In this document: piece after piece, positions 1 through 43,222 of the stretch
Numbering within the stretch: position 1 is the first letter of the stretch
Layout of the letters: each line of letters starts with the position of its first letter
Assembly (NCBI GenBank): GCA_026416975.1
Contig: JAOAEC010000003.1
Span: forward strand, 1-43,222
Source of the DNA: Patescibacteria group bacterium
GTDB taxonomy: Bacteria; Patescibacteriota; Microgenomatia; UBA1406; GWC2-37-13
Direction of reading: 5' to 3'
Length of the DNA: 43,222 bases
The notes under the pieces: generated by a model
What the model was told of the DNA's origin: nothing
Database searches by the model: none
The model's input: the letters and a program-made list of their open reading frames with translations, nothing else
Position numbers and translations under genes: made by a program

Positions 1-2
1 AA

Positions 3-191
3 TTTATTGATGGACATGAGGAATATGCTTTAGAGAGCATTGATGAATTTAATTCTCGTTTAATTGATTATTTAATCTGGTACAATACAAAGCGAGTTCA
101 TAAATCATTAGGCAATGTTTCACCAATTGATAACTTATTAAAAATTTTACCTAAAGAGTCTCATATGTATGTGACTTATACAGATTCTTGA
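3..191 (+). CDS. Transposase C-terminus (integrase-core, IS3/IS481-like), 5' truncated by window edge
   Basis: An open frame enters from the left edge and stops at TGA 189-191, showing 62 residues. The stretch WYNTKRVHKSL followed by SPIDNLL matches the C-terminal part of the DDE integrase core of IS3/IS481-type transposases (YN..R.H..L....P...L). The catalytic aspartates would lie outside the window. No terminal inverted repeat can be recognised just downstream, so the right end of the element is not defined. It marks the left edge as an insertion-prone region. Confidence 0.75.
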   Translation, partial: FIDGHEEYALESIDEFNSRLIDYLIWYNTKRVHKSLGNVSPIDNLLKILPKESHMYVTYTDS

Positions 192-221
192 TTTTTTTTT
201 ATCTTATAGTAAAATTAACCC

Positions 222-1412
222 ATGAGAAATAAAGAATTTTGTATTGGAATTCCAATATATTCCCAAGAAAGTCTTGGTCTTATTCATTTTGCTATAAAAA
301 ATATTAAACAGAGTGAAGGATTTGAGGAATATAACCCCCCCATTATTTTAGCAATAAATGGCCCTAATAGTGATGAATTAAGTAAACAATTAAAAGAATT
401 ATTTGATGTAGTAATTATTAAATCACTACCAGGCGTAGCTCAAGCATCTAGAGCTCTTGCTAGATATGCCATAGAAAAAGACTTTCATAGAATTGTTTTA
501 ACTGATCTTGACATTTACAGATTCCCTTGCGCTATATCAAATCTTCATAAAGAATCAAGGAGAGTCGGGGATAAAACTTGTTTAATTTATGGAAATTATT
601 CTGCATATCCAATTGAGGTTTTAGAAGCTGCTGGGTATCAAGTAGAACAAGAAGAAAAACTTTTATGGCGAATATTTCAAGCAGATAAACATCCATTAAT
701 AAGACCTTTTGTAAAAAAACAAAGAGAAAAAAGATTTAAAAGTTCCTTAGTTATTGGAAATCCTAGGCCTTTTTTAGAAGGATTAAGTTGTCAAAATATC
801 ACTACAGATAGTGTTATAGCAGGAAGAGGCTATAACCGTTATCAACTCCATAACGCAGCGTTTTTCCACCATGGAAGATTTGATTTATTAGACTATATAT
901 ATGCTAGATTTCGACATATAAAAGCAGCAATAAATGAAGGAAGATTTAATACAACATATTATCGCCAAGAAGTTATTTATACACCAAATGAAACAGAAAC
1001 TATAGCAAAAACAATTTTGAGTGAATATCCAGAAAGCAAAGATCATGAAGAAGCAATATCATTTTTCTTAATTCAGTCAGCATTAAGACATGTTATTTAT
1101 AATATTGGAAGACATTTGTTTCTATACGATGATCGAAATTTTCTTAAAAAATTTAAGAATCCAGGATTACCTATTGAGGAAATAATAAGAAGAGATATTA
1201 CTAATTTTTCCAGTGCGGAAGAGACCGTAGAAAAATTAATTGGTTTAATTGCAGATAAAATAGATCCATTTAGTAAAGTAACGACAGGGGTCGGAATTAC
1301 TCAAGAAAAATGGAGATTACCAGTTGATTGCCAGGAACTTATTAACCAATCTCCTTATTTAAGAGGAATTATACATGCTTGGCTAGGATTAGCTAATGAA
1401 GAAAAAATTTAA
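222..1412 (+). CDS. Glycosyltransferase-like protein (GT-A/GT2-like fold)
   Basis: A 396-residue soluble protein with no signal peptide. The N-terminus (GIPIYSQES, residues 9-17) and the strand at 41-46 resemble the nucleotide-sugar-binding start of family 2 glycosyltransferases. TDLDIYRFP at 94-102 supplies a DxD motif (D95, D97) after a helix rich in Ala/Arg, as in the GT-A fold. The C-terminal 200 residues are unassigned. A -10 element TATAGT at 205-210 lies 11 nt before the ATG, so the leader would be only a few nt. It sits between a transposase remnant and a broken nucleotidyltransferase gene, so it is probably accessory cargo. The acceptor is unknown, and a more distant relative of GT2 is possible. 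Confidence 0.55.
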   Translation: MRNKEFCIGIPIYSQESLGLIHFAIKNIKQSEGFEEYNPPIILAINGPNSDELSKQLKELFDVVIIKSLPGVAQASRALARYAIEKDFHRIVLTDLDIYRFPCAISNLHKESRRVGDKTCLIYGNYSAYPIEVLEAAGYQVEQEEKLLWRIFQADKHPLIRPFVKKQREKRFKSSLVIGNPRPFLEGLSCQNITTDSVIAGRGYNRYQLHNAAFFHHGRFDLLDYIYARFRHIKAAINEGRFNTTYYRQEVIYTPNETETIAKTILSEYPESKDHEEAISFFLIQSALRHVIYNIGRHLFLYDDRNFLKKFKNPGLPIEEIIRRDITNFSSAEETVEKLIGLIADKIDPFSKVTTGVGITQEKWRLPVDCQELINQSPYLRGIIHAWLGLANEEKI

Positions 1413-1423
1413 AAATTTTTATT

Positions 1424-2092
1424 ATGTGCAAAAAAGAAAAGACTTTAAATCAAGAGGGTATAAAAAGAGAAAATTATCTATCGCAAATTCAAAGAATTTA
1501 TCAACAATATGAACCTCCATCGTATTTGGTCTTAACTGGTTCATGAACAGTAGAGGCAATAAGCAAAAAAATACTTTCTCATAATGATATTGATATGAAT
1601 ATTTTTTTTCCTAAAGATCAAGGAGAAATAACTCTTCCTTCCTTAGATGGATATTCAATAACATTAAGAGAAAATAGTGCTATCTTATTTCCTAAAAAAC
1701 AATTGCCTGGTTTTCTAAATATAGAAATTTCTTTTTACAGATACAAAGATATCGTAATAGGAGATAGTGGAGATATTATAGTTTTCTATAATAATGGAAA
1801 TATTATTTATCAATTTCCAATAATAACCTGTGAAATAAATTCTTCTTCTGGTATTATTAGAGTTTTAACAAAATCTTTAGAATATCAAATTGCCACTTGG
1901 CTTATTAGAATTTTTGGGAATCCAACAAATCCAAAAAGAAGCGTATTACCTAGAGATATTGAGCATTTAAGAACTTTAATTTCTTTACCTTATAATATAG
2001 ATAAAGTTCAACAATATATTCGAACTCACCCTCAATTTGATGGAGAAGAAAATCAAATTTTAAATATGTTGTTAAAATTACTAAATTTTTAA
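1424..2092 (+). pseudogene. Nucleotidyltransferase (ANT(2'')/LinB-like) interrupted by an in-frame TGA
   Basis: The frame runs from ATG 1424 to TAA 2090-2092 with one internal stop, TGA at 1544-1546 (codon 41 of 223). Upstream it encodes YLVLTGS; downstream TVEAISKKILSHNDIDMNIF. Together these form the G-[GS]-W-x(n)-D-I-D signature of aminoglycoside/lincosamide nucleotidyltransferases, and the TGA stands exactly where the conserved Trp is expected. The simplest reading is a TGG to TGA nonsense mutation. The downstream 165 codons from ATG 1595 stay open but begin inside the active site, after the GS and the DID, so an internally started product would lack catalysis. Readthrough cannot be excluded. 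The natural substrate is unknown. Confidence 0.65.
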
Positions 2093-2203
2093 TTTTTTTT
2101 AAAAAATTTAGAACTTCATTTTAGTTATATAAAATAAAAAATAGCTGTTTTTTTGATTTTTTTTAATAGTAAAATTGTACTTAAATAAATTTAATGAAAA
2201 TTT

Positions 2204-3316
2204 ATGGATTATAATAACATTCTTTCAAAATTAGAAACTCTTTATAATTATGCTAAAAATTCAAAAACAAGAAAGTCGTTTTTTCTTTCATTAATCAATT
2301 ACTTTGACTTTCTATATAAAGAAAAGGCTTTGTCTTTTATTTTTAATTTAATACAAGAAATAAGAAAAAAAGATCTTAAAGAAATTGATCAGGCATATAA
2401 TCAAAGTTTGGAAGAATTAAGAAATACTTTAATTAAAATAAAAAAATTTACAGAAGAAAATCAAATAAAAAATAAAGCTTTCTTAGATGAACTTAAAAAA
2501 TTTGAAGACCTTGAAAAAAGAATAATAGAAACTACAGGTGATGAAATTGAAGAAAGATTTAAATGTCTAACAAGAGGCTTATATTATTTAATAAATTCTG
2601 AAGGTATAAAATACAAAAATTTTTATAAAAACTTTGCTCAATTTAGCGATGATCTTAAGGAAATTGAATGGACTTTTTCTCCCAATTCTTATAAATACCT
2701 AGATCTTCTCTCTAAAATCGGCAGAATAAAGAATACTAGACCATGGTTCTTTTTTGAAAAAATAAAAATGTTTTACGAATATTACTTCAATATCGAAGAA
2801 TATCAAAAAGAAGCAAGAGAAAAATTTTTTGAAATGGTCGGTTTACTTTATATCAAAGAAGATATAAAGACTATTTTAAATAAAGAAAACGAACCAACAA
2901 AATTTATAAAAAAAGAAGATTATGAATACTATTTAGACAACATGCATTTTTTTGTAAAAAAGTCTCTTTATGATAATTTTAATTTAAAAACTAAGAATTA
3001 TTATTGGAATTACGACTCAAAAAGAGGAATTTTTACTATAAACAAAGAAAAAGTCTTTTTTAAAAAAGAAAGCTTTAGAGCAAAATTGCTTGAACTTTTA
3101 ACAAAAAATGAAAAAAATATTAAAAAGAACTGGAGCTGGGATGAAATAATCGAGGAAATTGAAGGCGTTTTAGATGAAACAAAACAAAAAGAACAAAAAA
3201 ACAGAGTTTATGAAACTGGAAGAGACATAAACGAATATATCGCCTCAAAAACAGGAATTAGAGATTTTCTTTTAGTAAACACTCAAAATATTCAAATAAA
3301 TCCAATTTACCTTTAA
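2204..3316 (+). CDS. Hypothetical protein with charged helical body and possible C-terminal winged helix
   Basis: A 370-residue Lys/Glu/Asn-rich protein with no signal peptide or membrane helix. Residues 1-140 look mainly helical and partly coiled coil. The last 100 residues (a GIFTINKEKVFF strand pair, then helices with SWDEIIEEIEG, then RDINEYIASKTGI and a final strand) look like a small winged-helix-type domain; this is inference from pattern only. The ATG at 2204 is used because an ATG at 2193 meets a stop after six codons. The upstream tract resembles that of the glycosyltransferase gene (T-run then ATAGTAAAATT). I do not recognise the family. It stands just before the Rep-like block and may belong to the same element. 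Confidence 0.55.
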   Translation: MDYNNILSKLETLYNYAKNSKTRKSFFLSLINYFDFLYKEKALSFIFNLIQEIRKKDLKEIDQAYNQSLEELRNTLIKIKKFTEENQIKNKAFLDELKKFEDLEKRIIETTGDEIEERFKCLTRGLYYLINSEGIKYKNFYKNFAQFSDDLKEIEWTFSPNSYKYLDLLSKIGRIKNTRPWFFFEKIKMFYEYYFNIEEYQKEAREKFFEMVGLLYIKEDIKTILNKENEPTKFIKKEDYEYYLDNMHFFVKKSLYDNFNLKTKNYYWNYDSKRGIFTINKEKVFFKKESFRAKLLELLTKNEKNIKKNWSWDEIIEEIEGVLDETKQKEQKNRVYETGRDINEYIASKTGIRDFLLVNTQNIQINPIYL

Positions 3317-3320
3317 AATA

Positions 3321-3351
3321 TCGGCTCCGACTCGGCTCCGATAATCTCCGA
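3321..3351. repeat. GC-rich tandem repeat, two copies of TCGGCTCCGA plus a partial third
   Basis: TCGGCTCCGA occurs at 3321-3330 and 3332-3341 (11-nt period), followed by TCTCCGA at 3345-3351. Each copy has TCGG/CCGA arms that can fold into a small hairpin. The GC content stands out strongly from the surrounding AT-rich sequence. It lies upstream of the SpoVG-like and Rep-like genes, so an origin (iterons or nick site) is a reasonable guess. An operator or weak terminator is also possible. Confidence 0.6.
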
Positions 3352-3374
3352 AAGTCTTTTTATAAACTCTCTTC

Positions 3375-3554
3375 ATGCAAGAAAATAATTTTTCAATAAA
3401 AAGAAAGTTTAGGGTTAAGGATATTTTTCAACAAAAAGAAATGAAACAAAAATTAGTCGATTATTTTTCTATATTAATTGAAATTAATAAAAGAAAAAAA
3501 TATGAAAATAAAACCAAAAATAACAGAAATAGAAATAGTTCCAATCAAGCCTAA
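3375..3554 (+). CDS. Small basic hypothetical protein, 59 aa
   Basis: This ORF starts at ATG 3375 and ends at TAA 3552-3554. TATAAA at 3361-3366 lies 8 nt upstream, the same spacing seen before many genes here, which supports it being real. The product is Lys/Asn/Arg-rich with no membrane segment. Its last 53 nt overlap the start of the SpoVG-like gene in another frame, suggesting translational coupling or, alternatively, that the ORF is fortuitous. No family recognised. Confidence 0.4.
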   Translation: MQENNFSIKRKFRVKDIFQQKEMKQKLVDYFSILIEINKRKKYENKTKNNRNRNSSNQA

Positions 3555-3801
3555 AAACGGAATTGTTGGTTTTGCTAGCTTTGTTTTAAATGATGTTTTG
3601 TATCTAGGTTCAATTGCTATTATGACAAAGCTTAATGGAGGATATCGGCTTGTTTATCCTACAAAAAAAATCGGTGACAGAAGAATAAATATTTATCACC
3701 CCATAGAAAGAAATTTTTCTTTAGAAATTGAAAAGGTCGTGATTGAAAAATTTGAAAATTTAATGAAAAAGTATGATCGATACAATAGTTTTGACGCTTA
3801 A
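3502..3801 (+). CDS. SpoVG-like nucleic-acid-binding protein
   Basis: The product is about 99 residues from ATG 3502; an in-frame TTG at 3478 would add eight. The pattern (strand IEIVPIKPKNGIVGFASFVL, then LNGGYRLVYPTKKIGDRRI, then YHPIERNF) follows the SpoVG fold: an ITxVxI strand, a LVxPxKK turn and the conserved HPI followed by a C-terminal helix. SpoVG family proteins bind DNA or RNA and often sit on plasmids and integrated elements near replication genes. The 3' end overlaps the Rep-like ORF by 29 nt, so the two are probably co-translated. Family assignment is by eye. Confidence 0.7.
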   Translation: MKIKPKITEIEIVPIKPKNGIVGFASFVLNDVLYLGSIAIMTKLNGGYRLVYPTKKIGDRRINIYHPIERNFSLEIEKVVIEKFENLMKKYDRYNSFDA

Positions 3802-4915
3802 AGAAAATATGTTTGCTATAATCGAACACAATAAATTTAATCCGCCGACAAGCTTTATTTATAAAAATGATTTGCCTATCCGTAATCATTTTTTAAAATG
3901 TGTCCAAAATCCTTCTTTAAAAGAACTTAAGAATGGGATCTATAAACCCAGATTAACACTTATACAAAGAATTAATCATTATGGAAAAACAGAAAGGAAT
4001 TTAAGGATGGAATTCTCCTGTCCAAAAATTATTTATTTAAATAACATTAATGAATTAGAAGAAAAAGACTTTCTAAAATTAATAGCAAAGCTAAAAATTT
4101 TATTAAAAAATATGGGGGTTTTTGTTTTTGAAAAATTTCTTATTAATGCTCCTGTATCTGCAATACATTTTTCAAAAAATATCATTCTTGATGATTTTTC
4201 AATTCCCTACTCTTATATAAGTTATCTAAAAAATATCCAAATCAATAAAAAATTAGATAGCAATCAAACTGATTATAGGAATGACGGATTAAGTTTTAAA
4301 TATCGGGCTAATTCCTTTGAGGTTGTATTTTACGATAAAATCCATGACCTTAAAAAAACAAAAATAAGTTACAAGCGGACAGAGGATAAGGAAGAAAACT
4401 TACTACAACTTAATATTCTTGACTGGATTGAGAATAGCAAAAAAACTCCACTTGAAATTTTAAGATACGAAGTGCGTCTCAATACCAGACAAAAAATTCT
4501 TCAGATTTTAAAAAAAATTGGTTTAGACTGGGATCTTTCAAAAATTACTTTTAATAATTTATTTAAAAGAGATCTTTCAAAGAAAGTGCTTTTGTATTTT
4601 CTTGAAAAAATAAAAACAAGTTTTACTGAGTTAAAAAATAATGATTGTGATGATTATAGACAAAACTTTTTAAAAATTCTTTTTAAATTGAAAGGTAAAA
4701 AGAATGTTGCTTTAAGAATATTCGGTGCCTATATATTAGCAGAAAAATACGGCTTAAGAGAAATTAGAAATCTGTTAAATATTAAATCATACAAACAGTG
4801 GTATTTGTTAAAAAAAGAACTCAGTGAAAGAAAAGAAATTAATTTTGAAAAAATATTTTTTCCTGTATTTAAACAAATTAAGGAGTTTAAGTCTTTTAAA
4901 CTTGAAAATTGTTAA
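3773..4915 (+). CDS. Phage/plasmid replication initiator (filamentous phage pII-like)
   Basis: A 380-residue protein starting MIDTIVLTL, the usual opening of the phage/plasmid replication protein family that includes gene II proteins of filamentous phages. Further family-like features are SFEVVFYDKIHDL (181-192) and EILRYEVRLN (228-237), which correspond to the conserved YDK and R-x-E-x-R-x segments. The C-terminal third is helical and basic. Family members nick a double-strand origin to start rolling-circle replication, but I cannot assign the nicking tyrosine with certainty. The ATG overlaps the SpoVG-like gene. A helix-turn-helix gene follows after 22 nt. Together they form the replication and control core of a plasmid-like element. 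Confidence 0.7.
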   Translation: MIDTIVLTLKENMFAIIEHNKFNPPTSFIYKNDLPIRNHFLKCVQNPSLKELKNGIYKPRLTLIQRINHYGKTERNLRMEFSCPKIIYLNNINELEEKDFLKLIAKLKILLKNMGVFVFEKFLINAPVSAIHFSKNIILDDFSIPYSYISYLKNIQINKKLDSNQTDYRNDGLSFKYRANSFEVVFYDKIHDLKKTKISYKRTEDKEENLLQLNILDWIENSKKTPLEILRYEVRLNTRQKILQILKKIGLDWDLSKITFNNLFKRDLSKKVLLYFLEKIKTSFTELKNNDCDDYRQNFLKILFKLKGKKNVALRIFGAYILAEKYGLREIRNLLNIKSYKQWYLLKKELSERKEINFEKIFFPVFKQIKEFKSFKLENC

Positions 4916-4937
4916 TAAATGATAAATAATTATAAAT

Positions 4938-5123
4938 ATGATAAAAAATAATTTTGAAAATCAATTTTACACAATTGAAGAAATTGCCAAAATATTAAAG
5001 GTGTCTTATCTAACAGTATATCGCTGGATTAGAGCAAAAAAATTATCGGCATATAAAATCGAAAAACAGTATCGAATAAAAAAAATTGATTTTGATTTAT
5101 TTATTAAAAATTACAAAAAATAA
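4938..5123 (+). CDS. Excisionase/MerR-type helix-turn-helix protein
   Basis: The product has 61 residues. FYTIEEIAKILKVSYLTVYRWIRAKKLSAYKI is the canonical excisionase-family HTH: sensor helix, turn, recognition helix with VYRWI, then wing residues KQYRIKK. Such proteins act as excisionases or as small regulators of plasmid and phage genes. It lies between the Rep-like gene and the methyltransferase gene, 3 nt before the latter, so it is likely in the same operon. A TATAAAT sits directly before the ATG, so a separate short transcript is also possible. Confidence 0.8.
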   Translation: MIKNNFENQFYTIEEIAKILKVSYLTVYRWIRAKKLSAYKIEKQYRIKKIDFDLFIKNYKK

Positions 5124-5126
5124 TTT

Positions 5127-5831
5127 ATGAAAAAAATAAGTAAGATAGATAAAAAAATAGATATAAATTTAATAGATTTAATCAAAAAAGATTTACCATT
5201 TATTTTTGAAGATGGTAAAGTAAATATTCAAAAACTAAAAAATTTAATAAACGGAAAAGTGATTGAAAATGAAGATGATCGTTTTTATTTTAATTGGTCG
5301 GGTAAGAATAAAGTTTATAAAGCAATTGAATCTCCTGCATACTCTACTTTAATACCGCTTAAGAATAAATCAGTTGACTTTGAAAAAACAGAAAATATAG
5401 TAATTATCGGTGAAAATCTAGAAACATTAAAACTCTTACTTCGGCCATATTTTGGTAAGGTGAAAGTTATATACATTGATCCTCCCTATAACACAGGAAA
5501 AGATTTCATCTATAAAGATGACTTCTCAATTCCTCTTAAAACTTATCTTGAAAAAACAGGTCAAATTGATACAGAAGGTAATAAGCTAACAACAAACACT
5601 GAAACCAGTGGACGATACCATTCAGATTGGCTTAATTTTATGTATCCAAGATTATTTTTAGCAAGAAGTCTTCTAAGTGATGATGGGGTAATTTTTATCT
5701 CAATAGATGACAATGAATTACATCATTTAAGAATGATTATGGATGAGATTTTTGGAGAATTACTAACGACATTTATGACAAATTTTATAAAGAATTTAGG
5801 GCTAAAATCGATGAAATTGACGAAAAATTAG
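5127..5831 (+). pseudogene. Type III restriction-modification methyltransferase (Mod), C-terminally truncated
   Basis: The 234 codons contain IYIDPPYNTGKDF (DPPYNTG at 118-124, the adenine-methyltransferase catalytic motif IV), YHSDWLNFMYPRL and DDGVIFISIDDNE, all typical of Mod subunits. Full-length Mod proteins are usually about 600 residues and carry a C-terminal FxGxG SAM-binding motif, which is absent. Homology ends at DEIFGE (near 5757); the last 25 codons are out-of-frame reading of a serine recombinase gene. The gene was therefore truncated by a deletion joining it to that recombinase. No res gene is present, so I do not expect a working methylase. Confidence 0.8.
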
Positions 5832-6091
5832 CCAATCTTCAACAAGCAGAAGACAATTATTATATTAATGCAAATTACTTATTAGAACTTGCTAACCGTT
5901 CATATGAACTTTTCTTAAGTTCGAAAATGGAAGAAAAAAGACTTCTTATTAAATTGACACTTTCGAACTTAAGAAGCGATGGAAGAACTCTTTATTATAA
6001 CCTTCTAAAACCCTTTAATTACCTTTACGAATTCTCAGATCGTCCAATTGGGCTCCCCCGCCAGGTCTCGAACCTGGAACCTTGTCGTTAA
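5756..6091 (+). pseudogene. 3' remnant of a serine recombinase (integrase), reading into tRNA-Asn antisense
   Basis: In the frame of codon 5756 the sequence reads RITNDIYDKFYKEF, KLANLQQAEDNYY, NYLLELANRSYELF, SSKMEEKRLLIKLTLSNL and LLKPFNYLYEFSDRP. This is the C-terminal coiled-coil and tail region of large serine recombinases. The N-terminal catalytic domain is missing, lost in the deletion that truncated the methyltransferase gene. The frame crosses the 3' end of tRNA-Asn without a stop and ends at TAA 6089-6091 inside the tRNA. This places the integrase gene end at an attachment site in the tRNA. No function is expected from the remnant itself. Confidence 0.8.
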
Positions 6092-6125
6092 CAGCGACCT
6101 GCTCTACCAATTGAGCTACAGGGGA
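6053..6125 (-). tRNA. tRNA-Asn (anticodon GUU)
   Basis: The 73-nt cloverleaf is read on the minus strand. The acceptor arms TCCCCTG / CGGGGGA pair with one G-U; the D arm is GCTC/GAGC, the anticodon loop CTGTTAA gives GUU, and the T arm CCAGG/CCTGG has the TTCGAGA loop. The discriminator base is G and CCA is not encoded exactly (CCC follows). The outermost anticodon-stem pair is G-A. The serine recombinase remnant abuts its 3' side, and a GIY-YIG ORF overlaps its 5' end, so both ends carry mobile-element scars. Confidence 0.93.
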
Positions 6126-6367
6126 ATAAATTTTTTCAAAAACTGTCTTCCACGATAACTTTTTAATTGTTTTTCTCTAATTAATGCTTCTTTTCTGGTT
6201 TTATAAATCTCTTTATAAATTATATTCCATTCACCGTCAAACCTGCTTGTAAAACTGTTTTTAAAAATTCTTTCTTTATGAAAATTTAATCTTTCTTCTA
6301 AGTTTTTAGTTTGACCAATATAAATTTTTTTATGTCTTTTATTATAAAGGACATAAACAAAAAACAT
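6116..6367 (-). CDS. GIY-YIG domain endonuclease (UPF0213/YhbQ-like)
   Basis: The 83-residue product is a single GIY-YIG domain: FVYVLYNKRHKKIYIGQTKNLEERL (VYVL as the GIY strand, YIG at residues 16-18), Arg at ERL, and the conserved helix with EALIREKQLKSYRGRQFL. The family comprises small nucleases of unclear cellular role, common in CPR genomes. Its last four codons and TAG stop lie in the 5' end of tRNA-Asn on the same strand, so the two genes overlap by 10 nt. A copy of that tRNA end lies upstream of its start, so the ORF is bracketed by a short direct repeat. Confidence 0.8.
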   Translation of the reverse strand: MFFVYVLYNKRHKKIYIGQTKNLEERLNFHKERIFKNSFTSRFDGEWNIIYKEIYKTRKEALIREKQLKSYRGRQFLKKFIPL

Positions 6368-6391
6368 ATTTATAAAAAACCTGCTTTTACC

Positions 6392-6407
6392 TCCGCCAAC
6401 TGGCGGA
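6392..6407. repeat. GC-rich palindrome, copy 1
   Basis: TCCGCCAACTGGCGGA has seven-base arms (TCCGCCA/TGGCGGA) around a 2-nt loop. It is GC-rich in an AT-rich background and adjoins the duplicated tRNA fragment. A second copy with the same arms lies 36 nt further on, which suggests a dispersed REP-like palindrome. Confidence 0.7.
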
Positions 6408-6422
6408 TGAGCTACAGGGGAA
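6408..6422 (-). repeat. Duplicated fragment of the tRNA-Asn 5' end
   Basis: TGAGCTACAGGGGAA at 6408-6422 is identical to 6112-6126, which covers the acceptor and D-arm 5' part of tRNA-Asn. The two copies are 296 nt apart and bracket the GIY-YIG ORF. It looks like a target duplication or the scar of insertion at the tRNA. Confidence 0.7.
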
Positions 6423-6442
6423 ATAAAAAAATTAAAAATTCA

Positions 6443-6460
6443 ATCCGCCGGCTGGCGGAT
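6443..6460. repeat. GC-rich palindrome, copy 2
   Basis: ATCCGCC and GGCGGAT (6443-6449 and 6454-6460) are perfect inverted arms around GGCT. The arms match those of the palindrome at 6392-6407. Confidence 0.7.
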
Positions 6461-6643
6461 CAAAAGTTAAAAATTATTTTAAATTCTTCTTTTTAAATAT
6501 TTTCTGCCAAAACTAATTTTAAAAGAGCTTGTTTTTTTGTTGTTAACAAATCTTTGTCCTAACTATCTATTCAAAATTTATATGATAGTTTATCAAGTTT
6601 TTAAATATTTTAACAAAAAAAGCTTAAAATTCTATCGTTTTTA

Positions 6644-7336
6644 TTATCTTACTGCCATCTCTTTATCCGGCGAGCTGCCTTTAAAATAAATTTTGCCGTT
6701 AATGTTGGCTAATTTTTCAATATTATAACTTGGTTGTCTGTCTTTAATCACTTTTTCCACCAAATCATTTAATTTAGGGCCGTATTGATTAATTAGATTT
6801 CGGGGGACATTGATGCGGGATATTTGGGCTTTTTCAACAACAATCCGGCTTTGGTTGTTTTCTATCTCTCCTGAAACCTTAAGATAAACCGGAAGATTAG
6901 CGTTAGGAATTTTAAACTTGGCTGCCGCTTTAATAATCTCATCTTTGGCCACTCCTAAGGCAAGAAGATAATTAAATGCGTCCTGATAATCCACTGTTGC
7001 CGCTCCTTCAACTGTTCCATCAGGATTAACCCGAATCTGAACGTTTTGAAAAGGAAAATATGAATAGTTTTTTCTTCTGTTATCAGCTAAAGCTGTTGCC
7101 TCCTGGCTGGTAAAACTCTGTTCCACGGGATGAGAGCCGGAAACAATCAATGTTTTTCCCAAACTTTTAGCTTTTTCCTCTGAAAGAGATTGATATTCAA
7201 CCGCTAATTTACGATAAGCTGAATCTAGGTCTTTTTTTGTATACTGAACGCCAAGACTTATGGGTTTTAAAAAATAAAAAAATCCAAAAACAACTATTCC
7301 GAAAAAAATAAGAAAAAGAAAAATAATTTTTTTCAT
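6644..7336 (-). CDS. Membrane-anchored hypothetical protein
   Basis: A 230-residue protein with one N-terminal hydrophobic helix (about 4-24) and an extracytoplasmic domain of alternating strands (QNVQIRVNPDGTVEGAATVDY, LPVYLKVSGEIENNQSRIVVEKAQI). The pattern of an amphipathic strand, short helix and C-terminal NGKIYFKG strand suggests a lipid-binding or barrel-like fold, but this is only inference. ATG 7336 is the first start and is followed directly by KK plus the hydrophobic helix. The next gene upstream ends 27 nt away, so it may be the last gene of a three-gene minus-strand unit (8352 to 6644). Family not recognised. Confidence 0.6.
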   Translation of the reverse strand: MKKIIFLFLIFFGIVVFGFFYFLKPISLGVQYTKKDLDSAYRKLAVEYQSLSEEKAKSLGKTLIVSGSHPVEQSFTSQEATALADNRRKNYSYFPFQNVQIRVNPDGTVEGAATVDYQDAFNYLLALGVAKDEIIKAAAKFKIPNANLPVYLKVSGEIENNQSRIVVEKAQISRINVPRNLINQYGPKLNDLVEKVIKDRQPSYNIEKLANINGKIYFKGSSPDKEMAVR

Positions 7337-7363
7337 AATAAGAATAATTTTAAACTAATCTCT

Positions 7364-7945
7364 TTAAAAAGGCAAGGTTAAAGGAATATTGTTGTTGGGA
7401 GAGTCTTCTTCTAAATACTTTTTCCAGTTAACTTTAATCTCTTCTTTGCCTTTAGAAGTTAAGTAATAAATTCTGCCGTTTTTAACACCAAAATCAAAAA
7501 CCTCTTTTGTTAATATCACATCACCAATACAATATTTTTTAAGTTCGTCCATCTTCCCCTCTTTATAAAAATCAATTGCCATTAAACCATGACCCGTTTT
7601 TTTCTTTTCTAAAGTCGCTTGTAAAATATCGTTTAGAGCCAGTCTTTTGCCAATTTTTGTACGAATATCTTCCAAGATATCAAAAGCGGCAAAATGAGAA
7701 ACTTCTCCCGGATAATATCGTTGAAGCACTGGAAGATCAAACTCTTTAACATTAAAACCAATGATATAAGAGCTTGATTCCAAAAGAGGAAAAAGTTTAT
7801 TTAACTCATCTTCTAAAAAAACCTTTGTTTGATTATCGCGGTAATCAAAAATCGCTGCCACCGTCACCTCCAATTTTTTAGGGTCGCTAAACTGGCGAAA
7901 AGTATATTTTGTTTCCAGATCTAAAACCAATGGAAACTTTCTCAT
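7364..7945 (-). CDS. DEDD-type 3'-5' exonuclease (RNase H-like, PolB-exo related)
   Basis: A 193-residue protein with the three exonuclease motifs in order: LVLDLET (D9, E11), IIGFNVKEFDLPVL (N65, D70) and KKYCIGDVILTKEVF (Y138, D142), giving the DEDDy arrangement. The family removes nucleotides from 3' ends of DNA or RNA using two metal ions. The length fits a stand-alone exonuclease domain without a polymerase. The ATG follows the stop of the upstream 134-aa gene by 2 nt, so the two are translationally coupled. The specific substrate cannot be read from sequence. Confidence 0.8.
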   Translation of the reverse strand: MRKFPLVLDLETKYTFRQFSDPKKLEVTVAAIFDYRDNQTKVFLEDELNKLFPLLESSSYIIGFNVKEFDLPVLQRYYPGEVSHFAAFDILEDIRTKIGKRLALNDILQATLEKKKTGHGLMAIDFYKEGKMDELKKYCIGDVILTKEVFDFGVKNGRIYYLTSKGKEEIKVNWKKYLEEDSPNNNIPLTLPF

Positions 7946-7947
7946 AT

Positions 7948-8352
7948 TTAGTTAAGTTTTTTATGAGGAATTTTTTTTCTAAAAACCTCCATCTCAATCA
8001 AGGGGGGTAAATTTGACAGATTAATCTTTTGATCAAGAGAAAAGCGACCAAGCTTGCTTTCAAGACTTTCTTTTGCCTCATTGATCATCTCAAAAAATAT
8101 CTCTTTTTCTCTTGGAGAAAGTTTTTTAAACTCTTGATTAAAAAACTCGTCTAACTTGCCAATCTTCCATAAACTTTCCACCAACTCATTTTTTTTAGCA
8201 GATAAAAGGCTGATATTCCCAAAAATCGGTTTTATCTGAAAACCCATCATCTTAACCTCCTGCCACATTTTTTCTACCCTTGGTTTGTTGTTTAAGATTC
8301 GTTGCAATTTTTCCAAAGCAGTTAAAAAATCGTCTTTTTTTTGCCTTATCAT
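7948..8352 (-). CDS. Hypothetical helical protein, 134 aa
   Basis: A soluble, basic, mostly helical protein with no recognised motif. The middle (ISLLSAKKNELVESLWKIGKLDEFF) and LSPREKEIFFEMINEAKESL look like helical hairpins. It is the first gene of a minus-strand unit with the DEDD exonuclease, starting at a divergent promoter shared with yqeY. The tight coupling suggests a role with the exonuclease, but this is only context. Confidence 0.55.
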   Translation of the reverse strand: MIRQKKDDFLTALEKLQRILNNKPRVEKMWQEVKMMGFQIKPIFGNISLLSAKKNELVESLWKIGKLDEFFNQEFKKLSPREKEIFFEMINEAKESLESKLGRFSLDQKINLSNLPPLIEMEVFRKKIPHKKLN

Positions 8353-8355
8353 AGG

Positions 8356-8363
8356 ATTATAAT
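8356..8363. promoter_or_regulatory. Symmetric divergent promoter core
   Basis: ATTATAAT is its own reverse complement and provides a TATAAT -10 element on both strands between two divergent genes. On the plus strand it ends 6 nt before the yqeY ATG, predicting a leaderless transcript. On the minus strand it ends only 3 nt before ATG 8352, so that side may use a slightly different element or a start further in. No clear -35 element is visible on either side. Confidence 0.55.
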
Positions 8364-8369
8364 AATACT

Positions 8370-8801
8370 ATGTTAAAACAAAAACTGCAACAAGATCAGA
8401 TTAATGCTTTAAAAACCGGCCAAAAAGAAAAATTGGCGGTTATCAGATATGTTTTGGCAAAGATTAAAAACAAAGAGATTGAAAAACAAAGCCAACTTAA
8501 TGATGAGGAAACAATTGCGGTAATGCGAAAAATTTTAAAAGAACTGGAAGAAACTTTAGTTGCTGCTAAAAACAATCAAAGACAGGAATTGGTTGAAAAA
8601 ACCAATCAAGAGATAGAAATCATCTCCTCTTACCTACCTCAAGAGCTTTCTGATGAGCAGTTAAAAGAAGAGGTGGAAAAAATAATCAAAACCAACCAAG
8701 AAATCTATCAAAAAAATCCCAAGGCAATCATTGGTCTTTGTGTTAAGGCTTTAAAAACCAAAGCCAATCCTCAAAGAATTATCAAAATCCTTGGCTTATG
8801 A
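8370..8801 (+). CDS. yqeY: GatB/YqeY domain protein
   Basis: A 143-residue YqeY-family protein. The start MLKQKLQQDQINALKTGQKEKLAVIRYVLAKIKNKE, then SYLPQELSDEQLKEEV, and the C-terminal AIIGLCVKALKTKANPQRI match the two helical subdomains of the family. It resembles the tRNA-binding tail domain of GatB, hence a suspected link with tRNA-dependent amidation, but its role is unsettled. The -10 element lies 6 nt before ATG, so the mRNA is probably leaderless. Its TGA stop overlaps the next ATG (ATGA), and this is direct evidence that UGA is a stop codon in this organism. Confidence 0.88.
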   Translation: MLKQKLQQDQINALKTGQKEKLAVIRYVLAKIKNKEIEKQSQLNDEETIAVMRKILKELEETLVAAKNNQRQELVEKTNQEIEIISSYLPQELSDEQLKEEVEKIIKTNQEIYQKNPKAIIGLCVKALKTKANPQRIIKILGL

Positions 8802-9133
8802 ATTTTTTAAAAAAAATTTTTTTTCTTTTTTTAAGTTTTTTTTTAATCTTTTCTCTTTTAAAAAACATTATTAATCATCAAAAAAAACTTCAGTTTTATC
8901 AAGAGTATGAAGAACAACTAAAAAAAGAGCGAAAAAAAAATATTGAACTAAAAACCGAGATTGCTAGAAAAAATGATCTTTATTATGTTGAGAAAATCGC
9001 CAGAAACAAGCTTAATCTATCTAAAGAAAACGAGATGGTGATTATTCTTTCTCCACCCTCACCAACACCAACAATCATTACTCCTACACCAGCGCCTAAC
9101 TGGTATCTTTGGTTTAAAGTATTTTTTAATTAG
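8798..9133 (+). CDS. FtsB/DivIC-like septum formation initiator
   Basis: The 111-residue product has a short basic start, one transmembrane helix (about 6-23), a coiled coil (28-60, ending EIARKNDLYYVEKIARNKLNLS) and then a Pro/Thr linker (SPTPTIITPTPAP) followed by an aromatic tail NWYLWFKVFF. The helix plus coiled coil plus the ARNKLNL segment is the FtsB/DivIC pattern. These bitopic proteins hold the division complex FtsQLB together. The PT-rich linker and aromatic end are additions. It is translationally coupled to yqeY. Confidence 0.75.
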   Translation: MNFLKKIFFLFLSFFLIFSLLKNIINHQKKLQFYQEYEEQLKKERKKNIELKTEIARKNDLYYVEKIARNKLNLSKENEMVIILSPPSPTPTIITPTPAPNWYLWFKVFFN

Positions 9134-9147
9134 GTAAAATAAGAGTT

Positions 9148-9597
9148 ATGAAAATTATTAATCGTCGCTTTCACTACCAGTATCAGGAGATTGAAAAATA
9201 TCAGGCAGGAATTGTCTTGACTGGTCCTGAGGTTAAGTCAATAAAAAACGGTCGCTTAAAACTTGATGAGGCTTATATAAAAATTATTGGCTCAGAAGCA
9301 TATTTAATTAACGCCCAAATTCCTTTATATCAATATGCCAGAGATGAAGATTACAACCCAACCCGTTCTCGAAAACTTCTTTTAAATAAAAAAGAATTAA
9401 TTCGCTTAAAAACCAAGATTCAATCCAGCCCCGGATTGACAATAACCCCTGTTTCCTGCTATAATAAAGGCGACTTGATTAAATTGGAAATTGCTTTGGT
9501 TAAAGGGAAAAAAGAGGTTGAAAAAAGAAGATTGGAAAAAGCAAAAGATATTAAAAGGGCGACGGACAGAGAGATAAAAGAGTACCTTAAAAAATAA
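9148..9597 (+). CDS. smpB: SsrA-binding protein SmpB
   Basis: A 149-residue protein of normal family length. NRRFHYQYQEIEKYQAGIVLTGPEVKSIKNGRLKLDEAY is the SmpB OB-fold core, followed by the usual RSRKLLLNKKEL and the basic C-terminal tail GKKEVEKRRLEKAKDIKRATDREIKEYL that enters the decoding centre. It binds tmRNA in trans-translation, and the tmRNA gene starts 53 nt downstream on the same strand. TAAAAT at 9135-9140 ends 7 nt before the ATG, predicting a leaderless mRNA. Confidence 0.95.
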   Translation: MKIINRRFHYQYQEIEKYQAGIVLTGPEVKSIKNGRLKLDEAYIKIIGSEAYLINAQIPLYQYARDEDYNPTRSRKLLLNKKELIRLKTKIQSSPGLTITPVSCYNKGDLIKLEIALVKGKKEVEKRRLEKAKDIKRATDREIKEYLKK

Positions 9598-9649
9598 ATC
9601 ATTTAGAGTTTAGAATTTAGAATTTTTAATTTTCGCTAAAAACAAGTTT

Positions 9650-10040
9650 GGGGATGACAGGTATTGACGAAAAGATTGCTCTTTTAAAAATGGCGAGGGC
9701 GGATCTATCTGTTAAATAGAAAAAAACAACTGCTGAAAAGGCAGAAGCTGCTTTTTATGCCCGCAACGCTAACTATGCTTACGCATATGTTAACTAAACA
9801 GGCATAAAGGCTCTCTTTTTGGGTTTTTTCCGGTTCAACCTAAAAAGGGATAAACCAACCGGAATTGGTTTTTAAAAAAGTTTTCGGTCTTTTTAAAAAC
9901 CAAGCTTTTTAAAACCGACGGTTCAAACAAGGTTTGATGGTTTTTCTTGTTTAAACAAAGTTTAAAAACCATCTATCTCTCGCTAAACATTTTTAAAAAC
10001 GCCTTTTCGGACTCCGGTTCAAATCCGGACATCTCCACCA
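9650..10040 (+). ncRNA. ssrA: tmRNA (transfer-messenger RNA)
   Basis: The 391-nt gene has a tRNA-like acceptor GGGGATG (9650-9656) pairing with CATCTCC (10030-10037), an encoded CCA (10038-10040) and a T arm TCCGGTTCAAATCCGGA at the 3' end. The tag ORF reads from GCT 9732 to TAA 9795-9797: 21 codons beginning AEKAEAAFYA and ending NANYAYAYVN. The resume position is set by the AACT just before it, as in Bacillus tmRNA. Long inverted repeats between 9830 and 9990 supply pseudoknots. It rescues stalled ribosomes together with SmpB, encoded just upstream. The tag end is unusual in lacking the common ALAA. Confidence 0.93.
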
Positions 10041-10391
10041 AAATAAACACTTGATATTAAACGTATAATATAGAATATGGAGCTTGGAACGCAGAACATA
10101 TAATATTAATAAAAAATGTCAAAAATCAAAACTAAAAACTTAAAACTAAAATCTAAAACCTTAAACAATTAATCCTTCTAACTCCTAACTACTAGCTACT
10201 AACTACTAAATTAATTTTTAATCAATAATTAATAAATTAATACTTTTAAAACCTTTAAATTTTTCTCACCTGTTATAATTTTCTAAACTCTTTCAACAAA
10301 CGCGTTCTATTTTATTTAAAGTTTAAAATTTAAATTAATCTAACACGCTAATCTGATATAGATTGTTATAATAAGATATTTTAAATATAGA
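10041..10391. other. Gene-free AT-rich tract with degenerate short repeats
   Basis: I see no gene here. The tract contains GGAAC/AGAACAT units near 10085-10100, AAACTTAAAACTAAAATC units near 10130-10160, and CTAACTACTAGCTACTAAC units near 10178-10208. The same kinds of units in the same order occur at 29930-30100. The function is unknown. Confidence 0.5.
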
Positions 10392-10420
10392 TTGACAAGA
10401 AGCCAAAAAAATACTATGCT
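10392..10420 (+). promoter_or_regulatory. Sigma70-type promoter of the HU gene
   Basis: TTGACA at 10392-10397, a 17-nt spacer and TATGCT at 10415-10420. Transcription would start near 10427, leaving a leader of about 49 nt that contains the ribosome binding site. A second TTGACA occurs at 10429 without a good -10. Confidence 0.75.
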
Positions 10421-10459
10421 GTTGCTGTTTGACAATCATTATTAGTTTAAAAATAGCCA

Positions 10460-10470
10460 AAGGAGGTGAT
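10460..10470 (+). promoter_or_regulatory. Strong Shine-Dalgarno site of the HU gene
   Basis: AAGGAGGTGAT, fully complementary to the usual 16S rRNA 3' end, is placed 5 nt before ATG 10476. Few other genes in the window have such a site, so HU probably is translated at an unusually high rate. Confidence 0.85.
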
Positions 10471-10475
10471 AGAAC

Positions 10476-10748
10476 ATGACAAAAGCAGACTTAATCGCTC
10501 AGGTAGCCAAAAAAGCCGGTTTAACCGCTAAAGCCGCCAAAGACGCTGTCACCACAGTTTTCTCAACCATTAGTGACGCGATGAAAAGAGGTGAAAAAGT
10601 GGTCGTCACCGGTTTTGGCACCTTTTTAGTCCGCAAAAGAGCTGCTAGAAAAGGACGCAATCCTCAAACTGGGGCTGAGATTCAGATTCCTGCTACTAAA
10701 ACACCTGGTTTTACCGCCGGAAAAACTCTTAAAAGATTGGTTAAGTAA
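10476..10748 (+). CDS. DNA-binding protein HU
   Basis: A 90-residue HU/IHF family protein: [25 protein letters not shown] for the dimer core, [28 protein letters not shown] for the arm base, and [20 protein letters not shown] at the end. It bends and compacts DNA as a dimer. Codon use is richer in GC at third positions (GCC, GTC, ACC) than in neighbours, which fits high expression. It has its own consensus promoter, a perfect Shine-Dalgarno site and an intrinsic terminator, so it is a monocistronic, strongly expressed gene. Confidence 0.96.
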
Positions 10749-10769
10749 ATTTACTTTTTTAAAAACAAA

Positions 10770-10801
10770 CAACCGCTCTTTAAAAGGGCGGTTGTTTTTT
10801 T
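10770..10801 (+). terminator. Intrinsic terminator after the HU gene
   Basis: An 11-bp stem (10770-10780 with 10784-10794, CAACCGCTCTT against AAGGGCGGTTG, one T-G pair) with a 3-nt loop is followed by seven T. It begins 22 nt after the HU stop. Confidence 0.88.
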
Positions 10802-10832
10802 ATAGATTGTTTGTTAAAATAAATCTTGTTCT

Positions 10833-11378
10833 ATGACTAAAAAGATCGCTTTTGGTTTAAGTGTTTTTTTGTTTTTTATTTTTGTTTTCACTGGCTTTTA
10901 TTGTTTAAACTTTTTTGAGTCAGAAACCGTTCTCGCTCAAGAAAAGGTCGCCTACAATCTTTCCTATCCGGGAATCTTGCCCGATCATCCGTTATATTTT
11001 ATAAAAACAATTAGAGATAGATTATTGGATTTTGGCACCCGCGACTATATTAAAAAAGCCCAACTTTATCTTCTTTTTTCTGATAAAAGAGCTAATGCCA
11101 GTCTTTTTTTAATAAAAAAAGGAAAAAATAAACAAGCGGTCACGGTTTTTTCTAAAGGAGAAAAGTATTTTTTAAAAATTCCTTCGCTCTTAACAACCGC
11201 TAAAAAACAGGGTATTAGTCCACCGGCCGGTTTTGTTGAAAAGTTAAAATTAAGCAATCAAAAACACCAAGAGGTTGGTCAGGAGCTTTTAAAAACCGTT
11301 CCTCAAAGCCAGATAGATGAGGTAAAAAAAGTAATGAAAATCACCCAAGAAATCAGGGTTCTTCTAGAAAAACTTTAA
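10833..11378 (+). CDS. Exported DUF5667-type protein
   Basis: The 181-residue product has a long N-terminal hydrophobic segment (about 6-28) ending near VLAQE, consistent with a signal peptide or anchor. Then comes YPGILPDHPLYFIKTIRDRLLDFGTRDYIKKAQLYLLFSDKRANAS, the DUF5667 pattern (LPGDPLYxxK...xxxKAxLxLxxAxxRLxE), followed by helices. The function of the family is unknown; it is a helical extracytoplasmic domain. TAAAAT at 10815-10820 lies 12 nt before the ATG. Its stop overlaps the stop of the convergent O-antigen ligase gene by 4 nt. Confidence 0.7.
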   Translation: MTKKIAFGLSVFLFFIFVFTGFYCLNFFESETVLAQEKVAYNLSYPGILPDHPLYFIKTIRDRLLDFGTRDYIKKAQLYLLFSDKRANASLFLIKKGKNKQAVTVFSKGEKYFLKIPSLLTTAKKQGISPPAGFVEKLKLSNQKHQEVGQELLKTVPQSQIDEVKKVMKITQEIRVLLEKL

Positions 11379-12598
11379 TCTCTTTTTAAAACCAAACCAA
11401 AAACTATTGCTAAAAGAAAAAAGTTTTGTTGTAAGGTAAGCCAATAATGATCAAAAAATCCAGTAAAGATAATAGTCAATAGTAAATAATCAATAGTAAA
11501 TTTTCTTTTTTTAAGGAAAAAAAATAGTTTATAAAAAAGAAAAAAAGCCATTGGGATTCCTATCTCGGCGATAATTAATAAAAAAATGTTGTGAACTGGT
11601 TGATTAAAAAAAAGAGGGTATGGGGAGGAAAAATGGTTTTGAGCTAAAAGATAGTTTCCTAATCCTACCCCAAAAAGAGGGTGTTGAATAATAATAATAA
11701 GGCTGTTTTTAAAAAGCTCCACTCTTTTTAAAAAAGAATGGGGGTCGCCCTTTCCTTGTAAAAAAATCAAAGAAAGAATAAAAAAGGTTGTTGTTCGTGA
11801 AAAAAAACAAAGTCCGCAGTTTTTGTTATTCTTTAAAAAATAAATTAGGTTTAAAAATAAAAAACCAATAATGGCGATTTTAGAAAAAGAAAGAAAAATC
11901 AAGCTGGCGCTGACAAAAAGAATAAAGAATCGCCAATAAAAAAACCGGTTAATTTTTTTATTGGTTAAAACAAAAAAATAAAGTAAGAGATAAAAACCAG
12001 CCAAAGAATTAGGATGAGAAAAACTGGCGTAGGGTCTTAAAATCTCTTTGCCAAAAAAACTAATTTTGGCAATTCCCGGTGTTATTAAAGTAAAATATCG
12101 TTCACCTAAAAAATAAACAACTCCTTGAAGAGAACGTTGATAAAAAAGCTGAAAAATCGCCAGCGTTAATTCTAAAAAACCATTAGCAGCAAAAGCCAAA
12201 AGAATTTTTTTAAAAGAAAGTTGGTTTTTTGTAAAAATAATAAAAACTGCCAACCATTCTAAAACCTTAACTGAGTAATAAAAAGCAACCTGTTTATTTA
12301 AGGCAAAAATAAAATTAAAAAACAACAAGAAAAACAACCAATAATTTTTTTTAAAAAAAGAAAAAACTGTTTTTAAATTCAAACATAAAAGAAAGAAAAA
12401 AATTACATCGGTAAGATAAATTTTTATGGCCAAATAATCAACCCTAACGCCAGAAAGATAGGAAAAACCAAGAAAAAAGTGTTTTGCTAACTGAGTTGGT
12501 AGAAAAAGCAAAAAAACAACCATTAACCATTGAGAAAGTTTCTCTTTAAAAGAGAGAGGGTTGTTTTTTTTCTTTGGTTGGTTGGTTTCTGTCTTCAT
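11375..12598 (-). CDS. O-antigen ligase/polymerase family membrane protein
   Basis: A 407-residue protein with about ten to twelve hydrophobic helices. RPYASFSHPNSLAGFYLL and HPLFGVGLGNYLLAQ followed by QPVHNIFLLIIAEIGI are the Wzy/WaaL hallmark segments (the periplasmic loop with PxxxFGxGxGN and the conserved HNxxL). Family members ligate or polymerise undecaprenyl-linked glycans on the outer face of the membrane. The ATG at 12598 lies 53 nt inside the 3' end of the endoQ gene, so the two are probably co-transcribed. Substrate cannot be inferred. Confidence 0.8.
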   Translation of the reverse strand: MKTETNQPKKKNNPLSFKEKLSQWLMVVFLLFLPTQLAKHFFLGFSYLSGVRVDYLAIKIYLTDVIFFFLLCLNLKTVFSFFKKNYWLFFLLFFNFIFALNKQVAFYYSVKVLEWLAVFIIFTKNQLSFKKILLAFAANGFLELTLAIFQLFYQRSLQGVVYFLGERYFTLITPGIAKISFFGKEILRPYASFSHPNSLAGFYLLLYFFVLTNKKINRFFYWRFFILFVSASLIFLSFSKIAIIGFLFLNLIYFLKNNKNCGLCFFSRTTTFFILSLIFLQGKGDPHSFLKRVELFKNSLIIIIQHPLFGVGLGNYLLAQNHFSSPYPLFFNQPVHNIFLLIIAEIGIPMAFFLFYKLFFFLKKRKFTIDYLLLTIIFTGFFDHYWLTLQQNFFLLAIVFGLVLKRD

Positions 12599-13892
12599 TT
12601 AAATTTTTTTGGGAAAAAATTTTAACCGCGCCAAAAACGCCGTCATAACCTGGGTCAACAAAAACACCTCGATCTCTAACAATCTCAATTGCTTGTTTAA
12701 TTTTTTTACCAGCAACCGCCTCAATCTCGTTTAAAGTTTTTTTTAAAAGAATCTCAAACTCGCTCCCTAAATTTTCGATTAACCATTGATACTCTTTTTC
12801 CGCCTTAGTTATTGATCCTTGATTAATCTCAGTTAAAACCTCCAAAAGAGGCACTAAAGAAACAAAAGGTATCCGTTTTTTTTCTTTATCATAAACAAAA
12901 GTTACCCCGTTTTTGTTTTTTAAAAACAAAAGGTCGTCTTTTTGAAGAATTTTTTCTGATAAATCAAGTACTCGATTCTCTACACCAATAGTCAATGGCT
13001 TTTTGCAAACCGGACAGATGGTGTCTTGCTTTTTTACCTCTAAAGGAGAAAGTTTGACCTGACACTGACGATGGCCTGACCAGTGATATTTACCTTCTTC
13101 TGGAAAAAACTCAATTGTATAACCAATTTTTAATCTTCCGTTTGGATCTTGTTTTATCGCCTTAATAATGTCGTCATAAGAGATATTGATCATTGACTCG
13201 TTTTGATCTTTAGCAATAAAAACCGTTGCCTCCCGACCTAATTTTTGGGCCGAATGAGCATCAGAAAAAGAAACAATACTCCGATTTTTTAATTCTTTTA
13301 TCTGCCAATTCATAATCGGATCTGAGGAAAGACCGGTTTCTATTGCGTAAATATACTTTGAATAGTCTTCAAAACATTCCTCAATTGAGTTAAAACCGGA
13401 CTTTGAACCATATAAAGAAAACCAAGGCGTCCAGACATGGCAAGGAATTAAAAGGGTCTTTTCGTCAATCTCCAAAATCATTTTTAACAACTTTTTGGCA
13501 GACAAACCAATAATTGGCCGGCCATCAGTATAAAGATTACATCCGTATTGATTTAACTTATTAATAATCTTTTCACAAACCTCAATTGAGGGAGAAAAAA
13601 TCAGATTATGAATCCGTCGGGTTTGCCCAGCCTGGGAATAGATGCTAGAAATCTCTGTTGTTAATAAAAAATAGGTTTCACCGGGCTTTTTTTTTAAAGT
13701 ATAAATACCAGAATTTGTTTCAATTAACTCTTCCTTAATTGAACGAAACCATAAAGGGTGAGTCCAGTCAGCCGTGGCTACTAATTTTATCCCTTTTTTA
13801 GCGGCAAAACTAGAGATTTCTTCCAAGGTCATTCTTTGAGAAACCGCCCGCGAGTATTTTGAATGAAGATGGAGATCACTAATAATTGACAT
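12546..13892 (-). CDS. Endonuclease Q-like PHP-domain DNA repair nuclease
   Basis: The product is 448 residues from ATG 13892. SDLHLHSKYS is PHP motif I, TADWTHP motif II, CHVWTPWFSLYGSKSGF motif III and FSDAHS motif IV. A treble-clef zinc finger follows (GHRQCQVKLSP then TICPVCKKPLTIGVENRV). The PHP domain plus this finger is the EndoQ layout. EndoQ cuts 5' of deaminated or abasic bases in DNA. The start is chosen at 13892 rather than the in-frame 13919 because TAAAAT (13905-13900) lies 7 nt before it, and because family members start directly at the PHP strand. It stands in a row with rny, recX and recA. Confidence 0.82.
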   Translation of the reverse strand: MSIISDLHLHSKYSRAVSQRMTLEEISSFAAKKGIKLVATADWTHPLWFRSIKEELIETNSGIYTLKKKPGETYFLLTTEISSIYSQAGQTRRIHNLIFSPSIEVCEKIINKLNQYGCNLYTDGRPIIGLSAKKLLKMILEIDEKTLLIPCHVWTPWFSLYGSKSGFNSIEECFEDYSKYIYAIETGLSSDPIMNWQIKELKNRSIVSFSDAHSAQKLGREATVFIAKDQNESMINISYDDIIKAIKQDPNGRLKIGYTIEFFPEEGKYHWSGHRQCQVKLSPLEVKKQDTICPVCKKPLTIGVENRVLDLSEKILQKDDLLFLKNKNGVTFVYDKEKKRIPFVSLVPLLEVLTEINQGSITKAEKEYQWLIENLGSEFEILLKKTLNEIEAVAGKKIKQAIEIVRDRGVFVDPGYDGVFGAVKIFSQKNLNEDRNQPTKEKKQPSLF

Positions 13893-13927
13893 AGACAATA
13901 TTTTAGCAAAAAAACACATTAAGTCAT

Positions 13928-15391
13928 TTAAATGCTTGTTGTTGTTTCCGCTCGTGTTTCTCTAATGACGGTAATTTTAATCTGACCAGGAAAGACATCA
14001 AATTTTTTCTCTAACTCTTCTTTTATTTTAACGGCCATTATTCGCACATCATCGTCGGTTGTTTCTTCGGACTTAACAATCACTCGCAACTCTCTTCCTG
14101 CCTGAAGAGCATAGGCATCAACCACTCCTTTTTGATTTTTTGCCACCTCTTCAATGGTTTTAATTCTTTTTAAGTATTCTTGAAAATCTTCATGACGAGC
14201 ACCAGGTCGACCGCCAGAAACCGCATCAGCAATATAAACAATCACCGCCTCAACCGAAGAAAAAGGAACATCTTCATGGTGAGAAGCAACACAATCAATT
14301 ACTTTTTGGGGGAAACGATATCTCTTTAAAAGCTCAACTCCCAGCTCAATATGAGAACCTTCTTTATCAGTAATCACCTTACCAATATCATGGAGAAGAC
14401 AACCTAATTTTACTGTATTAACATCGGCTTTTAACTCATTAGCCAAAGCCACACCAATCCTTGTCTCTTCTAAAGTGTGGGCGATCATGTTTTGACCATA
14501 AGAATAACGATATTTAAATTTCCCCAAAAGTTTAATTATCTCTGATGGAAGATTATAAACGCCAACCCGATGAGCCAGATCATCGCCAGCTCGATAAACT
14601 ACTTTTTCTACCTCCTCTTTGGTTTTTTTAACAATCTCCTCAATTCTTGCTGGTTGAATTCGGCCGTCTTTAATTAGTTTTTCCAAAGACAATCGGGCAA
14701 TCTCCCGCCGCATTGCGTCAAAAGAAGACAGTCTAATCACTCCTTCTTCCTCTAAGTCAACATCAACGCCGGTAGCCAACTCAAAGGCCCGGATATTTCT
14801 TCCATCTTTACCAATAATTCTTCCTTTAAAATCCTCGTTGGGTAAAGAAACTGTTGATAAGGTAAACTCGGCCACTAAATCAGTGGCTCCATATCTCATT
14901 GCCTCAGCCAAGATCTCTTTTGCTTTTTCATCAGCTTTTTGTTTGATCTCCTCTTCTGCTTGTTTAACTCTTTTAGCAATCTCCTCTTTTAACTTTTCTT
15001 CCCAACTAGACAACAAAAGCTCGCGTGCTTTTTCTTTAGTTAAGTGCGCCACCTTTTCTAGTTTTTGCAAAATCATCTCTCTTTTCTCTTCCCATTCTTG
15101 TTTTAATTTGGCAACAATCTCTTTTTCTTTAACTAAATTTTCTTTTTCTTTTTCTAATTTTGTCTCTTTTTCTTCTAAAAAATGTTCTTTTTTTGCCAAT
15201 CTTTTTTCCGCTTCAAACGCTTCATTAAGGCCTTTTTTTGCTTCATTAATAATTCTTCTTACCTCATCTTCTGCTTGACGCCGAATATTTAATGCCTCTT
15301 CTTGAGCTTTAAGAATTATTTCCTTAGCTGCTTGTTCTTTTTCTTTTTGCTTTTTTAAGGAAAAAATTTTTTTAAAGGCTTTAAAAAACAT
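13928..15391 (-). CDS. rny: Ribonuclease Y, lacking the usual membrane anchor
   Basis: A 487-residue protein: a coiled coil rich in Glu/Lys (about 15-165), a KH domain (GRIIGKDGRNIRAFELATG), and an HD domain (GCLLHDIGKV and ASHHEDVPF, with DAVSGGRPGARHE). This endonuclease starts mRNA decay. RNase Y normally has an N-terminal transmembrane helix. Here the first residues are MFFKAFKKIFSLKKQ, short and basic, and an in-frame TAA lies six codons upstream, so no longer form exists. It may be soluble or bind membranes through an amphipathic helix. The leader contains a large inverted repeat. Confidence 0.93.
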   Translation of the reverse strand: MFFKAFKKIFSLKKQKEKEQAAKEIILKAQEEALNIRRQAEDEVRRIINEAKKGLNEAFEAEKRLAKKEHFLEEKETKLEKEKENLVKEKEIVAKLKQEWEEKREMILQKLEKVAHLTKEKARELLLSSWEEKLKEEIAKRVKQAEEEIKQKADEKAKEILAEAMRYGATDLVAEFTLSTVSLPNEDFKGRIIGKDGRNIRAFELATGVDVDLEEEGVIRLSSFDAMRREIARLSLEKLIKDGRIQPARIEEIVKKTKEEVEKVVYRAGDDLAHRVGVYNLPSEIIKLLGKFKYRYSYGQNMIAHTLEETRIGVALANELKADVNTVKLGCLLHDIGKVITDKEGSHIELGVELLKRYRFPQKVIDCVASHHEDVPFSSVEAVIVYIADAVSGGRPGARHEDFQEYLKRIKTIEEVAKNQKGVVDAYALQAGRELRVIVKSEETTDDDVRIMAVKIKEELEKKFDVFPGQIKITVIRETRAETTTSI

Positions 15392-15404
15392 AAGAAAACA
15401 AGGG

Positions 15405-15505
15405 TGTCTTTAAGGAAGATATTCTTAGTAATTAATTTTTTTATGAAAAGAATAACTCATCATAGTAGTCAATTTAAAAATAAAATTTATATCTCCTTAA
15501 AGACA
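15405..15505 (-). repeat. Long inverted repeat between recX and rny
   Basis: The arms at 15405-15422 (TGTCTTTAAGGAAGATAT) and 15489-15505 (ATATCTCCTTAAAGACA) are complementary with a single bulged base, separated by 66 nt. On the minus strand the structure ends 13 nt before the rny ATG, so it would fold in the 5' leader of the RNase Y mRNA. It could be a regulatory hairpin, or a small mobile palindrome. Confidence 0.7.
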
Positions 15506-15525
15506 AATTTTTAACTAAAACTATT

Positions 15526-16008
15526 TTACTCTTCTTGTTTAAACTTTTCAATTGTTTTTTTAACCGTTTCAAAAGAAAAACCCCGCCTTAAAAGAAAACT
15601 AACCGCTTTTTTATATCTCTTTTCCCAAGAAATTTTTTTCCATCTTTGCCAACGACCAGCTAAACTTTTATAAGCTAACTCTTCATCATTAAGCGGGTTT
15701 TGAGAAAAATATCTCTCTATCAACTTATTGGCTACCCCATGTTTTAAAAGCTCTCTTTTTAAAAAAAGGATGCTTTTAGGTTTCAGTTGGATTTTTTCCT
15801 CAATAAAAATCTCAATGAATTTCTCATCATTAATTAACTCTTCCTCTTTTAGTTTTTTTATTATCTGCTCAATAATTATTGATGAAAGCTTATATTTTCT
15901 AACTTTTTGAGAAAGATAGTCTCTTATCTCTTTTTCTGTTCTTAAACGAAATTTTAGAAAAAAAAGGCTTTTTTGGAAAAGTTTCTCTAAGGCTTCTTTT
16001 TCATTCAT
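15526..16008 (-). CDS. recX: Regulatory protein RecX
   Basis: A 160-residue protein built of three-helix repeats: FFLKFRLRTEKEIRDYLSQK, IIKKLKEEELINDEKFIEIFI, SILFLKRELLKHGV, and the end of the form LLRRGFSFETVKKTI. This is the RecX family, which binds and modulates RecA filaments. It starts 3 nt after the recA stop, so recA and recX form an operon, as in many bacteria. Length is normal. Confidence 0.88.
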   Translation of the reverse strand: MNEKEALEKLFQKSLFFLKFRLRTEKEIRDYLSQKVRKYKLSSIIIEQIIKKLKEEELINDEKFIEIFIEEKIQLKPKSILFLKRELLKHGVANKLIERYFSQNPLNDEELAYKSLAGRWQRWKKISWEKRYKKAVSFLLRRGFSFETVKKTIEKFKQEE

Positions 16009-16011
16009 AAC

Positions 16012-17013
16012 TTAATTTTTTTTTAACATCTTGTCATAGATTTCTTTAATCAGTTGAGATTTTAGCTTTTCATTTTTAACCAATATCTCTTTCACCTGAT
16101 CTTTTCCTTGACCCAAAACCTTATCTCCCATCTTTAAAAATGAACCGCTTTTGGTAATTAAACCGGCGCCAATGGCTGCATCAATAATTCCTTCTTCCTT
16201 ATCAATTCCCTCATTGGTAATAACCAACTCTGCCTCTTTAAACGGCGGTGCCACCTTATTTTTAACAATTCTTACTCGCACTCTAGCGCCATAAACCTGA
16301 TTGTTTTTCTTTAAAGTCTCAATTTTTCGGCAGTCCATCCGCACCGAAGCATAAAACTTTAAAGCCAGACCGCCTGGAGTTGTTTCCGGATTACCAAACA
16401 TAACACCAATTTTTAAACGAATCTGGTTGGTAAAAACAATGGTTGTTTTTGATTTGGAAACAACCCCGGCTAACTTTCTTAAGGCCTGCGACATTAGTCT
16501 TGCCTGAAGACCAATCTGCGACTCGCCCATCTCGCCCTCTATCTCTGATCGAGGAACTAACGCTGCCACCGAGTCAATAACAATAATATCAACTCCGCCG
16601 GAACGAATCAAAGACTCAGCAATCTCTAGTGCCTGTTCACCAGTGTCTGGTTGAGAGACTAAAAGATCTTCCAACTTTACTCCTAATGTCTTTGCCCAAG
16701 CCGGATCTAAGGCGTGCTCAGCATCAATAAAAGCGGCAATACCGCCGGCTTTTTGCGCTTCGGCAATTAAAGTCAGAGAAAGGGTGGTTTTTCCTGATGA
16801 CTCTGGACCAAAGATCTCAATGATTCTCCCTTTAGGAATACCACCAACTCCTAAAGCTAAATCTAATGGCAAAATCCCGGTCTTAATCACATCAACCGCC
16901 ACTACTGGTGACTGTCCCAATCTCATAATCGCTCCTCGACCATACTGTTTTTGAATCTGTTCAATGGCGATTTTTATCGCCTGCAGTTTAGGATTTTTTT
17001 CTTCATTTTTCAT
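16012..17013 (-). CDS. recA: Recombinase RecA
   Basis: A 333-residue protein with the RecA core: Walker A GPESSGKT at 69-76, Walker [13 protein letters not shown], loop 1 region [20 protein letters not shown], and [26 protein letters not shown] as the L2 region. It forms filaments on single-stranded DNA for strand exchange and, where present, the SOS response. The C-terminal acidic tail is short. The region upstream of ATG 17013 is an AT-only stretch with TAATAT/TATTAA elements, and I see no LexA-type operator. Confidence 0.97.
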
Positions 17014-17068
17014 ATTTTTTATTTTTAAATTTTAAAATTGTTAATATTTGTTAATATTATTATATTAT

Positions 17069-17989
17069 TTAAAAAACATAGATTAAACCAATAACAATTG
17101 CTCCCCATAAAAAAACCGTAATAATTAAAGGTTTGTCAGTGGTGACAATTTTTTCCGGTATTTCTCCTTCATATTTCTCATAAAGAAGTTGGGCGTAACG
17201 AGAGATACCATAAACCACTAAAGGAATGGTCATCATTAACCACTTTCTTCCTTCAAAACCGGAAAAACTATGACTAAAATACTGAGAAAGCCAGGTTTCA
17301 ATCAATGGTGGTTTTTCAAAATAAGTGTAGAAAGAATAAGCAATAATCGTCATTGTGGCAAAGGTATAGGTTAAAAAGTCCAAAAAATGCTCATTATAAC
17401 GATAAAGAGAAAGACGCGCCTCTTTGCCGCTACTTACCAACTCAGCATGTCTTTTTACCGAAGCCATAAATAAAGAACCAAAAAATATTGTTAAAATAAG
17501 CCAAATCGGAATATGATAACCACTGACTACCTCGCCAGCTAAAGCGCGAATCATAAAAGAAAAAGAAATGGTAAAGATATCAATCACTGGATATTTTTTA
17601 AAATAAAAAGAATAAAAAAAATGAAGAAGAATAAAAACCAAACTTAAAAGAAAAAAGTTAGTTGAAAAAAACAAAGAAATCACTAAAGAAATAATTATTA
17701 AGATAAAAGCCATAAAACTTGCCTCGGCTAAAGAAATCTTTCCTGAAGCAATCGGCCGGTTTTTTTTAATAGGATGTTTTTTGTCGTAAGGATAATCAAT
17801 AATATCGTTTAAAAGATAAGAAGCCGAGGACAAAAGACAGAAAACAAAAAAAGCGTTTAGGGTGTTTATAAAAACCAACCTATTAAAAAGCTTTCCGGAA
17901 AAGATAATTGCTGTAAAAACCGCTAAATTCTTAATCCATTGATTAGCTCTCAAAGCATAAAAATAAATTATTAATCTTTTTTTTATCAT
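17069..17989 (-). CDS. UbiA-family prenyltransferase, similar to decaprenyl-phosphate phosphoribosyltransferase
   Basis: The 306-residue integral membrane protein has about eight to nine helices. LRANQWIKNLAVF near the start and NDIIDYPYDKKHPIKKNRPIASG (residues 61-83, with N61, D62, D65, D69, H72) are the first aspartate-rich motif in the form found in DPPR synthases; the second region is MASVKRHAEL. Such enzymes attach phosphoribose to a polyprenyl phosphate, the route to lipid-linked arabinose; more broadly the family transfers prenyl groups. It is divergent from the isomerase gene with a shared promoter. The sugar donor is inferred from family only. Confidence 0.8.
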   Translation of the reverse strand: MIKKRLIIYFYALRANQWIKNLAVFTAIIFSGKLFNRLVFINTLNAFFVFCLLSSASYLLNDIIDYPYDKKHPIKKNRPIASGKISLAEASFMAFILIIISLVISLFFSTNFFLLSLVFILLHFFYSFYFKKYPVIDIFTISFSFMIRALAGEVVSGYHIPIWLILTIFFGSLFMASVKRHAELVSSGKEARLSLYRYNEHFLDFLTYTFATMTIIAYSFYTYFEKPPLIETWLSQYFSHSFSGFEGRKWLMMTIPLVVYGISRYAQLLYEKYEGEIPEKIVTTDKPLIITVFLWGAIVIGLIYVF

Positions 17990-18000
17990 TTTAAAAATAT

Positions 18001-18013
18001 ATTATAGTATAAT
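18001..18013. promoter_or_regulatory. Back-to-back divergent -10 elements
   Basis: ATTATA-G-TATAAT: the right half is a -10 for the isomerase gene (15 nt before ATG 18029), and the left half, read on the minus strand, is a TATAAT for the prenyltransferase gene (11 nt before ATG 17989). The 13-nt element is almost a perfect palindrome. Confidence 0.6.
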
Positions 18014-18028
18014 AAAACATAAAAAATT

Positions 18029-19105
18029 ATGATTGATCTTGATAATATAAAAGACTTTTTAAAAAGCTCAGACAACCAAAAGGTTGTTCAATCATTAGAC
18101 AATCTAAATCATCAGATAGAACAATCGTTTATTGAGGTAGAAAAAACTTCTTTTCCTTATTTTTATAAAAAAGCAAATAACATTGTTATCTGCGGCATGG
18201 GGGGTTCGCGCTTTCCAGCCTTAATTATCAAAGAGCTTTTTAAAGATGAGTTGTCTTTGCCAATAATTATTAATGATGATTACCTTTTACCAGGTTTTGT
18301 TAATAAAAAAACCCTTGTCATCCTTTCCTCTTACTCAGGAACAACTGAGGAAGTTTTAATTAACGCTCAAAAATCATTAAATAAAAAAGCACTTATTTTT
18401 GCAATAACTAGCGGCAACCAACTAGCAAAAATCTGTCTTGAGAAAAAACTGCCGGTGTATGTTTTTAGACCATTATATAATCCTTCAAATCAACCAAGAA
18501 TTGGTTTTGGTTATAGTATTGGTGCTCTTTTATCTTTTTTAATAAAACTTGGTTTTTTAAATGTTGATAAAAAAAAAGTGATGGTGGCTATAAAAAAAAT
18601 ACCAAAATTAACCGCTAGTTTTAAAACTGATATAGAAACTAAAAAAAACCCCGCCAAACAACTGGCTTTAAGCCTTTATCAAAAATATCCTTATTTTACT
18701 GTGGCTGAGTTTTTAACTGGTTGGGGAAATGCTTTAGCCAATCAAACTAACGAAACCGCCAAAAATATCTCAATCTTTCGAGTTATTCCCGAGCTAAATC
18801 ATCATCTAATGGAAGGGTTAAAACATCCGCAGGAGATAAAAAAACTTTTGGTTTTTGTCTTCTTTTATTCTTCACTATACTCTTCTTCTATCCAAAAGAG
18901 ATTTCTTATCACTAAAGAGGTAGTAGAAAAAAATCGGATAAAAACTCTCTGGTTAACTTTTTCTGGAAAAGATAAGATAGAACAGGTTTTTGAAGCAATG
19001 GCTTTGGGAAGTTACTTTACCTTTTATCTTTCTCTTTTATATCAGGAAAATCCCTCTCTTATCCCCTATGTTGATTATTTTAAAAAGCGTTTAAAAGAGA
19101 TTTAA
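18029..19105 (+). CDS. Bifunctional phosphoglucose/phosphomannose isomerase (SIS family)
   Basis: A 358-residue protein with two SIS folds. NIVICGMGGSRFPALI (51-66) and LVILSSYSGTTEEVL (96-110) are the sugar-phosphate-binding loops of the first. The C-terminal half with ELNHHLMEGLKHP carries the family's catalytic Glu/His region. The length and the N-terminal MIDLDNIKDF start match the bifunctional PGI/PMI family that interconverts fructose-6-P with glucose-6-P and mannose-6-P. It links central carbon flow to sugar nucleotides used by the nearby envelope enzymes. Confidence 0.87.
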   Translation: MIDLDNIKDFLKSSDNQKVVQSLDNLNHQIEQSFIEVEKTSFPYFYKKANNIVICGMGGSRFPALIIKELFKDELSLPIIINDDYLLPGFVNKKTLVILSSYSGTTEEVLINAQKSLNKKALIFAITSGNQLAKICLEKKLPVYVFRPLYNPSNQPRIGFGYSIGALLSFLIKLGFLNVDKKKVMVAIKKIPKLTASFKTDIETKKNPAKQLALSLYQKYPYFTVAEFLTGWGNALANQTNETAKNISIFRVIPELNHHLMEGLKHPQEIKKLLVFVFFYSSLYSSSIQKRFLITKEVVEKNRIKTLWLTFSGKDKIEQVFEAMALGSYFTFYLSLLYQENPSLIPYVDYFKKRLKEI

Positions 19106-19144
19106 TAATTCAGATTTTCCGAAAAAATTAAATTATTAGATTTT

Positions 19145-20203
19145 TTATAAAAAATTTACCAAATCAAAAAAAATTTTTTTTAGAATTAAAAAATCATTAA
19201 TATTAATCCTTTCTCTTGTTGTATGAGGTTCGATCACACCATCAGACAAAACAACGGTTTTAATTTTTCTAAAATTTAAAATATTCGCATCACTAATTCC
19301 TGATTTATTAAGAAAATAGGGTTTAATTTTGTTTTCTTTAATAATTTTAAAAATTTTTTTTAAAAATTTATCATTTTTTTTATGTTGATATCCGGGGCAA
19401 TATCCATCAAATTTTATATTGATATTTCCCTTAAATTTTTTTTGAATTAAATTAATTGTTTTTTTAAATTTGTTTTTTAAATAAATAAAATTTTTATTAT
19501 CATAACTTCTGATTTCGCCTTTAATAATGGTGTTTTCTGGAATTGAATTTATTGCCGTTCCAGAGTTTAATAGGCCAATATTGACAGTGGTATTTTTTTT
19601 ATTGCTGTAGCCTATTTTTATTTTTTTAAGAAATTCAATTGTCGGCAAAAGAGAGTTTATTCCTTTATCTGGGGTTGAAGCATGGGTTGATTTTCCTAAA
19701 AATTCAATATAAAAATTTATGATTTCTGGAGAGCGAAGAACAATTCCACCAACCGGATTGGCATTATCAAAAATTATCCCAGTTTTTGCCTTTAGCCAAT
19801 TAAAAGGAAAAAACTCTATTCCACCGCCAGTTTCTTCTTTTACAGAAAAAATTATTTCTAGGTTTCGATTAATCTGATGGTTGATTAAAAGGTCAACTAA
19901 AAGAGCAACAAAAACTTTGTTGTCTGCGCCAAGAATTGTCTTTCCGCTTGAGGTTAAAAAACCGTTTTTAATCTGAGGTTTTATTCCTCTTCCTGGTTCA
20001 ACCGTATCCAAATGAGCACAAAAAAGAATTGGTTTCCCCTTTCCTTTTGTTTTTACAAAAAGATTGCCTATTTTATCAATTTGATAGGTAAAATTCTTTT
20101 TGTTTTTGATTAAATTAATAATAAACTCCCTAATTTTCTCTTCTTCTCCAGAAACACTATTAATTTGTATTAATTTGATAAAAAGATTAACAATGTCTTT
20201 CAT
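19145..20203 (-). CDS. M20 family metallopeptidase (PepT/CPG2-like)
   Basis: The product is 352 residues from ATG 20203. Metal-binding motifs are visible: FCAHLDTVEPG (H64, D66), KTILGADNKVFVALL, SVKEETGGG (general base and metal Glu), IIFDNANPVGG, and a C-terminal SDGVIEPHTTRERI with the last His. The dimerisation domain is in the middle (GKSTHASTPDKGINSL). The family cleaves small peptides. The start at 20203 is preferred over 20251 because TATAAT (20216-20211) lies 7 nt before it, and the family begins at this point. It overlaps the end of the GNAT gene by 17 nt, so its promoter is inside that gene. Confidence 0.85.
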   Translation of the reverse strand: MKDIVNLFIKLIQINSVSGEEEKIREFIINLIKNKKNFTYQIDKIGNLFVKTKGKGKPILFCAHLDTVEPGRGIKPQIKNGFLTSSGKTILGADNKVFVALLVDLLINHQINRNLEIIFSVKEETGGGIEFFPFNWLKAKTGIIFDNANPVGGIVLRSPEIINFYIEFLGKSTHASTPDKGINSLLPTIEFLKKIKIGYSNKKNTTVNIGLLNSGTAINSIPENTIIKGEIRSYDNKNFIYLKNKFKKTINLIQKKFKGNINIKFDGYCPGYQHKKNDKFLKKIFKIIKENKIKPYFLNKSGISDANILNFRKIKTVVLSDGVIEPHTTRERININDFLILKKIFFDLVNFL

Positions 20204-20874
20204 TGTTTTCATTATACCAAAATATAACTGAAGGCTTTCCCCATCCCTCAAAAATATTTACACCACCAATCCAAAATTCAGTGTAGTTATTAGTTTCTTC
20301 CGGTGATAAGGGTTGTTCTATCCATCCTCCTAATCCTCTAAATAGGTTCAATGATGGTACATTACTTGCCTCAACAACAGCAAATAAAGGAACTTTGGGA
20401 ACAGATCCTTGATCATATTGAGCGGTTAAATCTTTGACTAAAGCTTTAATTAATAATTTAGCAAGCCCAAACCCACGAACTGCTGGATCAACATATACAC
20501 TACCTAGCTCTAAAGCCGCTATAACACTTTCTCCTTTTTCATTAGTTTTAAAACATGGATGAATTCTTGCGAATCCTATGGGAATTAAAAAATCAGGATC
20601 CATAATTAAAACCGCTAAGCCCGCCCGAATTGATTCTAATAATTCCTCAGGTGAGACTGGTAGCATTTGACTTTCACCATAAATTATCTGACTTAAAACA
20701 CTAGTTATTTCCAATAATAATCCAGGATATTTTTTTGCTGCTTCACTTAATTCAAAAGGCGGGACAAACCAACATTTATCAATAAATTTTTTTAATTCTT
20801 TCTTATCACCTTTCCAGGTTTTGTTCTTTAAATAGTGTTTCTAACTGAAATGATATTTTTGATGGCTGTTCCAT
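20187..20874 (-). pseudogene. GNAT N-acetyltransferase with a frameshift near its start
   Basis: The 3' part (20714-20187) encodes a GNAT domain: IPIGFARIHP, ALELGSVYVDPAVRGFGLAKLLIKAL (acetyl-CoA loop RGFGLA), and PLFAVVEASNVPSLNLFRGLGG. It is open upstream to 20810 with no ATG (…KCWFVPPFELSEAAKKYPG…). A plausible start, ATG 20874, lies in the neighbouring frame and reads MEQPSKISFQLETLFKEQ before hitting TGA at 20808-20806. Skipping one base at AGG-TGA joins the two frames into a roughly 228-residue protein. A frameshift mutation, a sequencing error or programmed +1 shifting would all explain this. An alternative is initiation at TTG 20714. Confidence 0.6.
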
Positions 20875-21186
20875 AATTTTTTCTAAGAATTTATAAAAAA
20901 ATAAAGAAATAAAAAAAGAGGAAGATCACCTTTGTCTGAAAATTGTTTTTAAAATTAATTTAAAAGTTTTTTTCATGTTTTTATTATACCATATTAAAAT
21001 TCTTTTTACCAAAAAACGTGCTAAAAATTAAAGTCTATTGTTTTGTTAAGGCTATTTTGACTAAAGGGATCTTCTAGAAACACAAAAAATTTTTATCTTA
21101 ATATAAAAATCTTATCTAAAATCTCTTTCTTAAAAACAATTCCCGCATTTTTCACTAAAAATCCCCGCAATTATCATTATTACAAT

Positions 21187-21480
21187 CTAAATTTTAATAT
21201 CACCATAAAACCAAAAATCAGCCGGAGTAGAGTATTTTAAAATTTCTCTCGCTTCATTTTTTAATCTCAACATAACTTTTGATAATTTCTTTATTAAAAA
21301 CATCCGAATCAATTAAAACCTCATCTGTTATTAAAACATCCATAATCTCAAAAAAAATTATTGGGGGTTTGGCTTGCTTTTTCATTTTCCCAAACATTTT
21401 CATCAAAAGAACCAAAACCCAATTTTTTTTGCTCAAGTCTTTCAGTCCCGTTTAGGCAAAAAACAACATCGCTGAAAAAG
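21187..21480 (-). pseudogene. Decayed gene, unrecognised, spread over three frames
   Basis: On the minus strand, coherent protein-like pieces follow each other in different frames: VVFCLNGTERLEQKKLGFGS then DENVWENEKASQTPNNF, then FEIMDVLITDEVLIDSDVF with NKEIIKSYVEI, then NEAREILKYSTPADFWFYG ending at TAG 21187-21189. Two frameshifts would restore one reading frame. I do not recognise the family. It directly follows the dead GAF gene and may be its continuation or a separate gene. Confidence 0.45.
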
Positions 21481-21925
21481 CTAAATAGGGATTAGGGTTG
21501 TATCAGGATAGCAAAACTTAATTATTTTACTTTTTTCCTTATTGTTAAAATACATCGGAATTTTTATTGCTGCGCTGCGATTTATTTTTGAAAAAGCAAT
21601 ACTATCATTCAAAATCGGCAACGATAAAAAAGCCTTATATTTATCTTCGGGTAATTGTTTAAAAAATTTAAACCCTGAATTAAGACAAGCTTTTTCATTT
21701 AAAATCAATGGTTTTTTATTTTTCACTACCCAACCAGTGTTTCCTTCTCCTTTTTTGAGAACAATCTTTAATATTTTAATTTTTTATAGGGTTTTTTGAA
21801 CTAAGAAGAATGAGTTTTTTCTCTTTTTGATCATAAATATAAATTAAACAATAATCAATTTTAATATTTTTTTTCAAAAATTCTAATTAATTTTGTAAAA
21901 AAGAGTTAAAATCATTATTCTTATC
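21481..21925 (-). pseudogene. Dead GAF-domain gene
   Basis: Reading the minus strand through stops gives DFNSFLQN-stop-LEFLKKNIKIDYCLIYIYD, then QKEKKLILLSSKNPIKN-stop, then in another frame KILKIVLKKGEGNTGWVV, KNKKPLILNEKA and FKFFKQLPEDKYKAFLSLPIL. This is a standard GAF domain (ligand or signal sensor) from the first helix to the P-x-L strand, broken by at least two stops and a frameshift. The rest of the original protein is missing or unrecognisable. No gene in the neighbourhood appears to replace it. Confidence 0.75.
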
Positions 21926-21982
21926 AGAATAAAATTAGCTCATATTTCAAAAATTTTAACTATTTTATTTTTTATTATTTTT

Positions 21983-23251
21983 TTAATAGATAAATTTTAC
22001 AACCTCTTTTCCCAATTTAACCGCATAATTTGTTCCTCGATCATAAGGATAAGTCATCTCTAAATTAGCAAGGTAAAAATTTTTTGCCGGTGTAAAAAAA
22101 TTTGGTTTGTTTTTAATAAATTCTTTATTAAAAATTGGTTGAGCAAAATGAGTTTTAAACAAAAAACAATCGGTTATTGATGAACAATAATGAGGATTAA
22201 TAGCTTTTAGATAAGGAAGAATAAAATCAATTAACTCTTCTTTAGTCATTTTTAATATTGGATCGCTGTCTTCTAAATACCAACCCAAATAAACAATCTC
22301 TTTTCCCCCATAATGCTTTTTGTTAATAAAGTTAGTATGTTGAACTATAACCATCATGGGAATTTTTTCAGTTGATACATTAAGCCAATAAGTTTTATCC
22401 AAAAGAGGTTGTTTTGACTCAATAATTAATGTTATGGCTGATAAATACTCAATTTTGCGGAGATTTTGCGTAAATTCTGCGGAAAATATTTTTTCTGATA
22501 TCTGGCTTAAAAGCGGTGAAGGTAAGGTAGAGACAACTATATTAAATAATTGGTTATTAATAAGATATTTTTCTCCCCTTTTTTCAATTTTTATCACAGG
22601 TTGGTTTTTTAATATCTTAACTGATAAAAACCCTAATTTTTCTTCTAAATAATTAATAAAATTCTGAAAACCGCCAGTTAAATAACCCAACTTTTTGGTT
22701 CTTTTTTTTATTCGCGCCCAGATAAAGCTGGCTAAAATATTTTCCGCATATTTTCCGAATTTTTTCCGAAAAAGTTGTTCAAACAAGCTATTAAAACTTT
22801 TTTCTCCCATGGTTTTTAACAAAAAATTAATGGCGGTTTGTTTTTCGTATAAAGATAGGGGGGGCGAGATTTTTAAAAAAGCCAAAACCAAACCGGCGCG
22901 CAATCTATCAAAAAAAGAAAGTAAAGGAAAGTTTATTAATTGCCAAGGAGTATCTAAAGGATAAATTTTAGGTTTGTGGTTTAAGTATAAAGAAGCGGTT
23001 TCCGGAGTTTTAAAAAAAAGACCTTTAAAACCAATCTCATTAATAAAATCAATGATCTCCTTATCATTAGCAAACAAATGATGATAGGTTCTCTCTAAAA
23101 ACCACTGCCAATCTTTGTTTTTAAAACCACCAGCTAAACCACCCAACTTCTTTTCTTTTTCAAAAACCGTCACTAAAAAATTTTTTTTTGCCAGGTAATA
23201 GGCGGTTGTCAGTCCAGTTAAGCCGCCACCTAAAATTGCCGCTTTTTTCAT
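21983..23251 (-). CDS. FAD-dependent oxidoreductase, protoporphyrinogen oxidase/amine oxidase-like
   Basis: A 422-residue protein starting MKKAAILGGGLTGLTTAYYLAKK, a Rossmann FAD-binding GxGxxG, followed by VFEKEKKLGGLAGGF. The YHHLFANDKEI segment and the C-terminal NFYLANLEMTYPYDRGTNYAVKLGKEV (second FAD contact, DRG) fit the flavin amine oxidase/UDP-galactopyranose mutase-like group found in glycan clusters. The true substrate is unknown; there is no heme pathway in view. The TATAAT (23265-23260) ends 8 nt before the ATG, so a leaderless mRNA is expected. Confidence 0.8.
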   Translation of the reverse strand: MKKAAILGGGLTGLTTAYYLAKKNFLVTVFEKEKKLGGLAGGFKNKDWQWFLERTYHHLFANDKEIIDFINEIGFKGLFFKTPETASLYLNHKPKIYPLDTPWQLINFPLLSFFDRLRAGLVLAFLKISPPLSLYEKQTAINFLLKTMGEKSFNSLFEQLFRKKFGKYAENILASFIWARIKKRTKKLGYLTGGFQNFINYLEEKLGFLSVKILKNQPVIKIEKRGEKYLINNQLFNIVVSTLPSPLLSQISEKIFSAEFTQNLRKIEYLSAITLIIESKQPLLDKTYWLNVSTEKIPMMVIVQHTNFINKKHYGGKEIVYLGWYLEDSDPILKMTKEELIDFILPYLKAINPHYCSSITDCFLFKTHFAQPIFNKEFIKNKPNFFTPAKNFYLANLEMTYPYDRGTNYAVKLGKEVVKFIY

Positions 23252-23354
23252 AGGTTATTATTATACTCATTATACTTAGGTTTAAAAGTCTCTTCACTTA
23301 AATTAGATGTTTTAAGGTGGGCAAAGTCAAGTTGGTTGGAGATATAATCTTTTT

Positions 23355-24344
23355 TTACGAGGTTTTGGAAGAAATCACCGCTATCTCCATTAAAACTGTT
23401 TCCAGAAAAATCGCTGTTGGCACCGCTAAAAGCACTCCTAAAACACCCGCAATTTTGCCGCCAATAATTAAGGCCATCATGGTGATAATTGGATTTAAAC
23501 CAACCGCTTTTTTCATCACTAAAGGAACAAGAAAATTATTTTCTACTTGTTGAACAATAAAATATAGGGCCAAATTGGCAACTCCTAAAAAAGAAGAAGA
23601 AGAAAGGCCAATTAATATTGCTGGCACTGCCGAAATCGTTGGTCCTAAATTTGGTATCACCTCAAACAATCCCGCTAAAACCGCTAAGGCTAAAGAATAA
23701 GGCATTCCAATCGCCTGTAAACCAATATAGGTCATTAATCCCACTAAAAACATTAAGGTTAACTCGCCCCAAAGCCAATGACTTAATCTTTTTTCTACCT
23801 TTTCAAAAATTCCAGCGATATCCTTTGATTTTTTTTGGCTAAAAAATTTTAATAAGGTTTTTTCAATTAAATCTTCTTCAACTGTAAAATAATAACTAAA
23901 AAAAATGGTTGAGATTAAAAAAACAGCGTTAGAAAAAATTCCTTTGATTAGGTCAAAAATTTTGTTAGTCAGGTTGGGAAGACTTTGAAAAAAAGAGTTA
24001 AGATCTAAAAATGACCCTTTGTTTAAAAAAACGCTTTCTGCTAATAATGGTAGCTGTCTAAAAAGAAGGGTGGTTTCTTTTATTAATGGCGGCAAAGAAA
24101 AAAAGATCAGACTAAAAAAAACTCCTAAAAAAATCAAAATTGCTATTAAGGCTGAAAGATAACGAGAAATCTTTATTTTTTCAAAAAAATTAACAAAAGG
24201 TTTAAGGGCACTCATAATAATAAAGGCGATAAACAAAGAAAAGATAAGGTCTTTTATTAACCATAAAAATTTCAAAAAAACAAAAAAGAGAAGAGTAAAG
24301 ATTATTGTTCGATGAGAAATCTCAAATTTATAAGTTTTTTCCAT
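23355..24344 (-). CDS. AI-2E family transporter (UPF0118 permease)
   Basis: The 329-residue membrane protein has about seven to eight helices: a paired N-terminal set, a long amphipathic middle with FEKVEKRLSHWLWGEL, and the conserved GLFEVIPNLGPTISAVPAILIGL and NNFLVPLVMKKAVGLNPIITMMALIIGGKIAGVLGVLLAVP segments that define the family. Members act as exporters or ion-coupled transporters; the AI-2 name does not prove a quorum role. TATACT (24357-24352) lies 7 nt before ATG 24344. Confidence 0.9.
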   Translation of the reverse strand: MEKTYKFEISHRTIIFTLLFFVFLKFLWLIKDLIFSLFIAFIIMSALKPFVNFFEKIKISRYLSALIAILIFLGVFFSLIFFSLPPLIKETTLLFRQLPLLAESVFLNKGSFLDLNSFFQSLPNLTNKIFDLIKGIFSNAVFLISTIFFSYYFTVEEDLIEKTLLKFFSQKKSKDIAGIFEKVEKRLSHWLWGELTLMFLVGLMTYIGLQAIGMPYSLALAVLAGLFEVIPNLGPTISAVPAILIGLSSSSFLGVANLALYFIVQQVENNFLVPLVMKKAVGLNPIITMMALIIGGKIAGVLGVLLAVPTAIFLETVLMEIAVISSKTS

Positions 24345-24510
24345 TAGTAAAAGTATATACTCATGATCGTTTAATTTTCAACCTAATATTTACTTTTTTA
24401 TCTCTTTATTATTTCAACTACCTAATAATAGCAACCCACAAAGTTAATTTGGTATTAAAAATCAAGGGGACAAAGTCACAACGCTCGAGGGATCAAAGAT
24501 GAAGGATTTT

Positions 24511-25200
24511 TTAATGTCTTCGGGCCAGAGTAAAGGCAAAAACCTTGTTGGCGCCGGTTTTTTTTAAAACCCGAGCTGCTTCTTTAAGAGTGGCGCCAGT
24601 AGTGGCCACATCGTCTACTAAAATAATTTTTTTATTAATTAATGTTTTTTTATTAATTACCTCAAAAGCACCTCTAATATTAAAAGCTCTTTTTTTTCTT
24701 TCTTTAATCTGTGCCTGAGGAAAACCTTCCTTTTTTCTTAAAAGAAATTGAGCTTTGGGAAAATCTAAAAACTCTCTTAAAAAATCGGTTATTACCTCAG
24801 CCTGATTAAAACCTCGTTTTTTTTCTCGCAATAACGAGAGGGGAATTGGTTGAAAAAAAAACTCGGTTGCTAGTTTTTTATAAAAAGAGATCTTGTTCAA
24901 TCTTTCTGGTTTAATTATAATTTTAAACTCATTCCAAACAACCAAAGCTCTCTTATATTTAAAGCTTTTGATAATTTTTTTTAAAAAATCATTATAGTAA
25001 AAAACAGAAATTAAACCATCAAGACAGTCTTTTTTAAAACATAAAACATGAGTTAAACCAAAAGGACTTGGTTGGCCACAATAAAGACAACTGTCTTTTT
25101 GTATGTAAATTAATTTTTTTTCACATTTTGGGCAGATATAACAACCCAAAAACCCGCAACCTAAACAAAATTTTGGCAAAAACAAATCAGCTAAAGACAT
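24511..25200 (-). CDS. comF: ComF family phosphoribosyltransferase-like protein
   Basis: A 229-residue protein with an N-terminal zinc finger (CLGC, CPKC, CLYCG) and a phosphoribosyltransferase domain ending in KIILVDDVATTGATLKEAARVLKKTGA, the PRPP-binding loop. ComF is needed for natural DNA uptake in several bacteria. It may act with DprA/RecA or a helicase inside the cell. No other com gene is in view, but CPR genomes typically carry a competence set elsewhere. A -10 TATAAT lies 14 nt before ATG 25200. Confidence 0.87.
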   Translation of the reverse strand: MSLADLFLPKFCLGCGFLGCYICPKCEKKLIYIQKDSCLYCGQPSPFGLTHVLCFKKDCLDGLISVFYYNDFLKKIIKSFKYKRALVVWNEFKIIIKPERLNKISFYKKLATEFFFQPIPLSLLREKKRGFNQAEVITDFLREFLDFPKAQFLLRKKEGFPQAQIKERKKRAFNIRGAFEVINKKTLINKKIILVDDVATTGATLKEAARVLKKTGANKVFAFTLARRH

Positions 25201-25344
25201 TTTATTGATTAATTATTATAAAAACAATAATAGCGAAAATTGTTCACAAAAAAAATGAAAAAAATACCTTTTTCTTTTTTTTAAAATTTTTTTAAGGCTA
25301 ACTTCTTTTATTGATATATTTTTTATATATTTTGACCTCTTGAA

Positions 25345-25392
25345 TGAATACCATTAGTGTTATAAATTTTAAAAGGACACAAAATATAGTAA
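25345..25392 (+). promoter_or_regulatory. Candidate pair of NrdR boxes before nrdR
   Basis: ACACAAAATATAGTAA at 25377-25392 fits the NrdR box consensus (ACACwATATATwGTGT) in its left half and core. A weaker match at 25345-25360 ends TTAGTGT. Their matching ends are 32 nt apart, three helical turns, as in known NrdR box pairs. Both lie within 65 nt of the nrdR start. Autoregulation is the expected role. Confidence 0.4.
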
Positions 25393-25407
25393 ATTTATTA
25401 TTTTTAA

Positions 25408-25851
25408 ATGAAGTGTTTTTTTTGTCAAAATCCCGAAACCGAGGTAATAGAAACAAGAGTTTTTGATGATGGAACAACAATAAGAAGAAGAAGACGGTGT
25501 ATAAAATGCGATCGAAGATTTACCACTTATGAAAGAGTAGAGGAGTTGCCGATTTTGGTGATAAAAAGAGATGGTCGAAGAGAAAGATTTGACCGAGAAA
25601 AGTTAAAAAAAGGAGTAATTAAAGCTTGTGAAAAAACCGCTGTTTCTTTAAATCAGATTGAGGAGATTATTAATAAAATTGAGGAAGAGATTAAACAACA
25701 ACCTAATAGTGAAATAGAAAGTAAAGAAATTGGTAATTGGGTGGCTAAAGAGTTAAAAAAGATTGATAAGATAGCTTATATTCGCTTTGCCTCGGTTTTT
25801 CGTCGGTTTATTGATTTAGAAGATTTTAAAAAGGAAATTAAAAAGTTATAA
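25408..25851 (+). CDS. nrdR: Transcriptional repressor NrdR
   Basis: A 147-residue protein: zinc ribbon MKCFFCQNPETEVIETRVFDDG with C3, C6, C31 and C34, the RRRRRCIKCDRRFTTYERVE linker, and an ATP-cone domain (VIKRDGRRERFDREKLKKGVIKACEKTAVS). It senses ATP/dATP and represses ribonucleotide reductase genes. Here it precedes nrdJ by 14 nt, so it probably controls its own operon through the boxes upstream. Normal family length. Confidence 0.95.
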   Translation: MKCFFCQNPETEVIETRVFDDGTTIRRRRRCIKCDRRFTTYERVEELPILVIKRDGRRERFDREKLKKGVIKACEKTAVSLNQIEEIINKIEEEIKQQPNSEIESKEIGNWVAKELKKIDKIAYIRFASVFRRFIDLEDFKKEIKKL

Positions 25852-25865
25852 TCTAAAAGCTTTTT

Positions 25866-28244
25866 ATGAAATTAATCGGCGTTTCCGAAAAGGTTTTCTT
25901 GGATCGTTATGCCTTAAAAGATAAAAAAGGTAATTCTGTTGAAAAAACACCCGAGGAAATGTGGAAACGAGTGGCTAAAGCTGTTGCTCAGGTAGAAAAA
26001 AATGAAAAAAAACAAAAACAATGGGAAAAAGAATTTTTTTGGGCAATGAAGAATTTTAAATATATTCCTGGGGGCAGAATTTTAGCCGGTGCTGGCTCCG
26101 GTTTTGCGGTTACTTATTATAATTGTTTTGTTATTCCTTCACCTAAAGATTCCCGGGATGGAATTTTGGAAACCTTAAAACAAATGGTTGAGATAATGGC
26201 TCACGGTGGCGGAGTAGGAATTAATCTTTCTTCTCTTCGACCCCGAGGAGCGCGGGTTAAAAAGGTTAATGGTTTTTCCTCAGGTCCGGTTAACTGGGCG
26301 GAGCTTTTCTCAACCGCCACTAAAGATATTATTCAACAAGGTGGTAGTCGTCGCGGCGCCTTAATGTTAATGTTGTGGGATTGGCATCCAGACATTGAAG
26401 AATTTATTACTGTCAAACAAGACCTAAAAAGAATCAATGGTGCCAATCTTTCCCTTTGTGTTTCTGATAAATTTATGAAAGCAGTTGAAGAAGATGCTGA
26501 TTGGCCACTGGTTTTTCCTGATTTAGATAATCCTGACTATGACAAAATTTGGGATGGTGATTTAGAAGAGTGGCTTAAAAAAGGAAAAAAAGTTAAAGTT
26601 TACAAAACCGTTAAAGCAAGAAGGATTTGGGATTTAATTGCCCAGGCTGCCTGGAAATCAGCTGAGCCAGGCGTGGTTTTTATGGAGCGATATAATAAAC
26701 TTTACAATAACTGGTACTGGAACAGAATCAACTGTGTTAACCCGTGTGGAGAAGAGGGATTACCCCCATGGGGTGTTTGTAATTTAGGCTCAATTAATCT
26801 TTCGGCTTTAGTCAAAGGTGATGGAGTGGAAAGAAAAGGAAGATTTGATTTTAAAACCTTAAAAAAACTGGTGGCAGTAGCAGTCAGATTTCAAGACAAT
26901 GTTGTTGATATGGATCCTTATGTTTTTGAAGGAATAAGAAAAACCCAACTTGAAGGAGAAAGACGAATTGGAGTAGGAACTATGGGTTTGGGAGACGCTT
27001 TAATCAAACTTCACTTAAGATATGGTTCTAAAGAATCATTAAAATTTATTGATAAGGTTTATCGAATTATTCGAGATGTTGCTTATGAAACCTCCGCATT
27101 AATGGCTAAAGAAAAAGGCGCTTTTCCAAAATTTGATAAAAAATTATTTTTACAGGGAGAGTTTATCAAACAACTTCCTCAAAATATTAAAAAATTAATT
27201 GAAAAAAATGGAATTAGAAACTCTCTTCTTTTAATGCAAGCGCCCACAGGCTCAACCTCTTTAATGACCAACACTACCTCTGGAATTGAACCGGTTTTTG
27301 AGTTTGAATTTATAAGAAAAGATCGTTTGGGCACCCATATTATCCGTCACCATTTATATGAAAAATGGTACCAAAAAAATGAAAAAGGGCTTAAAGAAGG
27401 AAAAATTAAAAAACCAGAATGGTTTGTTAGTAGTAATGAATTAACACCAGAAGATCATGTTAGAGTTCAGGCAGCAATCCAAAAATATGTTGATGCCTCA
27501 ATCTCAAAAACCGTTAACGCGCCTAAAAATCATACCGTTGAAGATGTAAAAAAACTTTATACTTTGGCTTATAAATTAGGTTGCAAAGGAATCACTTATT
27601 TTCGCGATGGCTCAAGAGAAGGGGTGTTAGAAAGAAAAGAAGAAAAAAAAGAAGAACCCAAAACAACCTCTCAATTGCCATCATATATTATTAAACCTCG
27701 ACCTTTGGTGGTTCATGGTTCAACCTATAGAATTGAAACACCAGTAGGCGTGGCTTTTATCACTATTAACACCAATGGCGGTAATCCGCCAGAACCGCTT
27801 GAGGTTTTTATTAGTGTAGGAAAAGCAGGAACCGATGTTTATGCTATGGCCGAAGGTTTAGGAAGAATGATCTCATTAGCACTGAGGTTTTCTTCTCATC
27901 TTTCACCCACTGTAAGAATTAAAGAAATTATTGAGCAACTAAAAGGAATTGGTGGCGCCCGAACCTTGGGTTTTGGCAAAGAAAGAGTCCGTAGTCTTCC
28001 TGATGCGGTGGCTAAAGTTTTGGCAATGCACTATCATCTTAATAGCGAGTTAAAAAACTTTTTAGAAAATGATAAAAAAAACAGTCAGCCGTCTTTAATC
28101 CAACAATCAACCCAGGCTTCTCTTATTGGAGAAGAGGGAAAAAATAATTCCTTTTTTGATATTTGTCCTGCTTGTGGTGAAGCCTCTTTGGTTCATGAGG
28201 AAGGATGTAAAAAATGTTATGGTTGTGGATATTCAGAGTGTTAA
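25866..28244 (+). CDS. nrdJ: Adenosylcobalamin-dependent ribonucleotide reductase (class II)
   Basis: A 792-residue protein. NCFVIPSPKDSRDGILETLKQMVEIMAHGGGVGINLSSLRPRGA is the class II N-terminal catalytic region, NPCGEEGLPPWGVCNLGSINL carries the active-site Cys and Glu, and LLMQAPTGSTSLMTNTTSGIEPVF is the family finger region. A TSCPD domain follows (NGGNPPEPLEVFISVGKAG), and the last 30 residues form a zinc ribbon with redox cysteines (CPACG, CKKCYGCGYSEC). There is no N-terminal ATP cone. It reduces ribonucleotides to deoxyribonucleotides without oxygen. The B12 adenosylating enzyme is the next gene. Confidence 0.96.
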   Translation: MKLIGVSEKVFLDRYALKDKKGNSVEKTPEEMWKRVAKAVAQVEKNEKKQKQWEKEFFWAMKNFKYIPGGRILAGAGSGFAVTYYNCFVIPSPKDSRDGILETLKQMVEIMAHGGGVGINLSSLRPRGARVKKVNGFSSGPVNWAELFSTATKDIIQQGGSRRGALMLMLWDWHPDIEEFITVKQDLKRINGANLSLCVSDKFMKAVEEDADWPLVFPDLDNPDYDKIWDGDLEEWLKKGKKVKVYKTVKARRIWDLIAQAAWKSAEPGVVFMERYNKLYNNWYWNRINCVNPCGEEGLPPWGVCNLGSINLSALVKGDGVERKGRFDFKTLKKLVAVAVRFQDNVVDMDPYVFEGIRKTQLEGERRIGVGTMGLGDALIKLHLRYGSKESLKFIDKVYRIIRDVAYETSALMAKEKGAFPKFDKKLFLQGEFIKQLPQNIKKLIEKNGIRNSLLLMQAPTGSTSLMTNTTSGIEPVFEFEFIRKDRLGTHIIRHHLYEKWYQKNEKGLKEGKIKKPEWFVSSNELTPEDHVRVQAAIQKYVDASISKTVNAPKNHTVEDVKKLYTLAYKLGCKGITYFRDGSREGVLERKEEKKEEPKTTSQLPSYIIKPRPLVVHGSTYRIETPVGVAFITINTNGGNPPEPLEVFISVGKAGTDVYAMAEGLGRMISLALRFSSHLSPTVRIKEIIEQLKGIGGARTLGFGKERVRSLPDAVAKVLAMHYHLNSELKNFLENDKKNSQPSLIQQSTQASLIGEEGKNNSFFDICPACGEASLVHEEGCKKCYGCGYSEC

Positions 28245-28280
28245 AATAAATAAATATTTTTAAAATTCCTAAAAACCAAA

Positions 28281-28802
28281 ATGCCAATTTATACTAAAAA
28301 GGGTGACCAGGGAAAAACTTTTGGCAACCAGAGTCAACCGGTTTTAAAATCAGATGATTTAATTGAGGCTTTCGGAAGCGTTGATGAGCTTTCTTCTTTT
28401 ATTGGTTTGGTGGCAACCAAGGTAAAAGAAAATGACTTAAAACTCTTTCTTAACTTAATTCAAAAAGATCTTTATTTCTTAAACGCTTTTCTTTTTAAAA
28501 ATAAGGGTTTTGAAAAAATCTCTAAAAAAAGAGTTAAAATTTTTGAACAAAAAATTGATCAAATTCAGTCAAAAACACCAAAAATCAATCGTTTTATTCT
28601 TCCTTTTGGCACTGAGTTATCTTGTTGGTTTCATGTTTTAAGAATTGTTTGTCGTCGAGTTGAAAGACGGGTGGTTAATTATTTAAACAAAAATAAAAAA
28701 GATGATTTAAATATTATTATTCCTTATCTTAATCGTTTATCCGACCTTTTTTTTGTTCTTGCTCGCTGGTTTAATAATAAAAACAAAGAAATTCTTGTTT
28801 AA
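28281..28802 (+). CDS. Cob(I)alamin adenosyltransferase, PduO type
   Basis: The 173-residue product has the PduO/MMAB features: IYTKKGDQGKTFGNQ as the ATP-binding start, EAFGSVDELSSFIGL, the middle ILPFGTELSCWFHVLRIVCRRVERRVV (RxxCRRxER) and LNRLSDLFFVLARW at the end. It makes adenosylcobalamin from ATP and reduced cobalamin. That is exactly the cofactor of the class II ribonucleotide reductase encoded 36 nt upstream, so the operon couples enzyme and cofactor. No corrinoid synthesis genes are seen, suggesting scavenging of B12-type precursors. Confidence 0.9.
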   Translation: MPIYTKKGDQGKTFGNQSQPVLKSDDLIEAFGSVDELSSFIGLVATKVKENDLKLFLNLIQKDLYFLNAFLFKNKGFEKISKKRVKIFEQKIDQIQSKTPKINRFILPFGTELSCWFHVLRIVCRRVERRVVNYLNKNKKDDLNIIIPYLNRLSDLFFVLARWFNNKNKEILV

Positions 28803-28843
28803 ACCTATTGTTTGATAAAACAATGTTTGATTATAATAAAACT

Positions 28844-29275
28844 ATGGTTAATAACAACAACTATACTCCTCTTAATGTTGATCAATTAAAAAAAAGGTTT
28901 GCCACCACCACTTTTGTGGGAAAACCAAAAGAAGCAGAACCAGTTATGGCCAAACCAGAGATGGCCGAAATTCAAGAGGTGGTGGAAAAAGAAACGCCAC
29001 CAGAAGTAAAACCATATGTTCAAAAAAGAGAAGAAACAATCAAACTCCCTCCTGATTTAAAAAAATTAGGTCTTCAACCAGTAAACACAACCAATTTTCC
29101 CCAGTATCAAAACCTAAAGTTGCCGATTAGCGATGAAAAAATTATTATTGGTCTTCGTGCGCCGGTCTCGTCTTCCCTTCGTTGGTTAGCCACTTTGGCT
29201 GTTTATCTTCTTAAAATGGCCCACATTCAATTAAAAACTATTCATGGCCATATTGTAAGAGTAATTAAAAATTAA
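28844..29275 (+). CDS. Hypothetical protein with disordered N-terminus and hydrophobic C-terminal segment
   Basis: The product is 143 residues from ATG 28844. Residues 20-75 are Pro/Glu/Lys-rich and likely disordered. Then follow LPPDLKKLGLQPVNTTNFPQYQNLKLPIS and a C-terminal amphipathic or membrane-associated helix (SSLRWLATLAVYLLKMAHIQL). The start is set at 28844, not TTG 28808, because TATAAT 28832-28837 lies 6 nt before it. It converges with the VirB2-like gene, overlapping by 4 nt at the stops. Similar proteins seem common in CPR genomes, but no function is known to me. Confidence 0.6.
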   Translation: MVNNNNYTPLNVDQLKKRFATTTFVGKPKEAEPVMAKPEMAEIQEVVEKETPPEVKPYVQKREETIKLPPDLKKLGLQPVNTTNFPQYQNLKLPISDEKIIIGLRAPVSSSLRWLATLAVYLLKMAHIQLKTIHGHIVRVIKN

Positions 29276-29889
29276 GGAGTTGGGGAAGTGTTGCTAAAAC
29301 CGGGAATCTTTAAAACACCATTAGCTAAAAGGTTGATAATAAAAACAGAAAAAACTGTAAAAAGAAGACCAATAATCGCTCCATAAATCACTCTTTTACC
29401 ATAATTAAGTTTTTCTGGCTCGTTTTGCGAGGTAAGAATAAGAAATGAGCCGTAAATAAAATAAAGAAGGGCAATTCCGCCAACAATGGAAAAAATAATA
29501 TCTAATAATTTTTTAACCAAACTGGCAGCCGCTCCTTCATTTTGAAAACTTCCCAGATCGGTTTTAATACAACCAATCATTGTATAGGTTCTTCCTGGTT
29601 TTGGTTGGGGAGGAAGACCGGTTTGGTCATCAATAATTAGTGTTTGGTTTCCTAAAGCGACACTATTATCAGGAAGAGTGGGAAAAATCTCTTCATATAA
29701 ACAAGCAGCGCATTTAGCCCAATCAGAAGGTGGATCATTATTAAGACAATAACCACACTGATCGCAAGTTGCCAGTCTGTCTTGAAATGCAGGAGTTGAG
29801 TCTATAGAAAAAACCCTATTTGGATAGATTAAAACAAAAAAATAAAAAAATATTAAAGATAACGTTAAAAATTTTTTAAAAAACTCCAT
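29272..29889 (-). CDS. VirB2/TrbC-like type IV secretion pilin candidate
   Basis: The product is 205 residues from ATG 29889. A signal peptide (about 1-28, ending RVFSID) precedes a Cys-rich mature N-terminus (CDQCGYCLNN, CAACLYEE). Two hydrophobic helices follow (LLDIIFSIVGGIALLYFIYGSFLIL and VIYGAIIGLLFTVFSVFIINLLANG) separated by a short basic loop, the layout of VirB2-type pilins in CPR genomes. The longer in-frame start at 29967 reads into a repeat tract and is rejected; TATACT (29902-29897) lies 7 nt before 29889. It fits the PrgI/VirB4 genes at 39-42 kb. Confidence 0.65.
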   Translation of the reverse strand: MEFFKKFLTLSLIFFYFFVLIYPNRVFSIDSTPAFQDRLATCDQCGYCLNNDPPSDWAKCAACLYEEIFPTLPDNSVALGNQTLIIDDQTGLPPQPKPGRTYTMIGCIKTDLGSFQNEGAAASLVKKLLDIIFSIVGGIALLYFIYGSFLILTSQNEPEKLNYGKRVIYGAIIGLLFTVFSVFIINLLANGVLKIPGFSNTSPTP

Positions 29890-29929
29890 AATTTTTAGTA
29901 TAACAAAAAACAGAGCATCAAATGTAAAA

Positions 29930-30100
29930 CGTAGAACTTGGAACATAAAACTTAGAACGTAGAACATGAAACATAAAACAAAAAATCTCCCTTCATACTT
30001 AATACTTGATGCTTAATACTAATTTTAAAACTTTAAACAAAATAAATCCGAAATTCTAAATCCTAAATGCTAACTACTAACTACTAGCTCCTTTTTATAA
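29930..30100. repeat. Degenerate short-unit repeat tract, second copy of the type near 10.1 kb
   Basis: GTAGAACTTGGAACATAAAA, TTAGAACGTAGAACATGAAA, ACTTAATACTTGATGCTTAA and CTAACTACTAACTACTAGC follow one another. The units and their order match the tract at 10075-10210. I see no gene in it. Confidence 0.5.
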
Positions 30101-30138
30101 TTTTGCATTTTTCTTTTATCTCCTAACTCATAACTAAT

Positions 30139-30240
30139 ATATCCAACTAACTCGAATTTACTTGCCTTAAAACACCGGAAAGGTGACCGGACGAACTCCC
30201 TTCAGGTGAAGAGAGTTTCAAATCTAAGTATAATGGGTAT
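30139..30240 (+). repeat. Diverged ~100-nt repeat, copy 1 (before the SpoIID-domain gene)
   Basis: It begins ATATCCAACTAACTCGAATT and ends CAAATCTAAGTATAATGGGT. Copy 2 at 31957 has the same ends. Inside are two small hairpins (CACC-GGAAA-GGTG and CTTC-AGGT-GAAG, the latter inside AACTC/GAGTT). The end contains TATAAT, so it may carry the promoter of the gene at 30265. Confidence 0.5.
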
Positions 30241-30264
30241 ATATAATTAAATAATAATTAGCCT

Positions 30265-31950
30265 ATGAAACGATTATTAGTTTTTTTTCTTATTGTTTTT
30301 GGTCTGTTTTTTTTTCTTCAAAAAACCTTAGCTGAGTCGATTGATGATGAGATTGAAAAAATTAAACAAGAGTTAGGTGTTTTAAGTCAAAACTTAAAAG
30401 AAAAAGAGGCGGATTTTGAAAAGATTAATCAAAAACTTAATCAGATTAAAAATCAGGTTGTTTTAATTGAGCAGGAGATATTAAAAAAAGAGACTGAGGT
30501 AAAAAAAGGTGAGGTGGCTTTAGGTTATCAAAAAAAAATCCTTAATCTTAGAGCCGCATCATACTATAAAAACATTACTAAAAGTTCTTTTTCTCTTTTA
30601 TCTTTTATTGCTGCTGAAAATCTTGGTCGTTCGTTAGAAAACTTTTTTTATCAAAAGTTTCTGGTTGACGAAGACAGAAAAACGATTTTAAAAATTATTT
30701 TTTATATTAAGAATTTAGAAGAACAAAAAAAACTCTTAGAAGAAGAAAAAATCAATCTTGTTGCTTTAAAAAAAGAGGTTGATCGTCAGTCTAGGCTTTT
30801 AAACCAAGAGATTAGTCAAACCAGGGAAAAAATCGCCTCTCTTACTGCTCGTCAACAACAGCTTTTGGCGCAAAAATTGGCCTCTCTTAATATTCCTCGT
30901 TCTGCTGGAACCGGTCTTCGCGGCTGTGTTGATGATCGAGAAATTGATCCGGGTTTTTCGCCTCGTTTTGCTTTTTTCACCTTTGGCGTTCCTAACCGGG
31001 TCGGTTTAAATCAGTGGGGAGCAAAAGGAAGAGCTGAGGCCGGCCAAAACGCCGAAGAGATCCTCCGCGCCTACTATGAAAATTTTGAGTTAAAAAAAGA
31101 CTATGATACGGGTATTAATATTGAGGTTGAGGGCTTTGGTGTTTTTAACATTGAAGATTATTTAAAAAGAATCTATGAGATGCCGGCTGACTGGCCACTT
31201 GAGGCGCTTAAAGCCCAGGCAGTAGCTGCCCGTTCTTATGCTTTGGCTTACACTAATAACGGTACTCGTCCTATCTGCGCCACCGACTACTGTCAGGTTT
31301 TTAAGCCTGAGGAAAAAGGTGAACTATGGAATCAAGCGGTTGAAGAAACGCGCGGTTGGGTAATGATTCAAAACAACTCGCCCATTAAAGCCTGGTATTC
31401 ATCCACCCATGGTGGCTATATTTTTAACTCAACCGATGTTGGTTGGTTAAACGCCTCTTGGACAAAACACGGCCCCGATTATTCTGGTTCGGTTAACTCT
31501 TTTTCTGAACTCCAAAACAACGCCTACGACAAAAACTCACCTTGGTTTTATTGCGATTGGGGCTCAAGATCAGAATATAATAAAACCGCCTGGCTTAAAC
31601 CAGAAGAGGTGGCTGATATAGTCAATGTAATTTTATTAGCTCGCTATCTTTCTTTAGAAGATAAAGAGCATCTTTATCAGGTTGATAAACCTAATCCAAG
31701 TGGTAAAGAAATCTGGGACGCAAGCCGGGTAAAAAATGAGTTAATAAATCGAGGTAGTTCTTTTTTTTCAAGTATTAATCATGTTTCGGTGAATGTTGAT
31801 TTTGGTTATGGAAAAACCGTCTCCTTAACCTTTCAAGGTGATGGCGGAAGTGTTTCAATTGATGGTCGCGAGTTTAAAGACTGGTTTAATCTTCGCGCTC
31901 CTTCTAACATTCAAATCGTTGGCCCCTTGTATAATGTTGAAAAAAAATAA
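30265..31950 (+). CDS. SpoIID/LytB-domain protein with N-terminal coiled coil
   Basis: A 561-residue exported protein: signal peptide (about 1-23, ending LAES), a long coiled coil (24-215), a short linker, then a SpoIID domain from about 230. The domain is shown by GLNQWGAKGRAEAGQNAEEILRAYY, EDYLKRIYEMPADWPLEALKAQAVAARSYAL and AWYSSTHGGYIF, the conserved Q/A-rich helix and STHGG region. SpoIID-type domains cut or remodel peptidoglycan glycan strands lacking stem peptides. The coiled coil resembles those of cell-wall hydrolase activators. It is flanked by two copies of a diverged repeat, and a TATAAT lies about 30 nt before the ATG. Confidence 0.87.
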   Translation: MKRLLVFFLIVFGLFFFLQKTLAESIDDEIEKIKQELGVLSQNLKEKEADFEKINQKLNQIKNQVVLIEQEILKKETEVKKGEVALGYQKKILNLRAASYYKNITKSSFSLLSFIAAENLGRSLENFFYQKFLVDEDRKTILKIIFYIKNLEEQKKLLEEEKINLVALKKEVDRQSRLLNQEISQTREKIASLTARQQQLLAQKLASLNIPRSAGTGLRGCVDDREIDPGFSPRFAFFTFGVPNRVGLNQWGAKGRAEAGQNAEEILRAYYENFELKKDYDTGINIEVEGFGVFNIEDYLKRIYEMPADWPLEALKAQAVAARSYALAYTNNGTRPICATDYCQVFKPEEKGELWNQAVEETRGWVMIQNNSPIKAWYSSTHGGYIFNSTDVGWLNASWTKHGPDYSGSVNSFSELQNNAYDKNSPWFYCDWGSRSEYNKTAWLKPEEVADIVNVILLARYLSLEDKEHLYQVDKPNPSGKEIWDASRVKNELINRGSSFFSSINHVSVNVDFGYGKTVSLTFQGDGGSVSIDGREFKDWFNLRAPSNIQIVGPLYNVEKK

Positions 31951-31956
31951 TTTTTA

Positions 31957-32054
31957 TATCCAACTAATTTAAATTTATAAGGTTTAACACCCTAAACCAC
32001 TTCATAACAAACGATATGGAACTGGTTCATAGGCGCAAATCTAAGCATAATGGG
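31957..32054 (+). repeat. Diverged ~100-nt repeat, copy 2 (after the SpoIID-domain gene)
   Basis: It begins ATATCCAACTAATTTAAATT, has TTTAACACC in the place of copy 1's TTAAAACACC, and ends CAAATCTAAGCATAATGGGT. The length is nearly the same as copy 1, while the middle has diverged. Confidence 0.5.
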
Positions 32055-32094
32055 TGTTTTTTATTATTAGGTTTGTTAATAATAACAATTATGA

Positions 32095-32314
32095 TTATTC
32101 TAATTGTGATCTTAATTCTTTTATTATTATTAACTCATCAATAATTTGATTTCCGTAGTTAATTCGTTTAGGATTAGTTTCAATTTGATTATGCCTTTTA
32201 ATTAAAGATATTGCGTGTTTTAATTTATCAACCTTGTTAGCATAAAAGATCAGGATTTATTAATGTTGCCAGTTTTTTTCTTATATTTTCTGGAGTAATT
32301 TGGTCTCCGCTCAT
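32095..32314 (-). pseudogene. Small broken gene (~72 codons), one frameshift
   Basis: ATG 32314 opens MSGDQITPENIRKKLATLIN then PDLLC-stop. The neighbouring frame continues as ANKVDKLKHAISLIKRHNQI and NPKRINYGNQIIDELIIKEL, ending at TAA 32097-32095. A one-base shift near 32240 joins them. TATAAT (32328-32323) ends 8 nt before the ATG, in the same arrangement as intact genes here. The family is not recognised. Confidence 0.45.
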
Positions 32315-32323
32315 GTGGTTTTA

Positions 32324-32425
32324 TTATACCCAACTCGCTTAAGTTTTTATACCTAAAAATGGTTGGGGTTGACTGGATGTTTGCTAAAGTTTCCTTTCAG
32401 GTAAAGAATTGATAAATTTAATGAT
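32324..32425 (+). repeat. Diverged ~100-nt repeat, copy 3 (before thioredoxin)
   Basis: It contains ATACCCAACTCGCTTAAGTT, CCTAAAAA and then CCTTTCAGGTAAAGAATTG with AAATTTAA, in the order of copies 1 and 2 (CCAACT…, CTTAAAA, CCTTCAGGTGAAGAGAGTT, AAATCTAA). Similarity is weaker than between copies 1 and 2. Confidence 0.35.
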
Positions 32426-32445
32426 CTTGAAGAACCCACACATTC

Positions 32446-32474
32446 TTGACGACAGCTTTTTTTTATTATATGAT
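32446..32474 (+). promoter_or_regulatory. Promoter of the thioredoxin gene
   Basis: TTGACG at 32446-32451, a 17-nt spacer and TATGAT at 32469-32474. The -10 ends 9 nt before ATG 32484, so the transcript would have about 3 nt of leader. Confidence 0.7.
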
Positions 32475-32483
32475 TAATCCGTT

Positions 32484-32801
32484 ATGGTAAAAAAAATTTC
32501 TCAAAACGATTTTCAAAAAGAGGTTTTAGACGCTAAAGGAGTGGTTTTTGTTGATTTTTATGCTGACTGGTGCGGTCCTTGCCGGATGACGGCGCCAATA
32601 ATTGACGCTTTGTCTCAAGAAAAACCCGAGGTAAAATTTGTTAAATTAAACGTTGATCAAACACCAAACTTAGCCTCGCAATACTCAATTTTTTCTATTC
32701 CTACCTGTGTTATTTTTAAAAATGGCCAGGTTGTTTCTCAATTAGTAGGAGCTCGCAGTAAAGAAGAATTTCTTCAGGAGATTAATAAGTTTTTAGATTA
32801 A
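32484..32801 (+). CDS. trxA: Thioredoxin
   Basis: A 105-residue protein of standard length with VVFVDFYADWCGPCRMTAPII (active-site CGPC after Trp), KFVKLNVDQTPNLASQYSIFSIPTCVIF (cis-Pro after SI) and the final GARSKEEFLQEI. It is a cytosolic dithiol reductant and could supply electrons to the C-terminal cysteines of NrdJ. The Trp of WCGPC is coded by TGG, in line with UGA being a stop. It has a good promoter and an almost leaderless start. Confidence 0.95.
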   Translation: MVKKISQNDFQKEVLDAKGVVFVDFYADWCGPCRMTAPIIDALSQEKPEVKFVKLNVDQTPNLASQYSIFSIPTCVIFKNGQVVSQLVGARSKEEFLQEINKFLD

Positions 32802-32809
32802 TTAGTTAA

Positions 32810-33136
32810 TTAATTATTCTTTTTAACTCTTTTTAAAAACAACCCTCCGGGTAAACCTAAAAGACTGGTTAAAAGAATCGCTGTTGGCGAACCAGTGTTA
32901 GGAATTGAAGTGGCTGGCCTTGTTTGATAAGGTTGATAGTTTTTATTAGAAACAGAAACTGAGGAAATAGCTTTTGGTGTTGGAGTAACTTCTTCCATTG
33001 TTGGTGTTGGGGTGTTTTTATTTGCCAATCCCGGAGCGACTTTTTTTAAATTAATTTTTCCACTAATAACGGCTAAAAAAACAACGACAACAACCAAACC
33101 TAAGATAAAAGAAACAATTTTATTAAAGTTTTCCAT
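32810..33136 (-). CDS. Small surface protein with IPNTG sorting-like signal
   Basis: A 108-residue protein with an N-terminal hydrophobic helix (about 8-25), a Pro/Thr/Ser-rich linker (TPTPTMEEVTPTPKA), and a C-terminus SIPNTGSPTAILLTSLLGLP followed by a positive tail KRVKKNN. The arrangement pentapeptide, hydrophobic stretch, basic end is that of LPXTG sortase substrates, with Ile replacing Leu. No sortase gene is in the window. TATAAT (33150-33145) ends 8 nt before the ATG. The function is unknown. Confidence 0.6.
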   Translation of the reverse strand: MENFNKIVSFILGLVVVVVFLAVISGKINLKKVAPGLANKNTPTPTMEEVTPTPKAISSVSVSNKNYQPYQTRPATSIPNTGSPTAILLTSLLGLPGGLFLKRVKKNN

Positions 33137-33212
33137 ATGACTATATTATACCATTATAGGATATTTTTTTCAACTGCTTGACTTTTTTTTAAAAAAAAAG
33201 AATAATAAAGAT

Positions 33213-33803
33213 ATGGAAAACCTAGAAAAAGAAAGTGTTGTTCAGAATTATGATAACAACATTAAAATTGAAGAAAAAAATCCCCAGGTGGTTTTTTCTT
33301 GGAAAGCACCCTTGCGACCATATAAAAAAAGAGGTAAACTAATCTTAAGATTTTTTTTAGCGGTTGCCTTTCTTTTGTCGGTGATTATTTTTTTCTTTGG
33401 TGATCAAATTCTTATCATCCCCATCTGGGCTCTTTTGTTTCTTTTTTATGTTTTAACCATCACCCCGCCGCCTGAAGTAGAGAATAAGATCACTTTATTT
33501 GGAGTTGAAACCGCTGGTATCACTCTTCGTTGGGAAGCTTTGTCTCATTTTTATTTTCGTAAACGATTTGGTTTTGATGTTTTAACTATTGTTAGTCAGC
33601 CACCATATTTTTATCATGTCTATTTAGTTATTCCAAATGAAACTATAAAGAAAAAAATAATTGTTTTTTTATTACAACATCTTATTTATCAAGAAAAACC
33701 AGATAAAAGCTTTACTGATAAGGTGGTTGATTTGCTTTTAACTCTTATTCCTGAAGAAGAAGACGAAGCTTCTCCTCAAAAAAAGATGGTGCCAACTCCT
33801 TAA
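33213..33803 (+). CDS. Membrane protein with two helices and a PH-like C-terminal domain
   Basis: A 196-residue protein: polar N-terminus, FSWKAPLRPYKKRG, a hairpin of two transmembrane helices (about 48-85), then a soluble part with strands (ENKITLFGVETAGITLRWEA, HFYFRKRFGFDVLTIV) that resembles the PH-like domains of DUF-type membrane proteins. The function is unknown. The promoter is visible: TTGACT at 33178-33183, a 17-nt spacer, AATAAT at 33201-33206, then 6 nt to the ATG. The last 59 nt overlap the 3' end of the convergent HARP gene. Confidence 0.6.
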   Translation: MENLEKESVVQNYDNNIKIEEKNPQVVFSWKAPLRPYKKRGKLILRFFLAVAFLLSVIIFFFGDQILIIPIWALLFLFYVLTITPPPEVENKITLFGVETAGITLRWEALSHFYFRKRFGFDVLTIVSQPPYFYHVYLVIPNETIKKKIIVFLLQHLIYQEKPDKSFTDKVVDLLLTLIPEEEDEASPQKKMVPTP

Positions 33804-34368
33804 CCCCAAAAATCCTTCCCCAAATTAAAACCCCCTCATCGCTGGAAACTAAATATCCATCTTGTTCTTTGGCTAACACAATCATCTCAAGATCGGTTAA
33901 ACTATCTAAAAAACCAGCTCGGGTGGCTTTACGATAACGGTCGCGAAAATTTTTAATAATCTCACCAATTTTCATTTGAAACTCTTTTTTTTCCAACTTT
34001 CCTAAACCCAACATTAGTTTACCAGCTTTTTCTATTTCCTCCTCACCAATATTTAGCCCACGATAACTTCGTTGACGAATCTCGTTTATTAATTTATAAA
34101 AAACCCTGGCAGAAAAACTTATTTTATCAATCTCCGGTGACTTAATCAGCAATAGAGAAAGAAATTTTTTAACAAATGATTCTTCTTTGTTTTCAAAAAA
34201 ACTTAAAAACTCATCAACCGCTTTTGGTGGCATAAAAAACAAGGCTTTGTTTTTGAGTTTTTTTATTATTTGACTAAGATTTTTTATTAATTCTTCTGGA
34301 TTTTTTCCTAAACCAATCCCTGATTGAAAATTAAAAAAAAGGTTGGTGTCTAAGACAAACTTCTCCAT
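33745..34368 (-). CDS. HARP-type protein-only RNase P (PIN domain, 'RNA ligase partner' family)
   Basis: A 207-residue PIN-domain protein. FVLDTNLFFN carries D7. FMPPKAVDEFLSFF and FYKLINEIRQRSYRGLNIGEE form the helical insertion, and FRDRYRKATRAGFLDSLTDLEMIVLAKEQDGYLVSSDEGVLIW carries D155, D159 and D177. This matches the Homologs of Aquifex RNase P, formerly annotated as RNA ligase partner proteins, which remove 5' leaders from precursor tRNAs without an RNA subunit. Length is normal. It is divergent to dnaA. TATAAT (34382-34377) ends 8 nt before the ATG. Whether an rnpB RNA also exists cannot be seen here. Confidence 0.8.
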   Translation of the reverse strand: MEKFVLDTNLFFNFQSGIGLGKNPEELIKNLSQIIKKLKNKALFFMPPKAVDEFLSFFENKEESFVKKFLSLLLIKSPEIDKISFSARVFYKLINEIRQRSYRGLNIGEEEIEKAGKLMLGLGKLEKKEFQMKIGEIIKNFRDRYRKATRAGFLDSLTDLEMIVLAKEQDGYLVSSDEGVLIWGRIFGVKELAPSFFEEKLRLLLQE

Positions 34369-34405
34369 ATGAAATAATTATACTGAATATTTTTAAAACT
34401 TCCTC

Positions 34406-34434
34406 TTGACATTCGTTAACTTCTTGTTTATTAT
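34406..34434 (+). promoter_or_regulatory. Consensus promoter of dnaA
   Basis: TTGACA at 34406-34411, an exact 17-nt spacer and TATTAT at 34429-34434. The predicted start point near 34441 falls inside the DnaA box pair that follows. Confidence 0.8.
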
Positions 34435-34435
34435 C

Positions 34436-34454
34436 TGTGGATAAGTTGTCCACA
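34436..34454. promoter_or_regulatory. Two inverted DnaA boxes overlapping the dnaA transcription start
   Basis: TGTGGATAA (34436-34444) is the exact reverse complement of the box TTATCCACA. TTGTCCACA (34446-34454) is a one-mismatch box in the other orientation. They are 1 nt apart and sit at the predicted +1, which suggests direct autorepression or an origin-proximal cluster. Confidence 0.75.
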
Positions 34455-34472
34455 TTTTTATTTTTATTTTTT

Positions 34473-35804
34473 ATGTTAGATCGTTTTTGGAATGGTTTTT
34501 TAAATTTTTATCAAAAAAGTTTCCCAGAAAAAAACTCTCTTCTTTTGTCTTTTTTAAAACAAATTAAGCCATTAGAAATTAGTGGAAAAAAAATTTTTTT
34601 AGGTTGCCCTAATTCTGGGATTAAATTTTATTTAGAAAAAAAGGCTTTTTTAATAGAAAAACTTCTTTATAATTTTGAAAAAAGAAAAATCGCGATTGAA
34701 TTTGTTGTTTTACCACCAAAAATAAAAAAAACCTCTTCACCTCTTTTAGATTTCCAACCATCAACCAATGATGTTTTATCTATGGCTGGTATCTCTTCTT
34801 CTTACTCTTTTGAGAACTTTGCTGTTTCTTCAACTAATCAAGTTGCTTTTGCTGCTGCTCAAGCAGTGGTTAATTCACCGGGAAAATCCTACAATCCATT
34901 ATTTTTGTATGGTGGTGTTGGTGTTGGTAAAACCCACCTCGCCCAAGCAATTGGAAGAAAAATTCTTGAAAATGATAAGAAAAAAAAGGTTTTGTTTTCA
35001 CCAGGAGATCTTTTTATTAACGAACTAATTGAGGCAATTAAAGAAAAAAACACGGTTAACTTTCGTAAAAAATATCGACGACTAAACCTTTTAATTGTTG
35101 ATGATATTCAGTTTATTGCCGGCAAGCAGGCGGTTCAAGAAGAGTTTTTCCATACTTTTAACTCAATTGTTTCTGCTGGTGGTCAGATTATTTTAACCTC
35201 AGACCGACCGCCAAGTGAGATAAAAAACCTTGAAGACAGATTAAGATCGCGTTTTTCTGGTGGTTTAATTATTGATATTCAACCACCAGACTTTGAGTTA
35301 AGATGTGCTATTTTACTTATTAAGGCTAATGAAAGAAAAATTAATATTGATATTGAGGCGGTAAAAGTGATTGCTGAAGAAGTAACTGATACCCGCAGTC
35401 TTGAAGGAACTCTTCTTTCAATCTATGCTAAAAACCTAAACAACAACACTGGGGTTTCTTTAGAGGTAGTCTTAGACTATTTTTCTAAAAACAAAAAAAA
35501 TCAGATTAAAAAAATCTCACCAAACGATGTTGTTAAAATGGTTTGCTCTTATTACAATATTAAACAATCACAGATAAAAAACGAAACCCGAGAAAGCTAT
35601 GTTGTTCTTCCTCGTCAGCTAATTATGTATATTTTAAGAACGGCTTTAGGACTAAAGCTTAGTCAAATTGCTTATTTTTTAAATCGAAAAGATCATACCA
35701 CTATTATTCATGGAATAAAAAAAATTAACCGCCTCTTAATTAAAGACCCTCTTTTTAAACAAGAGGTTGAAAAAATAATCTCTTCTTTTAGGTTATCAAC
35801 ATAG
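34473..35804 (+). CDS. dnaA: Chromosomal replication initiator DnaA
   Basis: The product is 443 residues from ATG 34473: domain I (1-85), a short linker, the AAA+ domain with Walker A GGVGVGKTH (147-155) and Walker B LLIVDDIQF (D210, D211), and domain IV with PRQLIMYILRTALGLKLSQI and the signature KDHTTIIHGI. It melts the origin and loads helicase. An in-frame GTG at 34437 would add 12 codons, but it lies inside the DnaA box pair and upstream of the likely transcription start, so ATG 34473 is chosen. dnaN follows after 112 nt. A box-like TTATCAACA sits at the very end of the gene. Confidence 0.96.
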   Translation: MLDRFWNGFLNFYQKSFPEKNSLLLSFLKQIKPLEISGKKIFLGCPNSGIKFYLEKKAFLIEKLLYNFEKRKIAIEFVVLPPKIKKTSSPLLDFQPSTNDVLSMAGISSSYSFENFAVSSTNQVAFAAAQAVVNSPGKSYNPLFLYGGVGVGKTHLAQAIGRKILENDKKKKVLFSPGDLFINELIEAIKEKNTVNFRKKYRRLNLLIVDDIQFIAGKQAVQEEFFHTFNSIVSAGGQIILTSDRPPSEIKNLEDRLRSRFSGGLIIDIQPPDFELRCAILLIKANERKINIDIEAVKVIAEEVTDTRSLEGTLLSIYAKNLNNNTGVSLEVVLDYFSKNKKNQIKKISPNDVVKMVCSYYNIKQSQIKNETRESYVVLPRQLIMYILRTALGLKLSQIAYFLNRKDHTTIIHGIKKINRLLIKDPLFKQEVEKIISSFRLST

Positions 35805-35916
35805 CTTTTATCATTTTTCCCCATCGTTTTTTTTTATTTTTTTCTGTCTTGAAAACTTTTATTTTTTTTTATACACTTATACCCAGTTTCTATTACTACT
35901 ATTTTTATAATCTAAT

Positions 35917-37029
35917 ATGTCTGATACTTTTTTTTCAATAAAAAAAGATCTTTTTTTAAATTTTTTAGAAAAATCTACTTATTTTTGTTCAGGAAAAGGT
36001 TTAATTAATCAGGTTCTTCAAGGTGTTTTAATTAAAGGAGAGAGAAATATAATTCATTTTTATAGTAGTAATTTAAATAGTTTTTATCATGGTGAAATAA
36101 AGATAAATGAAAAAATAGAAAAAAAGTTTGAGGTTTTAATTGAACCTAGGAAAATAATTGAGTTTTTAAACTATTTACCAAAAGAAAAAATAAACCTTTC
36201 TGTTTTAGATAAACAAATAATTATTTTTCAAGATAAGACCCAAGGAACTTTTCCTTTAATAAAATATGATGATTTCCCCCTTCCGCCAATAAAAAAAACA
36301 GAAGAACAAAAAATTAAGACTAACTTTTTAAAAAACAACTTATTAAAAATTCTTTTTTCTACTGCTAAAGATGAAAACAGGCCAGTTTTAACTGGAGTTA
36401 ATTTTACTTCTAATGAAGATTTCTTAATTATGGTGACAACCGATGGTTTTAGACTATCTTTAATAAAAGCGGAAAAACAAATAAAAATTCCCAATCTTAT
36501 TATTCCCTCTTTATTTTTAGAAACAGTTATTAGATTAATAAAAGAAGAAACTGTATTTTTTTATTATTTAGATGAAGAAAAGATGGTTGTTTTTAAAACA
36601 AAGGAAGATGAGTTTTATTCAAGAATAATTGAAGGAGAGTTTCCTCCTTTTGAGAAGGTGATTCCAGAAAAAACCAACACCCAAACAACGGTTTCAAAAG
36701 ACGATTTTTTTAGAGCGATTAAAATTATTTCGGTTTTTGCTAAAGACATGGCTAATATTGTTATTTTGGAAATAAAAAAAGATCAATTAATAATCAAACC
36801 AAAAACCGGTGAGGAGCAAAACACAACCACAATTGAATCAAAAACAGAGGGAGAGGAGCAAAAAATCGCTTTTAATTTTAGATTTTTACTTGATTTTTTA
36901 AATAACATTGATGAAAAAGAGATAATTATAGAAGTCAATAAACCAGAAGCGCCAGTAATTTTTAAAACAAAAAACAAGAACTACCTTCACCTGATAATGC
37001 CGATTCGTTTACAAACAAACGAGGAGTAA
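35917..37029 (+). CDS. dnaN: DNA polymerase III subunit beta (sliding clamp)
   Basis: A 370-residue protein of standard clamp length with three similar domains. Recognisable parts are FLEKSTYFCSGKGLINQVLQGVLI, KDENRPVLTGVNFT with TTDGFRLSLIKAE (the second-domain start), KIISVFAKDMANIV and the terminal HLIMPIRLQ near the peptide-binding pocket. It tethers polymerase to DNA. TATAAT (35906-35911) ends 5 nt before the ATG, predicting a leaderless mRNA separate from dnaA. The 112-nt gap is T-rich and contains TTATACACT, a weak DnaA-box-like site. Confidence 0.94.
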   Translation: MSDTFFSIKKDLFLNFLEKSTYFCSGKGLINQVLQGVLIKGERNIIHFYSSNLNSFYHGEIKINEKIEKKFEVLIEPRKIIEFLNYLPKEKINLSVLDKQIIIFQDKTQGTFPLIKYDDFPLPPIKKTEEQKIKTNFLKNNLLKILFSTAKDENRPVLTGVNFTSNEDFLIMVTTDGFRLSLIKAEKQIKIPNLIIPSLFLETVIRLIKEETVFFYYLDEEKMVVFKTKEDEFYSRIIEGEFPPFEKVIPEKTNTQTTVSKDDFFRAIKIISVFAKDMANIVILEIKKDQLIIKPKTGEEQNTTTIESKTEGEEQKIAFNFRFLLDFLNNIDEKEIIIEVNKPEAPVIFKTKNKNYLHLIMPIRLQTNEE

Positions 37030-37031
37030 TT

Positions 37032-37892
37032 TTAAAGCTCTTCGATTTTTTCCCGTTTTTTAACCTGAGAATTAACTAAAGAAAGATATCTTTCTGTAGA
37101 AGAAAGCCTTCGGTGACCAACAATTTTCGACACATATTCTAAGGAGGAACCTTTAATTAATTGATGGGCAATAAATGTGTTTCTTAAATCATTAACAGTT
37201 GCTTTCTCAATTCCCACTTCATTAAAATAACGGGAAATTATTTGACGAATGTTTCTTATTAAAAGAGGCTTACCATTTCGGGTAATAAATAAAAAATCTA
37301 AATCTGTTTTTGGTCTAATTTTTAAATAATCATCAATTGCTTTTTTAGCGGCTGGATTTAGAAAAACGTTTCTTTCTGGGCTTTTTCCATAAGGACGAAT
37401 ATAAAGAGAGTTGTTTTTTATATCACTTATCCTTAAAGAAGCTAATTCACCAATTCTAATTCCAGTTTGAAGAAGAATCTCAATAATAGCATAGCTTCTT
37501 TTATCTTCCCGAGCAGCGTCGCGAAGAGCCCGGTACTCCATTTTACTTAAAATTCTTGGTGGGGTTTGGGAATATTTTGGATGAGCTACTTCAAGGGCGG
37601 GGTTTTGACTAATAAGATTGTTATTTTTAAGATAGCGAAAAAAAGTGCGAATGGAGTTAAGCTTTCTTGAGGCGGATTTTTGAGTATAGTTTTCTGAAAG
37701 AATTTTTTTAATAAAAGCAACTATATCCTCTTTTTTTATTTCTCGAACATCATATTTTTCCTGACCGGCTAAAAATCCAACAAACTGAGAAAGATCTTTT
37801 TTATAGGCAATAAGGGTAAATTGTGACATTCTCTTTTCTTTTAACCAGTTAATAAAAGACTCAATTAGGTTGGGAAGGAAATAATTTTCCAT
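37032..37892 (-). CDS. XerC/XerD-like tyrosine recombinase
   Basis: The product is 286 residues from ATG 37892: an N-terminal SAM-like domain (LIESFINWLKEKRMSQFTLIAYKKDLSQF) and a catalytic domain with Arg I in LLQTGIRIGELASLRI, the HxxR box as VNDLRNTFIAHQL, GHRRLSSTERYLSLV with the second His and the Tyr. The first His of HxxR is Asn here. Family members resolve chromosome dimers or integrate DNA. The placement next to dnaN suggests the housekeeping role. The start at 37892 is preferred to 37913, since a -10 (TATTAT) ends 9 nt before it. Confidence 0.85.
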   Translation of the reverse strand: MENYFLPNLIESFINWLKEKRMSQFTLIAYKKDLSQFVGFLAGQEKYDVREIKKEDIVAFIKKILSENYTQKSASRKLNSIRTFFRYLKNNNLISQNPALEVAHPKYSQTPPRILSKMEYRALRDAAREDKRSYAIIEILLQTGIRIGELASLRISDIKNNSLYIRPYGKSPERNVFLNPAAKKAIDDYLKIRPKTDLDFLFITRNGKPLLIRNIRQIISRYFNEVGIEKATVNDLRNTFIAHQLIKGSSLEYVSKIVGHRRLSSTERYLSLVNSQVKKREKIEEL

Positions 37893-37934
37893 ACTTAACC
37901 TATAATATACCATAAAAAGATAAAAAAAACAAGC

Positions 37935-37963
37935 TTGAATCTAAGAAAAAATAATGGTATGAT
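37935..37963 (+). promoter_or_regulatory. Promoter and Shine-Dalgarno of the S1 gene
   Basis: TTGAAT at 37935-37940, a 17-nt spacer and TATGAT at 37958-37963. AAAGGAG at 37975-37981 lies 6 nt before ATG 37988. With HU this is one of the few clear Shine-Dalgarno sites in the window. Confidence 0.7.
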
Positions 37964-37987
37964 ATTTAGTCTAAAAAGGAGAAAAAA

Positions 37988-39055
37988 ATGAGCGAAGACG
38001 ATAAAAAAAATCAACACCCAATGGCAACCTTACTTAAAAAAATACCCCAATCTCAAATAAGAAAAAATCAAGAGATTGAGGCAAAGATTGTTTCTTTGTC
38101 AAAAAAAGGGGTGTATTTTGATTTAGGAAGCAAGGCTTATGGTGTTTTAGGAAGAGAAGAACTGCAAGAAATCTCCACCTATCTTCCTTATTTAAAAAAA
38201 GGCGACAAGATTATGGTTAAAATCATTACTCCTGAGGCAAAAGACGGCAACCCAGTGGTTTCTTTAAAAAAATTTTTTTATAAAGGAAAATGGGAGATTT
38301 TAAAACAAAAAAAAGAAAAAGAAGAAGAGATTGAAGTGGTTTGTGGCGATTATGGTAAAGGGGGTGTTTTTGTTGACTTTATGGGAATAAGAGGGGTAAT
38401 TCCTAAAATTCAATTAACCGAAGAGTATCTTAATAATCCTAATAAATTAGCCGGTCAAAAAATTAAAGTTAAGGTTTTAGAGGCGGACGAGAAGAAAAAC
38501 CGATTAGTTGTTTCTCAAAAAGCGGCTGCCTTAAAAATTTCTCAAGAAGAACTTAAAAAAAGGTTTGATAAGATTATTGAAGGAAAAAAATATCAAGCCA
38601 AGGTTTTAGGAGTGTCAGAGTTTGGTGCTTTTTGTGAGGTTGATGGAATTGAGGGATTAATTCATATTTCTGAGCTTTCTTGGGAAAAGGTAACTAACCC
38701 ATCTTTATATCTTAAACCAAATGAAATAGTTGAGGTAATGGTGGTGGAAAAAAACCCCCAAACTTTAAAACTTAATCTTTCTTTAAAAAGATTAACTCCG
38801 GATCCTTGGGAAAAAATTGAGGAAAAATATCCTAAAGATAAGGAGATTGAGGGCGAGGTAGTTCGTAAAGAAAAATATGGTTATTTTGTTCGTTTTGAAT
38901 CAGGGGTTGAGGGATTAATTCATAGCAGTAAAACAAACAAAAAAGAGTTAAAAATTGGCGAAAAGATCAAGGTTTACATTGAAAAAATCAATAAAAAAAA
39001 TCGACGAATCAGTCTTCTTCTTCCTCAAAAAGAAAAACCAGTAACCTACAGATAA
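37988..39055 (+). CDS. rpsA: S1 RNA-binding domain protein (ribosomal protein S1)
   Basis: The 355-residue product has four S1 repeats: IEAKIVSLSKKGVYFDLGSKAYGVL; IEVVCGDYGKGGVFVDFMGIRGVIP; YQAKVLGVSEFGAFCEVDGIEGLIHISELSW; and IEGEVVRKEKYGYFVRFESGVEGLIH. It binds mRNA and helps load it on the 30S subunit. Four repeats is shorter than the six of E. coli but usual for many bacteria. It has its own promoter and a Shine-Dalgarno site. An S1 that unfolds mRNA would be of less use on leaderless transcripts, a point to note given how common these seem here. Confidence 0.9.
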   Translation: MSEDDKKNQHPMATLLKKIPQSQIRKNQEIEAKIVSLSKKGVYFDLGSKAYGVLGREELQEISTYLPYLKKGDKIMVKIITPEAKDGNPVVSLKKFFYKGKWEILKQKKEKEEEIEVVCGDYGKGGVFVDFMGIRGVIPKIQLTEEYLNNPNKLAGQKIKVKVLEADEKKNRLVVSQKAAALKISQEELKKRFDKIIEGKKYQAKVLGVSEFGAFCEVDGIEGLIHISELSWEKVTNPSLYLKPNEIVEVMVVEKNPQTLKLNLSLKRLTPDPWEKIEEKYPKDKEIEGEVVRKEKYGYFVRFESGVEGLIHSSKTNKKELKIGEKIKVYIEKINKKNRRISLLLPQKEKPVTYR

Positions 39056-39103
39056 TTTATAGCTGTTATAATGATTTTATAGTTATAACCGTTATAAAAA
39101 TCT

Positions 39104-39925
39104 ATGGAGATCGGAGGACACCCAATTCCTCGTCAAATAACCACCTTTGAGTTTAAACTCATTGGTTTTTTAACCTTACGCCAGTTTATTTATTTGGTTG
39201 TTTTTTTTCCTTTAGGATTTATTGTTTATGCCCTTTTTCCTATTCCATTATTAAATATTTTTGCAGGAATAAGCGTTGCTGGTATGGGATTGGTTCTAGC
39301 CTTTGTTCCTATAAATGATCGACCGCTTGAGGTTTGGATAAAAAACCTAATTAAAAGATTAACCTCTCCCACCCAATATACTTACCATAAAGAAAACAAG
39401 CCCCTGTATTTTTTAGATGATCTATATTTTGTTTCTGATCCTCATCGGGTTATTTCCCACATTGAGTCACAAGAAAAACTAAATCTTTATTTATTCCAAA
39501 CTAAAAAAAACCCCACCCAAACAAGCAGTCAAAAAAAACAAATAACTAATAAGCTTTTTTTTGGTCAAAAAAACACTGGAAAAAAACAAGCGACAAAAAC
39601 CCAAACCCAAAACCAAGTTGTACAAAACCAAACTGTAACCCAAACAAGAAAAACTACCCCATTTTTTACTGGTGTGGTTAAAAACAATAAACAAATTCCT
39701 CTTCCAGGAATTCTTTTATATGTTAAAAACGAAAAAGGGACGGTTCTTCGGCTTTTAAAAACCAATCCTTATGGTATTTTTGCCACCTTTAATCCTTTGC
39801 CGGCGGGTGAGTATTTTTTTGAGATTAAAGATCCAAAAGGTGGATTCTTTTTTGATACAATGAAAATTAGGATAGAAAATGAAAACAAAAAACCAATTGA
39901 AATTTATTCAAAAGAGATGATATGA
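39104..39925 (+). CDS. PrgI-family type IV secretion protein with C-terminal carboxypeptidase-regulatory-like domain
   Basis: A 273-residue protein. Residues 1-75 are the PrgI domain (HPIPRQITTFEFKLIGFLTLRQ and two transmembrane helices near 28-68), followed by a cytosolic part, a Gln/Thr/Lys-rich linker (about 130-180) and a beta domain (FFTGVVKNNKQIPLPGILLYVKNE, LLKTNPYGIFATFNPLPAGEYFFEI) of carboxypeptidase-regulatory type. PrgI corresponds to VirB3. Its fusion to a sugar/protein-binding-like beta domain is a notable feature. TATAAA at 39093-39098 ends 5 nt before the ATG. The stop overlaps the next start (ATGA). Confidence 0.8.
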   Translation: MEIGGHPIPRQITTFEFKLIGFLTLRQFIYLVVFFPLGFIVYALFPIPLLNIFAGISVAGMGLVLAFVPINDRPLEVWIKNLIKRLTSPTQYTYHKENKPLYFLDDLYFVSDPHRVISHIESQEKLNLYLFQTKKNPTQTSSQKKQITNKLFFGQKNTGKKQATKTQTQNQVVQNQTVTQTRKTTPFFTGVVKNNKQIPLPGILLYVKNEKGTVLRLLKTNPYGIFATFNPLPAGEYFFEIKDPKGGFFFDTMKIRIENENKKPIEIYSKEMI

Positions 39926-40578
39926 GCGTTCAAAAACCAACCTCACCAATCAAGGCATCAACCCAGTCCTTTTTAGAGATTGAGGAGATAAAGGACGATA
40001 TTTTATTAATGAAAGATTTTTCTGCCGCTATAATTATTGAGGTAGGCGCGGTTAATTTTTGGCTTTTGTCAGCTGAGGAACAAACGTCAATTATTTATGC
40101 TTATGCCGGTCTTTTAAACTCTCTCTCTTTTCCGGTTCAGATTCTAATTCTTTCTAAAAAAATGGACATTTCTTCTTATCTTGATTATTTAAACACCAAG
40201 ATTAATCAACAAATAAACGAAAAAATAAAGGATCAACTTAAAAAATATCAAGAGTTTATTAAAAACATCGTTAAAATTAATACGGTTTTAGAGAAAAGAT
40301 TTTTTTTTGTGATTCCCTTTTCACCTTTGGAGTTAGGTGTTTCTGGAGCTAATGTAAGCGGATTAAAAAAAGAGTATGTAATTACTCGAGCAAAAACATC
40401 GCTTTATCCTAAAAGAGATCATTTAATCAGGCTTTTGTCAAAAATTGGTTTGCGAGCAACGGTTTTGGGAAAACAAGAGATAGTTGAGCTTTTTTATAAT
40501 CTTTATAACCCCAGCGCCACTGGTAGAAAACTGGCGTCGATTGATAGTTATACCGATGTGGTTTTAACCACCGGTTAG
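39922..40578 (+). CDS. VirB4 N-terminal (TraC-like) domain protein of the secretion system
   Basis: A 218-residue soluble protein. SFLEIEEIKDDILLMKDFSAAIIIEVGAVNFWLLSAEEQ and SFPVQILILSKKMDISSYLDYL are the N-terminal domain of VirB4/TraC ATPases, here as a separate protein without the ATPase part. In CPR genomes this piece often lies directly before a VirB4 ATPase gene, as it does here (16-nt gap). It is translationally coupled to the PrgI gene through ATGA, which also shows UGA used as a stop. Confidence 0.75.
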   Translation: MSVQKPTSPIKASTQSFLEIEEIKDDILLMKDFSAAIIIEVGAVNFWLLSAEEQTSIIYAYAGLLNSLSFPVQILILSKKMDISSYLDYLNTKINQQINEKIKDQLKKYQEFIKNIVKINTVLEKRFFFVIPFSPLELGVSGANVSGLKKEYVITRAKTSLYPKRDHLIRLLSKIGLRATVLGKQEIVELFYNLYNPSATGRKLASIDSYTDVVLTTG

Positions 40579-40594
40579 ATATTTTAATTAAAAA

Positions 40595-42334
40595 ATGTTT
40601 AACTCAAACAATAATAAAAACCAACCAACAACAAAATCAAACAGTGTAGCTAATTATTTAGCCAAAGGTGCTTTTTCTTTAAAAGATATTATTGCCCCCT
40701 CTTTTATTGAGGTGGATTTTAATCATTTAAAAATTGATGAAAAATATTATCGAACATTATATGTGACTGGTTATCCTCGTTATGTTTCTGCTAACTGGCT
40801 TTATTCTTTAATTACTTTTGATCATCCTTTATATATCTCAATGTATATTTATCCAACCGAGTCAAAAAGCGTTTTAGAAGACCTAAAGAAAAAAATTGCC
40901 GAGATGGAGGTAACAATTGAAAGTGATATTAAAGCAGGAAAGGTGGTTGATCCAACGGTTCAGGTGGCTTTAGATGACGCTTTAGCTTTACAGGCTGAGT
41001 TGGCAAAAGGAGCCGAAAGATTTTTTCAGTTTGCTCTATATATTACCATTCCTGCTGATAGTTTAGATGAGCTAAATACTATTACCAAAGAGATTGACTC
41101 GGTTTTATCCTCCCTTTTAATTATTGCCCGGCAAGCGACTTTACAAATGGAAGAAGGATTTAAATCAACCCTACCAATGTTTTATGATAAACTTCAGGTT
41201 TGGCGCAACATGGACACAACCTCTTTATCGCTTACCTTTCCTTTTGCTACTGCCTCCTTAACTAGAAATGAGGGAATTTTATATGGGGTTAATCAACACG
41301 ATGGTAGTTTAATTATCTTTGATCGGTTTACTTTGGAGAATGCTAACTCAGTCATTTTAGGCAAGTCTGGTGGTGGAAAAAGCTTTTTAGTAAAACTAGA
41401 GTCATTGCGACTTTTAATGATGGGAGTGGATGTAATTATTATTGATCCGGAAAATGAGTATAAAAAATTAGCCGAATCAATGGGAGGAGAGTTTGTTGAA
41501 TTTTCTACTACTTCTAATTATAAAATTAATCCTTTTGAGATTAATACAATTGATTCAGAACCAGATGAGCTGGCAAACAAAATTTTAGACCTTCATTCAT
41601 TAATGAAGGTGATTATGGGAGAGCTAACTCCTTCGCAAGACGCTTTGTTGGATAGAGCTTTGGTGATGACTTATCAGCAAAGGGGGATTACTCAAGATCC
41701 AGAGACATTTAAAACAGAACCGCCGCTTTTGGAAGACCTATATAAGGTTCTTTTAGGAATGGAAACAGCTGAGGCCAAAGAGTTGGCTAACCGATTAGAA
41801 AAGTTTGTCCAAGGTTCAGCCGCCGGAATTTTTAATCAACAATCAAGCTTTGATATTAAAAATCCATTTACGGTTTTTGGCATTCGCGATTTAGAAGAAA
41901 ATCTTCGACCAGTGGCAATGTATATTGTTTTAGATTATATCTGGAATCGGGTGCGTAAGGAAAAGAAAAAAAGAATTTTAGTGGTTGATGAAGCTTGGTA
42001 TTTAATTAAACAAAAAGATTCAGCTGCCTATCTTCACAGTTTTGCTAAAAGAGCCCGCAAATATCTTTTAGGACTAACCACCATTACCCAAGATGTAGAA
42101 GATTTTCTTTCCACCGAAGAGGGGAAAGCGATTATTACTAACTCAAGTTTACAGATTATTTTAAAACAATCAACCGCAGCTGTGGAAAAAATTACTGAGA
42201 CATTTTATTTAACCGGCGGCGAAAAACATTTTTTGCTTTCAGCCGGGGTAGGTGAGGGACTCTTTTTTGCCGGTCACTCTCATGTTGGTTTTCGAGTGAT
42301 TGCTTCAGAAGATGAAAAAGCTTTAATTGAGTAA
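40595..42334 (+). CDS. virB4: VirB4-like type IV secretion ATPase
   Basis: A 579-residue protein. Residues 35-245 are a TraC/VirB4 N-terminal-like region with a coiled coil near 90-140, and the P-loop ATPase follows: NSVILGKSGGGKSFLVKLES (Walker A GKSGGGKS at 256-263), VDVIIIDPENEYKKLAESM, the Walker B strand RILVVDEAWYLI and the C-terminal TTITQDVEDFL / SSLQIILKQS sensor segments. It powers DNA or protein transport, or pilus assembly. It is the last gene of the three-gene PrgI operon. Confidence 0.92.
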   Translation: MFNSNNNKNQPTTKSNSVANYLAKGAFSLKDIIAPSFIEVDFNHLKIDEKYYRTLYVTGYPRYVSANWLYSLITFDHPLYISMYIYPTESKSVLEDLKKKIAEMEVTIESDIKAGKVVDPTVQVALDDALALQAELAKGAERFFQFALYITIPADSLDELNTITKEIDSVLSSLLIIARQATLQMEEGFKSTLPMFYDKLQVWRNMDTTSLSLTFPFATASLTRNEGILYGVNQHDGSLIIFDRFTLENANSVILGKSGGGKSFLVKLESLRLLMMGVDVIIIDPENEYKKLAESMGGEFVEFSTTSNYKINPFEINTIDSEPDELANKILDLHSLMKVIMGELTPSQDALLDRALVMTYQQRGITQDPETFKTEPPLLEDLYKVLLGMETAEAKELANRLEKFVQGSAAGIFNQQSSFDIKNPFTVFGIRDLEENLRPVAMYIVLDYIWNRVRKEKKKRILVVDEAWYLIKQKDSAAYLHSFAKRARKYLLGLTTITQDVEDFLSTEEGKAIITNSSLQIILKQSTAAVEKITETFYLTGGEKHFLLSAGVGEGLFFAGHSHVGFRVIASEDEKALIE

Positions 42335-42406
42335 TGGTTTGATATAATAGAAAAAGACAACGATCTGTTATTCAACCGCTTCGGTTGACAACCGGTTGAT
42401 AACATT

Positions 42407-42482
42407 GGGCCCGTAGTTCAGCGGCTAGAATGCCTGGCTGGCAGTCAGGAGATCACCGGTTCGAATCCGGTCGGGTCCACCA
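42407..42482 (+). tRNA. tRNA-Ala (anticodon GGC)
   Basis: The 76-nt cloverleaf has acceptor GGGCCCG/CGGGTCC with the G3-U70 pair that specifies alanine, D stem GTTC/GAAT, anticodon loop CTGGCAG giving GGC, T arm ACCGG-TTCGAAT-CCGGT, discriminator A and an encoded CCA (42480-42482). A TATAAT lies at 42344-42349, about 58 nt upstream, and a hairpin CAACCG-CTT-CGGTTG precedes the gene. Confidence 0.95.
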
Positions 42483-42526
42483 AAAAAAATTAAAAATTAA
42501 AAATTAAAAATCAAAAATTATAAAAA

Positions 42527-42964
42527 CTACATTTTAGAGAGAAAGTCTTTTAAGATAAGATAGTATTTTTCTAAGCTTTTTATATCAACCCATTCGTTGT
42601 CGGCATGAAGATTAGCACCAATCGGGCCAAAAGTTACTCCATCACAGTTAACTTGATTATAGTGACGAATATCTGAGCCTCCATGTTTGACAATAATTTT
42701 TGGATCTTCACCGATTATCTTTTTAGCTGATTTTTTAAGAGATAAAACAAATTGATTGTTTTCCTTAGTAAACTGAGGTGGTTCAAAAAGAAGAATTTCT
42801 ATTTTTCCCAAATCGCCAACAATGTTTTTAATTTTTTTCTCTAAAATTTTTTTGCCTTGAATAAAATTTTTTCCTTTAAATTCTTCGGGAATGTAGCGAA
42901 TATCAAAAGAAGCCGTTGCCATCGGGAATTTTTTAATTAGATTAAAATTTGAGTTAAAAAACAA
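42527..42964 (-). pseudogene. C-terminal fragment of an M20 family peptidase (DapE/ArgE-like)
   Basis: The 145 codons show ATASFDIRYIPEEFKG (end of the dimerisation domain), PPQFTKENNQFV and KIIVKHGGSDIRHYNQVNCDGVTFGPIGANLHADNEWV, the C-terminal metal-binding His region of M20 deacylases. The N-terminal catalytic half (HxD, EE motifs) is absent; upstream sequence on the same strand has stops and no such motifs. It therefore looks like a 5'-deleted gene, though the start could also have been displaced by an insertion. It would not be active alone. Confidence 0.65.
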
Positions 42965-43010
42965 AGAAACCTATTATTTAAGAATTTATTTTACAAATTG
43001 ATTTTTTAAT

Positions 43011-43222
43011 TTATAGAGAAATCTTTATTTTATTTTTATAACTTATTAAATTTATTGGTCTACCAAAGGAAAAATCTATGGTTTTTAAAGAAGTGTTTAA
43101 TACCGCAGAATAAATTGTTTCTGATCTGGATATTCCATAAGGAAAATTTTTTGAATTACTCATAATTTTATATAAGTCATTTTTCGATTTTATAGATTTA
43201 CTTAATGATCTAAGATTTATAT
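43011..43222 (-). CDS. C-terminal part of an unrecognised protein, truncated by window edge
   Basis: An open frame enters from the right edge and ends at TAA 43013-43011. The 69 visible codons include NFPYGISRSETIYSAVLNTS and LKTIDFSFGRPINLISYKN. The pattern resembles the C-terminus of cysteine-type acyltransferases of the C45 group, but this is a weak impression. It points toward the M20 fragment on the same strand. Confidence 0.45.
   Translation of the reverse strand, partial: INLRSLSKSIKSKNDLYKIMSNSKNFPYGISRSETIYSAVLNTSLKTIDFSFGRPINLISYKNKIKISL

Follow-up and report, generated by a model that had tools for sequence, protein, structure and literature searches.

The tRNA-Asn locus of the window

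The window, which is the whole stretch of 43,222 nucleotides that was analysed, carries an intact tRNA-Asn gene, a small GIY-YIG nuclease ORF reading into it on the same strand and, on the other side of the ORF, a second, broken copy of the tRNA 5' end. The features of the locus and its synteny anchor are as follows.

6049-6126, minus strand: intact tRNA-Asn(GTT) (ARAGORN, genome search)
6116-6367, minus strand: GIY-YIG nuclease ORF of 83 aa, catalytic domain only (ORF list, Pfam)
6380-6391, minus strand: segment b, the tRNA continuing past the hairpin, GGTAAAAGCAGG (compare GGTAGAGCAGG in the tRNA), consistent across relatives
6392-6407, no strand: palindrome TCCGCCAACTGGCGGA at the break, in place of part of the D-loop; most Asn loci have this 16-nt insert at the same point of the tRNA
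6408-6422, minus strand: segment A, the orphan copy of tRNA-Asn nt 1-15 (5' end, ARAGORN numbering), the only such copy in the genome
6444-6459, no strand: second palindrome TCCGCCGGCTGGCGGA, just upstream; member of a dispersed genomic repeat, its place in the unit uncertain
7364-7945, minus strand: RNase H-like exonuclease gene (product ending in ...LTLPF), synteny anchor outside the unit (Pfam, synteny)

The tRNA-Asn was also matched by the Rfam tRNA model (6053-6125, 61.8 bits), and the genome search found no second tRNA-Asn in the 672-kb draft genome. The 83-aa ORF matches PF01541 over residues 1-71 (E 7.8e-16), which places it in the GIY-YIG superfamily, and the catalytic residues Y5, Y16-I17-G18, R26 and E65 are invariant in the alignment (9 relatives). 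Pfam recognised no further domain beyond residues 1-71 and no separate DNA-binding module, and the ORF is the sole Pfam GIY-YIG match in the draft. Its TAG stop codon at 6118-6116 lies within the tRNA-Asn gene (tRNA nt 8-11). The first-pass annotation had let the ORF share its last four codons and the stop with the tRNA; the stop is indeed inside the tRNA, but about three sense codons are shared, the tRNA-encoded end being the last two bases of an Ile codon followed by CCC CTG TAG.

The 15-mer TGAGCTACAGGGGAA is present at 6112-6126 and again at 6408-6422, with a start-to-start spacing of 296 nt around the ORF, just as had been noticed at first sight. Read on the minus strand, the upstream copy runs TTCCCCTGTAGCTCA-TCCGCCAGTTGGCGGA-GGTAAAAGCAGG and the intact tRNA TTCCCCTGTAGCTCA-ATT-GGTAGAGCAGG. 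The upstream copy is a tRNA fragment, made up of the 5' part and about 12 nt more, which is split by a 16-nt palindrome replacing a piece of the D-loop; it is longer than the bare 15-mer that was originally described. By our estimate, a 15-nt identity within about 300 nt would be expected some 3e-7 times. The other matches to tRNA-Asn in the 672-kb draft at E<=10 were the upstream 15-mer and one 75% match over 53 nt only. Since a single tRNA-Asn was found in the draft and the upstream 15-mer is its only other exact fragment, the repeat is not a product of chance.

No intron family was found by an Rfam scan of positions 5900-6700, which gave nothing above noise except the tRNA. A group I intron in a tRNA gene is catalytic and splits the tRNA, usually at the anticodon. 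Such an intron was rejected for the window, in which the tRNA-Asn is continuous and has no Rfam intron match; the gene is whole and unsplit according to both ARAGORN and Rfam, and the endonuclease ORF lies outside any intron. In three other loci (L157, L162 and L182), sequence resembling a group I intron splits the anticodon region of the tRNA-Asn next to the nuclease, and ARAGORN finds no tRNA. The ORF list contains no integrase ORF between the two tRNA copies of the window. The GIY-YIG gene is the sole ORF with a recognised domain within the unit, and no Y1 (HUH) transposase was found there.

On the other side of the tRNA-Asn, a remnant at 5747-6091 (plus strand) runs antisense into the 3' end of the tRNA and overlaps a truncated DNA methylase gene at 5124-5831 (plus strand, PF01555). 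The remnant is homologous to the C-terminal part of what seems to be a large serine recombinase (L007, 2-1465), and its homologues come after the tRNA-Asn in L004, L007, L136 and L145. As these recombinase-like homologues adjoin its other end, the tRNA-Asn is occupied from both sides.

Recurrence of the arrangement beside tRNA genes

We searched 72 genomes of the same family with the Asn-type protein of the window, which gave up to 14 matching places per genome; a match to a small GIY-YIG nuclease is present in 65 of them. The loci examined comprised 110 from family genomes and 82 from public genome and viral contigs. An adjacent tRNA on the same strand was found by ARAGORN in 106 distinct loci representing 17 isotypes, a count biased towards Asn because an Asn-type protein served as the query. 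The ORF lies upstream of the tRNA in 88 of these loci and downstream in 18. Among the 110 family loci, 51 are directly adjacent to a tRNA gene, which bears out the expectation that relatives would also carry the nuclease beside tRNA genes. In no locus did a tRNA lie solely on the opposite strand, against 109 loci with one on the same strand, and just 1 of 28 UPF0213-like paralogues, used as an internal control, lies near a tRNA.

A fragment of the same tRNA (10 nt with at most one mismatch, on the other side of the ORF from the tRNA) was detected in 85 of the 106 distinct loci, so that a duplicate of the host gene end accompanies the ORF there. It went undetected at this threshold in the other 21; nucleases at fixed sites lacking a tRNA repeat, the pattern named at the outset as contrary to a tRNA-targeting unit, are not the general case. 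The fragments carry a GC-rich hairpin at the break in 73 of 85 cases, compared with a mean of 6% of random segments from the same loci. In an independent local-alignment test, 41 of 51 family loci scored above the best of 50 shuffles. Many studies contributed independent assemblies that show the arrangement, and single-contig genomes show it too. A coincidence or assembly artefact, in which a GIY-YIG gene happens to lie near a tRNA and the repeat arose by chance, could be suspected from the draft metagenome assembly and the shortness of the repeat; it is refuted by the recurrence in independent assemblies, the shuffles and the controls, and its probability is now negligible. The chance origin of the repeat in particular was rejected on the genome search and the recurrence.

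As read from these loci, the unit consists, from the outside in, of a displaced tRNA half, a palindromic hairpin, about 10 nt of tRNA, the GIY-YIG gene and a complete tRNA. The nuclease genes encode 80-100 aa and the unit takes up about 300 bp. It occurs in two forms: the ORF lies either 5' of the intact tRNA, with a broken 5' half as in the window, or 3' of it, with a broken 3' half. The hairpin, the mirrored 3' form and the breadth over isotypes and phyla go beyond what the first-pass annotation contained. A stop codon inside the tRNA was found for 57 of the 88 upstream ORFs, mostly as TAG at nt 8-10, and the final residues of these nucleases (IPL, IPR, IPG, ILGP etc.) are the acceptor stem in translation. 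This tRNA-encoded tail is not required, since the remaining ORFs stop just before the tRNA.

Several loci depart from the common plan. Tandem arrays occur in L186, L205, L207, L222, L230 and G309:C22:90291-91061; they consist of whole units or, in L205, of ORF-less ones, each a tRNA fragment with a hairpin and promoter-like sequence. In ten loci (L057, L083, L114, L118, L079, L091, L104, L110, L120 and L122), the nuclease lies about 80-280 nt 3' of a tRNA-Tyr, tRNA-Gln or tRNA-Arg, and the spacer contains strong inverted repeats and no second tRNA fragment; these are possibly a third form. In L189, L190 and L228, a second ORF just downstream of the GIY-YIG ORF starts within the anticodon part of tRNA-Asn. 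It reads like an HNH nuclease, as if another unit had entered the same tRNA.

Break position, palindrome and the empty site

The position of the break could be placed in 82 loci. In the Asn units it falls mostly after nt 13-15, with the tRNA resuming at nt 17-19 (a few are longer or shifted), and most of these units have the insert TCCGCCAGCTGGCGGA at the break. The Lys units of the main clade are broken after nt 22-24 and resume at nt 31-34, alike for ORFs 5' and 3' of the tRNA. Similarly, the 5' and the 3' form of the Gly units (L014 and L019) share a break after nt 25. Resumption at nt 32, as in the Lys units, is also seen in a His unit that the tree puts within the Lys clade; another two Lys units, which lie outside the main clade, are broken in the D-loop. 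Because both forms agree in Lys and Gly units and the His and Lys outliers conform as well, the break follows the nuclease clade and is independent of which tRNA half is re-formed. In a tree built from 179 proteins, 29 changes of adjacent-tRNA isotype were required, compared with at least 53 in 200 label shuffles; when the Asn rows were left out, there were 26 changes against at least 35 in the shuffles. The nuclease clades track both the tRNA isotype and the break position.

One palindrome is common to several clades and phyla, and the Phe, Glu and Gln units use other palindromes. The palindrome TCCGCCARYTGGCGGA is also dispersed in the draft genome, in A-rich flanks and mostly within long open frames: it was found on contigs C4, C9, C41 and C42 and in the window at 6392-6407 and 6444-6459 (loci L032-L042), which makes 11 places in this genome with up to 2 mismatches. 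It is present in 76 of 287 Patescibacteria genomes and is commoner in those with Asn- or Lys-type nucleases (12/18 vs 61/269 genomes, p 2e-4). The association is significant, but many genomes have the palindrome without the nuclease, and simple mobilisation of the palindrome by the nuclease was therefore rejected.

These data bear on an alternative in which a mobile unit has a nuclease whose substrate is the palindrome, extruded as a cruciform or hairpin, and not the intact tRNA. It would cut the outer end of its own unit or other copies of the palindrome, the short tRNA repeats would recombine to amplify, excise or transfer the unit, and isotype specificity would come from the tRNA homology arms instead of sequence recognition by the protein. 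In its favour, the nuclease consists of the catalytic domain alone, solved structures include the structure-specific SLX1 as a weak relative, hairpins are present in most fragments, the same palindrome serves several clades and phyla, tandem arrays exist with and without the ORF, and the dispersed palindrome is enriched with the Asn- and Lys-type nucleases; such a target would also remove the problem of self-cutting. The hairpin sequence, however, varies by clade, as the differing Phe, Glu and Gln units show, the palindrome is present in many genomes that lack the nuclease, and a break position fixed within each clade suggests recognition of the tRNA as the target. We regard this alternative as unlikely but keep it in consideration because the intact tRNA looks cuttable, a DNA-binding module is lacking and cleavage of the tRNA gene is putative.

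The duplicated half matches the tRNA beside which it lies. Among 38 Asn loci, the orphan fragment is identical to the local tRNA over 13-14 nt in 31, and the same fragments differ from the tRNAs of other loci by a mean of 4.9 mismatches; the repeat is thus usually the local tRNA end, as foreseen in the first-pass annotation. In loci with a recognisable D-stem, the 7-nt acceptor strand matches the local tRNA in all 23 Asn and all 8 Lys cases. A half simply copied from a foreign donor would leave a mismatch, in conflict with the local match. Either the donors of most insertions carried the same tRNA, or insertion copies the local half, or later conversion or selection restores the match.

The uninterrupted tRNA-Asn region that was to be expected in relatives was found. 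The gene corresponding to 7364-7945 precedes tRNA-Asn in many of them; in four genomes (L135, L136, L139 and L152) it is followed by a plain tRNA-Asn without the ORF, and in a fifth (L145) by an ORF-less hairpin scar. In the filled loci L003, L007, L030 and L124, the orphan fragment lies about 36-93 nt past the anchor gene, and in the empty L135 the intact tRNA lies 53 nt past it. The intact tRNA is 374-483 nt from the anchor gene in L003, L007, L030 and L124 and in L138. A TATAAT-like, promoter-like box precedes the fragment in several filled loci. Since it is the fragment and not the intact tRNA that keeps the ancestral distance from the gene and the TATAAT-like box, the fragment is the ancestral 5' end of the tRNA gene. 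The empty and filled alleles belong to different genera and not to strains of one species, so that the comparison carries less weight than one between strains would, and in the window itself an extra gene lies between the anchor gene and the unit.

Related nucleases occur with tRNAs in Bacteroidota, Ignavibacteria, Cloacimonadota and one Woesearchaeota bin, although bins can be contaminated. The Asn-type nucleases of other classes share 55-66% identity with that of the window, compared with 57-70% within the family, and the SmpB proteins of most of those other-class genomes share 40-49%. An exact hairpin-broken tRNA-Asn D-arm was found 5 times in 380 Patescibacteria genomes, each time (5/5) beside such a nuclease. 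The dN/dS ratio of about 0.1-0.3 in relatives, where dS was measurable, indicates purifying selection on the nuclease. The window protein had no match at E 1e-5 in 50,697 phage records; two weak loci were found in viral contigs, and a plasmid collection gave three weak matches below 60% identity. With the phage collection empty for this protein and the viral and plasmid matches weak, a phage origin was rejected.

The gene could instead be a tRNA-linked gene maintained by the host and not mobile by itself, for example a regulator with a tRNA-mimic hairpin leader, which is inherited vertically and occasionally lost. The co-orientation with the tRNA and the leader-like fragment directly before the start codon could reflect regulation, and so could the purifying selection and the exact local match of segment A. 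This explanation is at odds with the patchy presence at one locus within one family, the similarity of nucleases across classes, which is out of line with SmpB, the 17 isotypes with both orientations of the broken half, and the tandem arrays and ORF-less relics. We consider it improbable. The folding of a leader RNA as the whole explanation was rejected: the fragments fold with z-scores between -1.4 and -3.2, to which the palindrome contributes most.

A probable homing-type unit in tRNA genes and its relation to known systems

The anatomy, its recurrence, the clade-set break, the ORF-less loci, the purifying selection and the wide distribution are established at the sequence level. On these grounds, the window probably contains one member of a family of homing-type mobile units inserted inside tRNA genes. 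This supports the original suggestion of a homing-type unit that targets a tRNA; the nuclease is inferred to cut the tRNA gene and to drive its own spread. In the proposed course of events, the nuclease would make a double-strand break or a nick in a tRNA gene lacking the ORF, at the site that the hairpin marks today, and recombination with a filled allele during repair would copy the unit in. The hairpin may then keep the displaced copy from being a target. The old tRNA promoter would drive a joint transcript of nuclease and tRNA, from which RNase P/Z would release the tRNA. The unit would be tolerated and the tRNA remain functional because a complete tRNA copy would be processed from this transcript. 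Where the stop codon lies inside the tRNA, cleavage by RNase P would strip it from the nuclease message, and production of the nuclease would therefore depend mainly on unprocessed precursors. The hairpin interrupts the broken copy, but the intact tRNA beside the ORF carries an uninterrupted site. The intact tRNA thus looks cuttable, and classical self-protection through disruption of the target is not apparent.

Integrative elements use tRNA genes as attachment sites and re-form the tRNA on insertion. The units share with them the insertion in a tRNA gene and the re-formed tRNA but differ in having no integrase, in re-forming 5' as well as 3' halves, in the hairpin within the broken copy and in their size of about 300 bp. 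Free-standing homing endonucleases usually, although not universally, have a separate DNA-binding region which provides specificity for a long site. The nuclease of the window resembles them in being encoded by a non-intron ORF with ORF-less alleles; with its 83 aa, it has no such separate region.

SegB of phages T4/T6 belongs to the tRNA region and is a homing endonuclease of the free-standing GIY-YIG type (PMC13096335; Brok-Volchanskaya 2008, cited there and in PMC3984707). It is reported to cut tRNA genes internally and to cause the locus to be amplified in tandem, and self-cutting of the donor is said to be limited (PMC13096335). By that description, the units are comparable to SegB in that a GIY-YIG nuclease adjoins tRNA genes and tandem arrays are formed (L186, L205, L207 and L222). 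They differ from SegB as described there in lying inside a cellular tRNA gene, in the hairpin-broken half-tRNA, in the isotype-specific clades and in having the catalytic domain only, and their cutting is presumed. A close parallel in architecture is provided by the mORFs of fungal mitochondria, known from Allomyces atp6 and from Glomus atp6, atp9, cox2 and nad3, the atp9 case being of the GIY-YIG type (PMC3630166). There, an endonuclease ORF enters a gene, a duplicate end keeps the gene whole and the native end is displaced to the far side (PMC3630166). In both systems, a duplicated end of the host gene comes with the endonuclease ORF. The mORFs, however, occupy protein genes of mitochondria, involve the C-terminal end only and supply a foreign end, whereas the units described here lie in tRNA genes of bacteria, duplicate either half, mostly match the local tRNA in the duplicate and have a palindrome at the break.

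GIY-YIG ORFs in the rRNA genes of CPR bacteria occupy sparse sites and were judged to be outside homing (PMC11270868). They share with the present units the phylum, the small size, the GIY-YIG type and the location in genes for structural RNAs, and neither kind is a group I or II intron; that paper deals with rRNA genes only, and a word search of it returned no mention of tRNA. REP palindromes with RAYT transposases (PMC3733652, PMC3116915, PMC3686654) offer, as those papers present them, another likeness, namely a single nuclease gene flanked by short palindromes that are also dispersed in the genome. A GIY-YIG nuclease instead of a tyrosine (HUH) transposase, and tRNA genes as the target, set the units apart from the REP-RAYT systems so described. 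Each ingredient has a known parallel, and we found no report of their combination in tRNA genes in the open-access literature. Descriptions of tRNA-embedded GIY-YIG units with hairpin-broken half-tRNAs were likewise not found there, and an earlier description elsewhere is possible.

More tentatively, the units might represent a new minimal class of mobile element, in which a bare GIY-YIG nuclease with a hairpin enters tRNA genes of Patescibacteria and some other phyla, duplicating the local half, and maturation of the tRNA limits the nuclease through loss of its stop codon. This broader view is possible rather than probable, and it raises the idea of regulation of a nuclease by tRNA maturation. 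The units would explain hairpin-broken half-tRNAs and odd ORF ends which are likely mis-annotated by pipelines. Their nucleases form a natural set in which target positions can be presumed for about 17 isotypes, and they bear on the question of how one tRNA gene is found by a nuclease that lacks a DNA-binding module. Genomes of Patescibacteria commonly encode small GIY-YIG nucleases to which no role is usually assigned; a large share of these genes now has a concrete setting, as units within tRNA genes whose clades correspond to the tRNA isotype.
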